The notes below the pieces were generated by a model. It did not search any database. It was not told where the DNA came from and saw only the letters and a list, made by a program, of their open reading frames with translations. A program made the translations under genes and the position numbers. Positions 1-41,472 of a stretch of DNA of 41,472 nucleotides are shown here, piece by piece. The stretch covers positions 1-41,472 of the forward strand of contig PYER01000025.1 in the NCBI GenBank assembly GCA_003017855.1. The letters run 5' to 3'. Each line of letters begins with the position of its first letter. The stretch's first letter is position 1. The stretch comes from a filamentous cyanobacterium CCT1 (GTDB lineage Bacteria > Cyanobacteriota > Cyanobacteriia > Phormidesmidales > Phormidesmidaceae).

Positions 1-107
1 CACTTGGCATTGCGGCAGCGATAGCGCTGTTTGCCTTCAGCACTTTTGCCATGTTTGACCGCATCGGTGGTGTGACAGCGGGGGCAACAGATGGGGTCTA
101 GGACCAT
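1..107 (-). CDS. IS1-like transposase, N-terminal part (runs off left edge)
   Basis: The minus-strand frame starts at ATG 107-105 and stays open to the window edge. It reads MVLDPICCPRCHTTDAVKHG, then a GKQRYRC segment. The Cys pairs (CCPRC, then CRNAKC) form the zinc-finger head typical of IS1-family InsA/transposase proteins, which bind the element ends. Only 35 residues are visible, so the catalytic part is outside the window. Family placement rests on the zinc-finger pattern and is an inference. Confidence 0.6.
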   Translation of the reverse strand, partial: MVLDPICCPRCHTTDAVKHGKSAEGKQRYRCRNAK

Positions 108-171
108 AGGAAAACCTGAGGATAGACATTCCTATACTATTTTGCCTGTTCCACAGGTCTAGAACATTACC
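108..171 (-). mobile_element. Probable terminal segment of the IS1-like element
   Basis: Read on the minus strand from 171, the sequence begins GGTAATGTTCTAGACC and leads into the transposase start at 107. IS1-family ends usually begin with GGT, and the spacing from end to start codon fits. The opposite end is outside the window, so no terminal inverted-repeat match or target duplication can be checked. Confidence 0.4.
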
Positions 172-286
172 ATAGCTGGCATGGCTAAGTTGTAGCCGGG
201 TGCTCTAATGTGAGAAATGTGAGACAGCAGAGAGAATTGCACACAACGGAATAAAAGTAGTTCACGTTTAGTTCACGGCAGGTCAT

Positions 287-1111
287 GTGATGCTCCAAAA
301 ATCGCTGACGATTGAAGCTATCAGTGAACGGTTGAAGGCTGGCAGGATTGGTGTTCGTGTTTACGCCCGAGGTGCCCGGCAGGAAAAGCTGAGCTTGCGA
401 GCAGTGTTACCTCCTAAACCTGGTAGTAAGCGACAAAAGCCCTATCAGCAGTATCTCAGCCTGGACGTCTACGCTAACCCTACAGGCTTGGAAGTTTGCA
501 GAGTCTAAGACAAAACGCATCGGTGGGTTACTCGATCGGAAGCGGTTTGAATGGGATACGCTTACCCAGGAGGTTGATCGCAGTAAAGAGACTTGTGGCT
601 ATTGGATCGAGAAATTCCGGCAAGACTGGCTAAAGTCTCAGGCAGGTGACAAGGAGGCGATCGCCCTCAGATGGAAGGAACAATTTTGGTATCCAGCATT
701 TAATGGCTTACTCCAGAACGCAAGCTCACAGCAGACTTGCTTGAGCAGACTACTTTGAGGTGGAAGCCTAATAGCCGGAGCTTACAGATTGGTTGCCAGA
801 AGTTGCAACGGCTAGCCGACTTTGCGGGTATCGGATGCAATCTCAGGTCAAAACAGGGCAACTATAGCTTGAGTAAAGTAGTTCGCAATATTTCACCTGA
901 TGATCAGATTATTGCGGTTACAGACAATATTAGTAACCGGGGATGGCAATAGGTTGCAGGAACTATGGCAACCTATGGACCACGGGATCATGAAGCATTT
1001 TTGTGTGAAATTGCATACAAAGATGACGAAGGTGAATCATGGCCTATCGCACTCGTTCCTGATGCAACAAAGACAGGTAGCCGAGAAGTTTTTCCACTTC
1101 CGCGCTCATAG
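287..1111 (+). pseudogene. Decayed cyanobacterial site-specific integrase (tyrosine recombinase), N-terminal and middle part
   Basis: The first frame (287-508) gives a start like SERLKAGRIGVRVYARG and a PPKPGSKRQKPYQQYLSL segment, the usual head of cyanobacterial phage-type integrases. The reading then moves one frame at about 488 (WKFAESKTKRIGGLLDRKRF) and returns near 710-720 (KLTADLLEQTTLRW). An in-frame TAG at 950-952 replaces the codon after NRGWQ, and the same frame continues as VAGTMATYGPRDHEAFL to a stop at 1109-1111. The conserved Arg/His/Tyr catalytic half is absent, so the protein cannot act as a recombinase. It marks an old integration event at this end of the accessory region. 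Confidence 0.7.
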
Positions 1112-1194
1112 GTGAACACCGGAACCTTATAAATATCACAAAACCAAAGATTACCGCTCGTCTTAGGCTCTGAACTTGGTCGTTAGCTTGCAAC

Positions 1195-1461
1195 TTATTT
1201 GAATGTTGGATAGGCTTGCAGCGCCGTCTGAACAACTTGTAGGAGTTCCATGCGACTGGCTCCGCTTGCTGCTCGCCCGGACAGGCCAAAGTTGACCGTG
1301 AGAACAAAGCGGGCAAGGACTGCAGGGTCGGTATCAGGCGGCAAGTCTCCCTCAAATATTGCCCGCTCGAAGCGATCGCGGATAGCAACCTCATCTGCCG
1401 CGCGGCGTTTTACCAATTCCTGATGGCGCAGATCGTCTGGATCTGTACAGGCGAACAGACT
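1195..1461 (-). pseudogene. TetR-family regulator, C-terminal fragment
   Basis: Minus-strand frame ending at the stop 1197-1195. The segment from SLFACTDPDDLRHQELVKRR through FVLTVNFGLSGRAASGAS to LLQVVQTALQAYPTFK matches the ligand-binding C-terminal half of AcrR/TetR regulators. The N-terminal helix-turn-helix is missing. The homology stops at about 1461, where an AraC 3' end on the other strand begins. This is a truncated, non-DNA-binding relic. Confidence 0.6.
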
Positions 1462-1467
1462 CTGTAC

Positions 1468-1509
1468 TTTGAGCGACTTACTGGAGTAACACCAAAACAG
1501 GTTCGCTAA
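1468..1509 (+). pseudogene. AraC-family regulator, last 13 codons only
   Basis: The frame reads FERLTGVTPKQVR and a TAA stop at 1507-1509. It matches the end of the intact AraC gene at 7375-8262 (FKRHTGMTPKQVR). Nothing of the rest of the gene remains. The tail is followed by the same downstream repeat module seen after the other AraC copies, which is why this short fragment can be recognised. Confidence 0.6.
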
Positions 1510-1515
1510 TGACCT

Positions 1516-1582
1516 AAGAATCTGATAAATCACCATAAGAATCTGAAAGAGATCGAGTCTTGGAACCCATCAAACTTAAGTT
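1516..1582 (+). promoter_or_regulatory. AraC-linked operator module, copy 1
   Basis: Two exact AAGAATCTG direct repeats lie at 1516-1524 and 1537-1545, 21 bp apart. AACTTAAGTT follows at 1573-1582, 36 bp after the second repeat. Repeats two helical turns apart are the usual site geometry for AraC-type activators. The same layout recurs after three other AraC copies. The likely target here is the AKR gene at 1776. Function is inferred from conservation. Confidence 0.55.
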
Positions 1583-1628
1583 AAATCAAACGGGAATTCG
1601 ACGCGGCGTTCATTAGGAGATTTCAAGG

Positions 1629-1700
1629 CCTTATGTCACCGTCATTCAAGAAAGCTCTGCACCCATTGATCTCTACTCCGACGATCTTGGAACAGGCCAA
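1629..1700 (+). pseudogene. Alpha/beta hydrolase, N-terminal remnant
   Basis: The 24 codons read PYVTVIQESSAPIDLYSDDL, then GTGQ. They match the first residues of the intact hydrolase at 32910 (PYITVGQENSANIDIYYEDL). The start codon is changed (AAG in its place) and homology ends at about 1700, before the oxyanion-hole region. It is a relic of a gene once sited downstream of the operator module. Confidence 0.55.
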
Positions 1701-1775
1701 CGGAGTAAATCATGTTCTTGGCGAAGCCGAACAGAGGCTACATGACCAACGGCCTGGGAACCTAGAGGAGAAGAG

Positions 1776-2813
1776 ATGACTAATCAGATTGGGAAAATGC
1801 CCATGCGCAAGCTGGGCAACAGCGGCCTGTTCGTATCTGAACTCTGCTTTGGTGCCATGACGTTTGGGGGCACCGATGGCATATGGGGGCAGGTCGGCAA
1901 GCTCGGGCAAGACGAGGCCGATGTCCTGGTCAAGTCAGCCCTCGAATTAGGCATCAATTTCTTTGACACGGCCAATGCTTACGCTGACGGTCGAAGCGAG
2001 AAGATACTCGGTCAGTCGCTGCGTACTCTCGGGGTGCCGAGGGATGACGTTGTGATCGCCACTAAGGTGGCCTCTGCCATGGGCGAAGGGCCAAACAGGC
2101 AAGGCACCTCACGCCGTCACATCCTGAGCGAGTGCCGTGCAAGTCTGCAACGGCTCGGCCTGGAGCATATCGACCTCTATCAGATCCACGCCTTCGACCC
2201 TTCGACGCCGATCGAGGAGACGCTCGAAGCTCTAGACGTCCTCGTTCGCGCTGGGGATGTCCGCTATATCGGCCTGTCGAACTGGGCCGCCTGGCAGGTT
2301 ATGAAGGCACTGGGGATCGGTAGGGCCCGGGGTCTCGCACCCATCGTCTCGCTGCAGGCCTATTACACGTTGGTAGGCCGGGACCTGGAGCGCGAGATCG
2401 TCCCAATGCTGACCTCCGAGCAGGTTGGCCTATTGGTCTGGAGTCCCCTGGCCGGTGGCTACCTAACAGGAAAATATTCCGAGGGCGGTGACGGCGCGGG
2501 CGGCAGGCTCAAGGAGCTGAATTTTCCGCCAATTGATCGCGGGCGGGGCGAACCGCTGATCGAAGTCCTCAGGACCATCGCGCACCGGCACGGTGCCACT
2601 ACGGGCCAGATCGCCATCGCCTGGCTCCTGCATCAGCCGGTCGTAACCGCAGTCATTCTCGGCGTAAAGCGGGTCGAGCAACTTGCTGAGAACGTGCGGG
2701 CAACCAGCATCCAGTTGGGTGATGACGACCTCGCGCAGCTGAATGCCGCCAGCAAGCTGCCGGTTGAATACCCCGGGTGGCTTTTGGATCCCCCAGGCGA
2801 TCGGCGTTCCTGA
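1776..2813 (+). CDS. Aldo/keto reductase family oxidoreductase
   Basis: The 345-residue protein is a typical cytosolic AKR (TIM barrel, NADPH-dependent carbonyl reduction). The catalytic tetrad is visible: Asp64 and Tyr69 in FFDTANAY, Lys97 in ATKVAS, His138 in YQIHAFD. The C-terminal IAWLLHQPVVTAVILGVK stretch is the NADP-binding part of the barrel. Length is normal for the aryl-alcohol-dehydrogenase-like branch. The ATG at 1776 follows GAGGAGAAGAG; an internal ATG at 1797 is possible but has no better site. The codons are richer in G and C than those of neighbouring genes, which suggests transfer. It lies downstream of operator module 1, so AraC-type induction is plausible. The substrate cannot be told. 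Confidence 0.88.
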   Translation: MTNQIGKMPMRKLGNSGLFVSELCFGAMTFGGTDGIWGQVGKLGQDEADVLVKSALELGINFFDTANAYADGRSEKILGQSLRTLGVPRDDVVIATKVASAMGEGPNRQGTSRRHILSECRASLQRLGLEHIDLYQIHAFDPSTPIEETLEALDVLVRAGDVRYIGLSNWAAWQVMKALGIGRARGLAPIVSLQAYYTLVGRDLEREIVPMLTSEQVGLLVWSPLAGGYLTGKYSEGGDGAGGRLKELNFPPIDRGRGEPLIEVLRTIAHRHGATTGQIAIAWLLHQPVVTAVILGVKRVEQLAENVRATSIQLGDDDLAQLNAASKLPVEYPGWLLDPPGDRRS

Positions 2814-2857
2814 CTGCGATCGCAGTGCAATGCCGAAACCTGTCCAGACCCCCAGAC

Positions 2858-3074
2858 TTCCACCAAACGCTCGGAACTTCACCCCACCAGTATTTGATCT
2901 AACAGCGGGTGGAACGGGCAAAAGCGATGTTAGAGGGAACGGATTTGGCGATACGCGCTACGCACAGGCTACGCCAACGCAGACATCGCCCTAAAAGTCG
3001 GCTTCTCTAGTCAAAGTCATCTGACGCAACAATTTAAGCGTCTGACTGGGATGACGCTAAAACAGATTCGCTAA
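2858..3074 (+). pseudogene. AraC-family regulator, broken C-terminal HTH fragment
   Basis: The frame reads FHQTLGTSPHQYLI, an in-frame TAA at 2900-2902 (CAA in the intact copy), QRVERAKAMLEGTDLAI, then a 25-bp insertion at 2953-2977. It resumes in another frame as ADIALKVGFSSQSHLTQQ and ends KQIR with a TAA at 3072-3074. It aligns with the second half of the AraC gene at 7375-8262. The sensor domain and most of the first HTH are missing. The stop and the frame-breaking insertion show it is dead. Confidence 0.65.
2953..2977 (+). repeat. 25-bp insertion resembling a cyanobacterial small dispersed repeat
   Basis: Compared with the intact AraC gene, 25 extra bases (starting ACGCGCTACGCACAGG) split what would be GCGATCGC between T and C. 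The AraC copy at 28417 carries a different 25-bp insertion at the same point. Size and CTACGC-rich content fit the 21-27-nt small dispersed repeats described in Nostoc-type genomes. Confidence 0.5.
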
Positions 3075-3080
3075 CAGCAT

Positions 3081-3147
3081 AAGAATCTGACAAACCGTTA
3101 TAGGAATCTGGAAGAACTTGAGTATTAGAACTCACTAAACTCAAGTT
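3081..3147 (+). promoter_or_regulatory. AraC-linked operator module, copy 2
   Basis: AAGAATCTG at 3081-3089 and AGGAATCTG at 3102-3110 are 21 bp apart. AACTCAAGTT at 3138-3147 starts 36 bp after the second. The geometry is the same as in copies 1 and 3. The module starts just after the AraC relic's stop codon and precedes the Atu4866-type lipoprotein gene. Confidence 0.55.
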
Positions 3148-3399
3148 AGCTACTCATCGATAGTGGATATCACAAATCAGCTTGAGTGCAACAGTCTCTG
3201 ACGGCGGTTCGACGATCAGATGCCATCTCTGCAATTAGATGTTATCAATCGAGGCGCAGTCTTCGCAGCTATCAGGCTACAAACATTCAGTTCGGACAGG
3301 CGAGAATGACGCATTTACACCACGGTTTGATGATTCACAACGTGAATTAAGTATCAAACCATATTGAGACAAAGTAGGTCTTGTATAAAAGCAAAAACG

Positions 3400-3837
3400 A
3401 TGCCCAAACCATTGGTAGCAATGATCAGCTTGGGAGCTTTTGCATTGATAGGTTGTACTTCTCAATCTACGGCAGATGCCCCTATAGCAGAATCATCCGT
3501 AGAAGCTTCTGCTCTTGAATCTTCAGTGGCCCTATCTCCTCAAACCTTTAATAATCGCCAAACTATGAATCCAAACCAAGTTAATACGGCAGCCTCCCAA
3601 ACCAGTAATCCTTATATCGGAATGTGGGTCACGGAAGATGGCTATATTCGCCATGAGCTTCTGCCCAACAACCGTTACGACGAAGCTCGCGGCGATAGAG
3701 AGAGCGCGTACCAGGGGCGATATGAAATCACAGGAAATCGCATTAACTATTGGGACGATACCGGATTTACCGCCAATGGCGAGTTTCGTGACGGCTTACT
3801 TTATCACGGCGGCTATATTTTTTATCGAGAAAGATGA
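3400..3837 (+). CDS. Lipoprotein with Atu4866-type domain
   Basis: From ATG 3400 the protein is 145 residues. It has a lipoprotein signal (positive start MPKP, hydrophobic stretch, lipobox ALIGC), a Ser/Ala-rich linker to about residue 70, and a compact C-terminal domain. That domain reads YIGMWVTEDGYIRHELLPN, later YQGRYEITG, then DDTGFTANGEFRDG and LYHGG, the pattern of the Atu4866 family. The family's biochemical role is unknown, though members often sit beside oxidoreductase genes, as here. The upstream in-frame codons from 3364 lack a signal, so 3400 is preferred. The lipobox points to attachment at the membrane. Confidence 0.75.
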   Translation: MPKPLVAMISLGAFALIGCTSQSTADAPIAESSVEASALESSVALSPQTFNNRQTMNPNQVNTAASQTSNPYIGMWVTEDGYIRHELLPNNRYDEARGDRESAYQGRYEITGNRINYWDDTGFTANGEFRDGLLYHGGYIFYRER

Positions 3838-3908
3838 GCTTGTCAGCCCATTGAGCAGCCCATGACAGTGGAAAAAGTGTCTGTTGGGGACAGTAGACCC
3901 GACTAGAA

Positions 3909-4040
3909 CACTACACCTGGTATTTCACAATACAGGACGGCAAAGCAGTCAAAGCGATCGCCTTTTTGGACAGGCAAGAGTTCAACGATTTTTGGACGAG
4001 AGTTTCATCAAAAAACTATTGCTGGTTGTCAGATTACTGA
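3909..4040 (+). pseudogene. NTF2/SnoaL-like protein, C-terminal remnant
   Basis: The frame reads HYTWYFTIQDGKAVKAIAFL, then DRQEFNDFWTRVS, to TGA at 4038-4040. This is the last beta-strand pair of SnoaL-like/ketosteroid-isomerase-related proteins. No start or N-terminal half precedes it. A matching N-terminal scrap of this sort of protein lies at 32688-32741, so the family has been lost piecemeal in both redox clusters. Confidence 0.45.
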
Positions 4041-4079
4041 GCTAGAGAGACTTCCTCAACTTTAACAAGGAGAACAATC

Positions 4080-4844
4080 ATGACAAACAACACGAAGATC
4101 GCCTTGGTCACAGGAGCAAGCCGAGGCCTAGGCAGAAATACGGCTTTGGCCCTTGCTAAAAAAGGGACTGATGTAATCGTGACCTATCGCAGCAGCGAGG
4201 CAGAGGCAAGTAGCGTTGTCTCTGAGATTGCAGCAATGGGTGGTAAAGCCGCTGCCCTGCAATTAGACGCTTCCAGCACAAAACCCTTTGATGAATTTGC
4301 GGCACAGGTCAAACAGACGCTTCAAGACAAGTGGCAGACCGAGCAGTTTGATTTTCTGATAAACAATGCAGGAATTGGGATCTATAAGCCCTTTACTGAA
4401 ACCACCGAGGACGATTTTGATCAATTGATGAACCTTCAATTCAAGGGCGTTTTCTTTCTCACTCAAAAGCTGTTGCCGCTGCTCAAGGACGGTGGACGAA
4501 TTGTGAATCTTTCGTCAGGTCTTGCCCGTTTTACGCTGCCGGGCTACTCAGCCTATGCCAGCATGAAAGGCGCGATCGAGGTGCTGACTCGATATATGGC
4601 CAAAGAACTAGGAGACAGACAGATTGCCGTCAATGTGGTGGCTCCGGGCGCGATCGAGACAGATTTTGCGGGCGGTGCAGTGCGGGACAATCCAGAAATC
4701 AACAACTTCCTCGCTTCGCAAACCGCGTTAGGTCGCGTAGGGCTTCCTGATGATATTGGCGGGGCGATCGCATCTTTGCTTTCTGAAGACAACCGCTGGG
4801 TAAATGCTCAGAGAATTGAAGTTTCTGGCGGTATGTTTCTTTAA
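4080..4844 (+). CDS. SDR family oxidoreductase
   Basis: The 254-residue classical short-chain dehydrogenase has the cofactor motif TGASRGLG at residues 11-18, the NNAG structural motif, Ser in VNLSSG near residue 146, and Tyr159/Lys163 in YASMK. An Arg or Tyr-Arg after beta-2 (VTYRSS) suggests NADP preference. RBS AAGGAG lies 9 bases before the ATG. It is the first of a same-strand row of NAD(P)-binding proteins (4894, 5662, 6572) with short gaps, so co-transcription is likely. Substrate unknown. Confidence 0.9.
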   Translation: MTNNTKIALVTGASRGLGRNTALALAKKGTDVIVTYRSSEAEASSVVSEIAAMGGKAAALQLDASSTKPFDEFAAQVKQTLQDKWQTEQFDFLINNAGIGIYKPFTETTEDDFDQLMNLQFKGVFFLTQKLLPLLKDGGRIVNLSSGLARFTLPGYSAYASMKGAIEVLTRYMAKELGDRQIAVNVVAPGAIETDFAGGAVRDNPEINNFLASQTALGRVGLPDDIGGAIASLLSEDNRWVNAQRIEVSGGMFL

Positions 4845-4893
4845 TTCACGCTGACTAAAACCCAAGGAAACTCAAATAAAAGGAAAACCCACC

Positions 4894-5632
4894 ATGTTGA
4901 ATGTAGAAAACAAAGTGATTGTTATCACCGGAGCCAGTAGCGGTATTGGCGAAGCTACCGCGAAGCTGCTCGCCCAAAATGGTGCAAAAGTCGTTTTAGG
5001 GGCACGGCGGATAGACAAGCTAGAGAAGCTAGCCAAGGAGATTCATGCATCCGGTGGCACAGCAGAATTCAAAGCGGTCGATGTCACCGATCGCGACGAT
5101 GTGAAAGCATTTGTTGAGTTTGCCAAAGACAAATTTGGTCGCGTCGATGTCATCTTTAACAATGCAGGCGTGATACCCCTTATCTCCGATGAATGCCCTG
5201 AAAGTCGAGGAATGGGACAACATGATCAACGTGAATATTCAGGGCGTGTTGAATGGTATCGCGGCGGCGCTGCCAATTATGGAAGCGCAGGGCAGCGGGC
5301 AAATCATCAATACTGCGTCCATTGGTGCCCATGTGGTAGTCCCCAATGCAGCAGTTTACTGTGCAACCAAGTATGCGGTTTGGGCAATTTCTGAAGGGCT
5401 GCGGCAGGAATCACAAACTATTCGCGTCACCATCATATCCCCGGGTGTCGTTGACACTGAGCTTGGCTCCGATATCACCGATGAGTCATCCAAAGGCTTG
5501 CTAAAAGAATTTCGCAAAACTGCCCTTGCCTCAGAGGCGATCGCCAGAGCCGTCTTATATGCAGTGTCTCATCCGGACGATGTTGATGTCAATGAAGTGA
5601 TTGTCCGCCCGATCCGACAGACGATGATGTAA
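4894..5632 (+). pseudogene. SDR family oxidoreductase, single-base frameshift
   Basis: The first frame from ATG 4894 gives TGASSGIG at residues 12-19 and NNAGVIPL, then derails. From about 5183 the next frame continues correctly as SPMNALKVEEWDNMINVNIQ, with the YCATK active site and a normal C-terminus at 5632. One extra A at about 5182 (CCCCTT-A-TCTCC) accounts for the shift. Both halves are otherwise well kept, so the break is recent or a sequencing error. If the base were removed, the product would be about 245 residues, a normal SDR length. Confidence 0.8.
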
Positions 5633-5661
5633 ACACACTATGGAGCCAAGAGGAAAATCCT

Positions 5662-6540
5662 GTGTATGTAGTTTTCGGTGCGACTGGACAGACGGGTTCT
5701 GCGGTTGCTGACGCTTTGCTTGAGAAAAATCAGTTGGTGCGGGTCGTTTTGCGCTCGGACAAAACCGCCGCCGCTTGGCGGGCGAGAGGCGCGGACGTTG
5801 CTTTTGCGGATCTCAGCGATTTAGCAGCGATGACCCATGCGATGCAGAATGCGGACGCTGTTTACGCGATGAATCCGCCTGCCTACAACGTCGCCAATAT
5901 GTTTGCGGTGGCGAGAGGAATCGGTGAGCGTTACTTCACTGCCATCAAAAATTCTGGCGCGCAGAAAGTCGTGTTGCTGTCTTCGATCGGCTCACAACAC
6001 GCCTCAGGCACAGGAAACATTTTGACGACGCACATTTTAGAGACAATTTTTGGCGATTTGGAAATCCCCGTTGCTTTTTTGCGAGCATCGGCGTTTATGG
6101 AAAATTGGGGTAGCGTGGCGAAGGTTGCCGCTGAGCAAGGCATTTTGCCGAGCTTCTATACACCGCTTGAGCGCAAGATTCCGATGGTGTGCGCCGCCGA
6201 TATCGGACGTGCCGTTGCCCAAGCGATGACCGCAGATTGGACGGGCAAACGCATCATCGAACTGCACGGCGCAGCAGATTATTCGCCAAACGATGTCGCC
6301 GCCGCTTTTGCCGCCGTTCTCGGACGCGACGTACAGGCTGTCGCTGTCCCCGAAAGCGAGCGGCAGGCAACGATCGCCAACTTCGGCTTTTCGCCTGAAG
6401 CTGTCAACAGCTACAGCGAGATGTTGCGCGGCTTTAATTCTGGTCACATTGTTTTTGAAGGGGGAAGCCACGTTCAAACTGTCAGGGGGCAAACGATGAT
6501 TTCAGATGCCGTCGGCAAACTGATCGAAGCACAAGATTGA
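5662..6540 (+). CDS. NmrA-like NAD(P)-binding protein (atypical SDR)
   Basis: The 292-residue protein opens with YVVFGATGQTGSAV, the GxxGxxG nucleotide-binding motif of atypical SDRs. It continues with VVLLSSIGSQHASGTG and the FLRASAFMENW segment seen in NmrA/quinone-oxidoreductase-2 type proteins. It lacks the classical YxxxK. Members sense NADP or reduce quinones; which applies here is not visible. The start is GTG 5662, preceded by AAGAGGAAAA. It lies 29 bp after the frameshifted SDR and 31 bp before the next, so it is probably in the same operon. Confidence 0.8.
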   Translation: MYVVFGATGQTGSAVADALLEKNQLVRVVLRSDKTAAAWRARGADVAFADLSDLAAMTHAMQNADAVYAMNPPAYNVANMFAVARGIGERYFTAIKNSGAQKVVLLSSIGSQHASGTGNILTTHILETIFGDLEIPVAFLRASAFMENWGSVAKVAAEQGILPSFYTPLERKIPMVCAADIGRAVAQAMTADWTGKRIIELHGAADYSPNDVAAAFAAVLGRDVQAVAVPESERQATIANFGFSPEAVNSYSEMLRGFNSGHIVFEGGSHVQTVRGQTMISDAVGKLIEAQD

Positions 6541-6571
6541 ATCAAACATTTCACCCATAAAGGAGTCCACC

Positions 6572-6982
6572 ATGACGACCACACTTGCAGGCAAAGTTGC
6601 ACTGGTTACGGGCGGTTCACGCGGATTAGGCGCGGCGATCGCCAAACGTCTCGCTCACGATGGGGCAGACGTTGCGCTCACCTACAGCAGTTCGCCCCAA
6701 AAAGCTGATCAGGTGGTTCGGGATATTGAAGCAACCGGGGGAAAAGCGCTGGCCATTCGGGCTGATAGTGCTGATGTAGATGCGGTAAAACACGCCGTCG
6801 CTGAGACTGCTAACACCCTCGGTCGTCTCGACATTCTCGTCAACAATGCAGGCGTTGCGGCTCTAGCACCAATTGACCAGTTCTCGATGAAAGTCTTCCC
6901 CATGACCACCAAGGATGCAACGCCCATCAAAGTGGTGACGATGGACATTGATCCAGTCGGTTACAAACCAGCATTTCATTGA
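6572..6982 (+). pseudogene. Truncated SDR oxidoreductase with foreign tail
   Basis: A strong RBS (AAAGGAG) precedes ATG 6572. The first ~105 residues are a normal SDR: TGGSRGLG cofactor motif at 14-21, LTYSSS, NNAGVAALAPIDQFS. After about 6882 the sequence no longer resembles an SDR and ends with about 30 residues (MKVFPMTTKDATPIKVV and so on) of unknown origin. The Ser and YxxxK catalytic residues are missing, so the product cannot be an active reductase. A deletion joining two genes is the simplest explanation. Confidence 0.65.
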
Positions 6983-6992
6983 GAATGAGCCC

Positions 6993-7175
6993 ATGACGCG
7001 TTCAGTATCACAATGCAGGAATGATCCTGAGTATGAGATTACACTTCAGCCTGATTCTCTCTGTGACTCTCCAATTAATGATGCCCTGATTGCGATCGCG
7101 CAAGAAGTCGCTGAATTGCTCAAACAATCTTATCTAGCACAAGCTGATGAAATCGACAGCATAGAAAATCAATAG
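6993..7175 (+). CDS. Small conserved protein of unknown function (copy A)
   Basis: ATG 6993 gives 60 residues beginning MTRSVSQCRND, with a core NDALIAIAQEVAELLKQSY and an acidic end. I do not recognise a family. A second, frameshifted version is at 26159-26333 (MTHLL start, core NHALIAIAQEV, acidic end QTDEIETGE). That two-locus conservation, including the ATGACGC start, argues that it is a real gene. The core could form an amphipathic helix. Copy B overlaps the start of an SDR gene by ATGA, so a role linked to the oxidoreductases is possible. Confidence 0.5.
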   Translation: MTRSVSQCRNDPEYEITLQPDSLCDSPINDALIAIAQEVAELLKQSYLAQADEIDSIENQ

Positions 7176-7374
7176 TCGGAAGCAATTTTGTTGAATAAAT
7201 GATCAGCGGCTGATTAAAAAAGTCTGTCTAAAGAGAGAAGCGTTGTTTACTAGCTTGTGAATCGATGCGCCAGTTATTGCCTTGGGTTCCTAACTGGTAG
7301 ACGCTTTTGTTCCGGCAGAGTCAGGCTGAGAGGTGTTATTTTGTAACTGCAAGCAATCGGTGAGAGCAAGCCCC

Positions 7375-8262
7375 ATGGCCAGCAACCTGCTCAACTCGCT
7401 CGAACTCAGCCAACGGTTCAATAAACCACTGATGCTATCCAGTCGTCAAATGAACTGGAATGGCATTTTAATTGAGCAGTGTCAAAGCCCTATTTCAACC
7501 TATGAGGCAGAACTTCCGGCCCTCTCAGACCATTGGCTCAGCTTACACCTAGGGAATCCTACCCCTTTAATTCAGAAACGGGACGATCGACTGCATGAAT
7601 CAATCCTTCACGAAGGGGACAATCTCTTTGTCCCGGCTGGACAACCAAGCTACTGGCGTCAAGATAAAAGCGGTATCATCTGCGCTCCGCTATTCATTTG
7701 CTTAAAACCAGAACTGATTCAACAGGTTGCTGAAGCCTCTGATATTGATTCAAACCGGTTTGAACTTGCGCATAGTTTCGGTCAGCAAGATTCGCAACTT
7801 CACCAAATTGGCATGCTGCTGTTCGCTGAGTTGCGATCGGGTGGGGTAATGGGGAAACTCTATGCCGAATCACTTGCTCAAATTCTGGTGATTCATTTGC
7901 TGCGACACTATTCAAATGTTATACAACCAGTCGCAGCTCAAGATAGAAGCTTCACTCGCACGCAGCTTCAGCAGGCGATCGATTACATCCACACTTATCT
8001 AAATCGAGACTTATCCTTGGCTGAATTGGCGAGTGTTGTTAACATCAGCCCAACTTACTTTGCGAGTTTGTTTAAGCAAGAAATGGGAATTTCGCCCCAC
8101 CAATACGTAATTCGACAGCGCGTGGAACAGGCGAAGCTGATGCTATTGAAAACAAACTTGGCGATCGCAGACATTGCTCTGCAAGTCGGCTTCTCTAGTC
8201 AAAGTCATCTAACGCAACAGTTTAAGCGCCACACCGGAATGACACCCAAACAGGTTCGCTAA
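7375..8262 (+). CDS. AraC-family transcriptional regulator (intact copy)
   Basis: From ATG 7375 the protein is 295 residues. The N-terminal ~190 residues are a sensor domain without recognisable motif (LSSRQMNWNGILIEQCQSP, later LFVPAGQPSYW). The C-terminal ~100 residues are the double HTH: DLSLAELASVVNISPTYFAS, FKQEMGISPHQYV, then LAIADIALQVGFSSQSHLTQ and the closing GMTPKQVR. It likely activates oxidoreductase genes in response to a small molecule. In-frame codons from 7333 lack a better start. The downstream module at 8269 begins six bases after the stop. Three decayed relatives lie at 1468, 2858 and 28417; this is the only complete copy. Confidence 0.88.
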   Translation: MASNLLNSLELSQRFNKPLMLSSRQMNWNGILIEQCQSPISTYEAELPALSDHWLSLHLGNPTPLIQKRDDRLHESILHEGDNLFVPAGQPSYWRQDKSGIICAPLFICLKPELIQQVAEASDIDSNRFELAHSFGQQDSQLHQIGMLLFAELRSGGVMGKLYAESLAQILVIHLLRHYSNVIQPVAAQDRSFTRTQLQQAIDYIHTYLNRDLSLAELASVVNISPTYFASLFKQEMGISPHQYVIRQRVEQAKLMLLKTNLAIADIALQVGFSSQSHLTQQFKRHTGMTPKQVR

Positions 8263-8268
8263 AACCAT

Positions 8269-8335
8269 AGGAATCTAATAAATTACTGTAAGAATTTGAA
8301 AGAAGTTAAGCATTAAAACTCACTACACTCAAGTT
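8269..8335 (+). promoter_or_regulatory. AraC-linked operator module, copy 3
   Basis: AGGAATCTA at 8269-8277 and AAGAATTTG at 8290-8298 are 21 bp apart, and CACTCAAGTT at 8326-8335 begins 36 bp after the second. It follows the only intact AraC gene. The repeat halves are slightly diverged from copies 1 and 2, but spacing is exact. The gene now downstream (TetR at 8594) is GC-rich and may not be the original target. Confidence 0.55.
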
Positions 8336-8407
8336 AGCTAAGACAAAGACAATCTGTATAAAAGTACGTAACCATCGCCTAACAATCCTGTTAATAGGGC
8401 CGTTGCG

Positions 8408-8423
8408 GGGGTGACCTCACCCC
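8408..8423. promoter_or_regulatory. Interrupted palindrome GGGGTGA-CC-TCACCCC
   Basis: Seven-base arms are perfectly complementary around two central bases. The two-base centre is too short for a good RNA hairpin loop, so a protein-binding site is more likely than a terminator. No regulator can be assigned. Confidence 0.35.
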
Positions 8424-8556
8424 TGCCGACTGTGGCGGAGTCTCTCAGATGTCATTCCCTGACCGGCATTTCCAGAGTTTGAGTAGCTATGGGCTCAAAT
8501 TGAACATGCTGATTAGTAAAGCAACCTGTTGTCGCTGGCGTCACTAAGCGCTATAT

Positions 8557-8571
8557 TGTCACTCAGTGACA
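8557..8571. promoter_or_regulatory. Putative TetR autoregulatory operator TGTCACTCAGTGACA
   Basis: A perfect 7+1+7 inverted repeat lies 22 bp upstream of the TetR-family start codon at 8594. TetR-type dimers usually bind such sites over their own promoters, and TGTCACT/AGTGACA arms are common for actinobacterial-type TetR proteins. Assignment is by position and form. Confidence 0.5.
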
Positions 8572-8593
8572 TGCTCCTAAAAGGAAGACTGCT

Positions 8594-9265
8594 GTGGGGA
8601 GTGACGGTACCAACGACACAACGAAGAACGAGCGCAAGCCAGGGAGGATGAGTGAGCAGCGGCAGCAGCGGATACGTCTGGAGATTTCGCGGGAGGCGGC
8701 GCGTTTGTTTTGGGAGCAAGGCGTCGCTGCCACGACCGGCGAGCAAATCGCTGCTGCAGTAGGTCTCTCAGTGCGCACCCTCTGGCGGTACTTCCGCAAC
8801 AAGGAGAGCTGTGTCGAGCCGGTCTTGGCGCAGGATGGCGAGGAGTTTGTGGCGCTATTGCGCCGCTGGCCTCGCGATATCTCCCTTGAAGATCACCTTA
8901 TGGAGTGGGCGAAGAATCGTACTACAGATCCCGATCAGCAGGCCTTTGATCAGGCTGTAATCAAGATGACTGTGCTAGCCGAAAAAGAGCCGGATCTGCG
9001 GACGGTCTGGCTGATGACCAACGACCGAATAGAGCGCGCTCTGGTCGAAATCATCGCAGATCGCCTGCGGCGATCGCCTGACGATATCGAGGTGCGATTG
9101 CACGCCGCAGCGGCCACCGCAGTCGTGCGCGTTATCAGTGAAGACGTCAGTGCGGCCCTGATAGCAGGAGCCGATCCCACCTCGCTCGGCAACACGCTTG
9201 GGCAGATGGCCCGCGCCGTGCATACAGCTACAGGTGGGGTGGTCGGCGATCCTGTCGATCCTTAA
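8594..9265 (+). CDS. TetR/AcrR-family transcriptional regulator
   Basis: The 223-residue protein has an N-terminal HTH: ARLFWEQGVAATTGEQIAAA, then VGLSVRTLWRYFRNKES. The C-terminal helical ligand domain is rich in Ala, Arg and acidic residues (LRTVWLMTNDRIERALVEII). GTG 8594 lies six bases after AAGGAAG; ATG 8648 is an alternative that would trim 18 residues. The HTH and C-terminal style resemble actinobacterial TetR proteins. It is followed 48 bp later by the CPBP protease gene, so it probably represses itself and the membrane-protease run. Confidence 0.85.
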   Translation: MGSDGTNDTTKNERKPGRMSEQRQQRIRLEISREAARLFWEQGVAATTGEQIAAAVGLSVRTLWRYFRNKESCVEPVLAQDGEEFVALLRRWPRDISLEDHLMEWAKNRTTDPDQQAFDQAVIKMTVLAEKEPDLRTVWLMTNDRIERALVEIIADRLRRSPDDIEVRLHAAAATAVVRVISEDVSAALIAGADPTSLGNTLGQMARAVHTATGGVVGDPVDP

Positions 9266-9313
9266 ACCCATCAACAACTGAAATCAGCAACAAGCGTAAA
9301 GGAGCTGATCCTC

Positions 9314-10057
9314 ATGGCTAAATTTTCTTCTAACTACCCGCAAGAGTCGGAAAAAACCACCGCCGCGCTCTCTCCTCCGTCTGCACCCACGCGGTTCACA
9401 CGTCCGAGCTTACCCGAGGGCATTGTCGGCCTTGTCGTCTTTAGCGTCATCGGGTACGGAGGCGGCTCGCAGCTCTCGCGGCTCGGCCTCGACCCCGTAG
9501 CCTACGGACTGATTTTCGCCGCGCTCTCCGGCATTGCTGGCATCGCCGGGTTTGCGGCTGCTGTGCTGCTCCGCATCCGTTCCCTCAGCCCCTTCGGCGT
9601 CCGCCCGGTCTCCCGGCGGTGGCTGCTGATCGGGGTTGGGGCGGGAGTAGTCGCCTTCATGGTCAAGGGGCTGGCAGTGCTGGTCTACATCGCCATCACC
9701 GGAGACAGCTCTACCCCTCAAACCGTATATGCCGAAGGTGGCAGTGGTGGGGTGCTGTCCTTAATCCTGGCGACGCTGTTTCTCGGTCTCCTCACGCCCC
9801 TGGGCGAGGAGCTGCTCTTCCGGGGCGTCATCGCCAACCTGCTGCTTCGCCACGGCCCGTTTTTTGGAGTTGTAAGCAGCGCCCTGCTCTTTGCCTTCAT
9901 GCACGGCATCAATATCGTTTTTCCTGCGGCCCTAGTGATGGGTCTCGTTGGTGCTGAGTTGCTGCGCCGCAGCGGATCGGTCTGGCCCGCCGTCGTCGTT
10001 CATGTCGTCTTCAACCTACCCACAGTTCCAGTGATGGTGCTTGCCGGCATGGGCTGA
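9314..10057 (+). CDS. CPBP family intramembrane metalloprotease (1)
   Basis: The 247-residue membrane protein has about six to seven hydrophobic segments. The CPBP/Abi motifs are present: EELLFRG (motif 1, EExxxR), FAFMHG (motif 2, His) and VVHVVFN (motif 3). Members are Rce1-like proteases or bacteriocin-immunity proteins in the inner membrane. RBS AAAGGAG precedes the ATG. It begins a set of three CPBP genes under a TetR regulator. The Ser/Pro-rich N-terminal 40 residues are probably cytosolic and disordered. Confidence 0.88.
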   Translation: MAKFSSNYPQESEKTTAALSPPSAPTRFTRPSLPEGIVGLVVFSVIGYGGGSQLSRLGLDPVAYGLIFAALSGIAGIAGFAAAVLLRIRSLSPFGVRPVSRRWLLIGVGAGVVAFMVKGLAVLVYIAITGDSSTPQTVYAEGGSGGVLSLILATLFLGLLTPLGEELLFRGVIANLLLRHGPFFGVVSSALLFAFMHGINIVFPAALVMGLVGAELLRRSGSVWPAVVVHVVFNLPTVPVMVLAGMG

Positions 10058-10142
10058 CCCGCCGCCAAATCTTGAAACTATCGGCAACTATGATCAGCTA
10101 CCCGAACCAAACACCCCATGCATACCTTTAGAGGAAACGGAG

Positions 10143-11096
10143 ATGAAAATACAAAATATCGAAAGAAGGCAGGGAATCAGCCCAGAAGCGAAAAAAGTTA
10201 CCTACGTGGAAGCTGCCCGGTGGGGTAAGTATCGGGGGTGGCGGTATGTTCTGGGGCTGATGATCATCCTCTTTGCGTGGCTGATCGTCGGTAGTGGTGC
10301 CAGCGTACTCGTCGCGTTCGCGCTCGGCGGCCAGGCAGACCCCTCGGGGCTGGGGCTTGTGGAATACTACCTGTTTGTGATGGCGAGTTTCCTGTGCTTC
10401 TTCGCGGGAGTCCTGATCGCTGTCTCCCTCATCCACCGCCGCCACCCCCAAACGCTCGTCACAGCGCGGAAGCAGATAGACTGGCATCGGGTCGGTCATG
10501 GATTCGTAGCGTGGTTTGTGCCGTACTGCCTGATCGGTGGGCTGGGGCAGTATCTGCTTTACCCGGATACCTTCTCCTTCAACTCCGGCCTCATAACATT
10601 TGCGCTCTTCGTTCCGATCGCGCTGGTTCTCACCGCTGTCCAAACGACCACCGAGGAGCTTTTCTTTCGCGGATACGTTGTGCAGGGTGCGAGCCTCATC
10701 TGGAGCAACCGCGTTTTTCTGGCGATCGTGCCAGCCGTTATCTTTACCTTGCCGCACCTCCTTAACCCAGAGGCGCGCGCGGGCGGCTGGCTCACGATCT
10801 TCTCCAACTACTTCCTCGTTCCGGGTCTGCTGTGGACTGTAGTCTCGTTGATTGACGGAACCACTGAACTCGCCATCGGCGCACACTTCGCGAACAACAT
10901 CGGCGGGGCACTCCTGTTCAACATTACTGGCAGTGCCTTGCCCTCACCCGCTCTGTTCACCATCAGCGAGTATCACGCCACCTACGGGGCGCTAGCGGTG
11001 CTGGTTGCAGTCCCCGTGTTTCTGGCGATCGCCTACGGAGTGTTCAAGCGTAAGACCCCAACCCGTTTTCCAGAGCCACTGCAAGATCGTGGGTGA
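10143..11096 (+). CDS. CPBP family intramembrane metalloprotease (2)
   Basis: From ATG 10143 (preceded by GAGGAAACGGAG) the product is 317 residues with about eight membrane segments. The motifs are TTTEELFFRGYV, FTLPHLLNP and GAHFANNIGG, the glutamate pair, His and His/Asn expected for CPBP proteases. Upstream in-frame codons from 10041 overlap gene 1 and lack an RBS. The substrate is unknown. Tandem CPBP genes are often linked to peptide modification or immunity, but no peptide precursor was seen here. Confidence 0.85.
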   Translation: MKIQNIERRQGISPEAKKVTYVEAARWGKYRGWRYVLGLMIILFAWLIVGSGASVLVAFALGGQADPSGLGLVEYYLFVMASFLCFFAGVLIAVSLIHRRHPQTLVTARKQIDWHRVGHGFVAWFVPYCLIGGLGQYLLYPDTFSFNSGLITFALFVPIALVLTAVQTTTEELFFRGYVVQGASLIWSNRVFLAIVPAVIFTLPHLLNPEARAGGWLTIFSNYFLVPGLLWTVVSLIDGTTELAIGAHFANNIGGALLFNITGSALPSPALFTISEYHATYGALAVLVAVPVFLAIAYGVFKRKTPTRFPEPLQDRG

Positions 11097-11106
11097 TCTC
11101 GTCAGT

Positions 11107-11170
11107 TCGCAGTTCACCCGCAAAACCTACGTCCGCAGCTTGTTAATGACCGGGGCAGTGGGGCTGGCGC
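11107..11170 (+). pseudogene. Possible remnant of a hydrolase signal-peptide region
   Basis: In the gap between CPBP genes 2 and 3 a frame reads FTRKTYVRSLLMTGAVGLA. It resembles the start of the secreted hydrolase at 12265 (VPKTYVRHLLTGTAVMLLL). No further homology follows. It may be the scar of a duplicated or lost hydrolase gene. The match is short. The rest of the 11097-11345 gap holds nothing recognised. Confidence 0.3.
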
Positions 11171-11345
11171 ATGGGGACTGAAGGTCTCCCCAAAACCCTG
11201 ATTGTGTAGGTTACCCGTGACCCAGCTACCCCGCATTCGGGCGGCATCAGCCTCGAACTGCACGAGGAAAGAGTGATCTGCACCCTATAACCACAAGATT
11301 GCGAAGGCTTGAAAACAATTCTGGAATGACGTTGAGGATAGAGTC

Positions 11346-12086
11346 ATGGTTAAGCATAAAAACACTCGGCTGCAACTGTTTGGGCTGCTGTGGTTAGCAG
11401 GCATAGCTGGGGTGATGTCCCTGGCGTTGCTGCCTTTGCCCTCACTCCCAGAGGGTGCTCCGCCTGCCGCCGTGGTCAGACTACTGATGCTGGTGCAGCC
11501 CACGATTTTGCTGTCGGTGGCGGTGCTGATAGGTGTGCTCTTGGCCCATCGGCTAGAGCTAAGGGCACCGGGGGCAGAGGCGCTGGCCGTGGGGCGATCG
11601 TGGCGGCAGGCTATGATTCCTCAACTGCTGCCCGGCGCGGTGGGTGGGTTGATCAGTGGCGGACTACTGGCCGCGATCGCCCTGCTGTCTCGCCCGCTGC
11701 TGCCGCCAGCCTTTGAGGCGGCTGAGCCCACGCCGCTGCTAGTGCGATTTCTCTACGGCGGTATCACCGAAGAAATTTTGATCCGCTGGGGACTGATGAC
11801 GCTGCTGCTGTGGCTGGGCTGGCGATTTGGGCAGCAGCGCCAGGGTAAACCCCAGGCTCGATGGGTGGTCGTCGCCATTGCCGTCTCCTCCCTGGTGTTT
11901 GCTATGGCCCACTTGCCCTATGCGATCGCCCTAGGACTGCCGTTAACCCCACCACTACTAGGGTTATTGCTGATCCAAAATTCTTTATTTGCAGTGGTTG
12001 CGGGGTATTTGTTCTGGCGCTACGGCCTAGAAACCGCCATGATCGCCCATCTGACAGTTCATGCCGTGCTGGCCCTCATCGGCTGA
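11346..12086 (+). CDS. CPBP family intramembrane metalloprotease (3)
   Basis: The 246-residue membrane protein is very rich in Leu, Ala and Gly. The motifs are GGITEEILIRWG (EExxxR), FAMAHLPYA and MIAHLTVHA. Several GCGATCG sites suggest long residence in a cyanobacterial genome, unlike the less HIP1-rich neighbours. The start ATG 11346 follows TTGAGGATAGAGTC. It belongs to the TetR-led membrane-protease run. Confidence 0.85.
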   Translation: MVKHKNTRLQLFGLLWLAGIAGVMSLALLPLPSLPEGAPPAAVVRLLMLVQPTILLSVAVLIGVLLAHRLELRAPGAEALAVGRSWRQAMIPQLLPGAVGGLISGGLLAAIALLSRPLLPPAFEAAEPTPLLVRFLYGGITEEILIRWGLMTLLLWLGWRFGQQRQGKPQARWVVVAIAVSSLVFAMAHLPYAIALGLPLTPPLLGLLLIQNSLFAVVAGYLFWRYGLETAMIAHLTVHAVLALIG

Positions 12087-12264
12087 GGCATCTTCTGACT
12101 AGCGGGCAGGGTAGCCGCAGGGTGTGATGGCCCAAAGCACCCTGCCAAATGGGCTGGACGGCAAAGAGTTCACCATCATGTCTCAAATTTCTTCTAACAG
12201 CTCACGAAATCGTGACCGACTCACGTACGACTCAAGACCAACAGCTTCCACTAGGAGGAGAATT

Positions 12265-13833
12265 ATGCGCGTTCCCAAGACCTACGTCAGGCACTTATTA
12301 ACAGGCACAGCAGTGATGTTGCTTCTCATCGCTGGGGTACCTGCCGCATTGACACAGTCTGCCCAGGAGCCAGCGGTGGAACTGGAGCGGTTCTACACCC
12401 AGGAGCTGACCTTTGGTTCCTGTGAGGGTTTTGCAGCTACTACCCTCGAGGAACAACTGTACGTTGACCCGTTCACTTGTGCTCGGCTCGAGGTGCCACT
12501 AGACTACGACGACCCCACCGGCGAGACCATGCAGATTGCGGTGCTACGCCTGCCAGCACAAGGTGAGCCGAGTGAGCGCATCGGTTCGCTGGTGATCAAC
12601 CCCGGCGGGCCAGGCGGCTCGGGAATGCAAGTAGCCGTCCTTTCGGCGGTGGGTCTAAAGGACAGTCCACTGCTGCAACGCTTCGATTGGGTCGGCTTCG
12701 ACCCACGCGGCGTCGGTGCCTCGAGCCCAGCGATTAGTTGTTTCACTGATGCAGAGAGTGACAGGGGCGAAAACAAAACAACCTTGTTGGGTACGTCAGG
12801 GGAGTGGACCACGGCCGATACCCGTGAGTTGATGGAGAAGTGCGCCAGGGGATCGGGGGGTGAAGCGGTTCTCGCTGCCGTCGGTACCCGGAATGTAGCC
12901 AGGGATATGGACGTGCTCCGCACCGCCCTAGGTGACGAGACCCTCACCTTCTTCGGACAGAGCTACGGCACCCGGCTCGGCGCGGTCTACGCCGAGATGT
13001 TTCCTCAAAACGTGAGGGCAATGGTTTTGGACGGTGTGCTGGACCCTCGGCAGGGCAGTGCGGAACGCCGCCTGTCGCTCCACGCCGGATTCCAGCGATC
13101 GTTCGAGCTGATGGCTGAGTTCTGCGCGGAAAGCCCGGACTGCCCGTTGGGCAACAATCCCGAGCAGGCAACCGCCGTGTTCCAGGATCTGTTCCAACCG
13201 CTAATCGATGACCCGGTACCCGCTGGGGACGGACGCACGCTGAACTTCTTCCAGGCCACGGGTGGCGTGGGTGCCGGGCTCTACACCGCTGAGGCATGGC
13301 CGCGCATCATCGATGGCATCGCCCAACTCAAGCACGAGGGTCGCGGTGACAAGCTGCTTACCATCAACGATAATTTCCTTGGTAGGGATCCCAACGGCAC
13401 GTGGACCAACTTCATCGAGGCCAACCTCGCCATCAACTGCAATGACGAACAGCGCCGCACTCCCGAGCAAGAGGCCGACCTGCGCCGCCAGATCTTTGAC
13501 GTGAATCCCTTTCTCGATACAGGACGCGACGTCGAGGGCGTCACCCGCGATGCCTGCGAGTTCTGGCCTGGTGAGCCGACCCTCGGCTTCCCCTACGCTC
13601 AGGACGTTGAGGGTCTACCCGACACGCTGATCATCTCTATTACTGGCGACCCTGCCACCCCCTACGGCGCTGGGGCCAGTCTGGCCGAGGCGCTCGGCGG
13701 TACCGTGCTCACTGTCGAGGGAGAGCGGCACACCGTCGCCCTTGAGGGCATCAACCCCTGCGTCAATGCGATCGTTGCCGACTACCTAATTGACCTTGAA
13801 CTACCGGCAGAGGGCGATCGCTGCGTCCTCTAG
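12265..13833 (+). CDS. Secreted alpha/beta hydrolase (TAP-like, peptidase S33 type)
   Basis: ATG 12265 follows a strong AGGAGGAG site, giving 522 residues. In-frame codons back to 12124 are not needed. A signal peptide (VRHLLTGTAVMLLLIAG, cut near AALTQSA) points to export. The hydrolase core shows INPGGPGGSG (oxyanion region), FDPRGVG and nucleophile motif GQSYG. The C-terminal part with SITGDPATPYG and a His in GERHTVAL fits the TAP-like C-terminal domain. Cys residues in pairs suggest disulfides outside the cytoplasm. Relatives are mycelial or tripeptidyl aminopeptidases, mostly actinobacterial, so transfer is likely. Confidence 0.87.
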   Translation: MRVPKTYVRHLLTGTAVMLLLIAGVPAALTQSAQEPAVELERFYTQELTFGSCEGFAATTLEEQLYVDPFTCARLEVPLDYDDPTGETMQIAVLRLPAQGEPSERIGSLVINPGGPGGSGMQVAVLSAVGLKDSPLLQRFDWVGFDPRGVGASSPAISCFTDAESDRGENKTTLLGTSGEWTTADTRELMEKCARGSGGEAVLAAVGTRNVARDMDVLRTALGDETLTFFGQSYGTRLGAVYAEMFPQNVRAMVLDGVLDPRQGSAERRLSLHAGFQRSFELMAEFCAESPDCPLGNNPEQATAVFQDLFQPLIDDPVPAGDGRTLNFFQATGGVGAGLYTAEAWPRIIDGIAQLKHEGRGDKLLTINDNFLGRDPNGTWTNFIEANLAINCNDEQRRTPEQEADLRRQIFDVNPFLDTGRDVEGVTRDACEFWPGEPTLGFPYAQDVEGLPDTLIISITGDPATPYGAGASLAEALGGTVLTVEGERHTVALEGINPCVNAIVADYLIDLELPAEGDRCVL

Positions 13834-13957
13834 CCCCCCATCGCCAAAACCATGGATTTAGAAATCCCTTATTTGCAACAACAACAACGCTGCTCTACGC
13901 GGCGGTTATCACTCTTGAGCATCATTGCATCCATCACCAAACCTTGGAGCTAAAAAT

Positions 13958-14638
13958 ATGTCACGTAAAGCGATCGCCACAAAGCGCCTTATTCACCCGA
14001 ATCATGGAATAAGACACATCCGATTGCTTCGCAAACCTTTCCAGATCATTCGTGCCAATTTTCGCGCCTACCTCATCATCAACGCCATGGTGTATGGCTT
14101 GGTCATCACTGGGATGGTAGCGGCGATGGTCTTCCCCAACCTGAGCGCAACTCAGTTGGCCACCCTGGAAGACAACGGAACGGCAGATCTTGTCCGATCG
14201 CTAATCAACAATTCTTGGCTGTTCTCACTGACCATCCTGGGAGTCAACGTCATGACCGGCGCGCTGCGGATCGTGCTCCCTTCGCTGATCGTTCCCTTCA
14301 CTGGCATCGCCGTATTTGCGTATAAAGCATTCACGTTAGGTTTAGCCATGGCTCCGACTACCGAGATTATGGCGGTGGCACTGATCCCGCACTCGCTGAC
14401 GGTACTCACCGAAGTCCAAGCTTACGCCCTCTTGATGTTTGGCGCATACATCCTTGGTCGGTCTTGGGTTCGCCCCGCCACCATCGGTGCTCGGAACCAT
14501 CGTCAGGGTTACGTCCGTGGGCTAAAACAGCTCGGTTGGCTGAGTCTGTCCACGCTCCCACTGTTCATCATCGGCGCGATCTGGGAGGCGTTCTCGCTCC
14601 GCTACCTGGTTCCTCTGCTAACCCAATGGTTGTTGTAG
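13958..14638 (+). CDS. SpoIIM-like (stage II sporulation protein M family) membrane protein
   Basis: From ATG 13958 (after TTGGAGCTAAAAAT) the protein is 226 residues with four to six hydrophobic segments. It starts with a basic cytosolic part (RLLRKPFQIIRANFRAYL), then NAMVYGLVITGMVAAMVFP. A loop with PHSLTVLTEVQAYALLMFGA carries the central His/Glu pattern typical of SpoIIM-like proteins. Outside spore formers such proteins are common next to membrane or export genes; their role is unclear. Domain assignment is from overall pattern. Confidence 0.6.
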   Translation: MSRKAIATKRLIHPNHGIRHIRLLRKPFQIIRANFRAYLIINAMVYGLVITGMVAAMVFPNLSATQLATLEDNGTADLVRSLINNSWLFSLTILGVNVMTGALRIVLPSLIVPFTGIAVFAYKAFTLGLAMAPTTEIMAVALIPHSLTVLTEVQAYALLMFGAYILGRSWVRPATIGARNHRQGYVRGLKQLGWLSLSTLPLFIIGAIWEAFSLRYLVPLLTQWLL

Positions 14639-14697
14639 CCCTAAACAAACTAAATCATGACGGTTTCTTGAATCGATTGTTAACTCTGCAATTTTAG

Positions 14698-15000
14698 ATG
14701 GTGAATCAAATGATTAAGTGCAAAGATTTTGCGCCTCGAATTACTGAACGAGGACCCTTCGGCGGACCTTCCGAGTATGAATCTTTTTCGGAGGTTGTGA
14801 GTGCTGTAAATCAGTGGATCGAAAGCACAACGATACAGGTAATCAATGTTGAAACCGTTGTTTTACCCGATTGGTCGATAGAAAGCACAAGTGATGATGT
14901 CTACGGAGTGACGACCAGTAATGGTTACTACCCGGTGATGATTAGTCAAGGCCTTAAAATCGATTGCTTTCAATGTGTGCGGGTTTGGTACAGAGAATAA
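14698..15000 (+). CDS. Hypothetical protein, 100 residues
   Basis: I do not recognise this protein. It reads MVNQMIKCKDFAPRITERGP, later FSEVVSAVNQWIESTTIQVI and ends CFQCVRVWYRE. It has no signal peptide or membrane segment and looks like a small globular alpha/beta protein. ATG 14710 is an alternative start. It lies just upstream of a small membrane protein and reads in the same direction. Confidence 0.5.
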   Translation: MVNQMIKCKDFAPRITERGPFGGPSEYESFSEVVSAVNQWIESTTIQVINVETVVLPDWSIESTSDDVYGVTTSNGYYPVMISQGLKIDCFQCVRVWYRE

Positions 15001-15020
15001 GCTTCACCGGAGAAGAAATA

Positions 15021-15233
15021 ATGAAACGATCTACCTTGTTTACTTTTCTGTATCTTGCGCTGGGAGTCTGTCTGACGGCGATCGCGTTGGGATATCCAAA
15101 CCTGCCTTCGGGTCTTCAAACCAGCTTGTTGATCAATATGGAAGCCATTTTACAAGCGTTTTCGGGGCTATTAGCCGTCCTAATACTTGCAGAAATCATT
15201 GTGATTACATGGCAAGTGAATCCTGAACACTAG
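15021..15233 (+). CDS. Small two-helix membrane protein of unknown function
   Basis: ATG 15021 with upstream GGAGAAG gives 70 residues. Two hydrophobic helices (LFTFLYLALGVCLTAIALGY and LLAVLILAEIIVITW) are joined by a short polar loop. No family is recognised. Good RBS and spacing support a real gene. It lies between the 100-residue protein and RidA. Confidence 0.55.
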   Translation: MKRSTLFTFLYLALGVCLTAIALGYPNLPSGLQTSLLINMEAILQAFSGLLAVLILAEIIVITWQVNPEH

Positions 15234-15258
15234 TATCTAAATCAGAACAAGGAACACC

Positions 15259-15660
15259 ATGGATAAGCCCGAGTTTTTTGTCACCCCCGGCTATGGGGAA
15301 TACATGCTGGATGAATTGCACTACTCGCAAGCGGTAAAAATTGGCAATCGCGTGGAGACATCCGGTCAAGGTGGTTGGGATGACGATCTGCAAATTCCCG
15401 AATTGCTTGCGGACGAAATTGCCCAGGCGTTTCGGAATGTAGAGCGCACCTTGTCGGCTGCAGGTGCGGGTTGGGAGCATGTTATCCACATTAATTCTTA
15501 CCATGTTGGCGGGTTGCCCGCAGAGGCTAACGATGCCATGGTCAGGCTATATCTCCACTACATGCCCAACCACGCCCCAATTTGGACACAGATCGGAGTC
15601 GCGGCCCTTGGATTGCCAACTATGCGGATTGAAATCCGCGTTACTGCAATCATTCCGTGA
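15259..15660 (+). CDS. RidA family protein (copy A)
   Basis: The 133-residue protein has the YjgF/YER057c/UK114 fold pattern: an early strand with QAVKIGNRVETSGQGGWD, QAFRNVERTLSAAGAGWEHV in the middle, and the closing GLPTMRIEIRVTAI with the conserved Arg. RidA proteins deaminate reactive enamine/imine intermediates or act as ligand-binding chaperones. AAGGAACACC precedes the ATG. A very similar paralogue with the same leader is at 31141. Confidence 0.9.
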   Translation: MDKPEFFVTPGYGEYMLDELHYSQAVKIGNRVETSGQGGWDDDLQIPELLADEIAQAFRNVERTLSAAGAGWEHVIHINSYHVGGLPAEANDAMVRLYLHYMPNHAPIWTQIGVAALGLPTMRIEIRVTAIIP

Positions 15661-15786
15661 GGTTCGTCTAATGCGAACTGACAAAAGGTTTTAGTGCATT
15701 GCGAAGGTTCTTTGCAACCGCCCAAGCACACCGTTAACCTGCTATGTTTCGCCCATCGCAGATGCTTTGTATTAAGGACAATCACC

Positions 15787-16299
15787 ATGAATCTCGCATT
15801 CCAAACACAATTGGTAGTCAAACGTCAATATCCCGACGAAACCGTTTTATTCTCGACTATCGCAACAATCCTTGAAACACGACATAAGTTGCCAATTGGC
15901 TGGTCGCCACGGCGATTCTTCCAGCGCCGTGGCAACGTGGTAATTACGGATGCTCGAATTTTCATCCAATCCAGTTTTTTGTCCCTAATTACCGCCATTT
16001 GGATCGTCGTAATCGGATGTGGCTTGTATTTTTACGTTCAAAACGCAAATGTATTTGGTATTGTCATGGCAGTCTTTGCTGCCATCTTCATCATTCAGCG
16101 ACGGCCATATTCACGCGATTTGCCATTTAACTCGATTCGGCACGTTCACTTCGGTGCCGTTCGCGGCTTAGTGGGTCACTTTAATATCGTGTCAATCGTG
16201 ATTGGGGGACGTGCAATTCAGCTGGTAACTGCACAACATGTTCCTAATCACATTCGCGAGCAGCTGACAACCCTTGATGATTCCAGTGAGCATCATTGA
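15787..16299 (+). CDS. Hypothetical membrane protein, possibly PH-like
   Basis: From ATG 15787 (after TAAGGACAATCACC) the protein is 170 residues. Two adjacent membrane helices (LITAIWIVVIGCGLYFYV and VFGIVMAVFAAIFII) split it. The flanking segments (VVITDARIFIQSS before, IRHVHFGAVRGLVGHFNIVS after) look like the strands of bacterial PH-like domains. Family not certain. The in-frame extension to 15694 has no RBS. Confidence 0.55.
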   Translation: MNLAFQTQLVVKRQYPDETVLFSTIATILETRHKLPIGWSPRRFFQRRGNVVITDARIFIQSSFLSLITAIWIVVIGCGLYFYVQNANVFGIVMAVFAAIFIIQRRPYSRDLPFNSIRHVHFGAVRGLVGHFNIVSIVIGGRAIQLVTAQHVPNHIREQLTTLDDSSEHH

Positions 16300-16340
16300 C
16301 CCATAAATAGGCGATCGCGTATACGATGGGTTCACAAGTT

Positions 16341-17162
16341 TTACTGAGCAATCGCAGCGTGTTCAATGACTGTGGCGATGGCATCTGGATGGGAAACCAT
16401 CACGACATGGGATGCGCCATTGACGACGACTGTTCCATTAGAGTTAGCTCGCTCTGCCATAAATGATAGGGCTGCGGCTGGGATATTAAGATCGCGATCG
16501 CCATAAATGAACCAGGACGGGACAGACTTCCATGCGGGTACACCAGAGGCTTCGTTCAATGCCGCTTCCGTAATTGGACGCTGGGTACTCGCCATTAACT
16601 GCGCATCATTAACGGGCACATCTGCAGCAAACTGCGCGTGAAATTTGTCCTGTTGAATGTAGAGGTCTTTGCCACCATCTGGTAGGTCAACGGGAGGCGC
16701 GAGGGTTGGCCCAAGTGTGCTGCCTGGATAACGTCCTGAGAGTTCAACAGCGGTTTCGCCCGCATTAGGAGCAAAAGCCGCAATGTAAACCAACGCCTTC
16801 ACGTTTTCGTTGTCCTTGACCGCATTGGTAATCACTGCACCCCCGTAGGAGTGCCCCACAAGCACAATCGGGCCTTCAATACCCTGGAGAACGCTGGCGA
16901 CATAATCGGCATCGCTTTTAACTCCGCGCAGGGGATTGGCGACAGCAACTGTCGGGTATCCCTTGGGAATGAGTTGGGTCAATACACCATTCCAACTGGA
17001 GGACTCGGCGAATGCACCGTGAACCAGGACGATGGTCGGTTTACTGTCTTGGGCGCTGGCAGGATTCATAACAGCTCCTAAAGATGTGAGGATTGCGGTG
17101 CCTAAAAAGAGTGCGACGATAAGCAATAGCCCGATGCCGTTCTTGAGCACGAACCTATTCAT
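16341..17162 (-). CDS. Secreted alpha/beta hydrolase
   Basis: From ATG 17162 (minus; AAGGAAATCGCACC before it) the protein is 273 residues. A signal peptide (LLLIVALFLGTAILTSLG, cut near NPASAQD) precedes a compact hydrolase: VLVHGAFAESSSW (oxyanion), GHSYGG (nucleophile Ser), a late Asp in YGDRDLNIP and His in GASHVVMVSHPD. It resembles EstC/salicylate-esterase-like proteins. Substrate unknown; likely periplasmic. Next to it on the same strand is the relic of another hydrolase. Confidence 0.87.
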   Translation of the reverse strand: MNRFVLKNGIGLLLIVALFLGTAILTSLGAVMNPASAQDSKPTIVLVHGAFAESSSWNGVLTQLIPKGYPTVAVANPLRGVKSDADYVASVLQGIEGPIVLVGHSYGGAVITNAVKDNENVKALVYIAAFAPNAGETAVELSGRYPGSTLGPTLAPPVDLPDGGKDLYIQQDKFHAQFAADVPVNDAQLMASTQRPITEAALNEASGVPAWKSVPSWFIYGDRDLNIPAAALSFMAERANSNGTVVVNGASHVVMVSHPDAIATVIEHAAIAQ

Positions 17163-17208
17163 GGTGCGATTTCCTTCATGTTGGATGATTTCGTGAGATA
17201 GCCTTTGA

Positions 17209-17316
17209 TTACGCAACGTGAGTGGTCATAAGACGACGGATGTGATCCGCGATCGCATCTCCACCCTCTTCCAGAGCAAAGTGTCCGGTGTTGAGGAAGA
17301 TGTCGAGAGTTAAACG
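17209..17316 (-). pseudogene. Alpha/beta hydrolase, C-terminal remnant
   Basis: The minus-strand frame ending at TAA 17211-17209 reads LDIFLNTGHFALEEGGDAIA, then DHIRRLM. This is the catalytic-His end of haloalkane-dehalogenase/epoxide-hydrolase-like proteins (GHFALEE). No start or core precedes it; a stop follows upstream near 17317. It is the end of a lost gene. Confidence 0.5.
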
Positions 17317-17336
17317 CTAATTTAGGAAGGCAGTTG

Positions 17337-18275
17337 CTACTTAAACGTCAACTGCTGAAGTTCCTTTTGATTCCAGTTGCCTAACCTGGCTGCAGCTTCA
17401 TAAGTGCTTTGCAGGAACTCTAACAATGTCTGATCGGGTGATTCTGCCTCGCGGACAGCGTCATAGGGCAAAACAAATTCACCCAGTTCCTTATTGTAAA
17501 ATGCAGCATCAGGGCGAACCTCAGCCTGCTTAAACCCATCGGGTTCTGGGTAAGCATAGGAATAAAACGCTGGATATGATAATCCGGCTCCGGGCCAAAA
17601 TCCAGCACTACTGACTTCTTGGGAATAGGCTTCCTGCGCCACTGCGTCCGGCAAATTCGGTACCCCTCCCGGATGCTCAGGAGCCGATCGCCCCGAAAAG
17701 CGCGTCACGGCTAAATCAAAACTTCCCCAGAAGAAATGAACGGGACTGACCTTGCCGGAAAAATGTGAACGAAATTCTCGGAAGACGCGATCGGACTGGA
17801 GCAGCACTCGCCAGCATCGATTGGCATAATCCGCATCATAAGCAGCATGGGTTTCATCCTGCTCAAATCGAATTGGGTCAGGGACTTCATTCGGTTTGGT
17901 GTTAATGGTGATGTGAAGATCGAGTTCTCTCAGAGTTTCTATCACAGTCTGATAAAAATCAGCAACAGAACGAGGGTAGAGGGCGATCGCTCGTCTTGCC
18001 CCTTCGCTGGTTTGAATCAGCAGCTCATGATCAATGAAATCAAAGTTGATTTGAAAGATACGACTGCCATAGGGAATCGTGGACGTGGTCAGTCCCCGAA
18101 CGGTTAAATAGAGGGGAGTATGCCAGGAGTGATTAATCCACGGAGTTTGGGCTAATCGAATTTTGCCGATGATTTGAGTCCACATGTGCAAGGTGGTATA
18201 GGTCTCTTGCCAGACGTCCAGGGGTAAACTCGGCCAAATATCCGTTGAAGTTGGGGGTGGCTGATTCGACATCAT
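17337..18275 (-). CDS. DUF5996 family protein
   Basis: The 312-residue protein starts at ATG 18275 (or 18272), just after GAGGAAACC. It has the family opening WPSLPLDVWQETYTTLHMWT, then IIGKIRLAQTPWINHSWH and GLTTSTIPYG, and a later SPVHFFWGSFDLAVTRFSGR. The aromatic- and His-rich motifs are striking, but the family has no established function. No signal or membrane segment, so it is cytosolic. It is downstream of the UBP zinc-finger gene on the same strand with a 32-bp gap, so they are probably co-transcribed. Confidence 0.82.
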   Translation of the reverse strand: MMSNQPPPTSTDIWPSLPLDVWQETYTTLHMWTQIIGKIRLAQTPWINHSWHTPLYLTVRGLTTSTIPYGSRIFQINFDFIDHELLIQTSEGARRAIALYPRSVADFYQTVIETLRELDLHITINTKPNEVPDPIRFEQDETHAAYDADYANRCWRVLLQSDRVFREFRSHFSGKVSPVHFFWGSFDLAVTRFSGRSAPEHPGGVPNLPDAVAQEAYSQEVSSAGFWPGAGLSYPAFYSYAYPEPDGFKQAEVRPDAAFYNKELGEFVLPYDAVREAESPDQTLLEFLQSTYEAAARLGNWNQKELQQLTFK

Positions 18276-18307
18276 GGTTTCCTCATAGGTGGAAAAGGGG
18301 CGCGTGA

Positions 18308-18583
18308 TCAATAGTTCTTCTGTTGTTCGTCGGCAAAACACCACAGCCATTGTTCTCCCAACTCGGCTGAACTAATCACCGCGTGACCACTTTCTTCGTA
18401 ATGACGGCGTGCGTGCTGATTTTTAGACGAGTCGCAGCACAGCATCTTGCCGCAGGTCTGACAAATTCTTAAATGCACCCAGCGCCCGCCAACCCGAAGG
18501 CATTCCTCACAGCGAAATACCGGGTAATTGGCCTTTGAAATCATCGTCTCTAGCGTCAGGTCGTTCAGGTGTTGACAAGACAT
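18308..18583 (-). CDS. UBP-type zinc finger protein
   Basis: The 91-residue protein is almost entirely one UBP-type zinc finger: CQHL near the start, CEECLRVGGRWVHLRICQTC, GKMLCCDSS, HARRHYEESGHAV. The Cys/His spacing is that of the ubiquitin-binding finger of deubiquitinases. Stand-alone bacterial versions are common, with unknown role. ATG 18583 follows CAGGAATCTTCC. It lies between the monooxygenase-domain gene and the DUF5996 gene on the same strand. Confidence 0.8.
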   Translation of the reverse strand: MSCQHLNDLTLETMISKANYPVFRCEECLRVGGRWVHLRICQTCGKMLCCDSSKNQHARRHYEESGHAVISSAELGEQWLWCFADEQQKNY

Positions 18584-18619
18584 GGAAGATTCCTGTGAAT
18601 GGGCAAGATGTGTACTTGA

Positions 18620-19195
18620 TCAAATGGGATATAGCCATTGGCGAAAGAGCTGGGTAAGGCGTGGCATAATCACGTAGGTCAGCAGGGCAACCGTTAAACC
18701 TGTGACCAACAAGGTTCTGAGCAACACCGGAAGCCCAGCTAGGAGCGGTACTAGCAAACGATTGAGAATAGATATCGTAAAAAACACTCCCAACCAGGTC
18801 ACGATCGCCATTTTGTAGCGCGGAGGTGGAGCCTTCATCGGTTTGTTGGGAAGCGTAAACCAAGTTTCCAGACCCGTTAGAGTTTGAATGGTTTCAGGCT
18901 TTTCAATCAAGGGCTGCAACCGCTTTAGCCATTCCTGCCGCATACTGGATTCCAGCCAAATTTTGAGGTTGTTGTAATGATCAAATCTGACGATTGCCAC
19001 ATATTCAGGATGAGCGGGGTTACAGGGGCGAATCACATTGACCCCTAAATGCCCCTTAAATTGGTGAGCAGCCGTCGCAATGCCGTGTAACCATTCCTCA
19101 TACCCTTGCTCACGCCCAGGTCGAATGAAGTGAGAAATGATGGCGGTTACCTGGTGAGTGTCTTCATCTGTACCTACTACCAGCGGATCTAGCAT
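18620..19195 (-). CDS. Antibiotic biosynthesis monooxygenase-domain membrane protein
   Basis: From ATG 19195 (GAGG nine bases upstream) the protein is 191 residues. Residues ~10-110 are an ABM (dimeric ferredoxin-like) domain: VTAIISHFIRPGREQGYEEW, GHLGVNVIRP, VAIVRFDHYNNLKIWLES. After it come two membrane helices (IVTWLGVFFTISILNRLLVP and LLRTLLVTGLTVALLTYVIM). ABM domains act on quinone-like or heme substrates; the membrane-anchored form is a known but uncharacterised subgroup. Upstream in-frame codons to 19324 have no RBS and are left out. Confidence 0.75.
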   Translation of the reverse strand: MLDPLVVGTDEDTHQVTAIISHFIRPGREQGYEEWLHGIATAAHQFKGHLGVNVIRPCNPAHPEYVAIVRFDHYNNLKIWLESSMRQEWLKRLQPLIEKPETIQTLTGLETWFTLPNKPMKAPPPRYKMAIVTWLGVFFTISILNRLLVPLLAGLPVLLRTLLVTGLTVALLTYVIMPRLTQLFRQWLYPI

Positions 19196-19348
19196 TACCC
19201 ATGACCTCAAAAACTCTAGCTGCAAGGAAGTGATGATGGTTAATGGGCGATCGCTGACGATCGCCCCTATTCTATGTACGAAATCATCCAGTGCTGCTGC
19301 AATGCCGCAAATGAACTGGATCACTCAGCAATGACAACATCCACTCAG

Positions 19349-20035
19349 TTACACACCAGCCATGAGGGGTTCACGATTGGCAGAGCCAGCGTTTGATGGT
19401 GTTGCCAGGAGCTGAAGTTCCCATGCCAGGGCCACTGCACTAGCACCGCCATGCTCAAGCAGAATCTCTGATACACCCGCAGCTGTTTCTGTGCGTGCCC
19501 AATCACGTTGCCATTCAGCCAGTACAGCCATCCAGTTAATTGGTACTGCGCCCGCCTGAACCATCCGGCGAACCGCCATGTTATGAGCTTCTGCAGTCAC
19601 ACCGCCCGAGGCATCGGTAACGATGAATACGTCATAACCTTCACCCAGCGCCTGGATTGCTGGCATTGCGAGACAGATTTCGGTCCAAAGCGCAGCCAGT
19701 ATAAGTTGCTTGCGACCACTTTTCTTCACGATATCTGTCACATTTGGATCTTCCCAGGTATTGATGAAAGTGCGGTTGATCGGTTTTTGGTCAGGAAAAA
19801 CATCCTGTAGTCCCTTAATGATATAACCCCCTCTTTCTTCAATGACTGTGGTCAGGATTGTGGGTACGTTGAACACCTTTGCCGATTTGGCAAGACCAAT
19901 CACATTGTTAATGATCATCGTCGGTTCATGGCTGTTCAAGTTGGTGAACTGATAGGGCTGGTGGTCAATCAGTACCAGGATGCTATCTTCTGGACGAAGC
20001 AGTCCTTCTAGACCGATTTTTTGATTTTTAGACAT
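19349..20035 (-). CDS. Isochorismatase-like (YcaC-type) cysteine hydrolase
   Basis: The 228-residue protein has Asp24 in LVLIDHQPYQF and the nucleophile Cys121 in LWTEICLAMPA, preceded by the NTWEDPN loop. TDASGGVTAEAHNMAV is the usual C-terminal strand-helix. These belong to isochorismatase-superfamily hydrolases of the YcaC branch, which hydrolyse unknown amides or esters. AGGAAACTTCA precedes the ATG. It starts the minus-strand run and faces away from the inverted repeat at 20091. Confidence 0.85.
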   Translation of the reverse strand: MSKNQKIGLEGLLRPEDSILVLIDHQPYQFTNLNSHEPTMIINNVIGLAKSAKVFNVPTILTTVIEERGGYIIKGLQDVFPDQKPINRTFINTWEDPNVTDIVKKSGRKQLILAALWTEICLAMPAIQALGEGYDVFIVTDASGGVTAEAHNMAVRRMVQAGAVPINWMAVLAEWQRDWARTETAAGVSEILLEHGGASAVALAWELQLLATPSNAGSANREPLMAGV

Positions 20036-20110
20036 TGAAGTTTCCTATTTGAGCGATTGGTGAAAGAGGAATTGCAGAATGAAATTAAAATGCAATCTAC
20101 TTGCTCGGTC

Positions 20111-20209
20111 CATTTGCATGACTGTTTGCACAAATTCAATATAGGGGGTCGCCTTCAAGCTGTCGCCTACAGCAAGTTAAATTTTTTACAGTGCAAATTG
20201 GTAGAGTAA
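20111..20209 (+). pseudogene. LuxR/NarL-type HTH C-terminal remnant (copy A)
   Basis: The frame reads HLHDCLHKFNIGGRLQAVAY, then SKLNF, to TAA at 20207-20209. This is the end of a NarL/LuxR recognition helix region (HKLxxxDRLQAVAYA). No receiver domain precedes it. The equivalent remnant in copy B reads HLHDCLHKLNIGDRLQAVAY. Confidence 0.5.
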
Positions 20210-20236
20210 CCCTGCCATCGCGAAGTAGAAGATTGG

Positions 20237-20254
20237 CTCTAACTTAAGTTAGAG
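20237..20254. promoter_or_regulatory. 18-bp perfect palindrome CTCTAACTTAAGTTAGAG
   Basis: The two halves are exactly complementary, as expected for a dimer binding site. The core AACTTAAGTT is also found in AraC module 1 (1573-1582) and as AACTCAAGTT or a near variant in modules 2 to 4. It lies 28 bp after the LuxR remnant's stop. Confidence 0.5.
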
Positions 20255-20758
20255 TCCGAATTTGATCGAAAGTACATCCGTACAACCGATCGACCATCAA
20301 TGTCTAAATGCAAAATCCGGTAGCGATGCCTTATACCTTGGATACGGGCGACACCTGTTTGCCCCCAGAATGAAGCGGTGTCACTACGAGCTATTGCCTT
20401 GAACCGACGATGACAGACCCTAGTTGCCTCAACGCTTCAGCAGTACGACTCTCGATTCTGAGGCCTTATGCAGGTCTGCGATGCATTGCATTTTTTCAAC
20501 GGTAGTCTCATGTAGGTTATTCTGAACTGTAACTCTGGGGCGTGACCGTTTTCTATCTCTCAGGGCTTTGAGCAACCGCAACTGGCAATTTCGTAGCTGC
20601 GATTTAACAGGTACTACTCATCGCCAAGGAGTTCTATGGTTGCCTTACCTAAGTTGCCATTTATGGCAGAATCTATGAGAGTGTCTGCTCCCCAGCCTAT
20701 CAAAGTGTCCAAGTATTGAATAGACCTAACGACTCACCTTCACAGGAGTATTGATCCG

Positions 20759-23700
20759 ATGGGGATGAAAATGAGGATGAGTTCGTCGATCAATCATCTT
20801 ATTGATCTGCCTAACAAGCTACCGCTGCGAGTCGTCCTCATTGTGCCTCTGATGCTGCTACTGACGGGGGCCGTTGGAGTTGTCGGTTATCTTTCATTCA
20901 GAAATGGCCAGCGGGCGGTCAATCAAGTTGCGACCGAACTCCAAAACGAGATTCTCCATCAGATTACGGACAAGTTGGACGATTACGTTCAGGTGGCGCA
21001 CGACATCAATCGTTTGAATGCGATCGCACTGGCCAAAGGAGACATTAACCCAGACAGCGCCGCCGGAGAGACGGTGTTCTGGCAGCAAAATCAGATTTTC
21101 CCGACGGCGAGTTTCGTTTACTGTGGCAACGAAAAGGGAAATCTGGTGGGCGTGGGCAAGATGACCAATAAAGTTCACCTGCAAACCTGGGTTGTGAATG
21201 ACTCCACAAACCGTATCCCTTACTTTTACGGCCTGGACGATCAGGGCAATCGCAATCGCGAATTTGACAAAGGTGCCGAGCCGTTTGATGCTCGCGTTCG
21301 CCCCTGGTATAAAGCGGCAAAGGAAGCGCGTCAGCCCACCTGGAGTCCAATTTATTTGGGATTCACGACCCACTGGCCTGCGATCGCCACCAGCATCCCC
21401 GTCTACGATTCTAGTGGTAGAACGTTGATCGGAGCCTGCGGCATTGACTTTTTGCTGCCTCAGGAAATGAGCCAGTTCTTGAAGAGTTTAAATATTGGCA
21501 AAACTGGCAGCGCATTCATCATCGAGCGTTCAGGAACGTTGGTCTCCACGTCTACGGCTGAGCCTATTGTTGAGAATACAAGCGGCGATAGCGAGCGATT
21601 GTTGGCCAATCAAAGCAGTAATTCAACAATCCGGGCAACGGCTGACTTTTTGGCACAGCGTTTTGATGGCTTTGATCAGATTCAAGTGGCGCAGCGACTG
21701 GTGTTTGATATGGACGGGGCACGACAGTTTGTGCAGGTTGTGCCCTTCCAGGATCGCTACGGGCTAGACTGGCTGATTGTGATCATGCTTCCAGAAGCAG
21801 ACTATCTGGGACAAATTCAGTCAAATATTCGAGATACGCTGCTGCTATGCTTTTTGGCGTTAGTGGCAGCGCTTATTTTGAGTGTGTTAACGGCTCGCTG
21901 GATTACCAGACCGCTGCTGAGCTTGAATCAATCGGCGCAGGCGATCGCCGATGGTCAATGGAATCAAACGGTCAACATTAAGCGATCCGATGAACTGGGA
22001 AAACTGGCAAACTCCTTTAACCAAATGGCCCATCAGCTGCAAACGGCCTTTTTGGAACTACAGACCCTGACCCAAAACCTGGCTGAAAATGAAACCCGCC
22101 TCCGAGCCTTTTTGGAATCGCTGCCCATTAGCATTTCCATTTTGGATGCGACAGGCCACCCCTACTATGCGAATCAGCGGAGATTTCAGATGCTGGGGGA
22201 AGCCATTGATCCGACGGTTTCTTGCGATCATCTGGCCGAAGTCTATCACCTGTACAGGGCGGGCACGAATCAGCTCTATCCGAATGACCAACTGCCCATT
22301 ATCCAGGCGTTGAACGGTAAGCATACCCGAGTTGACGATATCGAAATCCACCAAAACGGTCAAACTATTCCCATTGAAGTCTGGGGAACCCCCATCTTTG
22401 ATGAACAGGGAAAGGTGGCCTATGCGATCGCTACCTTTCAGGACATTACAGAGCGCAAACAAGCCGAGAAACTCCTAGCCGACTACAACTGCACTTTAGA
22501 GCAACAGGTCGCAGAACGAACTGCTGCCTTACAACGCAGTGAAGCCAAGTTCCGAGCTATCTTTGAAAACTCGCAGATCGGCATCTTCCAAGTCCGCATC
22601 CCGGATGGATTAATTCTTGATGCCAATCAACGCTTTGCCAATCTGTATGGCTTTGACTCACCAGAGGCGATGATTGGGCTTGAACGAACCAGAAGCTACT
22701 ATGTAAATCCCAGCGAGCGCCAACAGTTCCTTGAGTTGCTGAAGCGAGATAAGGAAGTGCGAAGTTATGAAGTCCAAATGCGAAAACGAGATGGGACAGT
22801 ATTCTGGGGACAGTTCTCTTCGTATCTGAATGCAGCTAATGGATACATCGAAGGCGTGCTTGTGGATATTAGCGATCGCAAACAAGCAGAGGAGGCATTA
22901 CAACGCAGTGAAGCCAAGTTCCGAACGATCTTTGAAAACTCGCAGGTTGGCATCTACCGCACTCGCCTCTGTGATGGATTAGTTCTCGAAGCCAATCAAC
23001 GCTTTGCCGATCTGTTTGGCTTTGATGCACCAGAAGAGATGGTTGGGTTGGTGCACACCACAAGCTACTACGTCAATCCCAACGTTCGCCAACAAGCCAT
23101 TGAGGTGATGAGGCGAGACGGGGAAGTGCGAAGCTTTGAAGTCCAGATACGAAAACGAGATGGGACATTGTTTTGGGGACTTTTCACTTCTTATCTGAAC
23201 GCAGGTGATGACTATATCGAAGGGGTGATTGCGGATATTAGCGATCGCAAACAAGTAGAGGAGGCACTACAACGCAGTGAAGCCAAGTTCCGTAATATCT
23301 TTGAAAACTCACAGGTCGGCATCTTCCGAAACCGCATCTCAGATGGATTAATTCTCAATGCCAACCAACGCCTTGCTAACCTGTTGGGCTTTGATTCACC
23401 CGAGGAGATCATTGGGCTAGGGCATAGCATCGACTATTTTGTAAACCCTAGCGATCGCGAACACGCCCGTGAGGTGATGAAGCGGGATGGGGAACTGCGA
23501 AGCTTTGAAGCACAGTTGCGAAAACGAGATGGGACACTGTTCTGGGGACTTACCTCTTCTTATCTGAATGCAGCCGATGGATATGTCGAAGGGGTGATTG
23601 CGGATATTAGCGATCGCAAGCAAGCAGAAGCAGCCCTACAAGTTTCAGAGTCAAAGCTGCGGACTTTAATTGAGGCAATTCCCGATCCATTGTTTGTATT

Positions 23701-24604
23701 CTCTGCTGAAGGGCGATTCCTTGAAATAATGGTACTGGAACCAGATCTGCTATGGTACCCCTTTGAGGAGATGATTGGTAAAACTATGCATCAACTCGGA
23801 AGGGAAGAAGCTGATGTGTTTCTAGGTTATATTCAGCAGGTACTGAGAACCCAACAAATCCTCACGGTCGAGTATGGTGCGTTTCTAAATGGACGAGAAA
23901 TGTGGTTTTCGGCTCGCATTGCCCCAATCAGCCACGATCAGGTGATTTGGCTGGTGCGAGATATTACGGCGCAGAAGCAAGCAGAAGAAGCGTCAATTTT
24001 AGAGGAGCGCAACCGCATGGCACGCGAAATTCACGACACACTCGCTCAGTCGTTTACAGGCATTTTGGCTCAGGTAGGAGCCGCAAACCAGGTACTAACG
24101 GATGATGTAGAAGCAACTCAGGCACATCTAGACCTGATCAAAGAATTGGCGCGAACCGGACTATCTGAAGCACGGCGATCGGTCGTAGCGCTCCGTCCTC
24201 AGCTTTTAGAGGAAGGCAGTTTACAGAGCGCTCTCCATCGTCTCGTCGCTCAGACTAGATCTGCCGCCATGGATACCACTCTACATTATGAGATTGAGGG
24301 TGCAGTGTATTCTCTACCCACTGAAGTCGAGAGTAACCTACTGCGGATGGGGCAGGAAGCCTTAACCAATGCAATTAGACACGCCAATGCTGACGAAATT
24401 CGAGTGGAGCTAATCTACGAGCCTGATCAGTTTTTGTTGCGCGTGAAAGATAATGGACAGGGCTTTGGAGTTGGCAGTATTCCATCCTCTGAAGGTTTTG
24501 GCTTACTCGGCATGAGCGAACGGGCAGAGCGCATCGGCGCACAACTCACGATTAGGAGTCAACCTGGGCAAGGAACAGAAATTATTGTCACCGTCAACCC
24601 TTGA
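20759..24604 (+). CDS. Multi-PAS sensor histidine kinase (dCache-HAMP-PAS-HisKA_3)
   Basis: The 1281-residue membrane kinase has TM1 at ~23-45, an extracytoplasmic dCache ligand domain to ~355 (FDARVRPWYKAAKEA, GACGIDFLLPQ), TM2 at ~360-381 and HAMP ~384-432. Five PAS domains follow: ~445-570, three near-identical tandem units (591-713, 714-836, 837-959), and 960-1076. The kinase part is NarL-type (HisKA_3), with His1092 in AREIHDTLAQS and an HATPase domain (NAIRHANA, DNGQGFG, GLLGMSERAERIGAQL). It should sense a small ligand outside and redox or small molecules through PAS, then phosphorylate the adjacent regulator. Its stop directly abuts the GTG of the regulator gene. Confidence 0.93.
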   Translation: MGMKMRMSSSINHLIDLPNKLPLRVVLIVPLMLLLTGAVGVVGYLSFRNGQRAVNQVATELQNEILHQITDKLDDYVQVAHDINRLNAIALAKGDINPDSAAGETVFWQQNQIFPTASFVYCGNEKGNLVGVGKMTNKVHLQTWVVNDSTNRIPYFYGLDDQGNRNREFDKGAEPFDARVRPWYKAAKEARQPTWSPIYLGFTTHWPAIATSIPVYDSSGRTLIGACGIDFLLPQEMSQFLKSLNIGKTGSAFIIERSGTLVSTSTAEPIVENTSGDSERLLANQSSNSTIRATADFLAQRFDGFDQIQVAQRLVFDMDGARQFVQVVPFQDRYGLDWLIVIMLPEADYLGQIQSNIRDTLLLCFLALVAALILSVLTARWITRPLLSLNQSAQAIADGQWNQTVNIKRSDELGKLANSFNQMAHQLQTAFLELQTLTQNLAENETRLRAFLESLPISISILDATGHPYYANQRRFQMLGEAIDPTVSCDHLAEVYHLYRAGTNQLYPNDQLPIIQALNGKHTRVDDIEIHQNGQTIPIEVWGTPIFDEQGKVAYAIATFQDITERKQAEKLLADYNCTLEQQVAERTAALQRSEAKFRAIFENSQIGIFQVRIPDGLILDANQRFANLYGFDSPEAMIGLERTRSYYVNPSERQQFLELLKRDKEVRSYEVQMRKRDGTVFWGQFSSYLNAANGYIEGVLVDISDRKQAEEALQRSEAKFRTIFENSQVGIYRTRLCDGLVLEANQRFADLFGFDAPEEMVGLVHTTSYYVNPNVRQQAIEVMRRDGEVRSFEVQIRKRDGTLFWGLFTSYLNAGDDYIEGVIADISDRKQVEEALQRSEAKFRNIFENSQVGIFRNRISDGLILNANQRLANLLGFDSPEEIIGLGHSIDYFVNPSDREHAREVMKRDGELRSFEAQLRKRDGTLFWGLTSSYLNAADGYVEGVIADISDRKQAEAALQVSESKLRTLIEAIPDPLFVFSAEGRFLEIMVLEPDLLWYPFEEMIGKTMHQLGREEADVFLGYIQQVLRTQQILTVEYGAFLNGREMWFSARIAPISHDQVIWLVRDITAQKQAEEASILEERNRMAREIHDTLAQSFTGILAQVGAANQVLTDDVEATQAHLDLIKELARTGLSEARRSVVALRPQLLEEGSLQSALHRLVAQTRSAAMDTTLHYEIEGAVYSLPTEVESNLLRMGQEALTNAIRHANADEIRVELIYEPDQFLLRVKDNGQGFGVGSIPSSEGFGLLGMSERAERIGAQLTIRSQPGQGTEIIVTVNP
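22529..23635 (+). repeat. Three 369-bp tandem PAS-encoding units
   Basis: Units start at 22529, 22898 and 23267, exactly 369 bp (123 codons) apart. Each begins LQRSEAKFR.IFENSQ and ends DISDRKQ.E.A. The identical length and long identical DNA blocks show internal duplication within the kinase gene. The loops that would contact a ligand differ between units. Confidence 0.85.
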
Positions 24605-25246
24605 GTGAGCATCACGATGAGCCAAGCCACGACCATTCGGGTTCTGATTGCGGACGATCACGCCATTTTTCGGCAAGGATTAGCCACGATTATCAACCAT
24701 GACCCAGAGATGCAGGTGATTGCCCAAGCCGAAAATGGGGAACAGGCGATCGCTCTGTTTGGGGAACACCAACCGGATGTCACACTCATGGATTTACGCA
24801 TGCCGGAAGTGGAAGGGGTTGCCGCCATCGGTGCAATTTGTGCGACGGCTAAATCTGCTCGGATTATTGTCCTGACCACGTATGATAGTGACGAGGATAT
24901 TTACCGGGGATTGCAGGCAGGCGCAAAAGGGTACCTGTTGAAAGAAACTGAACCGGACGAGCTTCTGAATGCCATTCGTACTGTTCATCGGGGGCAGAAG
25001 TATATTCCGCCCGATGTGGGGGCAAAGTTAGTTCAACGGCTCAGCAATCCAGAACTGAGTGAACGGGAAATGGCGGTACTCCGCTCACTGGCACAGGGGA
25101 TGAGTAATGCCGATATTGCGACCGCTTTAACTATCGGTGAAGGCACGGTTAAATCCCATGTCAATCGGATTTTGAATAAGCTGGATGTCAGCGATCGCAC
25201 CCAAGCTGTGATTGTTGCCGTTAAGCGCGGCATTGTCAGTTTATAG
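24605..25246 (+). CDS. NarL/FixJ-type response regulator
   Basis: The 213-residue protein has a receiver domain with acidic pair Asp17/Asp18 (IADDHAIFRQG), phospho-acceptor Asp63 (LMDLRMP), Thr91 and Lys113 (YLLKETEPDEL). A LuxR-type HTH follows: LSEREMAVLRSLAQGMSNAD, then TVKSHVNRILNKLDVSDRTQ. It is the partner of the upstream kinase. GTG 24605 is immediately after the kinase stop; ATG 24617 is an equally possible start. Inverted-repeat copy B begins directly after its stop codon, so its terminator or target promoter may lie there. Confidence 0.92.
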   Translation: MSITMSQATTIRVLIADDHAIFRQGLATIINHDPEMQVIAQAENGEQAIALFGEHQPDVTLMDLRMPEVEGVAAIGAICATAKSARIIVLTTYDSDEDIYRGLQAGAKGYLLKETEPDELLNAIRTVHRGQKYIPPDVGAKLVQRLSNPELSEREMAVLRSLAQGMSNADIATALTIGEGTVKSHVNRILNKLDVSDRTQAVIVAVKRGIVSL

Positions 25247-25434
25247 GATGTACTTTCGATCATATTCGGAGTCTAACTTAAGTTAGAGCCAGCCTTCTAC
25301 TCCACGATGGCATGGTTAATCTATCAATTTGCAGTGTGAAACAGTTAACTTGCTATAGGCGACAGCTTGAAGGCGATCACCTATATTGAGCTTATGCAAA
25401 CAGTCATGCAAATGAATCGAGCAATTAAATTGCA
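25247..25434 (-). repeat. 189-bp inverted repeat, copy B (right of the kinase operon)
   Basis: Reverse-complement match to 20091-20279, starting one base after the response-regulator stop. It carries the palindrome at 25272-25287 and a LuxR-type remnant on the minus strand. Together the two copies bracket the 5-kb two-component operon. Confidence 0.75.
25272..25287. promoter_or_regulatory. 16-bp palindrome TCTAACTTAAGTTAGA
   Basis: Counterpart of the palindrome at 20237-20254; the outermost base pair is no longer matched. The AACTTAAGTT core is kept. Its survival in both diverged repeat copies suggests it is constrained, perhaps as the operator for a LuxR- or AraC-type regulator. Confidence 0.5.
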
Positions 25435-25440
25435 CGGTTC
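25316..25440 (-). pseudogene. LuxR/NarL-type HTH C-terminal remnant (copy B)
   Basis: The minus-strand frame reads FNCSIHLHDCLHKLNIGDRL, then QAVAYSKL, to a stop at 25316. The DRLQAVAY end is typical of LuxR-type HTH domains. Nothing like a receiver domain lies upstream. It mirrors the remnant in copy A. Confidence 0.5.
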
Positions 25441-25464
25441 TACGCTTGATGCAAATGTAAAAAG

Positions 25465-26022
25465 ATGAGCGACAATCGTAACCACAGTTCTTTACATATA
25501 CCACCTTCAACTCAAGATTGGATTCAAGGTATTCTGAGCGCCAAGGTAGTGCTGGTGATGTACGGAGACTATCAATGTCCTAGAAGTGCGGACGTTTACA
25601 AGCTAATTAAAGCGATCAAACGAGAGCTTAGTGCTGCTTTTGGAGAGGATTATTTATGCTTCATCCTCCGTCATTTTCCACAAGCAAAGATTTACACCCA
25701 TGCTCAACGGGCAGCCCAGGTTGCCGAAGCCGCCGCTGCCCAAGGAAAGTTTTGGTTAATGAGCGATACTTTATTTGACCATCAACAAAGGTTGGAGAAC
25801 GGTTATCTAATCGAGTACGCCAACGATTTAGGGCTTGACATTCCTCAGTTTCTCAAAGAGTTATCTCAACAAGTGCATGTCGATCGCATCCATGAAGATA
25901 TCGAAGGCGGAATACAAAGTGGAGTGACCACTGCCCCAGCTCTGTTCATCAATGGAATTCGCTATACCGGCCACTGGAATACGACAGAGTTAATGGCAGC
26001 CATGATTGCTGCAAGTCATTAA
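25465..26022 (+). CDS. DsbA/thioredoxin-fold protein with single-Cys CPRS motif
   Basis: The 185-residue protein has a thioredoxin_4/DsbA pattern: VLVMYGDYQCPRSADVYKLI, LRHFPQAKIYTHAQRAAQVA, then the cis-Pro region VTTAPALFINGIRYTGHW. The active site is CPRS, with Ser in place of the second Cys, so a disulfide-exchange role is doubtful; isomerase-, reductase- or transferase-like chemistry is possible. No signal peptide is present, so it is cytosolic. The RBS is weak. Similar proteins are often near NhaA or glutathione-linked genes, but no such partner is here. Confidence 0.8.
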   Translation: MSDNRNHSSLHIPPSTQDWIQGILSAKVVLVMYGDYQCPRSADVYKLIKAIKRELSAAFGEDYLCFILRHFPQAKIYTHAQRAAQVAEAAAAQGKFWLMSDTLFDHQQRLENGYLIEYANDLGLDIPQFLKELSQQVHVDRIHEDIEGGIQSGVTTAPALFINGIRYTGHWNTTELMAAMIAASH

Positions 26023-26158
26023 GGTCCCTGAGCTTTGCTCCCGACTCATCTCTGAATTGTTTGTAAGTGCTGTAAGCCATCTAGATTTTTATGGCTAGAT
26101 TTCGACTGCTTCATTGACTTAAACAATTACAAATCAGTATTTCATCGAGGCTAATTCT

Positions 26159-26333
26159 ATGACGCATTTACTAGTACAAGAAAAAAATCGCTTTGGGCAT
26201 GAGGATACACCTCAGACTAATTCTCTTCGCCTTTCCTCAGTTAACCATGCTCTGATTGCGATCGCGCAAGAAGTTACTGAGGCATGCTTACCCAATACAA
26301 ACTGACGAAATTGAAACAGGAGAAACAGAATGA
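26159..26333 (+). pseudogene. Small conserved protein, frameshifted copy B
   Basis: ATG 26159 begins MTHLLVQEKNRFGHEDTPQ, followed by the core NHALIAIAQEVTE, as in the small protein at 6993. The frame then breaks near 26280 and stops at 26305. The neighbouring frame continues HAYPIQTDEIETGETE to a TGA at 26331-26333, overlapping the SDR start (ATGA). The intact ancestor would have been translationally coupled to the SDR. Confidence 0.45.
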
Positions 26334-27085
26334 TACTGCAAGATAAAGTGGCGTTAGTGACTGGAGGCACATCAGGAATTGGTCGTGCAACAGCGATCGC
26401 ATTCGGTGCTGCTGGAGCAAAGGTAGTATTCTCAGGCAGACGCGATGCAGAAGGAGAAAAAACTGCCAAACTAATCCGTGAAACAGGTTCTGAATGTTTA
26501 TATTTCCATTCAGATGCTTCAAATGAGGAAGACATCAAAGCCTTAGTGCAAAAGACGGTTGAAACATACGGGCGACTCGACTATGCCTTCAATAATGCAG
26601 GCAGTGAAGGTTCCTTTAAACCTCTGCATGAACAAGTAATTGAAGATTTTGACAACCTGATGGCAATCAATGTTCGGGGACTGTTTTTGTGCATGAAGTA
26701 CGAAATTCAGCAAATGTTGTCTCAAGGATCTGGTGTGATCGTGAACAATTCGTCAGCGAGTGGTCTCGTTGCGTTCCCGGAAACTTCTCCTTACGTTGCC
26801 AGCAAGCATGCAGTAATGGGGCTAACACGCACTGCCGCACTTGACTATGCCAAACAGGGTATTCGGATCAATGCAGTCAATCCTGGTCCGATTGCGACTG
26901 ACATTATGGCTCGTGCCGCCGACCGGTGGGGCATCCCGTCCGATGAACTCGGGTCTATGGTTCCAATGGGTCGGATCGGTCAGGCAGCAGAAATTGCTCA
27001 AGCGGTTGTGTTTCTCTGCTCTGATGCTGCCAGCTACATCACTGGGCAACCCTTAGTGATCGATGGTGGATATACAGCAAGGTGA
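26330..27085 (+). CDS. SDR family oxidoreductase (glucose-1-dehydrogenase-like)
   Basis: The 251-residue classical SDR has TGGTSGIG at 11-18, NNAGSEG, Ser in NNSSASG, Tyr155/Lys159 in YVASK, and the C-terminal GQPLVIDGGY. An Arg pair after beta-2 (SGRRDAEG) suggests NADP use. The RBS CAGGAGAAACAG lies inside the overlapping small ORF. It is followed after about 60 bp by an MDR gene in the same direction. Substrate unknown. Confidence 0.9.
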   Translation: MILQDKVALVTGGTSGIGRATAIAFGAAGAKVVFSGRRDAEGEKTAKLIRETGSECLYFHSDASNEEDIKALVQKTVETYGRLDYAFNNAGSEGSFKPLHEQVIEDFDNLMAINVRGLFLCMKYEIQQMLSQGSGVIVNNSSASGLVAFPETSPYVASKHAVMGLTRTAALDYAKQGIRINAVNPGPIATDIMARAADRWGIPSDELGSMVPMGRIGQAAEIAQAVVFLCSDAASYITGQPLVIDGGYTAR

Positions 27086-27143
27086 TTGAAATAGTTCTAT
27101 CTAGAACATGAAACTGTAGCCCTCTACACACAAGGATATGGCG

Positions 27144-28088
27144 ATGCGTAGACTCGTGAGTTCACCAGATGCCGTTGGCAACCTCACCTCTCAAGACACT
27201 GAAGTTCCTACTCCGAAGGCTAACGAGTGCTTGATTCGCGTCAAGGCATTTTCGATGAATCGGGGCGAACTTAAGCGATCGCAAAATGACCCACTTGGCA
27301 CTCCAATTGGCTGGGATGTCGTTGGCGTTGTTGAACAAACAGCACAGGACGGTAGTGGCCCACCTATAGGGACAAAAATTGTTGCTCTCTCCCTCCGCTC
27401 GGAAGGCTGGGCAGAATATGTGGCAATTCCGACTCGCTTTCTGGCTATTATTCCCCAGGGCGTATCAGATACCGATGCCGCCACACTACCCGTCGCGGGG
27501 TTAACAGCACTGTATGCAGTGGAAAAGGGGTCTCGTTTACTAGGAAATCGGATGCTGATCACAGGGGCAACAGGGGGAGTGGGACTCTTCGCCATACAGT
27601 TTGCTCGGATGATGGGAGCTAGCGCCGTTGCCCAAATTCGTCAGCCAGCGCAAGAAGCATTTGTGCGAGATTACGGCGCGGATGAAGTGGTGATCACCGA
27701 AACCGGGCAAGAAGCCAAGCAGTTCGCGCCTTATCGACTGATTGTCGATGGAGTAGGAGGTGAATTGGTCGGGACGCTAACTGCGTTTTTGGCTCAAGGA
27801 GGCACCTGCGTTTGTTATGGCAGTAGCAGCGGTAACGAGATGAAGCTGTCTCTTGCAGACTTCTATTCCGAGAATGGAGGACAGCGCACGCTTTACGGGT
27901 TCACGCTGTACACCGAAGTAGAGATGGAGAGCGCTAGTTCTGGGCTGGCTCGTCTGCTGAGGTTAGTTGAGCAGGGGCGGCTCAAAACGCACATCGATCG
28001 AGCAGTTTCGTGGCGTGAAGCAGGCGTAACAGCGGCTGATTTGATCGGGCGCAGATTTTCAGGTAAGGCTGTGTTGCATGTGGACTAA
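27144..28088 (+). CDS. Zinc-independent MDR / quinone oxidoreductase-like protein
   Basis: From ATG 27144 (AAGGA seven bases upstream; the ATG at 27138 is too close to it) the protein is 314 residues. It shows the GroES-like N-terminal part (IRVKAFSMNRGELKRSQ, GWDVVGVVE) and Rossmann motif ITGATGGVGLFAIQFAR. No catalytic or structural zinc Cys clusters are present, as in quinone oxidoreductases. It probably reduces quinones or enones with NADPH. It sits between the SDR and an SDR relic. Confidence 0.88.
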   Translation: MRRLVSSPDAVGNLTSQDTEVPTPKANECLIRVKAFSMNRGELKRSQNDPLGTPIGWDVVGVVEQTAQDGSGPPIGTKIVALSLRSEGWAEYVAIPTRFLAIIPQGVSDTDAATLPVAGLTALYAVEKGSRLLGNRMLITGATGGVGLFAIQFARMMGASAVAQIRQPAQEAFVRDYGADEVVITETGQEAKQFAPYRLIVDGVGGELVGTLTAFLAQGGTCVCYGSSSGNEMKLSLADFYSENGGQRTLYGFTLYTEVEMESASSGLARLLRLVEQGRLKTHIDRAVSWREAGVTAADLIGRRFSGKAVLHVD

Positions 28089-28090
28089 TT

Positions 28091-28375
28091 GCCAAAGCGA
28101 GTATTCGCATCAATGCTGTTGCACCAGCGGCAATCGAAACAGATATGTTTGAAGCAGCTACAGGTGGGCAGGATGAAGTCAAAGCTTACATGGTAAGACT
28201 TCACCCGATCGGACGAGTTAGCTTACCGCTTGAAGTTGCAAATGCAGTTTTGTTTTTATCATCTGGCATGGCATCGTTCGTAACAGGTGAAACGTTGATA
28301 GTAGATGGCGGATATATAGCAAAACAGTCGATTGGCAATGCAAAATATTGCAGTGCTCGAATGCGCGATAGCTAG
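28091..28375 (+). pseudogene. SDR oxidoreductase, C-terminal fragment
   Basis: The frame from 28091 reads AKASIRINAVAPAAIETDMF, later GRVSLPLEVANAVLFLSSGM, then VTGETLIVDGGYIA. This is the last third of a classical SDR. It starts just after the MDR stop with no start codon, cofactor domain or active site. It could be the target of an earlier recombination with the MDR gene. Confidence 0.65.
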
Positions 28376-28515
28376 CTTCTGCCTGTTTTTTTGAGCAAAT
28401 TGCCAATCTTTTCACCATGCAAACAATTACAAGTCCAACCCTTAAAGCCAAGCACAAAGGCTTAACACATAGCCGACTACAGCAAGTAATCAGCTATATT
28501 CGTACTCACCTTGAT

Positions 28516-28539
28516 TCGGCAGAGCCGACGCTACGCGAA
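28516..28539 (+). repeat. 24-bp in-frame insertion resembling a small dispersed repeat
   Basis: Compared with the intact AraC gene, 24 nt (TCGGCAGAGCCGACGC onward) are inserted between Asp and Arg codons, adding eight residues without a frame change. Its GC-rich, partly palindromic CTACGCGAA content is typical of cyanobacterial short dispersed repeats. Confidence 0.5.
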
Positions 28540-28700
28540 CGAGATTTGTCACTGACTGAGCTTGCAGAAGTGATCAATATTAGCCCGACTTACTTTGCGG
28601 GTTTATTTAAGCAAACAATGGGAATTTCTCCCCGCCAGTACGTGATTCAACAGCGCGTGGAACAGGCAAAGTTGATGCTATCGAAAACAGATTTGGCGAT

Positions 28701-28725
28701 AACCCTTCGGGATAGCTTCGCTTAC
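28701..28725 (+). repeat. 25-bp insertion at the same site as the one at 2953
   Basis: Starts AACCCTTCGGGATAGC. It splits GCGATCGC between T and C, exactly as the different 25-bp insertion in the AraC relic at 2858-3074. It shifts the frame and kills the second HTH. Confidence 0.5.
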
Positions 28726-28828
28726 CGCAGACATTGCCCTACAAGTCGGCTTCTCCAGTCAAAGCCATTTAACACAGTACATCAAGCGATTCACTGGAAA
28801 GACCCCTAAGCAGATTCGCTAGCACCAT

Positions 28829-28874
28829 AAGAATCTGAAAGAAATCGAGCCTTGAAACTCATTATATTGAAGTT
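28829..28874 (+). promoter_or_regulatory. AraC-linked operator module, copy 4 (one repeat deleted)
   Basis: A single AAGAATCTG lies at 28829-28837, and TATTGAAGTT at 28865-28874 begins 36 bp later, as in the other modules. The first repeat is missing, so that the stop codon is followed by the CACCAT that precedes repeat 2 in copy 1. The pirin gene is downstream. Confidence 0.5.
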
Positions 28875-28942
28875 AAGTTAGGCAAGAATCTGAAGCGGCA
28901 ACGGAATTAAGATTGTACCTTTGTCCACGACGTCAACTCAGA

Positions 28943-29851
28943 ATGGATCGTACAAAAATGAGCATTCAGCAATTGATCACGCCTGAAAAGCACGACTTGG
29001 GTGAGTTTAGCGTACAGCGCATCTTGCCGAGTGAAACCCTAAAAATGGTTGGGCCTTTCATTTTCTTCGATCACTTAGGCCCGGCTATTTTCCCGGCTGG
29101 AAAAGGCGTCGATGTTAGACCCCATCCACATATCAACTTAGCGACGGTTACCTATTTGTTTGAAGGAAGCCTTCTGCATAGAGATAGTCTAGGTACAGTA
29201 CAAGAGATCTTTCCGGGCGAGGTGAACTGGATGACAGCGGGCAAAGGTATTGTTCATTCTGAGCGATCGCCCGAGAGCTTCAGAGAGAAAGAATCCACTC
29301 TTCACGGCATTCAAACCTGGATTGCTCTCCCCGAAAGCGCTGAAGAAGTTGAACCCAGCTTTTCCCATTATCCGGCGACTGATTTACCGAGGTGGATTCA
29401 AACAGGCACCAGCGCGACCTTGATCGCCGGTAGCTACCAGTCTCACCAATCACCCGTTAAAACCTACTCTGCGACTCTTTACCTAGCGCTCGTTTTCACG
29501 GAGGGTAGTCAATTTCAACTAGCGCCAACAGAAGGTTTAGAAAGGGCAGTTTATAGCGTCACATCCGGTCTATTCGTAAATGGAGAGCCGTTAGAGCCCT
29601 ATCGTCTAGCCGTTCTAGCAACCGATGAATCAGTAGATATCCGGGCGGGGGCTGAGGCAAAAGCAATGATTATCGGCGGGGCACCAGTGGGCGATCGCAC
29701 AAAGTACTGGAATTTTGTGTCGAGCCGCCCAGCGCGTATCGAGCAGGCAAAACGAGATTGGCAAGACCGGCGGTTCCCGGCGGTTCCTGCCGAAACAGAA
29801 TTCATTCCGCTCCCTGATAATTCAGATCACGTAGTAGCGCAACCCCTCTGA
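28943..29851 (+). CDS. Pirin family protein
   Basis: From ATG 28943 the protein is 302 residues; ATG 28958 (MSIQQL) is also possible, as neither has a good RBS. The N-terminal cupin has the metal-binding set in RPHPHINLATVTYLFEG and IVHSERSPE (His, His, His, Glu). The C-terminal cupin follows (LYLALVFTEGSQFQLAP). Bacterial pirins include quercetin dioxygenases and redox-sensing cofactors. It is downstream of the damaged AraC copy and module 4, so AraC-type control may once have applied. Confidence 0.9.
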   Translation: MDRTKMSIQQLITPEKHDLGEFSVQRILPSETLKMVGPFIFFDHLGPAIFPAGKGVDVRPHPHINLATVTYLFEGSLLHRDSLGTVQEIFPGEVNWMTAGKGIVHSERSPESFREKESTLHGIQTWIALPESAEEVEPSFSHYPATDLPRWIQTGTSATLIAGSYQSHQSPVKTYSATLYLALVFTEGSQFQLAPTEGLERAVYSVTSGLFVNGEPLEPYRLAVLATDESVDIRAGAEAKAMIIGGAPVGDRTKYWNFVSSRPARIEQAKRDWQDRRFPAVPAETEFIPLPDNSDHVVAQPL

Positions 29852-29968
29852 GCTGAAGATAGTTGAGCTTTTTTGCTGAGCGAGGGAACAGCAGCTTAAC
29901 TCGTAAAGCAAGACTTTCTACTATTTCGGATTAAGTCTATTTCATTCTCAAAACGCGTGGGAAATGAT

Positions 29969-30991
29969 ATGGAAGTTGGAATTGACAGTTTTGCCTCGGT
30001 TGGAACGAGTAAAAATGGTGAAACGGCGGATGCCGCGCAGTCTGTCGCCGAACTGCTGGAGAGAATAGAGCAGGCGGATCGCTCCGGCTTGGATATCTTC
30101 GGTATCGGCGAGCATCATCGGCATGAATTTTTAGATTCGGCAAACGCAGTTATTCTCGCCGCTGCCGCCGCACGCACCGAGCGCATCCGTCTGACCAGCG
30201 CGGTTACGGTGCTGAGCGCAGCTGACCCGGTGCGCGTGTTTCAACAATTCGCTACGCTCGATTTGATTTCAAAAGGTCGCGCCGAAATGGTTGTCGGGCG
30301 CGGCTCGTTCACCGAGGCCTTTCCGCTATTCGGATTTAGTCTCGGCGATTACGACGAGATTTTCGCTGAAAAGCTCGACCTCTTGCTCAAAATTCGGGAC
30401 AATGAAACGGTCGATTGGTCGGGTAGATTTCGCCCCGCGCTGGAAAACCAGGCGATTTATCCGCGTCCGCTGCAAAAGCCGTTTCCCATCTGGCTCGGGG
30501 TCGGCGGTACGCCGCAATCCTTCCGCCGCGCCGGAATGCTTGGACTGCCGCTCGTGGTCGCCATTATCGGCGGCGAAACGCATCGCTTTCGCTCGCTTAT
30601 AGATTTATACCGCAGTGCTGGAGAGTACGCCGGGCACGCGCCCGAAACATTGAAAGTTTCACTGCATTCAATCGGTTATGTCGCTGACACGACCGAACAA
30701 GCCGTTGAGGAGTTCTTTCCAGGCTACGCCGAAACCTTCACTAAAATCGGCAGAGAGAGAGGCTGGCCGCCGGTTACGCGCGCTGCTTTTGACGCGCAGC
30801 GCAGTGCGACTGGCGCATTACTGGTCGGCAGTCCCGAAGAAGTGGCGGAGAAAGTCCTCCGTCACAGCGAATCGCTTGGCGGCATTTCGAGAGTCACGTT
30901 TCAAATGGACAATGCGCAGATGAACCACGCCCAACTGATGCGCTCCATTGAACTGATTGGAATGCGAATGTTGCCACTCTTGAACAATTAA
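29969..30991 (+). CDS. LLM-class flavin-dependent oxidoreductase
   Basis: From ATG 29969 (GGGA upstream; GTG 29957 is the alternative) the protein is 340 residues. Luciferase-like TIM-barrel motifs are present: LDIFGIGEHHRHEF, RLTSAVTVLSAADPVRVFQQ, GRAEMVVGRGS, and WLGVGGTPQSF. These enzymes use FMN (or F420) for monooxygenation or reduction. The GC content is higher than in nearby genes, suggesting separate origin. It reads in the same direction as pirin and RidA-B. Confidence 0.9.
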   Translation: MEVGIDSFASVGTSKNGETADAAQSVAELLERIEQADRSGLDIFGIGEHHRHEFLDSANAVILAAAAARTERIRLTSAVTVLSAADPVRVFQQFATLDLISKGRAEMVVGRGSFTEAFPLFGFSLGDYDEIFAEKLDLLLKIRDNETVDWSGRFRPALENQAIYPRPLQKPFPIWLGVGGTPQSFRRAGMLGLPLVVAIIGGETHRFRSLIDLYRSAGEYAGHAPETLKVSLHSIGYVADTTEQAVEEFFPGYAETFTKIGRERGWPPVTRAAFDAQRSATGALLVGSPEEVAEKVLRHSESLGGISRVTFQMDNAQMNHAQLMRSIELIGMRMLPLLNN

Positions 30992-31140
30992 AATGTGCTC
31001 ACGATCTTAGGAAACCTAGCCATCGTTCTATATATAGCTCAAAAGAAACATTGGTTGAAATTGAGGCAACCGCGTCATTCTAGTTTAGATACTCAAAAAT
31101 ATGAATTTACAAACAGCTCAAACCACTACTAAGGAACACC

Positions 31141-31542
31141 ATGAATAAGCCCAAGTTTTTTGTTACCCCTGGTTATGGGGAATACATGCTGAATAACTTG
31201 CATTACTCGCAAGCGGTCAAAATTGGCGATCGCGTGGAGATATCCGGTCAGGGCGGCTGGGATGACAACCTGCAAATTCCCGAACTGCTTGCGGATGAGA
31301 TTACTCAAGCGTTTCGGAACGTGGAGCGAACCTTGGCAACTGCCGGTGCGGGTTGGGAGCACGTCGTCCACGTTAATTCCTACCATTCTGGCGGGCTTCC
31401 CCCAGAGGTTAATGAGGTGATGGTCAGGCTATATCGCCACTACATGCCCAACCACGCCCCCATTTGGACACAGGTAGGAGTCGCGGCGCTTGGACTGCCA
31501 ACAATGCGGATTGAAATTCGCGTTACGGCAATTGTTCCGTGA
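31141..31542 (+). CDS. RidA family protein (copy B)
   Basis: The 133-residue protein differs from copy A (15259) at only a minority of positions, with the same length and same AAGGAACACC leader. Conserved points include SGQGGWDD, QAFRNVERTL, NHAPIWTQVGVAALGLPTMR and the catalytic-type Arg in RIEIRVTAI. It probably detoxifies reactive imines or binds small ligands. It is followed by an MDR gene whose start lies about 100 bp downstream. Confidence 0.9.
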   Translation: MNKPKFFVTPGYGEYMLNNLHYSQAVKIGDRVEISGQGGWDDNLQIPELLADEITQAFRNVERTLATAGAGWEHVVHVNSYHSGGLPPEVNEVMVRLYRHYMPNHAPIWTQVGVAALGLPTMRIEIRVTAIVP

Positions 31543-31646
31543 GTTTTGCACAAGCGGCAACGGGCTATTTCGAAGTTAGAGAGTTACCTCCGCTGAGTGA
31601 TATCGAAATCCCATCACTGTTTATTCGAAAAGGAGAGTTGGCACAG

Positions 31647-32615
31647 ATGGAATCTATGAAGGCAGCCGTATTAACTGCATTTGGTGATGCTGAGAAGTTT
31701 GAGATTCAAACGGTTTCCATACCAACACTGAAGGCGAATCAGGTATTAGTCAGAGTTTGTGCAACCTCGATTAACCCAGTCGATTACCAAACTCGTCGTG
31801 GTGATTACAAGGAACTGGTTCAACTACCCGCCATCCTTGGAGTCGATGTTTCAGGGGTGATTGAGGCAATTGGCGAAGCTGTGACTGATTTCAAAGTGGG
31901 AGACAACGTGTATTACTCGCCGCAAATTTTTGGGGAATTCGGTAGCTACGCTCAGTATCATGTGGCTGATGCAGCGATTATTGCCTTGAAGCCTGCAAAT
32001 CTATCGCACATTGAAGCCGCTTCTTTTCCGCTTGCAGGCGGAACGGCTTGGGATTGTCTAGTGTCTCGGGGCAATCTACAAGTTGGTGAAACAGTTCTCA
32101 TCCATGCGGGTGCGGGTGGAGTGGGTTCGATCGCAGTTCAACTCGCCAAAGCGATCGGGGCATACGTTTTTGCGACGTGTAGTTCTAGAAACCGAGATTT
32201 TGTGACAGAACTGGGCGCAGATCGGGTGATTGACTACAAAAATGAAGATTATGTAGAAGTCATTCGTCAAGAAACAAATGGACTGGGTGTGGATTTAGTT
32301 CTAGATACGATCGGCGGAGAAACAATCCAGCGTAGTCTGGGAATCATTCGTCCATTTGGCAGGCTTACAAGCATTGTAGACATTGCAATACCGCAATCGC
32401 TTCTTGAAGCATGGGGTAAGAATCTGACGATTCATTTTGTTTTTTCACCCCAGTACCGAGCAAAATTAGAGTCTTTGACAAAACTCATCGAGCGTCATCA
32501 GCTTCGCCCAGTGATTGATTCAGTATTTTCTTGGGATCAGGTCGTTCTGGCACATCAGCATCTAGAGCAAGGAGGAACACGGGGCAAAGTCGTGCTGAAA
32601 TTTACAGAAAATTAG
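31647..32615 (+). CDS. NADP-dependent MDR oxidoreductase (quinone reductase-like)
   Basis: From ATG 31647 (AAAGGAGAG upstream; ATG 31656 also possible) the protein is 322 residues. It has GroES-like segment SINPVDYQTRRGDY, GVDVSGVIEAIGEAV, Rossmann motif IHAGAGGVGSIAVQLAK and the closing GGTRGKVVLKF. No zinc ligands are present. It should reduce quinones or activated double bonds with NADPH. An in-frame extension to GTG 31539 overlaps the RidA stop and is unlike the family. Confidence 0.9.
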   Translation: MESMKAAVLTAFGDAEKFEIQTVSIPTLKANQVLVRVCATSINPVDYQTRRGDYKELVQLPAILGVDVSGVIEAIGEAVTDFKVGDNVYYSPQIFGEFGSYAQYHVADAAIIALKPANLSHIEAASFPLAGGTAWDCLVSRGNLQVGETVLIHAGAGGVGSIAVQLAKAIGAYVFATCSSRNRDFVTELGADRVIDYKNEDYVEVIRQETNGLGVDLVLDTIGGETIQRSLGIIRPFGRLTSIVDIAIPQSLLEAWGKNLTIHFVFSPQYRAKLESLTKLIERHQLRPVIDSVFSWDQVVLAHQHLEQGGTRGKVVLKFTEN

Positions 32616-32687
32616 ACTAACTTACGGAGTTGGTAATTGCCAAACGGATCGGAGTTTGATTTTGTATTAAACAGAAGAGCGATTCAA

Positions 32688-32741
32688 ATGTCAGCCAAAA
32701 ATAAAGCAATCTTGGAAGAGACAAACGCGGCGATCGCTGAA
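32688..32741 (+). pseudogene. NTF2/SnoaL-like protein, N-terminal remnant
   Basis: The 18 codons read MSAKNKAILEETNAAIAE, the usual start of a ketosteroid-isomerase-related SnoaL-like protein. After this the sequence is unrelated. It happens to be in frame with the hydrolase at 32910 but is separated from it by unrelated codons. It complements the C-terminal scrap at 3909. Confidence 0.4.
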
Positions 32742-32909
32742 GTAATAATGACAGATTCTTGTCGTTCTGAAGTGACGGTAGGCATGGATGCTTGCCCCAT
32801 CTTGAAGTCTGCTTTAGGCAGCATTGTTAAGACGGTGCTCGATCGTTGCATAGCAATTGCAGTGCAACAGACAAAAACACATCATCAATTTACAACGGAG
32901 AAACCTCTC

Positions 32910-33746
32910 ATGCCTTACATTACTGTTGGTCAAGAAAACTCTGCAAATATTGATATTTACTACGAAGATCTGGGAACAGGACAACCGATTGTTCTGATTC
33001 ATGGATTTCCATTGAACGGACATTCCTGGGAAAAGCAGGTCTTAGTTTTACTGAACGCAGGATATCGAGTAATTACCTACGATCGCCGAGGATTTGGTGC
33101 TTCTAGCCAACCCTCACTTGGCTACGACTACGACACCTTTGCAGCAGATTTGAACGTGCTGATGACCAAACTTGACTTGCATGATGCTGTGCTGGTCGGC
33201 TTCTCAATGGGAACAGGTGAAGTCACGCGCTATCTTGGCAAATATGGCTCAGAGCGGGTGCAAAAAGCCGTGCTGATGGCTCCCGTGCCGCCCTTTTTGC
33301 TGAAGACCGACGATAATCCTGAAGGCGTTGATCAAAGCGTTTTTGATGGCATTATGAAAGCGATCGTCGAAGACCGTCCAGCCTACTTTTCTGCATTTTT
33401 CAGAGAATTCTTCAATGTGGATGTACTGCTGGACGATCGCATTAGCAACGAAGCCATTCAGGCAAGCTGGAATGTGGCAGCAGGGGCTTCTGCTAAAGGG
33501 ACTTTGGACTGTGTACCATCCTGGCTCACCGATTTCCGCGATGAGCTGCCCCGCATTGACGTGCCAACCCTAATTATCCATGGCGATGCCGATCGCATTT
33601 TACCGCTGGAGTCTACCGCAGCAAGACTGCCAAAGCTAATCAAAAACAGTGAGCTTATTGTCATTCCTGGCGGGCCGCACGCCATCAACTGGACTCACGC
33701 TGATCAGGTCAATCCCGCGTTGCTGAACTTTCTTCAGCAGGAATAA
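32910..33746 (+). CDS. Alpha/beta hydrolase (non-heme chloroperoxidase-like)
   Basis: From ATG 32910 (GGAG ten bases upstream) the protein is 278 residues, the normal length of this family. The motifs are IVLIHGFPLNGHSWEKQ (oxyanion), TYDRRGFGASS, nucleophile Ser in VGFSMGTGE, acid in IHGDADRILP and His in GGPHAINWTH. Such cofactor-free hydrolases act as esterases or perhydrolases. In-frame codons up to 32637 include the SnoaL-like scrap and are not part of the protein. It is the last gene of the redox cluster before the transposon. Confidence 0.9.
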   Translation: MPYITVGQENSANIDIYYEDLGTGQPIVLIHGFPLNGHSWEKQVLVLLNAGYRVITYDRRGFGASSQPSLGYDYDTFAADLNVLMTKLDLHDAVLVGFSMGTGEVTRYLGKYGSERVQKAVLMAPVPPFLLKTDDNPEGVDQSVFDGIMKAIVEDRPAYFSAFFREFFNVDVLLDDRISNEAIQASWNVAAGASAKGTLDCVPSWLTDFRDELPRIDVPTLIIHGDADRILPLESTAARLPKLIKNSELIVIPGGPHAINWTHADQVNPALLNFLQQE

Positions 33747-34245
33747 TCAGTCATCCGAATACCCCAAAGTCATGATTCAGGCTAGATCCATAGGTCTACC
33801 TCTACCCATCCACTCCCTACCCATCCACCCCCATGCTCAACCAACAGCCCAACCTCACGCCATGGCCACCCCCCAGCGATCCCTCCCTGGTGCCGCCACC
33901 CCTGTTCTTGCGGGTATTAGACGACACTGAACGTGGGGATGACAACAGCTAGATAGGCGGGAGAGCGCTACTCCCTGCCACTATGAACCGGGCGTTAACC
34001 GGAGCTATCAGGAGTTCGTTGAGCACTATCAGGTGGCCATCCTGCCCGCTCGGCCCTATAAACCTCGGCACATGAAGCAACGCAGGAGAACAACATGCTG
34101 TATGAAAATTGATTTCTCTGAACGTCTTTGGCGATCGCAAGTTGAGCGATGGGCGGATGTAGAGCGAAAAAATAAGTGACATTGAGTTCGGCCAGCCGAG
34201 CCTGTTGGCTTAGCTGACTTTTGCGCTGACAACACCAGTGGCTGA
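33747..34245 (+). other. Gene-poor stretch between hydrolase and transposon end
   Basis: No intact gene. A short tandem repeat (CTACCCATCCAC twice) is at about 33797-33824. A 39-codon ORF (33832-33951, MLNQQPNLTPWPPPSDPS start) has no recognised relatives. An IS21 istA scrap follows at 33976, then unassigned sequence up to the transposon left end at 34246. Confidence 0.45.
33976..34077 (+). pseudogene. IS21-type transposase (IstA) remnant
   Basis: The frame reads [20 protein letters not shown], then [14 protein letters not shown], the segment around the third catalytic acid of IS21 IstA transposases (YEP...Y.EFAEHY.V...PARP.KP). It starts and ends abruptly. It shows earlier insertion activity at the site next to the CAST left end. 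Confidence 0.55.
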
Positions 34246-34462
34246 TGTACAGTGACTTACTCTTTGTCATTGGGACAAATTAGTGTCGCCGGTCTGAATG
34301 CCTTTTATTTTGAGCCGTTTCGAGTATTTTGACAGGTATTTTGGCTCTCTCCAGGGGCTGTGAATACGGGACACATAGACTGTCGCCTTCCGTAAAAGTG
34401 CCACACTGCTTGTCGGCTTTCTTCAAAGCTAAAACTGAGCAAATGACAGAATGAGTGTCGCT
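34246..34462 (+). mobile_element. Left end of a type V-K CAST-like (Tn7-like) transposon
   Basis: The end begins TGTACAGTGAC, as I recall for type V-K CAST left ends such as that of Scytonema hofmanni. Related 19-20-bp repeats follow: GGGACAAATTAGTGTCGCC (34272-34290), GGGACACATAGACTGTCGCC (34368-34387), GTGCCACACTGCTTGTCGGC (34398-34417) and ATGACAGAATGAGTGTCGCT (34443-34462). They resemble multiple TnsB binding sites. tnsB begins shortly after. The five bases before the end (GCTGA) would be the target duplication, but the right end is outside the window. Confidence 0.75.
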
Positions 34463-34702
34463 CTCTGCTCAAATAGCGTACAATGCGCATGAACTACTCG
34501 TTCCACTGATCGCAACGATTGAAGTGGGTGAGGGTTAGTTGGCTTTTTGGCTTAGAGGGCTAGCTCAATGGTGTTAGATGTATCTCAAAAGAATTTGGAT
34601 CAGCCAATAGAAGAGGTGCTTTCTGCTTAGAGAGACCCTAATCAATCGGAAGGAATCACGATTGTTGAGCAGCTAGACGAAGAGGGCCAGCGCAAGCTGG
34701 AG

Positions 34703-36100
34703 GTGATTCAGTCGTTGCTAGAGCCATGCGATCGCGCCACCTATGGCGAAAAGCTTCGAGAAGCGGCTGACAAATTAAGCTGCACTGTCCGAACAGTACA
34801 GCGGCTAGTTAAGCGGTGGGAAGTAGAAGGGGTTTCAGCCTTTGCGACCTCCGGTAGAGCTGACCAGGGTAAGCATCGAATTTCCGAGTTCTGGCAAGAC
34901 TTTATTGTTAAGACCTACGAGGCAGGCAACAAGGGCAGTAAGCGCATGAAGCCGAAGCAAGTTGCCGTCAGGGTGCAGGTTAAAGCGCGTGAGATAGGGG
35001 ATAGTAACCCTCCTAGCTACAAAACCGTGCTGCGGGTGCTCAAGCCCATTATTGAGCGTAAGGAAAAGGCCAAAAGCATTCGCAGCCCAGGATGGAGGGG
35101 CTCAACCCTGTCGGTTAAGACTCGTGAGGGGCAAGATCTTGCAGTCGAGTACAGCAACCATGTGTGGCAGTGCGACCACACTCGTGCCGATGTGATGCTG
35201 GTTGACCAGTATGGTGAGATTTTGGGACGACCTTGGCTGACAACCGTTATCGACACCTACTCGCGTTGTGTTATGGGCATCAACCTCGGGTTTGATGCGC
35301 CTAGCTCTCAGGTGGTGGCCCTGGCCCTGCGCCGTGCTATTTTGCCGAAAAAATACGGGCCAGAGTACAAGCTCAACTGTGAGTGGGGTACGTTCGGCAA
35401 GCCTGTCCATTTCTACACTGACGGGGGTAAAGACTTTCGCTCTAACCACCTCCAACGCATTGGGGCGGATTTGGGGTTTGCTTGCCACTTACGCGATCGC
35501 CCTTCGGAGGGCGGCGTCGTAGAACGGCCTTTTCGCTCGTTGAATGACCAGTTGTTTTCAACCTTACCTGGATATACCGGGTCCAATGTTCAGGAGCGGC
35601 CCAAAGATACCGAGAAAGATGCCAGTCTCACCCTGAGGGATTTAGAGCACCTGATTGTGCGGTTTATCTGTGACCAATATAATCAGACACTTGATGCCCG
35701 CATGGGTGACCAGACTCGCTTTCAGCGCTGGGAAGCAGGGTTGCCAAAGGTGCCGGAGATGATCGAAGAGAAGCACTTGGACGTGTGCCTCATGAAAGAA
35801 GGCCGTCGCACGGTACAGCGGAGTAGGCACCTGCAATTTGAGAATTTGATCTATCGGGGAGAGAACTTGGTTGGGTATGCCGGTGAGGTGGTTTCTATTC
35901 GGTTTGACCCTGACGACATCACCATGGTACGGGTCTATCGTAAGGAGGGGATAGGAGAGGTCTTTCTAACCCGTGCCTATGCCCAAGGACTAGAGACTGA
36001 GCAGATCTCCTACGAAGAGGCCAAGGCAAGTAGTAAGCGCTTAAAGGCTAAGGGCAGAACAGTCAGCAACGAGTCAATTTTGCAAGAAATAGTTGAGTGA
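34703..36100 (+). CDS. tnsB: TnsB-like DDE transposase of a type V-K CAST (interrupted)
   Basis: The open part from GTG 34703 codes 465 residues. An N-terminal HTH (EKLREAADKLSCTVRTVQRL) leads to an RNase-H core with Asp158 (WQCDHTRAD), Asp240 (FYTDGGKDF) and Glu274 (GGVVERPFRSLN), and a Mu-type C-terminal barrel. Long stretches match what I recall of Scytonema TnsB (VIQSLLEPCDR, CDHTR, RDRPSEGGVVERPF). It cuts and joins transposon ends. Homology also covers 34568-34702 from ATG 34568, interrupted by TAG at 34628-34630, and 36101-36292 beyond TGA 36098-36100. So the gene is probably a damaged ~574-codon tnsB. tnsC follows at once. Confidence 0.88.
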   Translation: MIQSLLEPCDRATYGEKLREAADKLSCTVRTVQRLVKRWEVEGVSAFATSGRADQGKHRISEFWQDFIVKTYEAGNKGSKRMKPKQVAVRVQVKAREIGDSNPPSYKTVLRVLKPIIERKEKAKSIRSPGWRGSTLSVKTREGQDLAVEYSNHVWQCDHTRADVMLVDQYGEILGRPWLTTVIDTYSRCVMGINLGFDAPSSQVVALALRRAILPKKYGPEYKLNCEWGTFGKPVHFYTDGGKDFRSNHLQRIGADLGFACHLRDRPSEGGVVERPFRSLNDQLFSTLPGYTGSNVQERPKDTEKDASLTLRDLEHLIVRFICDQYNQTLDARMGDQTRFQRWEAGLPKVPEMIEEKHLDVCLMKEGRRTVQRSRHLQFENLIYRGENLVGYAGEVVSIRFDPDDITMVRVYRKEGIGEVFLTRAYAQGLETEQISYEEAKASSKRLKAKGRTVSNESILQEIVE

Positions 36101-36292
36101 GATGCCTTGGTTGCCAAGAAAAGCCAGAAGCAGCGCCAGAAGGACGAGCAGGTGCTGGCAAAACCCACAATGGTTTCTGATCCAGAGCCGATTGAAGCAA
36201 ATTTAGACCAGGAGGAGCCTAAGGATGAGGTTGCCCTGAACTTAGATGCCTTTGAGCCGATTGATTTTGATGATATTCGGGGAGCTTGGTGA
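36101..36292 (+). pseudogene. Detached TnsB C-terminal tail
   Basis: Directly after the TGA at 36098-36100 the same frame continues DALVAKKSQKQRQKDEQ, an acidic linker, and ends FDDIRGAW at TGA 36290-36292. It matches the end of V-K TnsB proteins (RDALVATKKSRKERQK recalled for Scytonema), where the last residues bind TnsC. A CGA-to-TGA change explains the stop. Without readthrough the transposase lacks this TnsC-contact hook; TTG 36107 could start it separately. Confidence 0.65.
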
Positions 36293-36294
36293 GC

Positions 36295-37137
36295 ATGGTA
36301 CAAGCAAAGGCGTGGGCTGAGGCTCTGGGTGAATCTAAGCCTGATGCGGCATCCCTCCAGGCCGAAATAGCCCGCTTACGGAAGAAAATGGTTTTACCGC
36401 TGGACCACGTTAGCAAGCTCCATGATTGGCTGAATGGGAAGCGAAAGGCGCGACAATCTTGTCGCATTGTTGGGCAGTCTAGAACAGGCAAATCAAGTGC
36501 CTGTGAGGCGTATTTTTACCGGAATAAGCCTACCCAAAAAACTGGTAAGAAGCCAATCGTCCCAGTTGTCTACATCCAGCCACCGCAGAAGTGTGGCTCC
36601 AGGGAGCTATTTAAGGAGATCATTGAATTTCTTAAGTACCGGGTGACCGAGGGGACAGTCTCAGATTTCCGAGGACGGGCCTTTGAGGTGCTGAAGGGTT
36701 GTGAGGTGGAGATGATTATCATCGATGAAGCTGATCGCCTCAAGCCAGAAACCTTTGCTGATGTGAGGGATTTCTACGACAAGCTGGCAATTTCGGTGGT
36801 GCTAGTGGGCACTGACCGGCTGGATACAGTGATTCAGCGCGATGAGCAGGTGTATAACCGCTTCCGGGCCTGCTACCGTTTTGGCAAGCTGATTGATGAT
36901 GATTCCACTAAAGATTTCACCAATGCAATTAAGATCTGGGAGCAAAAGGTTTTGGCGCTGCCAGTGGCATCAAACTTGACCAGTAAACCAATGCGAACAA
37001 TCCTCCTGGAGGCGACAGAGGGGTACATTGGCCGGATGGATGAGGTGTTGCGGGAGGCGGCGATTCGTGCCTTAAGTCAAGGGCTGAAGAAGATTGAGAA
37101 GTCGGTGCTAAAAGAGGTGGCTAGGGAGTACAAGTGA
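36295..37137 (+). CDS. tnsC: TnsC-like AAA+ ATPase of a type V-K CAST
   Basis: The 280-residue protein is close in length to V-K TnsC. Walker A is seen as VGQSRTGKSSA, Walker B as MIIIDEADRLKPETFADV, sensor 1 as VVLVGTDRLD. The N-terminal AEIARLRKKM and HDWLNGKRKARQSCR segments are family features. It forms ATP-dependent filaments on target DNA and connects the targeting module with TnsB. ATG 36295 is three bases past the TnsB tail's stop. The gene looks intact, and its stop overlaps the tniQ start region (TGATG at 37135-37139). Confidence 0.9.
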   Translation: MVQAKAWAEALGESKPDAASLQAEIARLRKKMVLPLDHVSKLHDWLNGKRKARQSCRIVGQSRTGKSSACEAYFYRNKPTQKTGKKPIVPVVYIQPPQKCGSRELFKEIIEFLKYRVTEGTVSDFRGRAFEVLKGCEVEMIIIDEADRLKPETFADVRDFYDKLAISVVLVGTDRLDTVIQRDEQVYNRFRACYRFGKLIDDDSTKDFTNAIKIWEQKVLALPVASNLTSKPMRTILLEATEGYIGRMDEVLREAAIRALSQGLKKIEKSVLKEVAREYK

Positions 37138-37639
37138 TGGTGAATGCTGGTATTCAGCCCTGGTTGTTCGAGGTGAAACCCTACGAGGGCGAGAGCCTGA
37201 GCCATTATTTGGGGCGGTTTAGGCGGCGCAACCATCTGACGGCAGGCGGACTAGGAACGATGGCTGGTATTGGGGCGGTGGTGGCCCGTTGGGAGAAGTT
37301 TCATTTGAACCCTTCCCCGACTCAGGCGCAGTTTAAGGCGTTAGGGGGGGGCTGGGGCTCTCTCCAGAGCGGTTGTGGGGGATGCTGCCGCCTTCGGGAG
37401 AAGGGATGCAGTTTGAGCCGATTCGGCTGTGTGGAGCCTATTATGGTGAGAACCTCTGCCACCGGATTGAGTGGCAGTACAAGTCGGTGTGGAAGTGCGA
37501 TCGCCACAACCTGAAACTGCTTTCTAAATGCCCTAGCTGCGAAGCCAAGTTCAAAATCCCAGCGCTCTGGGAGGATGGCTGCTGTGGCCGTTGTAGAACC
37601 CCATTGGCCGAGTTGGTTCGATATCAACGATCTGCTTAA
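37134..37639 (+). pseudogene. tniQ: TniQ of a type V-K CAST, frameshifted in a G8 run
   Basis: The frame from GTG 37134 (or ATG 37137) reads IQPWLFEVKPYEGESLSHYL, then GRFRRRNHLTAGGLG, the TniQ opening. After TTA at 37341-37343 comes a run of eight Gs (37344-37351); the frame then goes wrong. A minus-one shift restores LGLSPERLWGMLPPSGEG, the zinc-ribbon part (CHRIEWQYKSVWKCDRH, CPSCEAKF, GCCGRC) and the stop at 37637-37639. Joined, it would be about 167 residues, the normal size for V-K TniQ. TniQ bridges TnsC and the guide complex. One lost G or programmed slippage on the G run are the options. Confidence 0.85.
37344..37351 (+). other. G8 homopolymer at the tniQ frameshift
   Basis: The eight Gs are read GGG GGG GG(C) in the first frame. 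A minus-one slip within the run, either ribosomal (G-GGG-GGG heptamer) or by RNA polymerase, would yield full-length TniQ. Homopolymer indels are also a common sequencing error. Confidence 0.6.
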
Positions 37640-40600
37640 AAAGACCCTACTACTGCCAGTATTTCCTCAAACAGGGGGTCTCCCCAGAGCAGCAGCCGTA
37701 AAGATGGTATCTCTTCAAAGACTTTTGGCTTAAAGGTTACTCGGCAAGTTTGCCTTTTATAATCCAGTTCCCAGACACCCTGATTTGACTGGGTAAAATA
37801 AATTCCTTTTTCTTTAAGAAGGTTTGACTGCGTGAATGCCGCCTCCACAGTCTCCATGCTGATTGCAGAGGGAGACAGGGGTCGCCGAATCTCCTGAAGG
37901 TCGGCTTCCACATCACGTTTCACCATGTCATCGAGGGCGGGGCGCTGGTGTGGAGCCGATAGGACGGTATCGAACTCAGAGAGCAGCACGTCTTCTTCTT
38001 CGGCATCGACGCTCATGGTGGCCCGTTCGATGAAAGTGGGCACCTGGGCCAGGATGGGCTGAAGGTTGCCGACGACAGATTCAAAGGCCCCAATGCGATC
38101 GCGCAATTTCCGGTACACTTTCGCTTCCACCGTACCGTCGTAGTAGAAGTTGTGGATAGTGACAGTGGGATATCGCTGGCCAATCCGGTCAATACGGCCA
38201 ATGCGCTGCTCCACTCGCATGGGGTTCCAGGGCAGGTCGTAGTTAAATAGCACCCCGCAGGTTTGCAGGTTGAGTCCCTCGCTAGCAGATTCCGTACAGA
38301 GCAGGATTTTGATTTCACCGTCGCGGAACCGGGTTTTGATCAGCTCCTTAGGTACGATCGCCCACTGGCCATCGCGCCACAGTTCGCCGCCGCGCCCGGA
38401 GTAGCAGGCCACCTGGTTGCCGTAGAGTTCCCGCAGCTGCTCGCGCAGAAAGTCCATGGTGTCGGTGTACTGGGTGAAGGCGATCGCGCTTTCCCGGTTC
38501 ACCAACTCCTGCCGCAGGGTGGCGATGAAGTGGGCCAGCTTGGTGTCTTCTCCAGTATTCTCAAACTGCCGCAGCAGAGCTTCTAGGTGCTCAATTTCCT
38601 GGGGGTCTACGGGCTCCAGGTAGCCCTCTAGCCCTTCGATCACCGCATCATCGGCATCGTCCAGATCCGCCAGGTCATCGGCGGTGAGGCCGCTGCCCTG
38701 CTGGGTGAGCAGGGAGTCGAGCCGCCGCTGGAGGGATTGCTGAATGGCGTAGAAGGAGCTGGTCAACCGCTTGCGGTATAGGGTCATCAAGAATCCCAGG
38801 GCTTTGCGCTGCTCCTTTTGGGCCAGGCGGTAGAAGTGGCGCACGTAGTCGCTGACTTGGCGGTAGAGGTCGGCTTCGCGGGTGGGCTCTAGGGTAATGG
38901 CGTTGTCGCACACCTCACGGCGGGGCACGTCCTTTTCCAGCAGGCCGAGGCGGTAGTACTCCCGTAGGGTGTCCCGTGTGTGGCGAAACATCATGTCTTT
39001 GAGGGGTGTGTTGGTGGAGAGGAATTGGAGAGAGGCGGCGATAAAGGCCTCGTCTTGCAGGTAGGGGCGCTCGTTGATGATTTTGATGCGGCCTCGCCAT
39101 ACATCTTCGACTTGACTGGCCAGCATTCGGTCTTGCTGATTGAGGTGCTGCTGGAGCCGAGGGCAGGGCTGGCCGCCACGGGCAAAGTAGTCGGCAGACA
39201 TCGTTTGCCAAAAGTTAAGCAAGTGGCGATCGGGTTTGCTGTCCAGCGATGAGAAATAGTCGCAGAAGGTATCGCCGTAGGCCCAGTGGCCCTCTAGCCC
39301 CAGCACATGCAGCAGGTCAAAGACTTCGATGGGGTCAATTTGCATCGGGGTGGCCGAGAGCAAAATCAGCGCTTTGGTTTTGTCGCGCAGCTGCTCCAGC
39401 AGTTGCAGCAGGCGGTTGGGGGTGTCTTTGCGGGCCTGGGGCGATTTGCGGCGGGCATGGTGGGCCTCGTCGAGAATGACCAAATCCCAAGGTTTGGCAT
39501 CGAGCAGTTCTTGCATGCGCTCGCGGCGGCGCACCAGGTGGCTAGAGGCGAGGATGAGGTTTTGGGTATTCCAGGGGTTGCCGGTGGGCTGGGTGGTGTG
39601 GCCGTAAGGAGCTTTGAATTCGCCCTGGGTGTAGCTCCAGAAGTGGAGGTTGAACTTTTCACGCAGTTCTTCGTGCCACTGGGGTTGGACGCTGGCGGGG
39701 GCCAGCACGAGGACACGCTTGACCGTTTGGGAGACCAGCAGATAGCGGAGGATCAGCCCGGTCTCGATGGTTTTGCCCAGGCCCACTTCATCGGCGATCA
39801 GGAAACTGCGGGGAAATTCAGCGGCGGCGCGTTTGAGGATTTTGATCTGGTGGGGCCAAGGCTGGATGGGGATGGAGCTGAGGCAAGCGCTGAGGCAGCC
39901 GAGGTCTTGGTGGACGTTGGCGATCGCCCGAAACATCTCCCGTTCCTTATCCAGAGTGGCCTCATCGATCTGGGCCTCTAGCTCTTCTTCCTTAGCAAGC
40001 TCTGGGTCAGGGATGGCTAACTGTTCTCGCTCATGCTTGGTGAGGGGGCGCTGGTTAAATTCGTCGTCGGTATTCCAGGTCGGCTTTTGGGGTGGGGCGT
40101 AGCGGATCAGCTTGCGCTTGACGGCTTCGGGCACCTCAAAGACGCGGACGCTGGGGATTTGGTTGTGCCAGTGCTGCTCGAAGCGCAGGGTTTCTTCCTG
40201 CACGCGGGCCAGGTCGCGATCGCCCTCCCAGGAGCAGAAGACATGGAACGATTCGACGTTGAAGTTCCAGCCGCCGCTGGACTCGTTGTTGGAGCCGGTG
40301 GTGGCAATTTGGTTGCCGTCGGCGTCGGTGAAGAGGCAGACTTTCTCGTGATAGATGTAGTGGGTGTTGATAGCCTCGTCGGGGTCGAGGGGTTGTCCGT
40401 CGTGGCGCAGGGGGATGGCGATGCGGATATCGAGGCGATCGCTCTGAATCAGCCAGCTAAGGATTTCGAGGCGCTTGAGCTGTGCAAAGTTGGTGGGTGG
40501 GGTAAGGTTGGCATCGAGGCGGGCGGCGACGGCCTCGCGGAGGGTATAGCCCTGCTGGATGGCCTGGAGGTCGGTTTTACTGAGGTGGCAGCTCATGATC

Positions 40601-40815
40601 AGCCGGATGCGGCCCTCGTTGTGGAGGAAGGCTCCCAGCCCTCCGGCGACCTGGCTGAGGATGGCGCTGTTGAAGAAGCCGGACTTGCGATCGTATTGGG
40701 TGGAGCGTTCGAGGGCGGGGATGTAGAAGTCGGCGACGGGGTTGCTGGTGTCGCTGGCGTAGCTGATGCGCCAGGGGTAGTCAGATAAGGTAGGAATAGG
40801 CTTAAATTTACTCAC
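37636..40815 (-). CDS. PLD-domain SNF2/DEAD-like helicase (probable defence cargo)
   Basis: The 1059-residue protein has an N-terminal PLD-like region (RIRLIMSCHLS; YHEKVCLF near residue 155 followed by TTGSNNESSGG). A SNF2/RapA-like helicase follows: IADEVGLGKTIETG (~343), LDEAHHARR (~451), LLSATPMQ, SASEGLNLQ and RIGRIDRIGQR (~875). PLD and SNF2 parts are shared by several phage-defence helicases such as those of DISARM-like systems, but I cannot assign a named system. It is convergent with tniQ, the stops overlapping by four bases. It would move as transposon cargo. ATG 40815 has an AGAGAGG-like site. Confidence 0.85.
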   Translation of the reverse strand: MSKFKPIPTLSDYPWRISYASDTSNPVADFYIPALERSTQYDRKSGFFNSAILSQVAGGLGAFLHNEGRIRLIMSCHLSKTDLQAIQQGYTLREAVAARLDANLTPPTNFAQLKRLEILSWLIQSDRLDIRIAIPLRHDGQPLDPDEAINTHYIYHEKVCLFTDADGNQIATTGSNNESSGGWNFNVESFHVFCSWEGDRDLARVQEETLRFEQHWHNQIPSVRVFEVPEAVKRKLIRYAPPQKPTWNTDDEFNQRPLTKHEREQLAIPDPELAKEEELEAQIDEATLDKEREMFRAIANVHQDLGCLSACLSSIPIQPWPHQIKILKRAAAEFPRSFLIADEVGLGKTIETGLILRYLLVSQTVKRVLVLAPASVQPQWHEELREKFNLHFWSYTQGEFKAPYGHTTQPTGNPWNTQNLILASSHLVRRRERMQELLDAKPWDLVILDEAHHARRKSPQARKDTPNRLLQLLEQLRDKTKALILLSATPMQIDPIEVFDLLHVLGLEGHWAYGDTFCDYFSSLDSKPDRHLLNFWQTMSADYFARGGQPCPRLQQHLNQQDRMLASQVEDVWRGRIKIINERPYLQDEAFIAASLQFLSTNTPLKDMMFRHTRDTLREYYRLGLLEKDVPRREVCDNAITLEPTREADLYRQVSDYVRHFYRLAQKEQRKALGFLMTLYRKRLTSSFYAIQQSLQRRLDSLLTQQGSGLTADDLADLDDADDAVIEGLEGYLEPVDPQEIEHLEALLRQFENTGEDTKLAHFIATLRQELVNRESAIAFTQYTDTMDFLREQLRELYGNQVACYSGRGGELWRDGQWAIVPKELIKTRFRDGEIKILLCTESASEGLNLQTCGVLFNYDLPWNPMRVEQRIGRIDRIGQRYPTVTIHNFYYDGTVEAKVYRKLRDRIGAFESVVGNLQPILAQVPTFIERATMSVDAEEEDVLLSEFDTVLSAPHQRPALDDMVKRDVEADLQEIRRPLSPSAISMETVEAAFTQSNLLKEKGIYFTQSNQGVWELDYKRQTCRVTFKPKVFEEIPSLRLLLWGDPLFEEILAVVGSF

Positions 40816-40828
40816 TCTATGCCTCTCT

Positions 40829-41398
40829 CTAAAGAGAATCTTTCAGGCGGATATGCAATTCTTTAACCATTGGGTTGTTATCATGCGGGGTTTCTCGAAT
40901 TCCAAATATATTTGTTGAACGAATTAATTCACCTAGCTTTTTATATCCATAGTTTCTAGAATCAAAAGATGGAGATAGTTTATTCAATTGTGCCCCAAAA
41001 CTTCCTAGGTTGGCCCACCCATCTTCTCCAGATACAGCTTCATAGGCTTTCTTTAAAAGTCTGATAAGTGGTTCTTTATTTGCTGTGTCTTTGTCGATCA
41101 ATTTGTCAGCTTCTGAATCAAGTTTTTTTGAATTTTGTGTTTTCTTAGTGCTGTTTGAGTGCTCTAGAATTTCAAGGTATATAAATTTGTCGCAGGCACT
41201 AACAAAGGGGTCAGGTGTTTTTTCCTCGCCAAATCCATAAAACACTAAGCCTGCTTCTCGAAGGCGACCAGCTAGGCGGGTAAAATCACTATCGCTAGAT
41301 ACAAGACAAAATCCATCAAAATTACCTGTGTAGAGCAAATCCATTGCGTCAATGATTAAAGCACTATCAGTAGAGTCTGGAGTTTGTTCAAATAGGGT
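40829..41398 (-). pseudogene. NYN-domain protein with OST-HTH, 5'-truncated
   Basis: Reading back from 41398 the frame gives TLFEQTPDSTDSALIIDAMD, then LLYTGNFDGFCLVSSDSDFT. This is the second half of a LabA/DUF88-like NYN nuclease domain, with the Asp residues of DSTDSALIIDAMD and SSDSDF. A charged linker follows, then an OST-HTH/LOTUS RNA-binding domain (IRLLKKAYEAVSGEDGWANL, YGYKKLGELI). The normal N-terminal ~60 residues are missing; homology ends at about 41400 next to a probable insertion. Translation could still begin at ATG 41344 (171 residues). It lies 13 bp upstream of the helicase on the same strand. Confidence 0.65.
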
Positions 41399-41404
41399 GA
41401 GCCA

Positions 41405-41472
41405 AAGCTAGGAAAGTGGTAGTGACGTGAAATTGCAAAGCACTACCACCTATGAGCACCCATCTTGAAACG
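41405..41472 (+). mobile_element. Probable start of an insertion element (runs off right edge)
   Basis: After the truncated NYN gene comes GGTAGTG (41418-41424) with its complement CACTACC further on, and then ATGAGCACCCATCTTGAAAC at 41452 opening a frame to the window edge (MSTHLET). The break in NYN homology and the inverted repeat suggest an IS end and its transposase start. Family not identifiable from so little sequence. Confidence 0.3.

Follow-up and report, generated by a model that had tools for sequence, protein, structure and literature searches.

The HKD(PLD)-SNF2 helicase (1059 aa) encoded at positions 37636 to 40815 (minus strand) of the window, i.e., the entire 41472-nt contig C290 of the filamentous cyanobacterium CCT1, most probably (at roughly 78%) cleaves DNA as the effector of a BREX-related system that comprises four genes, resembles restriction-modification, and sits here on the cargo side of a decaying V-K CAST. 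Judged from its gene content, the system is a DUF499-centred BREX-related one (BR/Hma), in which DUF7680 stands where the published Type-2 BR has DUF3780. The gene set and its order in relatives, the intact catalytic motifs, the hypervariable centre of the MTase, and the linkage with CASTs are all evident at the sequence level. The helicase is a defence-type gene, and a defence module around it exists, but with members other than the NYN/OST-HTH protein with which the initial annotation had paired it.

The proposed fusion of a PLD-like domain with an SNF2 helicase in a 1059-residue protein is confirmed by the agreement of the ORF, its domains, the invariant HKD residues, and the fold model. 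A Pfam domain search of the ORF returned SNF2 and Helicase_C domains, and the SNF2 ATPase (residues ~309 to 925; 38041 to 39891, minus strand) carries the motifs DEVGLGKT, DEAHH, and QRIGRIDR. The N-terminal HKD/PLD nuclease-like domain (residues ~1 to 250; 40066 to 40815, minus strand) had no Pfam match and was pointed to by the PADLOC profiles PbeA and PLD_Helicase; the residues of its motif H156xK158-D164-G174-N177-E178 (40282 to 40350, minus strand) are invariant in 45 of 45 aligned helicases, the window sequence included. Structure prediction, suggested earlier as a check, recovered the HKD fold with PLD-type restriction enzymes as matches. The AlphaFold2 model of the domain (pLDDT 87.9) had 29 PDB matches at an E value of <=0.001, headed by SauUSI and the R protein of NgoAVII, with BfiI and numerous enzymes of the PLD superfamily ranking lower, and the TM-scores by query length reached only 0.30 to 0.39; a profile search with the domain against PDB sequences returned nothing at E<=0.01, though the fold search matched. 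All helicase motifs are intact in the window copy.

In relatives, the genes are arranged in the order DUF499 ATPase, DUF7680, a first variable slot (slot 1), DUF1156 MTase, a second slot (slot 2), and helicase, and the order DUF499-MTase-helicase on one strand was found in each of the 12 relative loci whose upstream sequence was long enough. From the database, 80 helicase loci were fetched, and a DUF1156 N6-MTase lies upstream of the helicase in 51 of the 53 with at least 4.9 kb of upstream sequence, none being seen in L113 and L127. This bar was our own choice; at 4.3 kb the MTase is present in 54 of 58 loci, those between the two bars being L121, L132, and L145 with an MTase and L112 and L129 without one. 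L106 to L110 look like four of the 57 genomes of the co-occurrence set and were left out of the gap lists, while L106, L107, and L110 are still counted within the 51 of 53. The co-occurrence set, which includes the genome of CCT1 itself, contains the helicase in 17 genomes (E<=1e-80), the MTase in 14 (E<=1e-60), DUF499 in 16 (E<=1e-60), and DUF7680 in 16 (E<=0.001), and the four genes are all present in each of the 14 genomes with an MTase. Outside the cyanobacteria, DUF7680 was detected in nine of 10 genes scanned, which is not a frequency, since these were picked by size and place from 44 candidate genes in 28 loci.

The MTases carry a DPPYY motif and match the HmaB and DUF1156_MTase profiles, that of L041 matches Pfam DUF1156 at E=1.9e-8, and the DUF499 protein matches HmaC. 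Among ten MTases of the same genus, mean pairwise identity is 0.96 to 0.99 in residues 51 to 200 and 751 to 950 and only 0.23 to 0.46 in residues 251 to 550, between DAFAGGG (139) and DPPYY (550); such a hypervariable centre is as expected if restriction specificity switches. The fold model of DUF7680 (pLDDT 90.1) had no PDB match at E<=0.001. Its reading as a diverged DUF3780 was discarded, with an hhalign probability of 3% (E 0.014) and a suggestive pattern at the C terminus only, which leaves the kinship unproven.

With both tnsB and tniQ broken, the transposon of the window reads as a decaying V-K CAST. Its probable left end (TGTACAGTGACTTACTC...; 34246 to 34330, plus strand, with an approximate inner limit) shows TGTACAGTGAC at 34246, which we take to resemble V-K ends, and the same TGTACAGTGAC is found beyond cas12k in the genome G017. 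On the plus strand follow a V-K type tnsB (34568 to 36292; V-K CAST profile match) interrupted in frame by two stop codons (34628-34630 and 36098-36100), a V-K type tnsC (36286 to 37137; domain and V-K CAST profile match), and a frameshifted tniQ (37134 to 37639), whereas the cas12k side lies off the contig. By this gene arrangement, the helicase is probably located on the cargo side. The initial annotation appears right in placing it there with an overlap of the tniQ stop, but the 4 bp are shared by two 3' ends on opposite strands, which means convergence and not translational coupling. Neither the right end of this CAST nor a partner contig was found; the Cas12k contig C365 was rejected as a partner, the flank of its right end by a tRNA-Pro being without the bases that precede the left end in the window (compared by eye).

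In relatives, the linkage extends to the whole system. A single contig of G019 holds cas12k, the whole system, and tniQ/tnsC/tnsB in cargo order, together with repeats that look CRISPR-like by eye and a AACAGTACA end beside a tRNA-Gly; the left end of this element was not located. In G017, cas12k and a CAST end lie beyond DUF499, and a stump of tnsB-tnsC-tniQ, left after deletion, persists in G004 at the convergent junction also seen in the window. An RNA-guided transposon thus appears able to carry the entire four-gene system, but such carriage is occasional, since in 11 of the 14 complete-system genomes the stretches examined showed no CAST genes next to the system.

The NYN-OST-HTH gene (40829 to 41374, minus strand) is a broken remnant of this genome's slot-2 passenger and not the partner of the helicase. 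Both domains are genuine according to the domain search, and the gene does lie just upstream of the helicase (13 bp, same strand), as first described, but the N terminus with its LIDADN motif is gone. The ORF from the first ATG comprises 171 aa and ends at 41344, and in-frame coding continues to 41374, followed by the end of a dispersed repeat (41377 to 41472, minus strand) that truncates the gene and terminates the contig. The Pfam NYN match covers profile positions 86 to 145 of 145, and the repeat end cuts where ~78 N-terminal residues are missing; seven of eight NYN relatives read extend by about this length and carry LIDADN, the eighth, L208, being likewise called short. The repeat, probably an insertion sequence, occurs at at least 14 other sites in at least 13 contigs, all of them contig ends (40 of 111 candidates scored), and eight copies compared are identical up to ...CAAACTCCAG and diverge beyond. 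The true upstream genes are therefore out of view, the window being the whole contig. The 5' half of the NYN gene was not found in the 6.85 Mb of this genome, in which a paralogue on C25 with 52% identity was the only match. The case warns against taking two neighbouring genes for functional partners when the contig breaks off next to them.

Slot 2 separates MTase and helicase and takes up small modules as passengers, with RNase-type toxins and nucleases among them as far as the ORFs tell. Nine gene sets, none with NYN, were counted in 12 same-genus loci with the slot fully in view, and the passengers, among them PIN, HigB, Uma2, and HEPN, vary and are often RNase-type toxins. The ORFs in the slots were called mechanically (minimum 60 aa in one set, 70 aa in a set of 108 ORFs), and some may not be genes; gaps were measured from match ends, and the slot-2 set leaves out non-cyanobacterial loci with gaps of <=250 bp. 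The 108 ORFs fall into 59 families; the 25 listed take in every family with at least two members, and NYN remained a single-member family, present in the window alone.

The dedicated anti-phage module of two genes, NYN-OST-HTH and PLD-SNF2 helicase, that the initial annotation had envisaged is very improbable on this evidence. The same strand and the distance of 13 bp speak for it, as does the observation that an RNase-type gene beside this helicase does recur: in L033 and L111, the slot ends before the helicase with an ORF for a PIN protein, and on pLBX of Leptolyngbya boryana an annotated VapC-type PIN adjoins the helicase. The pair itself did not recur in any locus set searched and is rejected as a module; an NYN match was absent from all 80 database loci (27 of them with <4.9 kb upstream), from 18 stretches around the helicase in 16 relatives, and from the other slot-2 ORFs. 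NYN-OST-HTH relatives are present in 16 of the 57 genomes, including that of CCT1, and five other genomes hold both genes, in each case on different contigs; the eight NYN stretches read have neighbours other than the helicase, and the copy in the window has lost its LIDADN part. Action of the helicase alone, as a SauUSI-like ATP-dependent nuclease that perhaps cuts modified DNA and is selected without an MTase, is somewhat less remote, if still unlikely. SauUSI is the best fold match of the N terminus, the motifs are intact even though no partners were found in the CCT1 genome, and four loci show no MTase. However, the MTase accompanies the helicase in 51 of 53 loci, and among the 17 helicase genomes a matching MTase is missing only in that of CCT1, in the degraded G029, and in the divergent G021. 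SauUSI is a lone gene; unlike it, the window-type helicase usually comes together with MTase and ATPase. A role as a RapA-like housekeeping helicase of transcription can practically be dismissed: the solved protein closest to the motor in sequence is RapA, but the patchy distribution (17 of 57 genomes), the HKD domain, and the mobile setting argue against this role, and the upstream MTase shows that the gene is not a lone housekeeping one.

In the contigs of the CCT1 genome, no match was found to the MTase (E<=1e-10), DUF499 (E<=1e-60), or DUF7680 (E<=0.001), the fragmented assembly being cut at the repeat. With only the helicase seen, function is improbable for the copy in the window, unless the remaining genes reside in unassembled sequence. 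That they do, together with the 5' half of the NYN gene, on one sequence absent from the assembly is a serious possibility, even if we rate it below even odds: the assembly consists of 546 contigs with a completeness of 96.76%, the window contig is cut off where a dispersed repeat begins to interfere with assembly, and one lost neighbouring contig would also explain the missing NYN half. On the other side, none of these four sequences was found in 6.85 Mb, and the transposon is clearly decaying (tnsB stops, tniQ frameshift).

For the complete system, the MTase would mark self DNA at a site that its variable region determines, and the DUF499 ATPase, with DUF7680, may scan DNA and recruit the helicase to unmarked invader DNA, along which the SNF2 motor would translocate while the HKD domain cuts; in this genome, the now broken NYN-OST-HTH gene would once have been a passenger between MTase and helicase. 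A broader and more speculative picture, which we consider rather doubtful, is that of a DUF7680-marked BR subtype that is spread over cyanobacteria, Proteobacteria, and Acidobacteria, that V-K CASTs sometimes mobilise as a whole, and that has two exchangeable operon slots. RNase toxins in these slots (PIN, HigB, HEPN, and MazF, with DarTG in slot 1 and formerly an NYN RNase in this genome) might serve as guards, killing the cell or arresting it upon inhibition or loss of the core, and the recognition region of the MTase might be swapped to change specificity. Relatives also reside on plasmids, pAQ6 in Picosynechococcus sp. PCC 7002 and pLBX in Leptolyngbya boryana, in which the defence, the part played by DUF7680, and the idea of guards should become testable.

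Among known systems, BR/Hma membership is indicated by the DUF499 ATPase in 12 of 12 relative loci, the DUF1156-type N6-MTase in 51 of 53, and the SNF2-type helicase. The DUF499-centred Type-2 BR, as described in PMC12839542, has in common the DUF499 ATPase, the DUF1156 N6-MTase with a target-recognition insert, the HKD nuclease at the helicase N terminus in place of TUDOR (supported here by motif, model, and fold matches), and auxiliary nucleases and RNases beside the core. It differs in DUF3780, reported there for 98% of taxa, instead of DUF7680; DUF3780 occurs in five of the 57 genomes, and of the 14 with the complete system only G002 has it, on another contig and not in the locus. The main text of that study mentions neither DUF7680 nor NYN, which may appear in its supplements. 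Hma (HmaABC; PADLOC, PMC8565338) has the same helicase-methylase-ATPase trio, and its HmaA, HmaB, and HmaC profiles match partially, but the present system has a helicase with an N-terminal HKD domain and DUF7680 as a fourth conserved gene. PLD_Helicase/NF042964, a phospholipase D-like anti-phage protein, aligns partially, over the motor, and is a different equivalog (367.8 bits against a curated cut-off of 1100). The PLD-type restriction enzymes SauUSI, NgoAVII, and BfiI share the HKD nuclease fold with the helicase N terminus, and SauUSI is ATP dependent, too (PDB title; PMC7913695). Tn7-like transposons, including cyanobacterial ones, carry defence systems, BREX among them (Benler 2021, PMC8649781); DUF1156 does not occur in the main text of that paper, and a DUF499 system on a CAST may have been reported elsewhere. 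Set against these systems, the present comparison assigns a helicase-nuclease that has been poorly characterised to a defined restriction-like system and singles out DUF7680 as a conserved component.

The helicase of the window (positions 37636 to 40815, minus strand) comprises 1,059 aa and had been described in the initial annotation as a fusion of a PLD-like domain with an SNF2 helicase. This description is borne out: Pfam recognizes the SNF2 and Helicase_C domains, and the N terminus, where it recognizes no domain, is matched by the PADLOC profiles PbeA and PLD_Helicase and carries an invariant motif (H156, K158, D164, G174, N177, and E178 in 45 aligned sequences, including that of the window). 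At E ≤0.001, the AlphaFold2 model of residues 1 to 310 (pLDDT of 87.9) has 29 fold matches in the PDB, whose TM-scores, normalized by query length, are 0.30 to 0.39; SauUSI ranks first and the NgoAVII R protein second, and lower ranks are taken by BfiI and numerous further enzymes of the PLD superfamily. An alignment of six helicases shows no variation in DEVGLGKT, DEAHH, and QRIGRIDR. Mean identity within the genus is 0.91, and values of 0.44 to 0.60 are confined to the last 63 residues.

Among 57 genomes, i.e., the source genome and 56 relatives, the helicase is present in 17, and in the relatives a constant set of genes ends with it. A DUF1156 methyltransferase (MTase) was found in 14 of the genomes, a DUF499 ATPase in 16, and DUF7680 in 16; all four genes occur in every genome with the MTase (14/14). 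The order DUF499, MTase, helicase on one strand is kept in all 12 loci with enough upstream sequence, and in the loci of the relatives DUF7680 immediately follows DUF499. GTDB contigs supplied 80 helicase loci. Among the 53 with at least 4.9 kb upstream, the MTase precedes the helicase in 51 (17 of 19 cyanobacterial and 34 of 34 other loci; the exceptions are L113 and L127), and a bar of 4.3 kb adds three loci with it and two without (L112 and L129), giving 54 of 58. Profile matches connect the MTase with HmaB and the DUF499 protein with HmaC of the HmaABC system. The source genome yielded no match to MTase, DUF499, or DUF7680. The window spans contig C290 from end to end, and its helicase is either an orphan remnant or separated from the remaining genes by the contig break. 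Tractable relatives of the system are plasmids pAQ6 of Picosynechococcus sp. PCC 7002 and pLBX of Leptolyngbya boryana; in both, DUF499, DUF1156, and helicase genes are annotated, as are toxin genes in the MTase-helicase interval, and a 142-aa gene is a candidate DUF7680 by size and place.

The adjoining NYN/OST-HTH gene had been proposed to form a defense module with the helicase, to be checked by a search for a conserved neighborhood, but the pair does not recur. NYN relatives occur in 16 of the 57 genomes (source genome included, as for the helicase), and in the five others with both genes (G008, G015, G017, G025, and G029) these are located on separate contigs. With the NYN fragment as the tblastn query, only the window was matched in a search of 18 stretches around the helicase of 16 relatives (E ≤1e-5), and none of the 80 GTDB loci (E ≤1e-3), 27 of which have under 4.9 kb of upstream sequence. 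Nor did Pfam reveal a second NYN when 108 ORFs from the MTase-helicase interval were scanned, the NYN gene of the window being the first of them, and the helicase is absent among the neighbors in eight NYN stretches. The NYN gene of the window is, moreover, broken. Its ORF (40829 to 41344) contains OST-HTH and a Pfam NYN match to positions 86 to 145 of 145 only, and in-frame coding reaches 41374, where a repeat starts. This repeat occurs in at least 14 further places in 13 contigs of the source genome, always at a contig end (40 of 111 candidates scored). Eight compared copies are identical as far as ...TTTGAACAAACTCCAG and divergent beyond; the NYN gene meets the border of a dispersed element (probably an insertion sequence), the body of which did not turn up in the sequence stretches retrieved. 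Seven of eight NYN relatives extend about 78 residues further, with LIDADN, and the eighth (L208) is likewise called short; the sole match to the missing half in the source genome is a paralogue on contig C25. By eye, a possible hairpin, GTGGTAGTG...CACTACCAC, was noticed in the repeat end (41377 to 41472, and in 13 other contigs).

The space between MTase and helicase is below 200 bp in 24 of 40 noncyanobacterial loci (median, 167) and 1.3 to 5.4 kb in 12 other same-genus loci, which harbor nine different gene sets, none with the NYN gene of the window, next to helicases 87 to 95% identical to that of the window. About 15 of the 108 ORFs encode RNase-type toxins (PIN, 7; HigB, 4; HEPN, 2; PemK/MazF, 1; TumE, 1), a frequent class albeit not the majority; Uma2 was found four times. 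The last ORF ahead of the helicase encodes a PIN protein in L033 and L111 and a VapC-type PIN on pLBX, and DarTG-type genes lie between DUF7680 and MTase in several loci. Since NYN nucleases are members of the PIN-like fold group, the NYN gene fits as a further RNase-type passenger rather than a fixed partner. Such passengers may act with the system, as guards or backup effectors, or may merely hitchhike; backup effectors have been proposed for BREX and BREX-related (BR) systems generally (PMC12839542). Two genomes (L031 and L035) carry a three-gene cassette at this site, comprising a UvrD-like helicase, a 336-aa protein without assignment, and a RecQ-like protein matching DpdF/PsyrT, which may be a separate defense system.

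With respect to the CRISPR-associated transposon (CAST), tnsB and tnsC of the window match V-K profiles, and a probable CAST end, TGTACAGTGAC, is located at 34246. The transposon is in decay, with in-frame stops in tnsB at 34628 and 36098 and a frameshifted tniQ. The reported overlap of the helicase with the tniQ stop holds (4 bp), but the genes are on opposite strands, tail to tail. One contig of G019 carries, in this order, cas12k (252265 to 254121), DUF499 (257575 to 260136), MTase (264639 to 267479), helicase (271980 to 275126), and tniQ, tnsC, and tnsB (about 286424 to 289505), together with CRISPR-like repeats seen by eye and an end, ...AACAGTACA, that adjoins tRNA-Gly; the left end of this CAST was not found. 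In G017, cas12k and a TGTACAGTGACAC end lie beyond DUF499, and in G004, where the system is complete, a deleted stump of tnsB-tnsC-tniQ meets it tail to tail, just as in the window. V-K TnsC (E ≤1e-20) is found on the helicase contig in the source genome and G019 only, and the other 11 of the 14 genomes with a complete system have no CAST genes beside it in the stretches examined. A V-K CAST can therefore probably carry the whole system, but for the majority of the copies sampled no such location is visible. The source genome has three Cas12k genes: on C365 (L050) with CRISPR-like repeats beside tRNA-Pro, on C262 (L051) abutting tniQ, and on C149 (L049) near a different SNF2 helicase (963 aa; L049:4979-7870). 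Outside the CAST, the window encodes a dCache-HAMP-multi-PAS sensor kinase (1,281 aa; 20759 to 25246), with a LuxR-type response regulator immediately behind it.

The four-gene system is predicted, by analogy, to work like a BREX-related restriction system. Pairwise comparison of ten MTases from the genus gives mean identities of 0.96 to 0.99 in residues 51 to 200 and 751 to 950 versus 0.23 to 0.46 in residues 251 to 550, between DAFAGGG (139) and DPPYY (550). In PMC12839542, the target recognition insert of BR MTases sits inside the MTase core after strand 2, in rough agreement with this region. The pattern would be the trace expected from specificity switching in a restriction-modification system. 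An MTase homologue of G032 (L042; 1,255 aa) shows, by eye, PPQSPFERGE-type repeats and a candidate DUF559-type nuclease stretch inserted near its center.

A small DUF7680 (PF24728) gene recurs behind DUF499 (e.g., L111:4044-4472 and L144:6657-7088), also outside cyanobacteria, where DUF7680 was recognized in 9 of 10 genes chosen by size. No mention of it was found in the literature searched, and its good AlphaFold2 model yields no fold match in the PDB at E ≤0.001. It shares a weak C-terminal pattern with DUF3780 (hhalign probability of 3%, E of 0.014), which is no proof of kinship. DUF3780 itself occurs in 5 of the 57 genomes and, among the 14 complete ones, only in G002, on another contig, where a separate 1,025-aa gene overlaps it. 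Besides that gene pair, parts of two copies of the present system are spread over several contigs of this genome (L039, L040, and L225), and two BR kinds may therefore coexist in one genome. The system has the BR core and the HKD domain of the Type-2 BR helicase; the published Type-2 BR systems (PMC12839542) usually contain DUF3780, whereas DUF7680 stands in its stead here, and the system is therefore a variant of BR.
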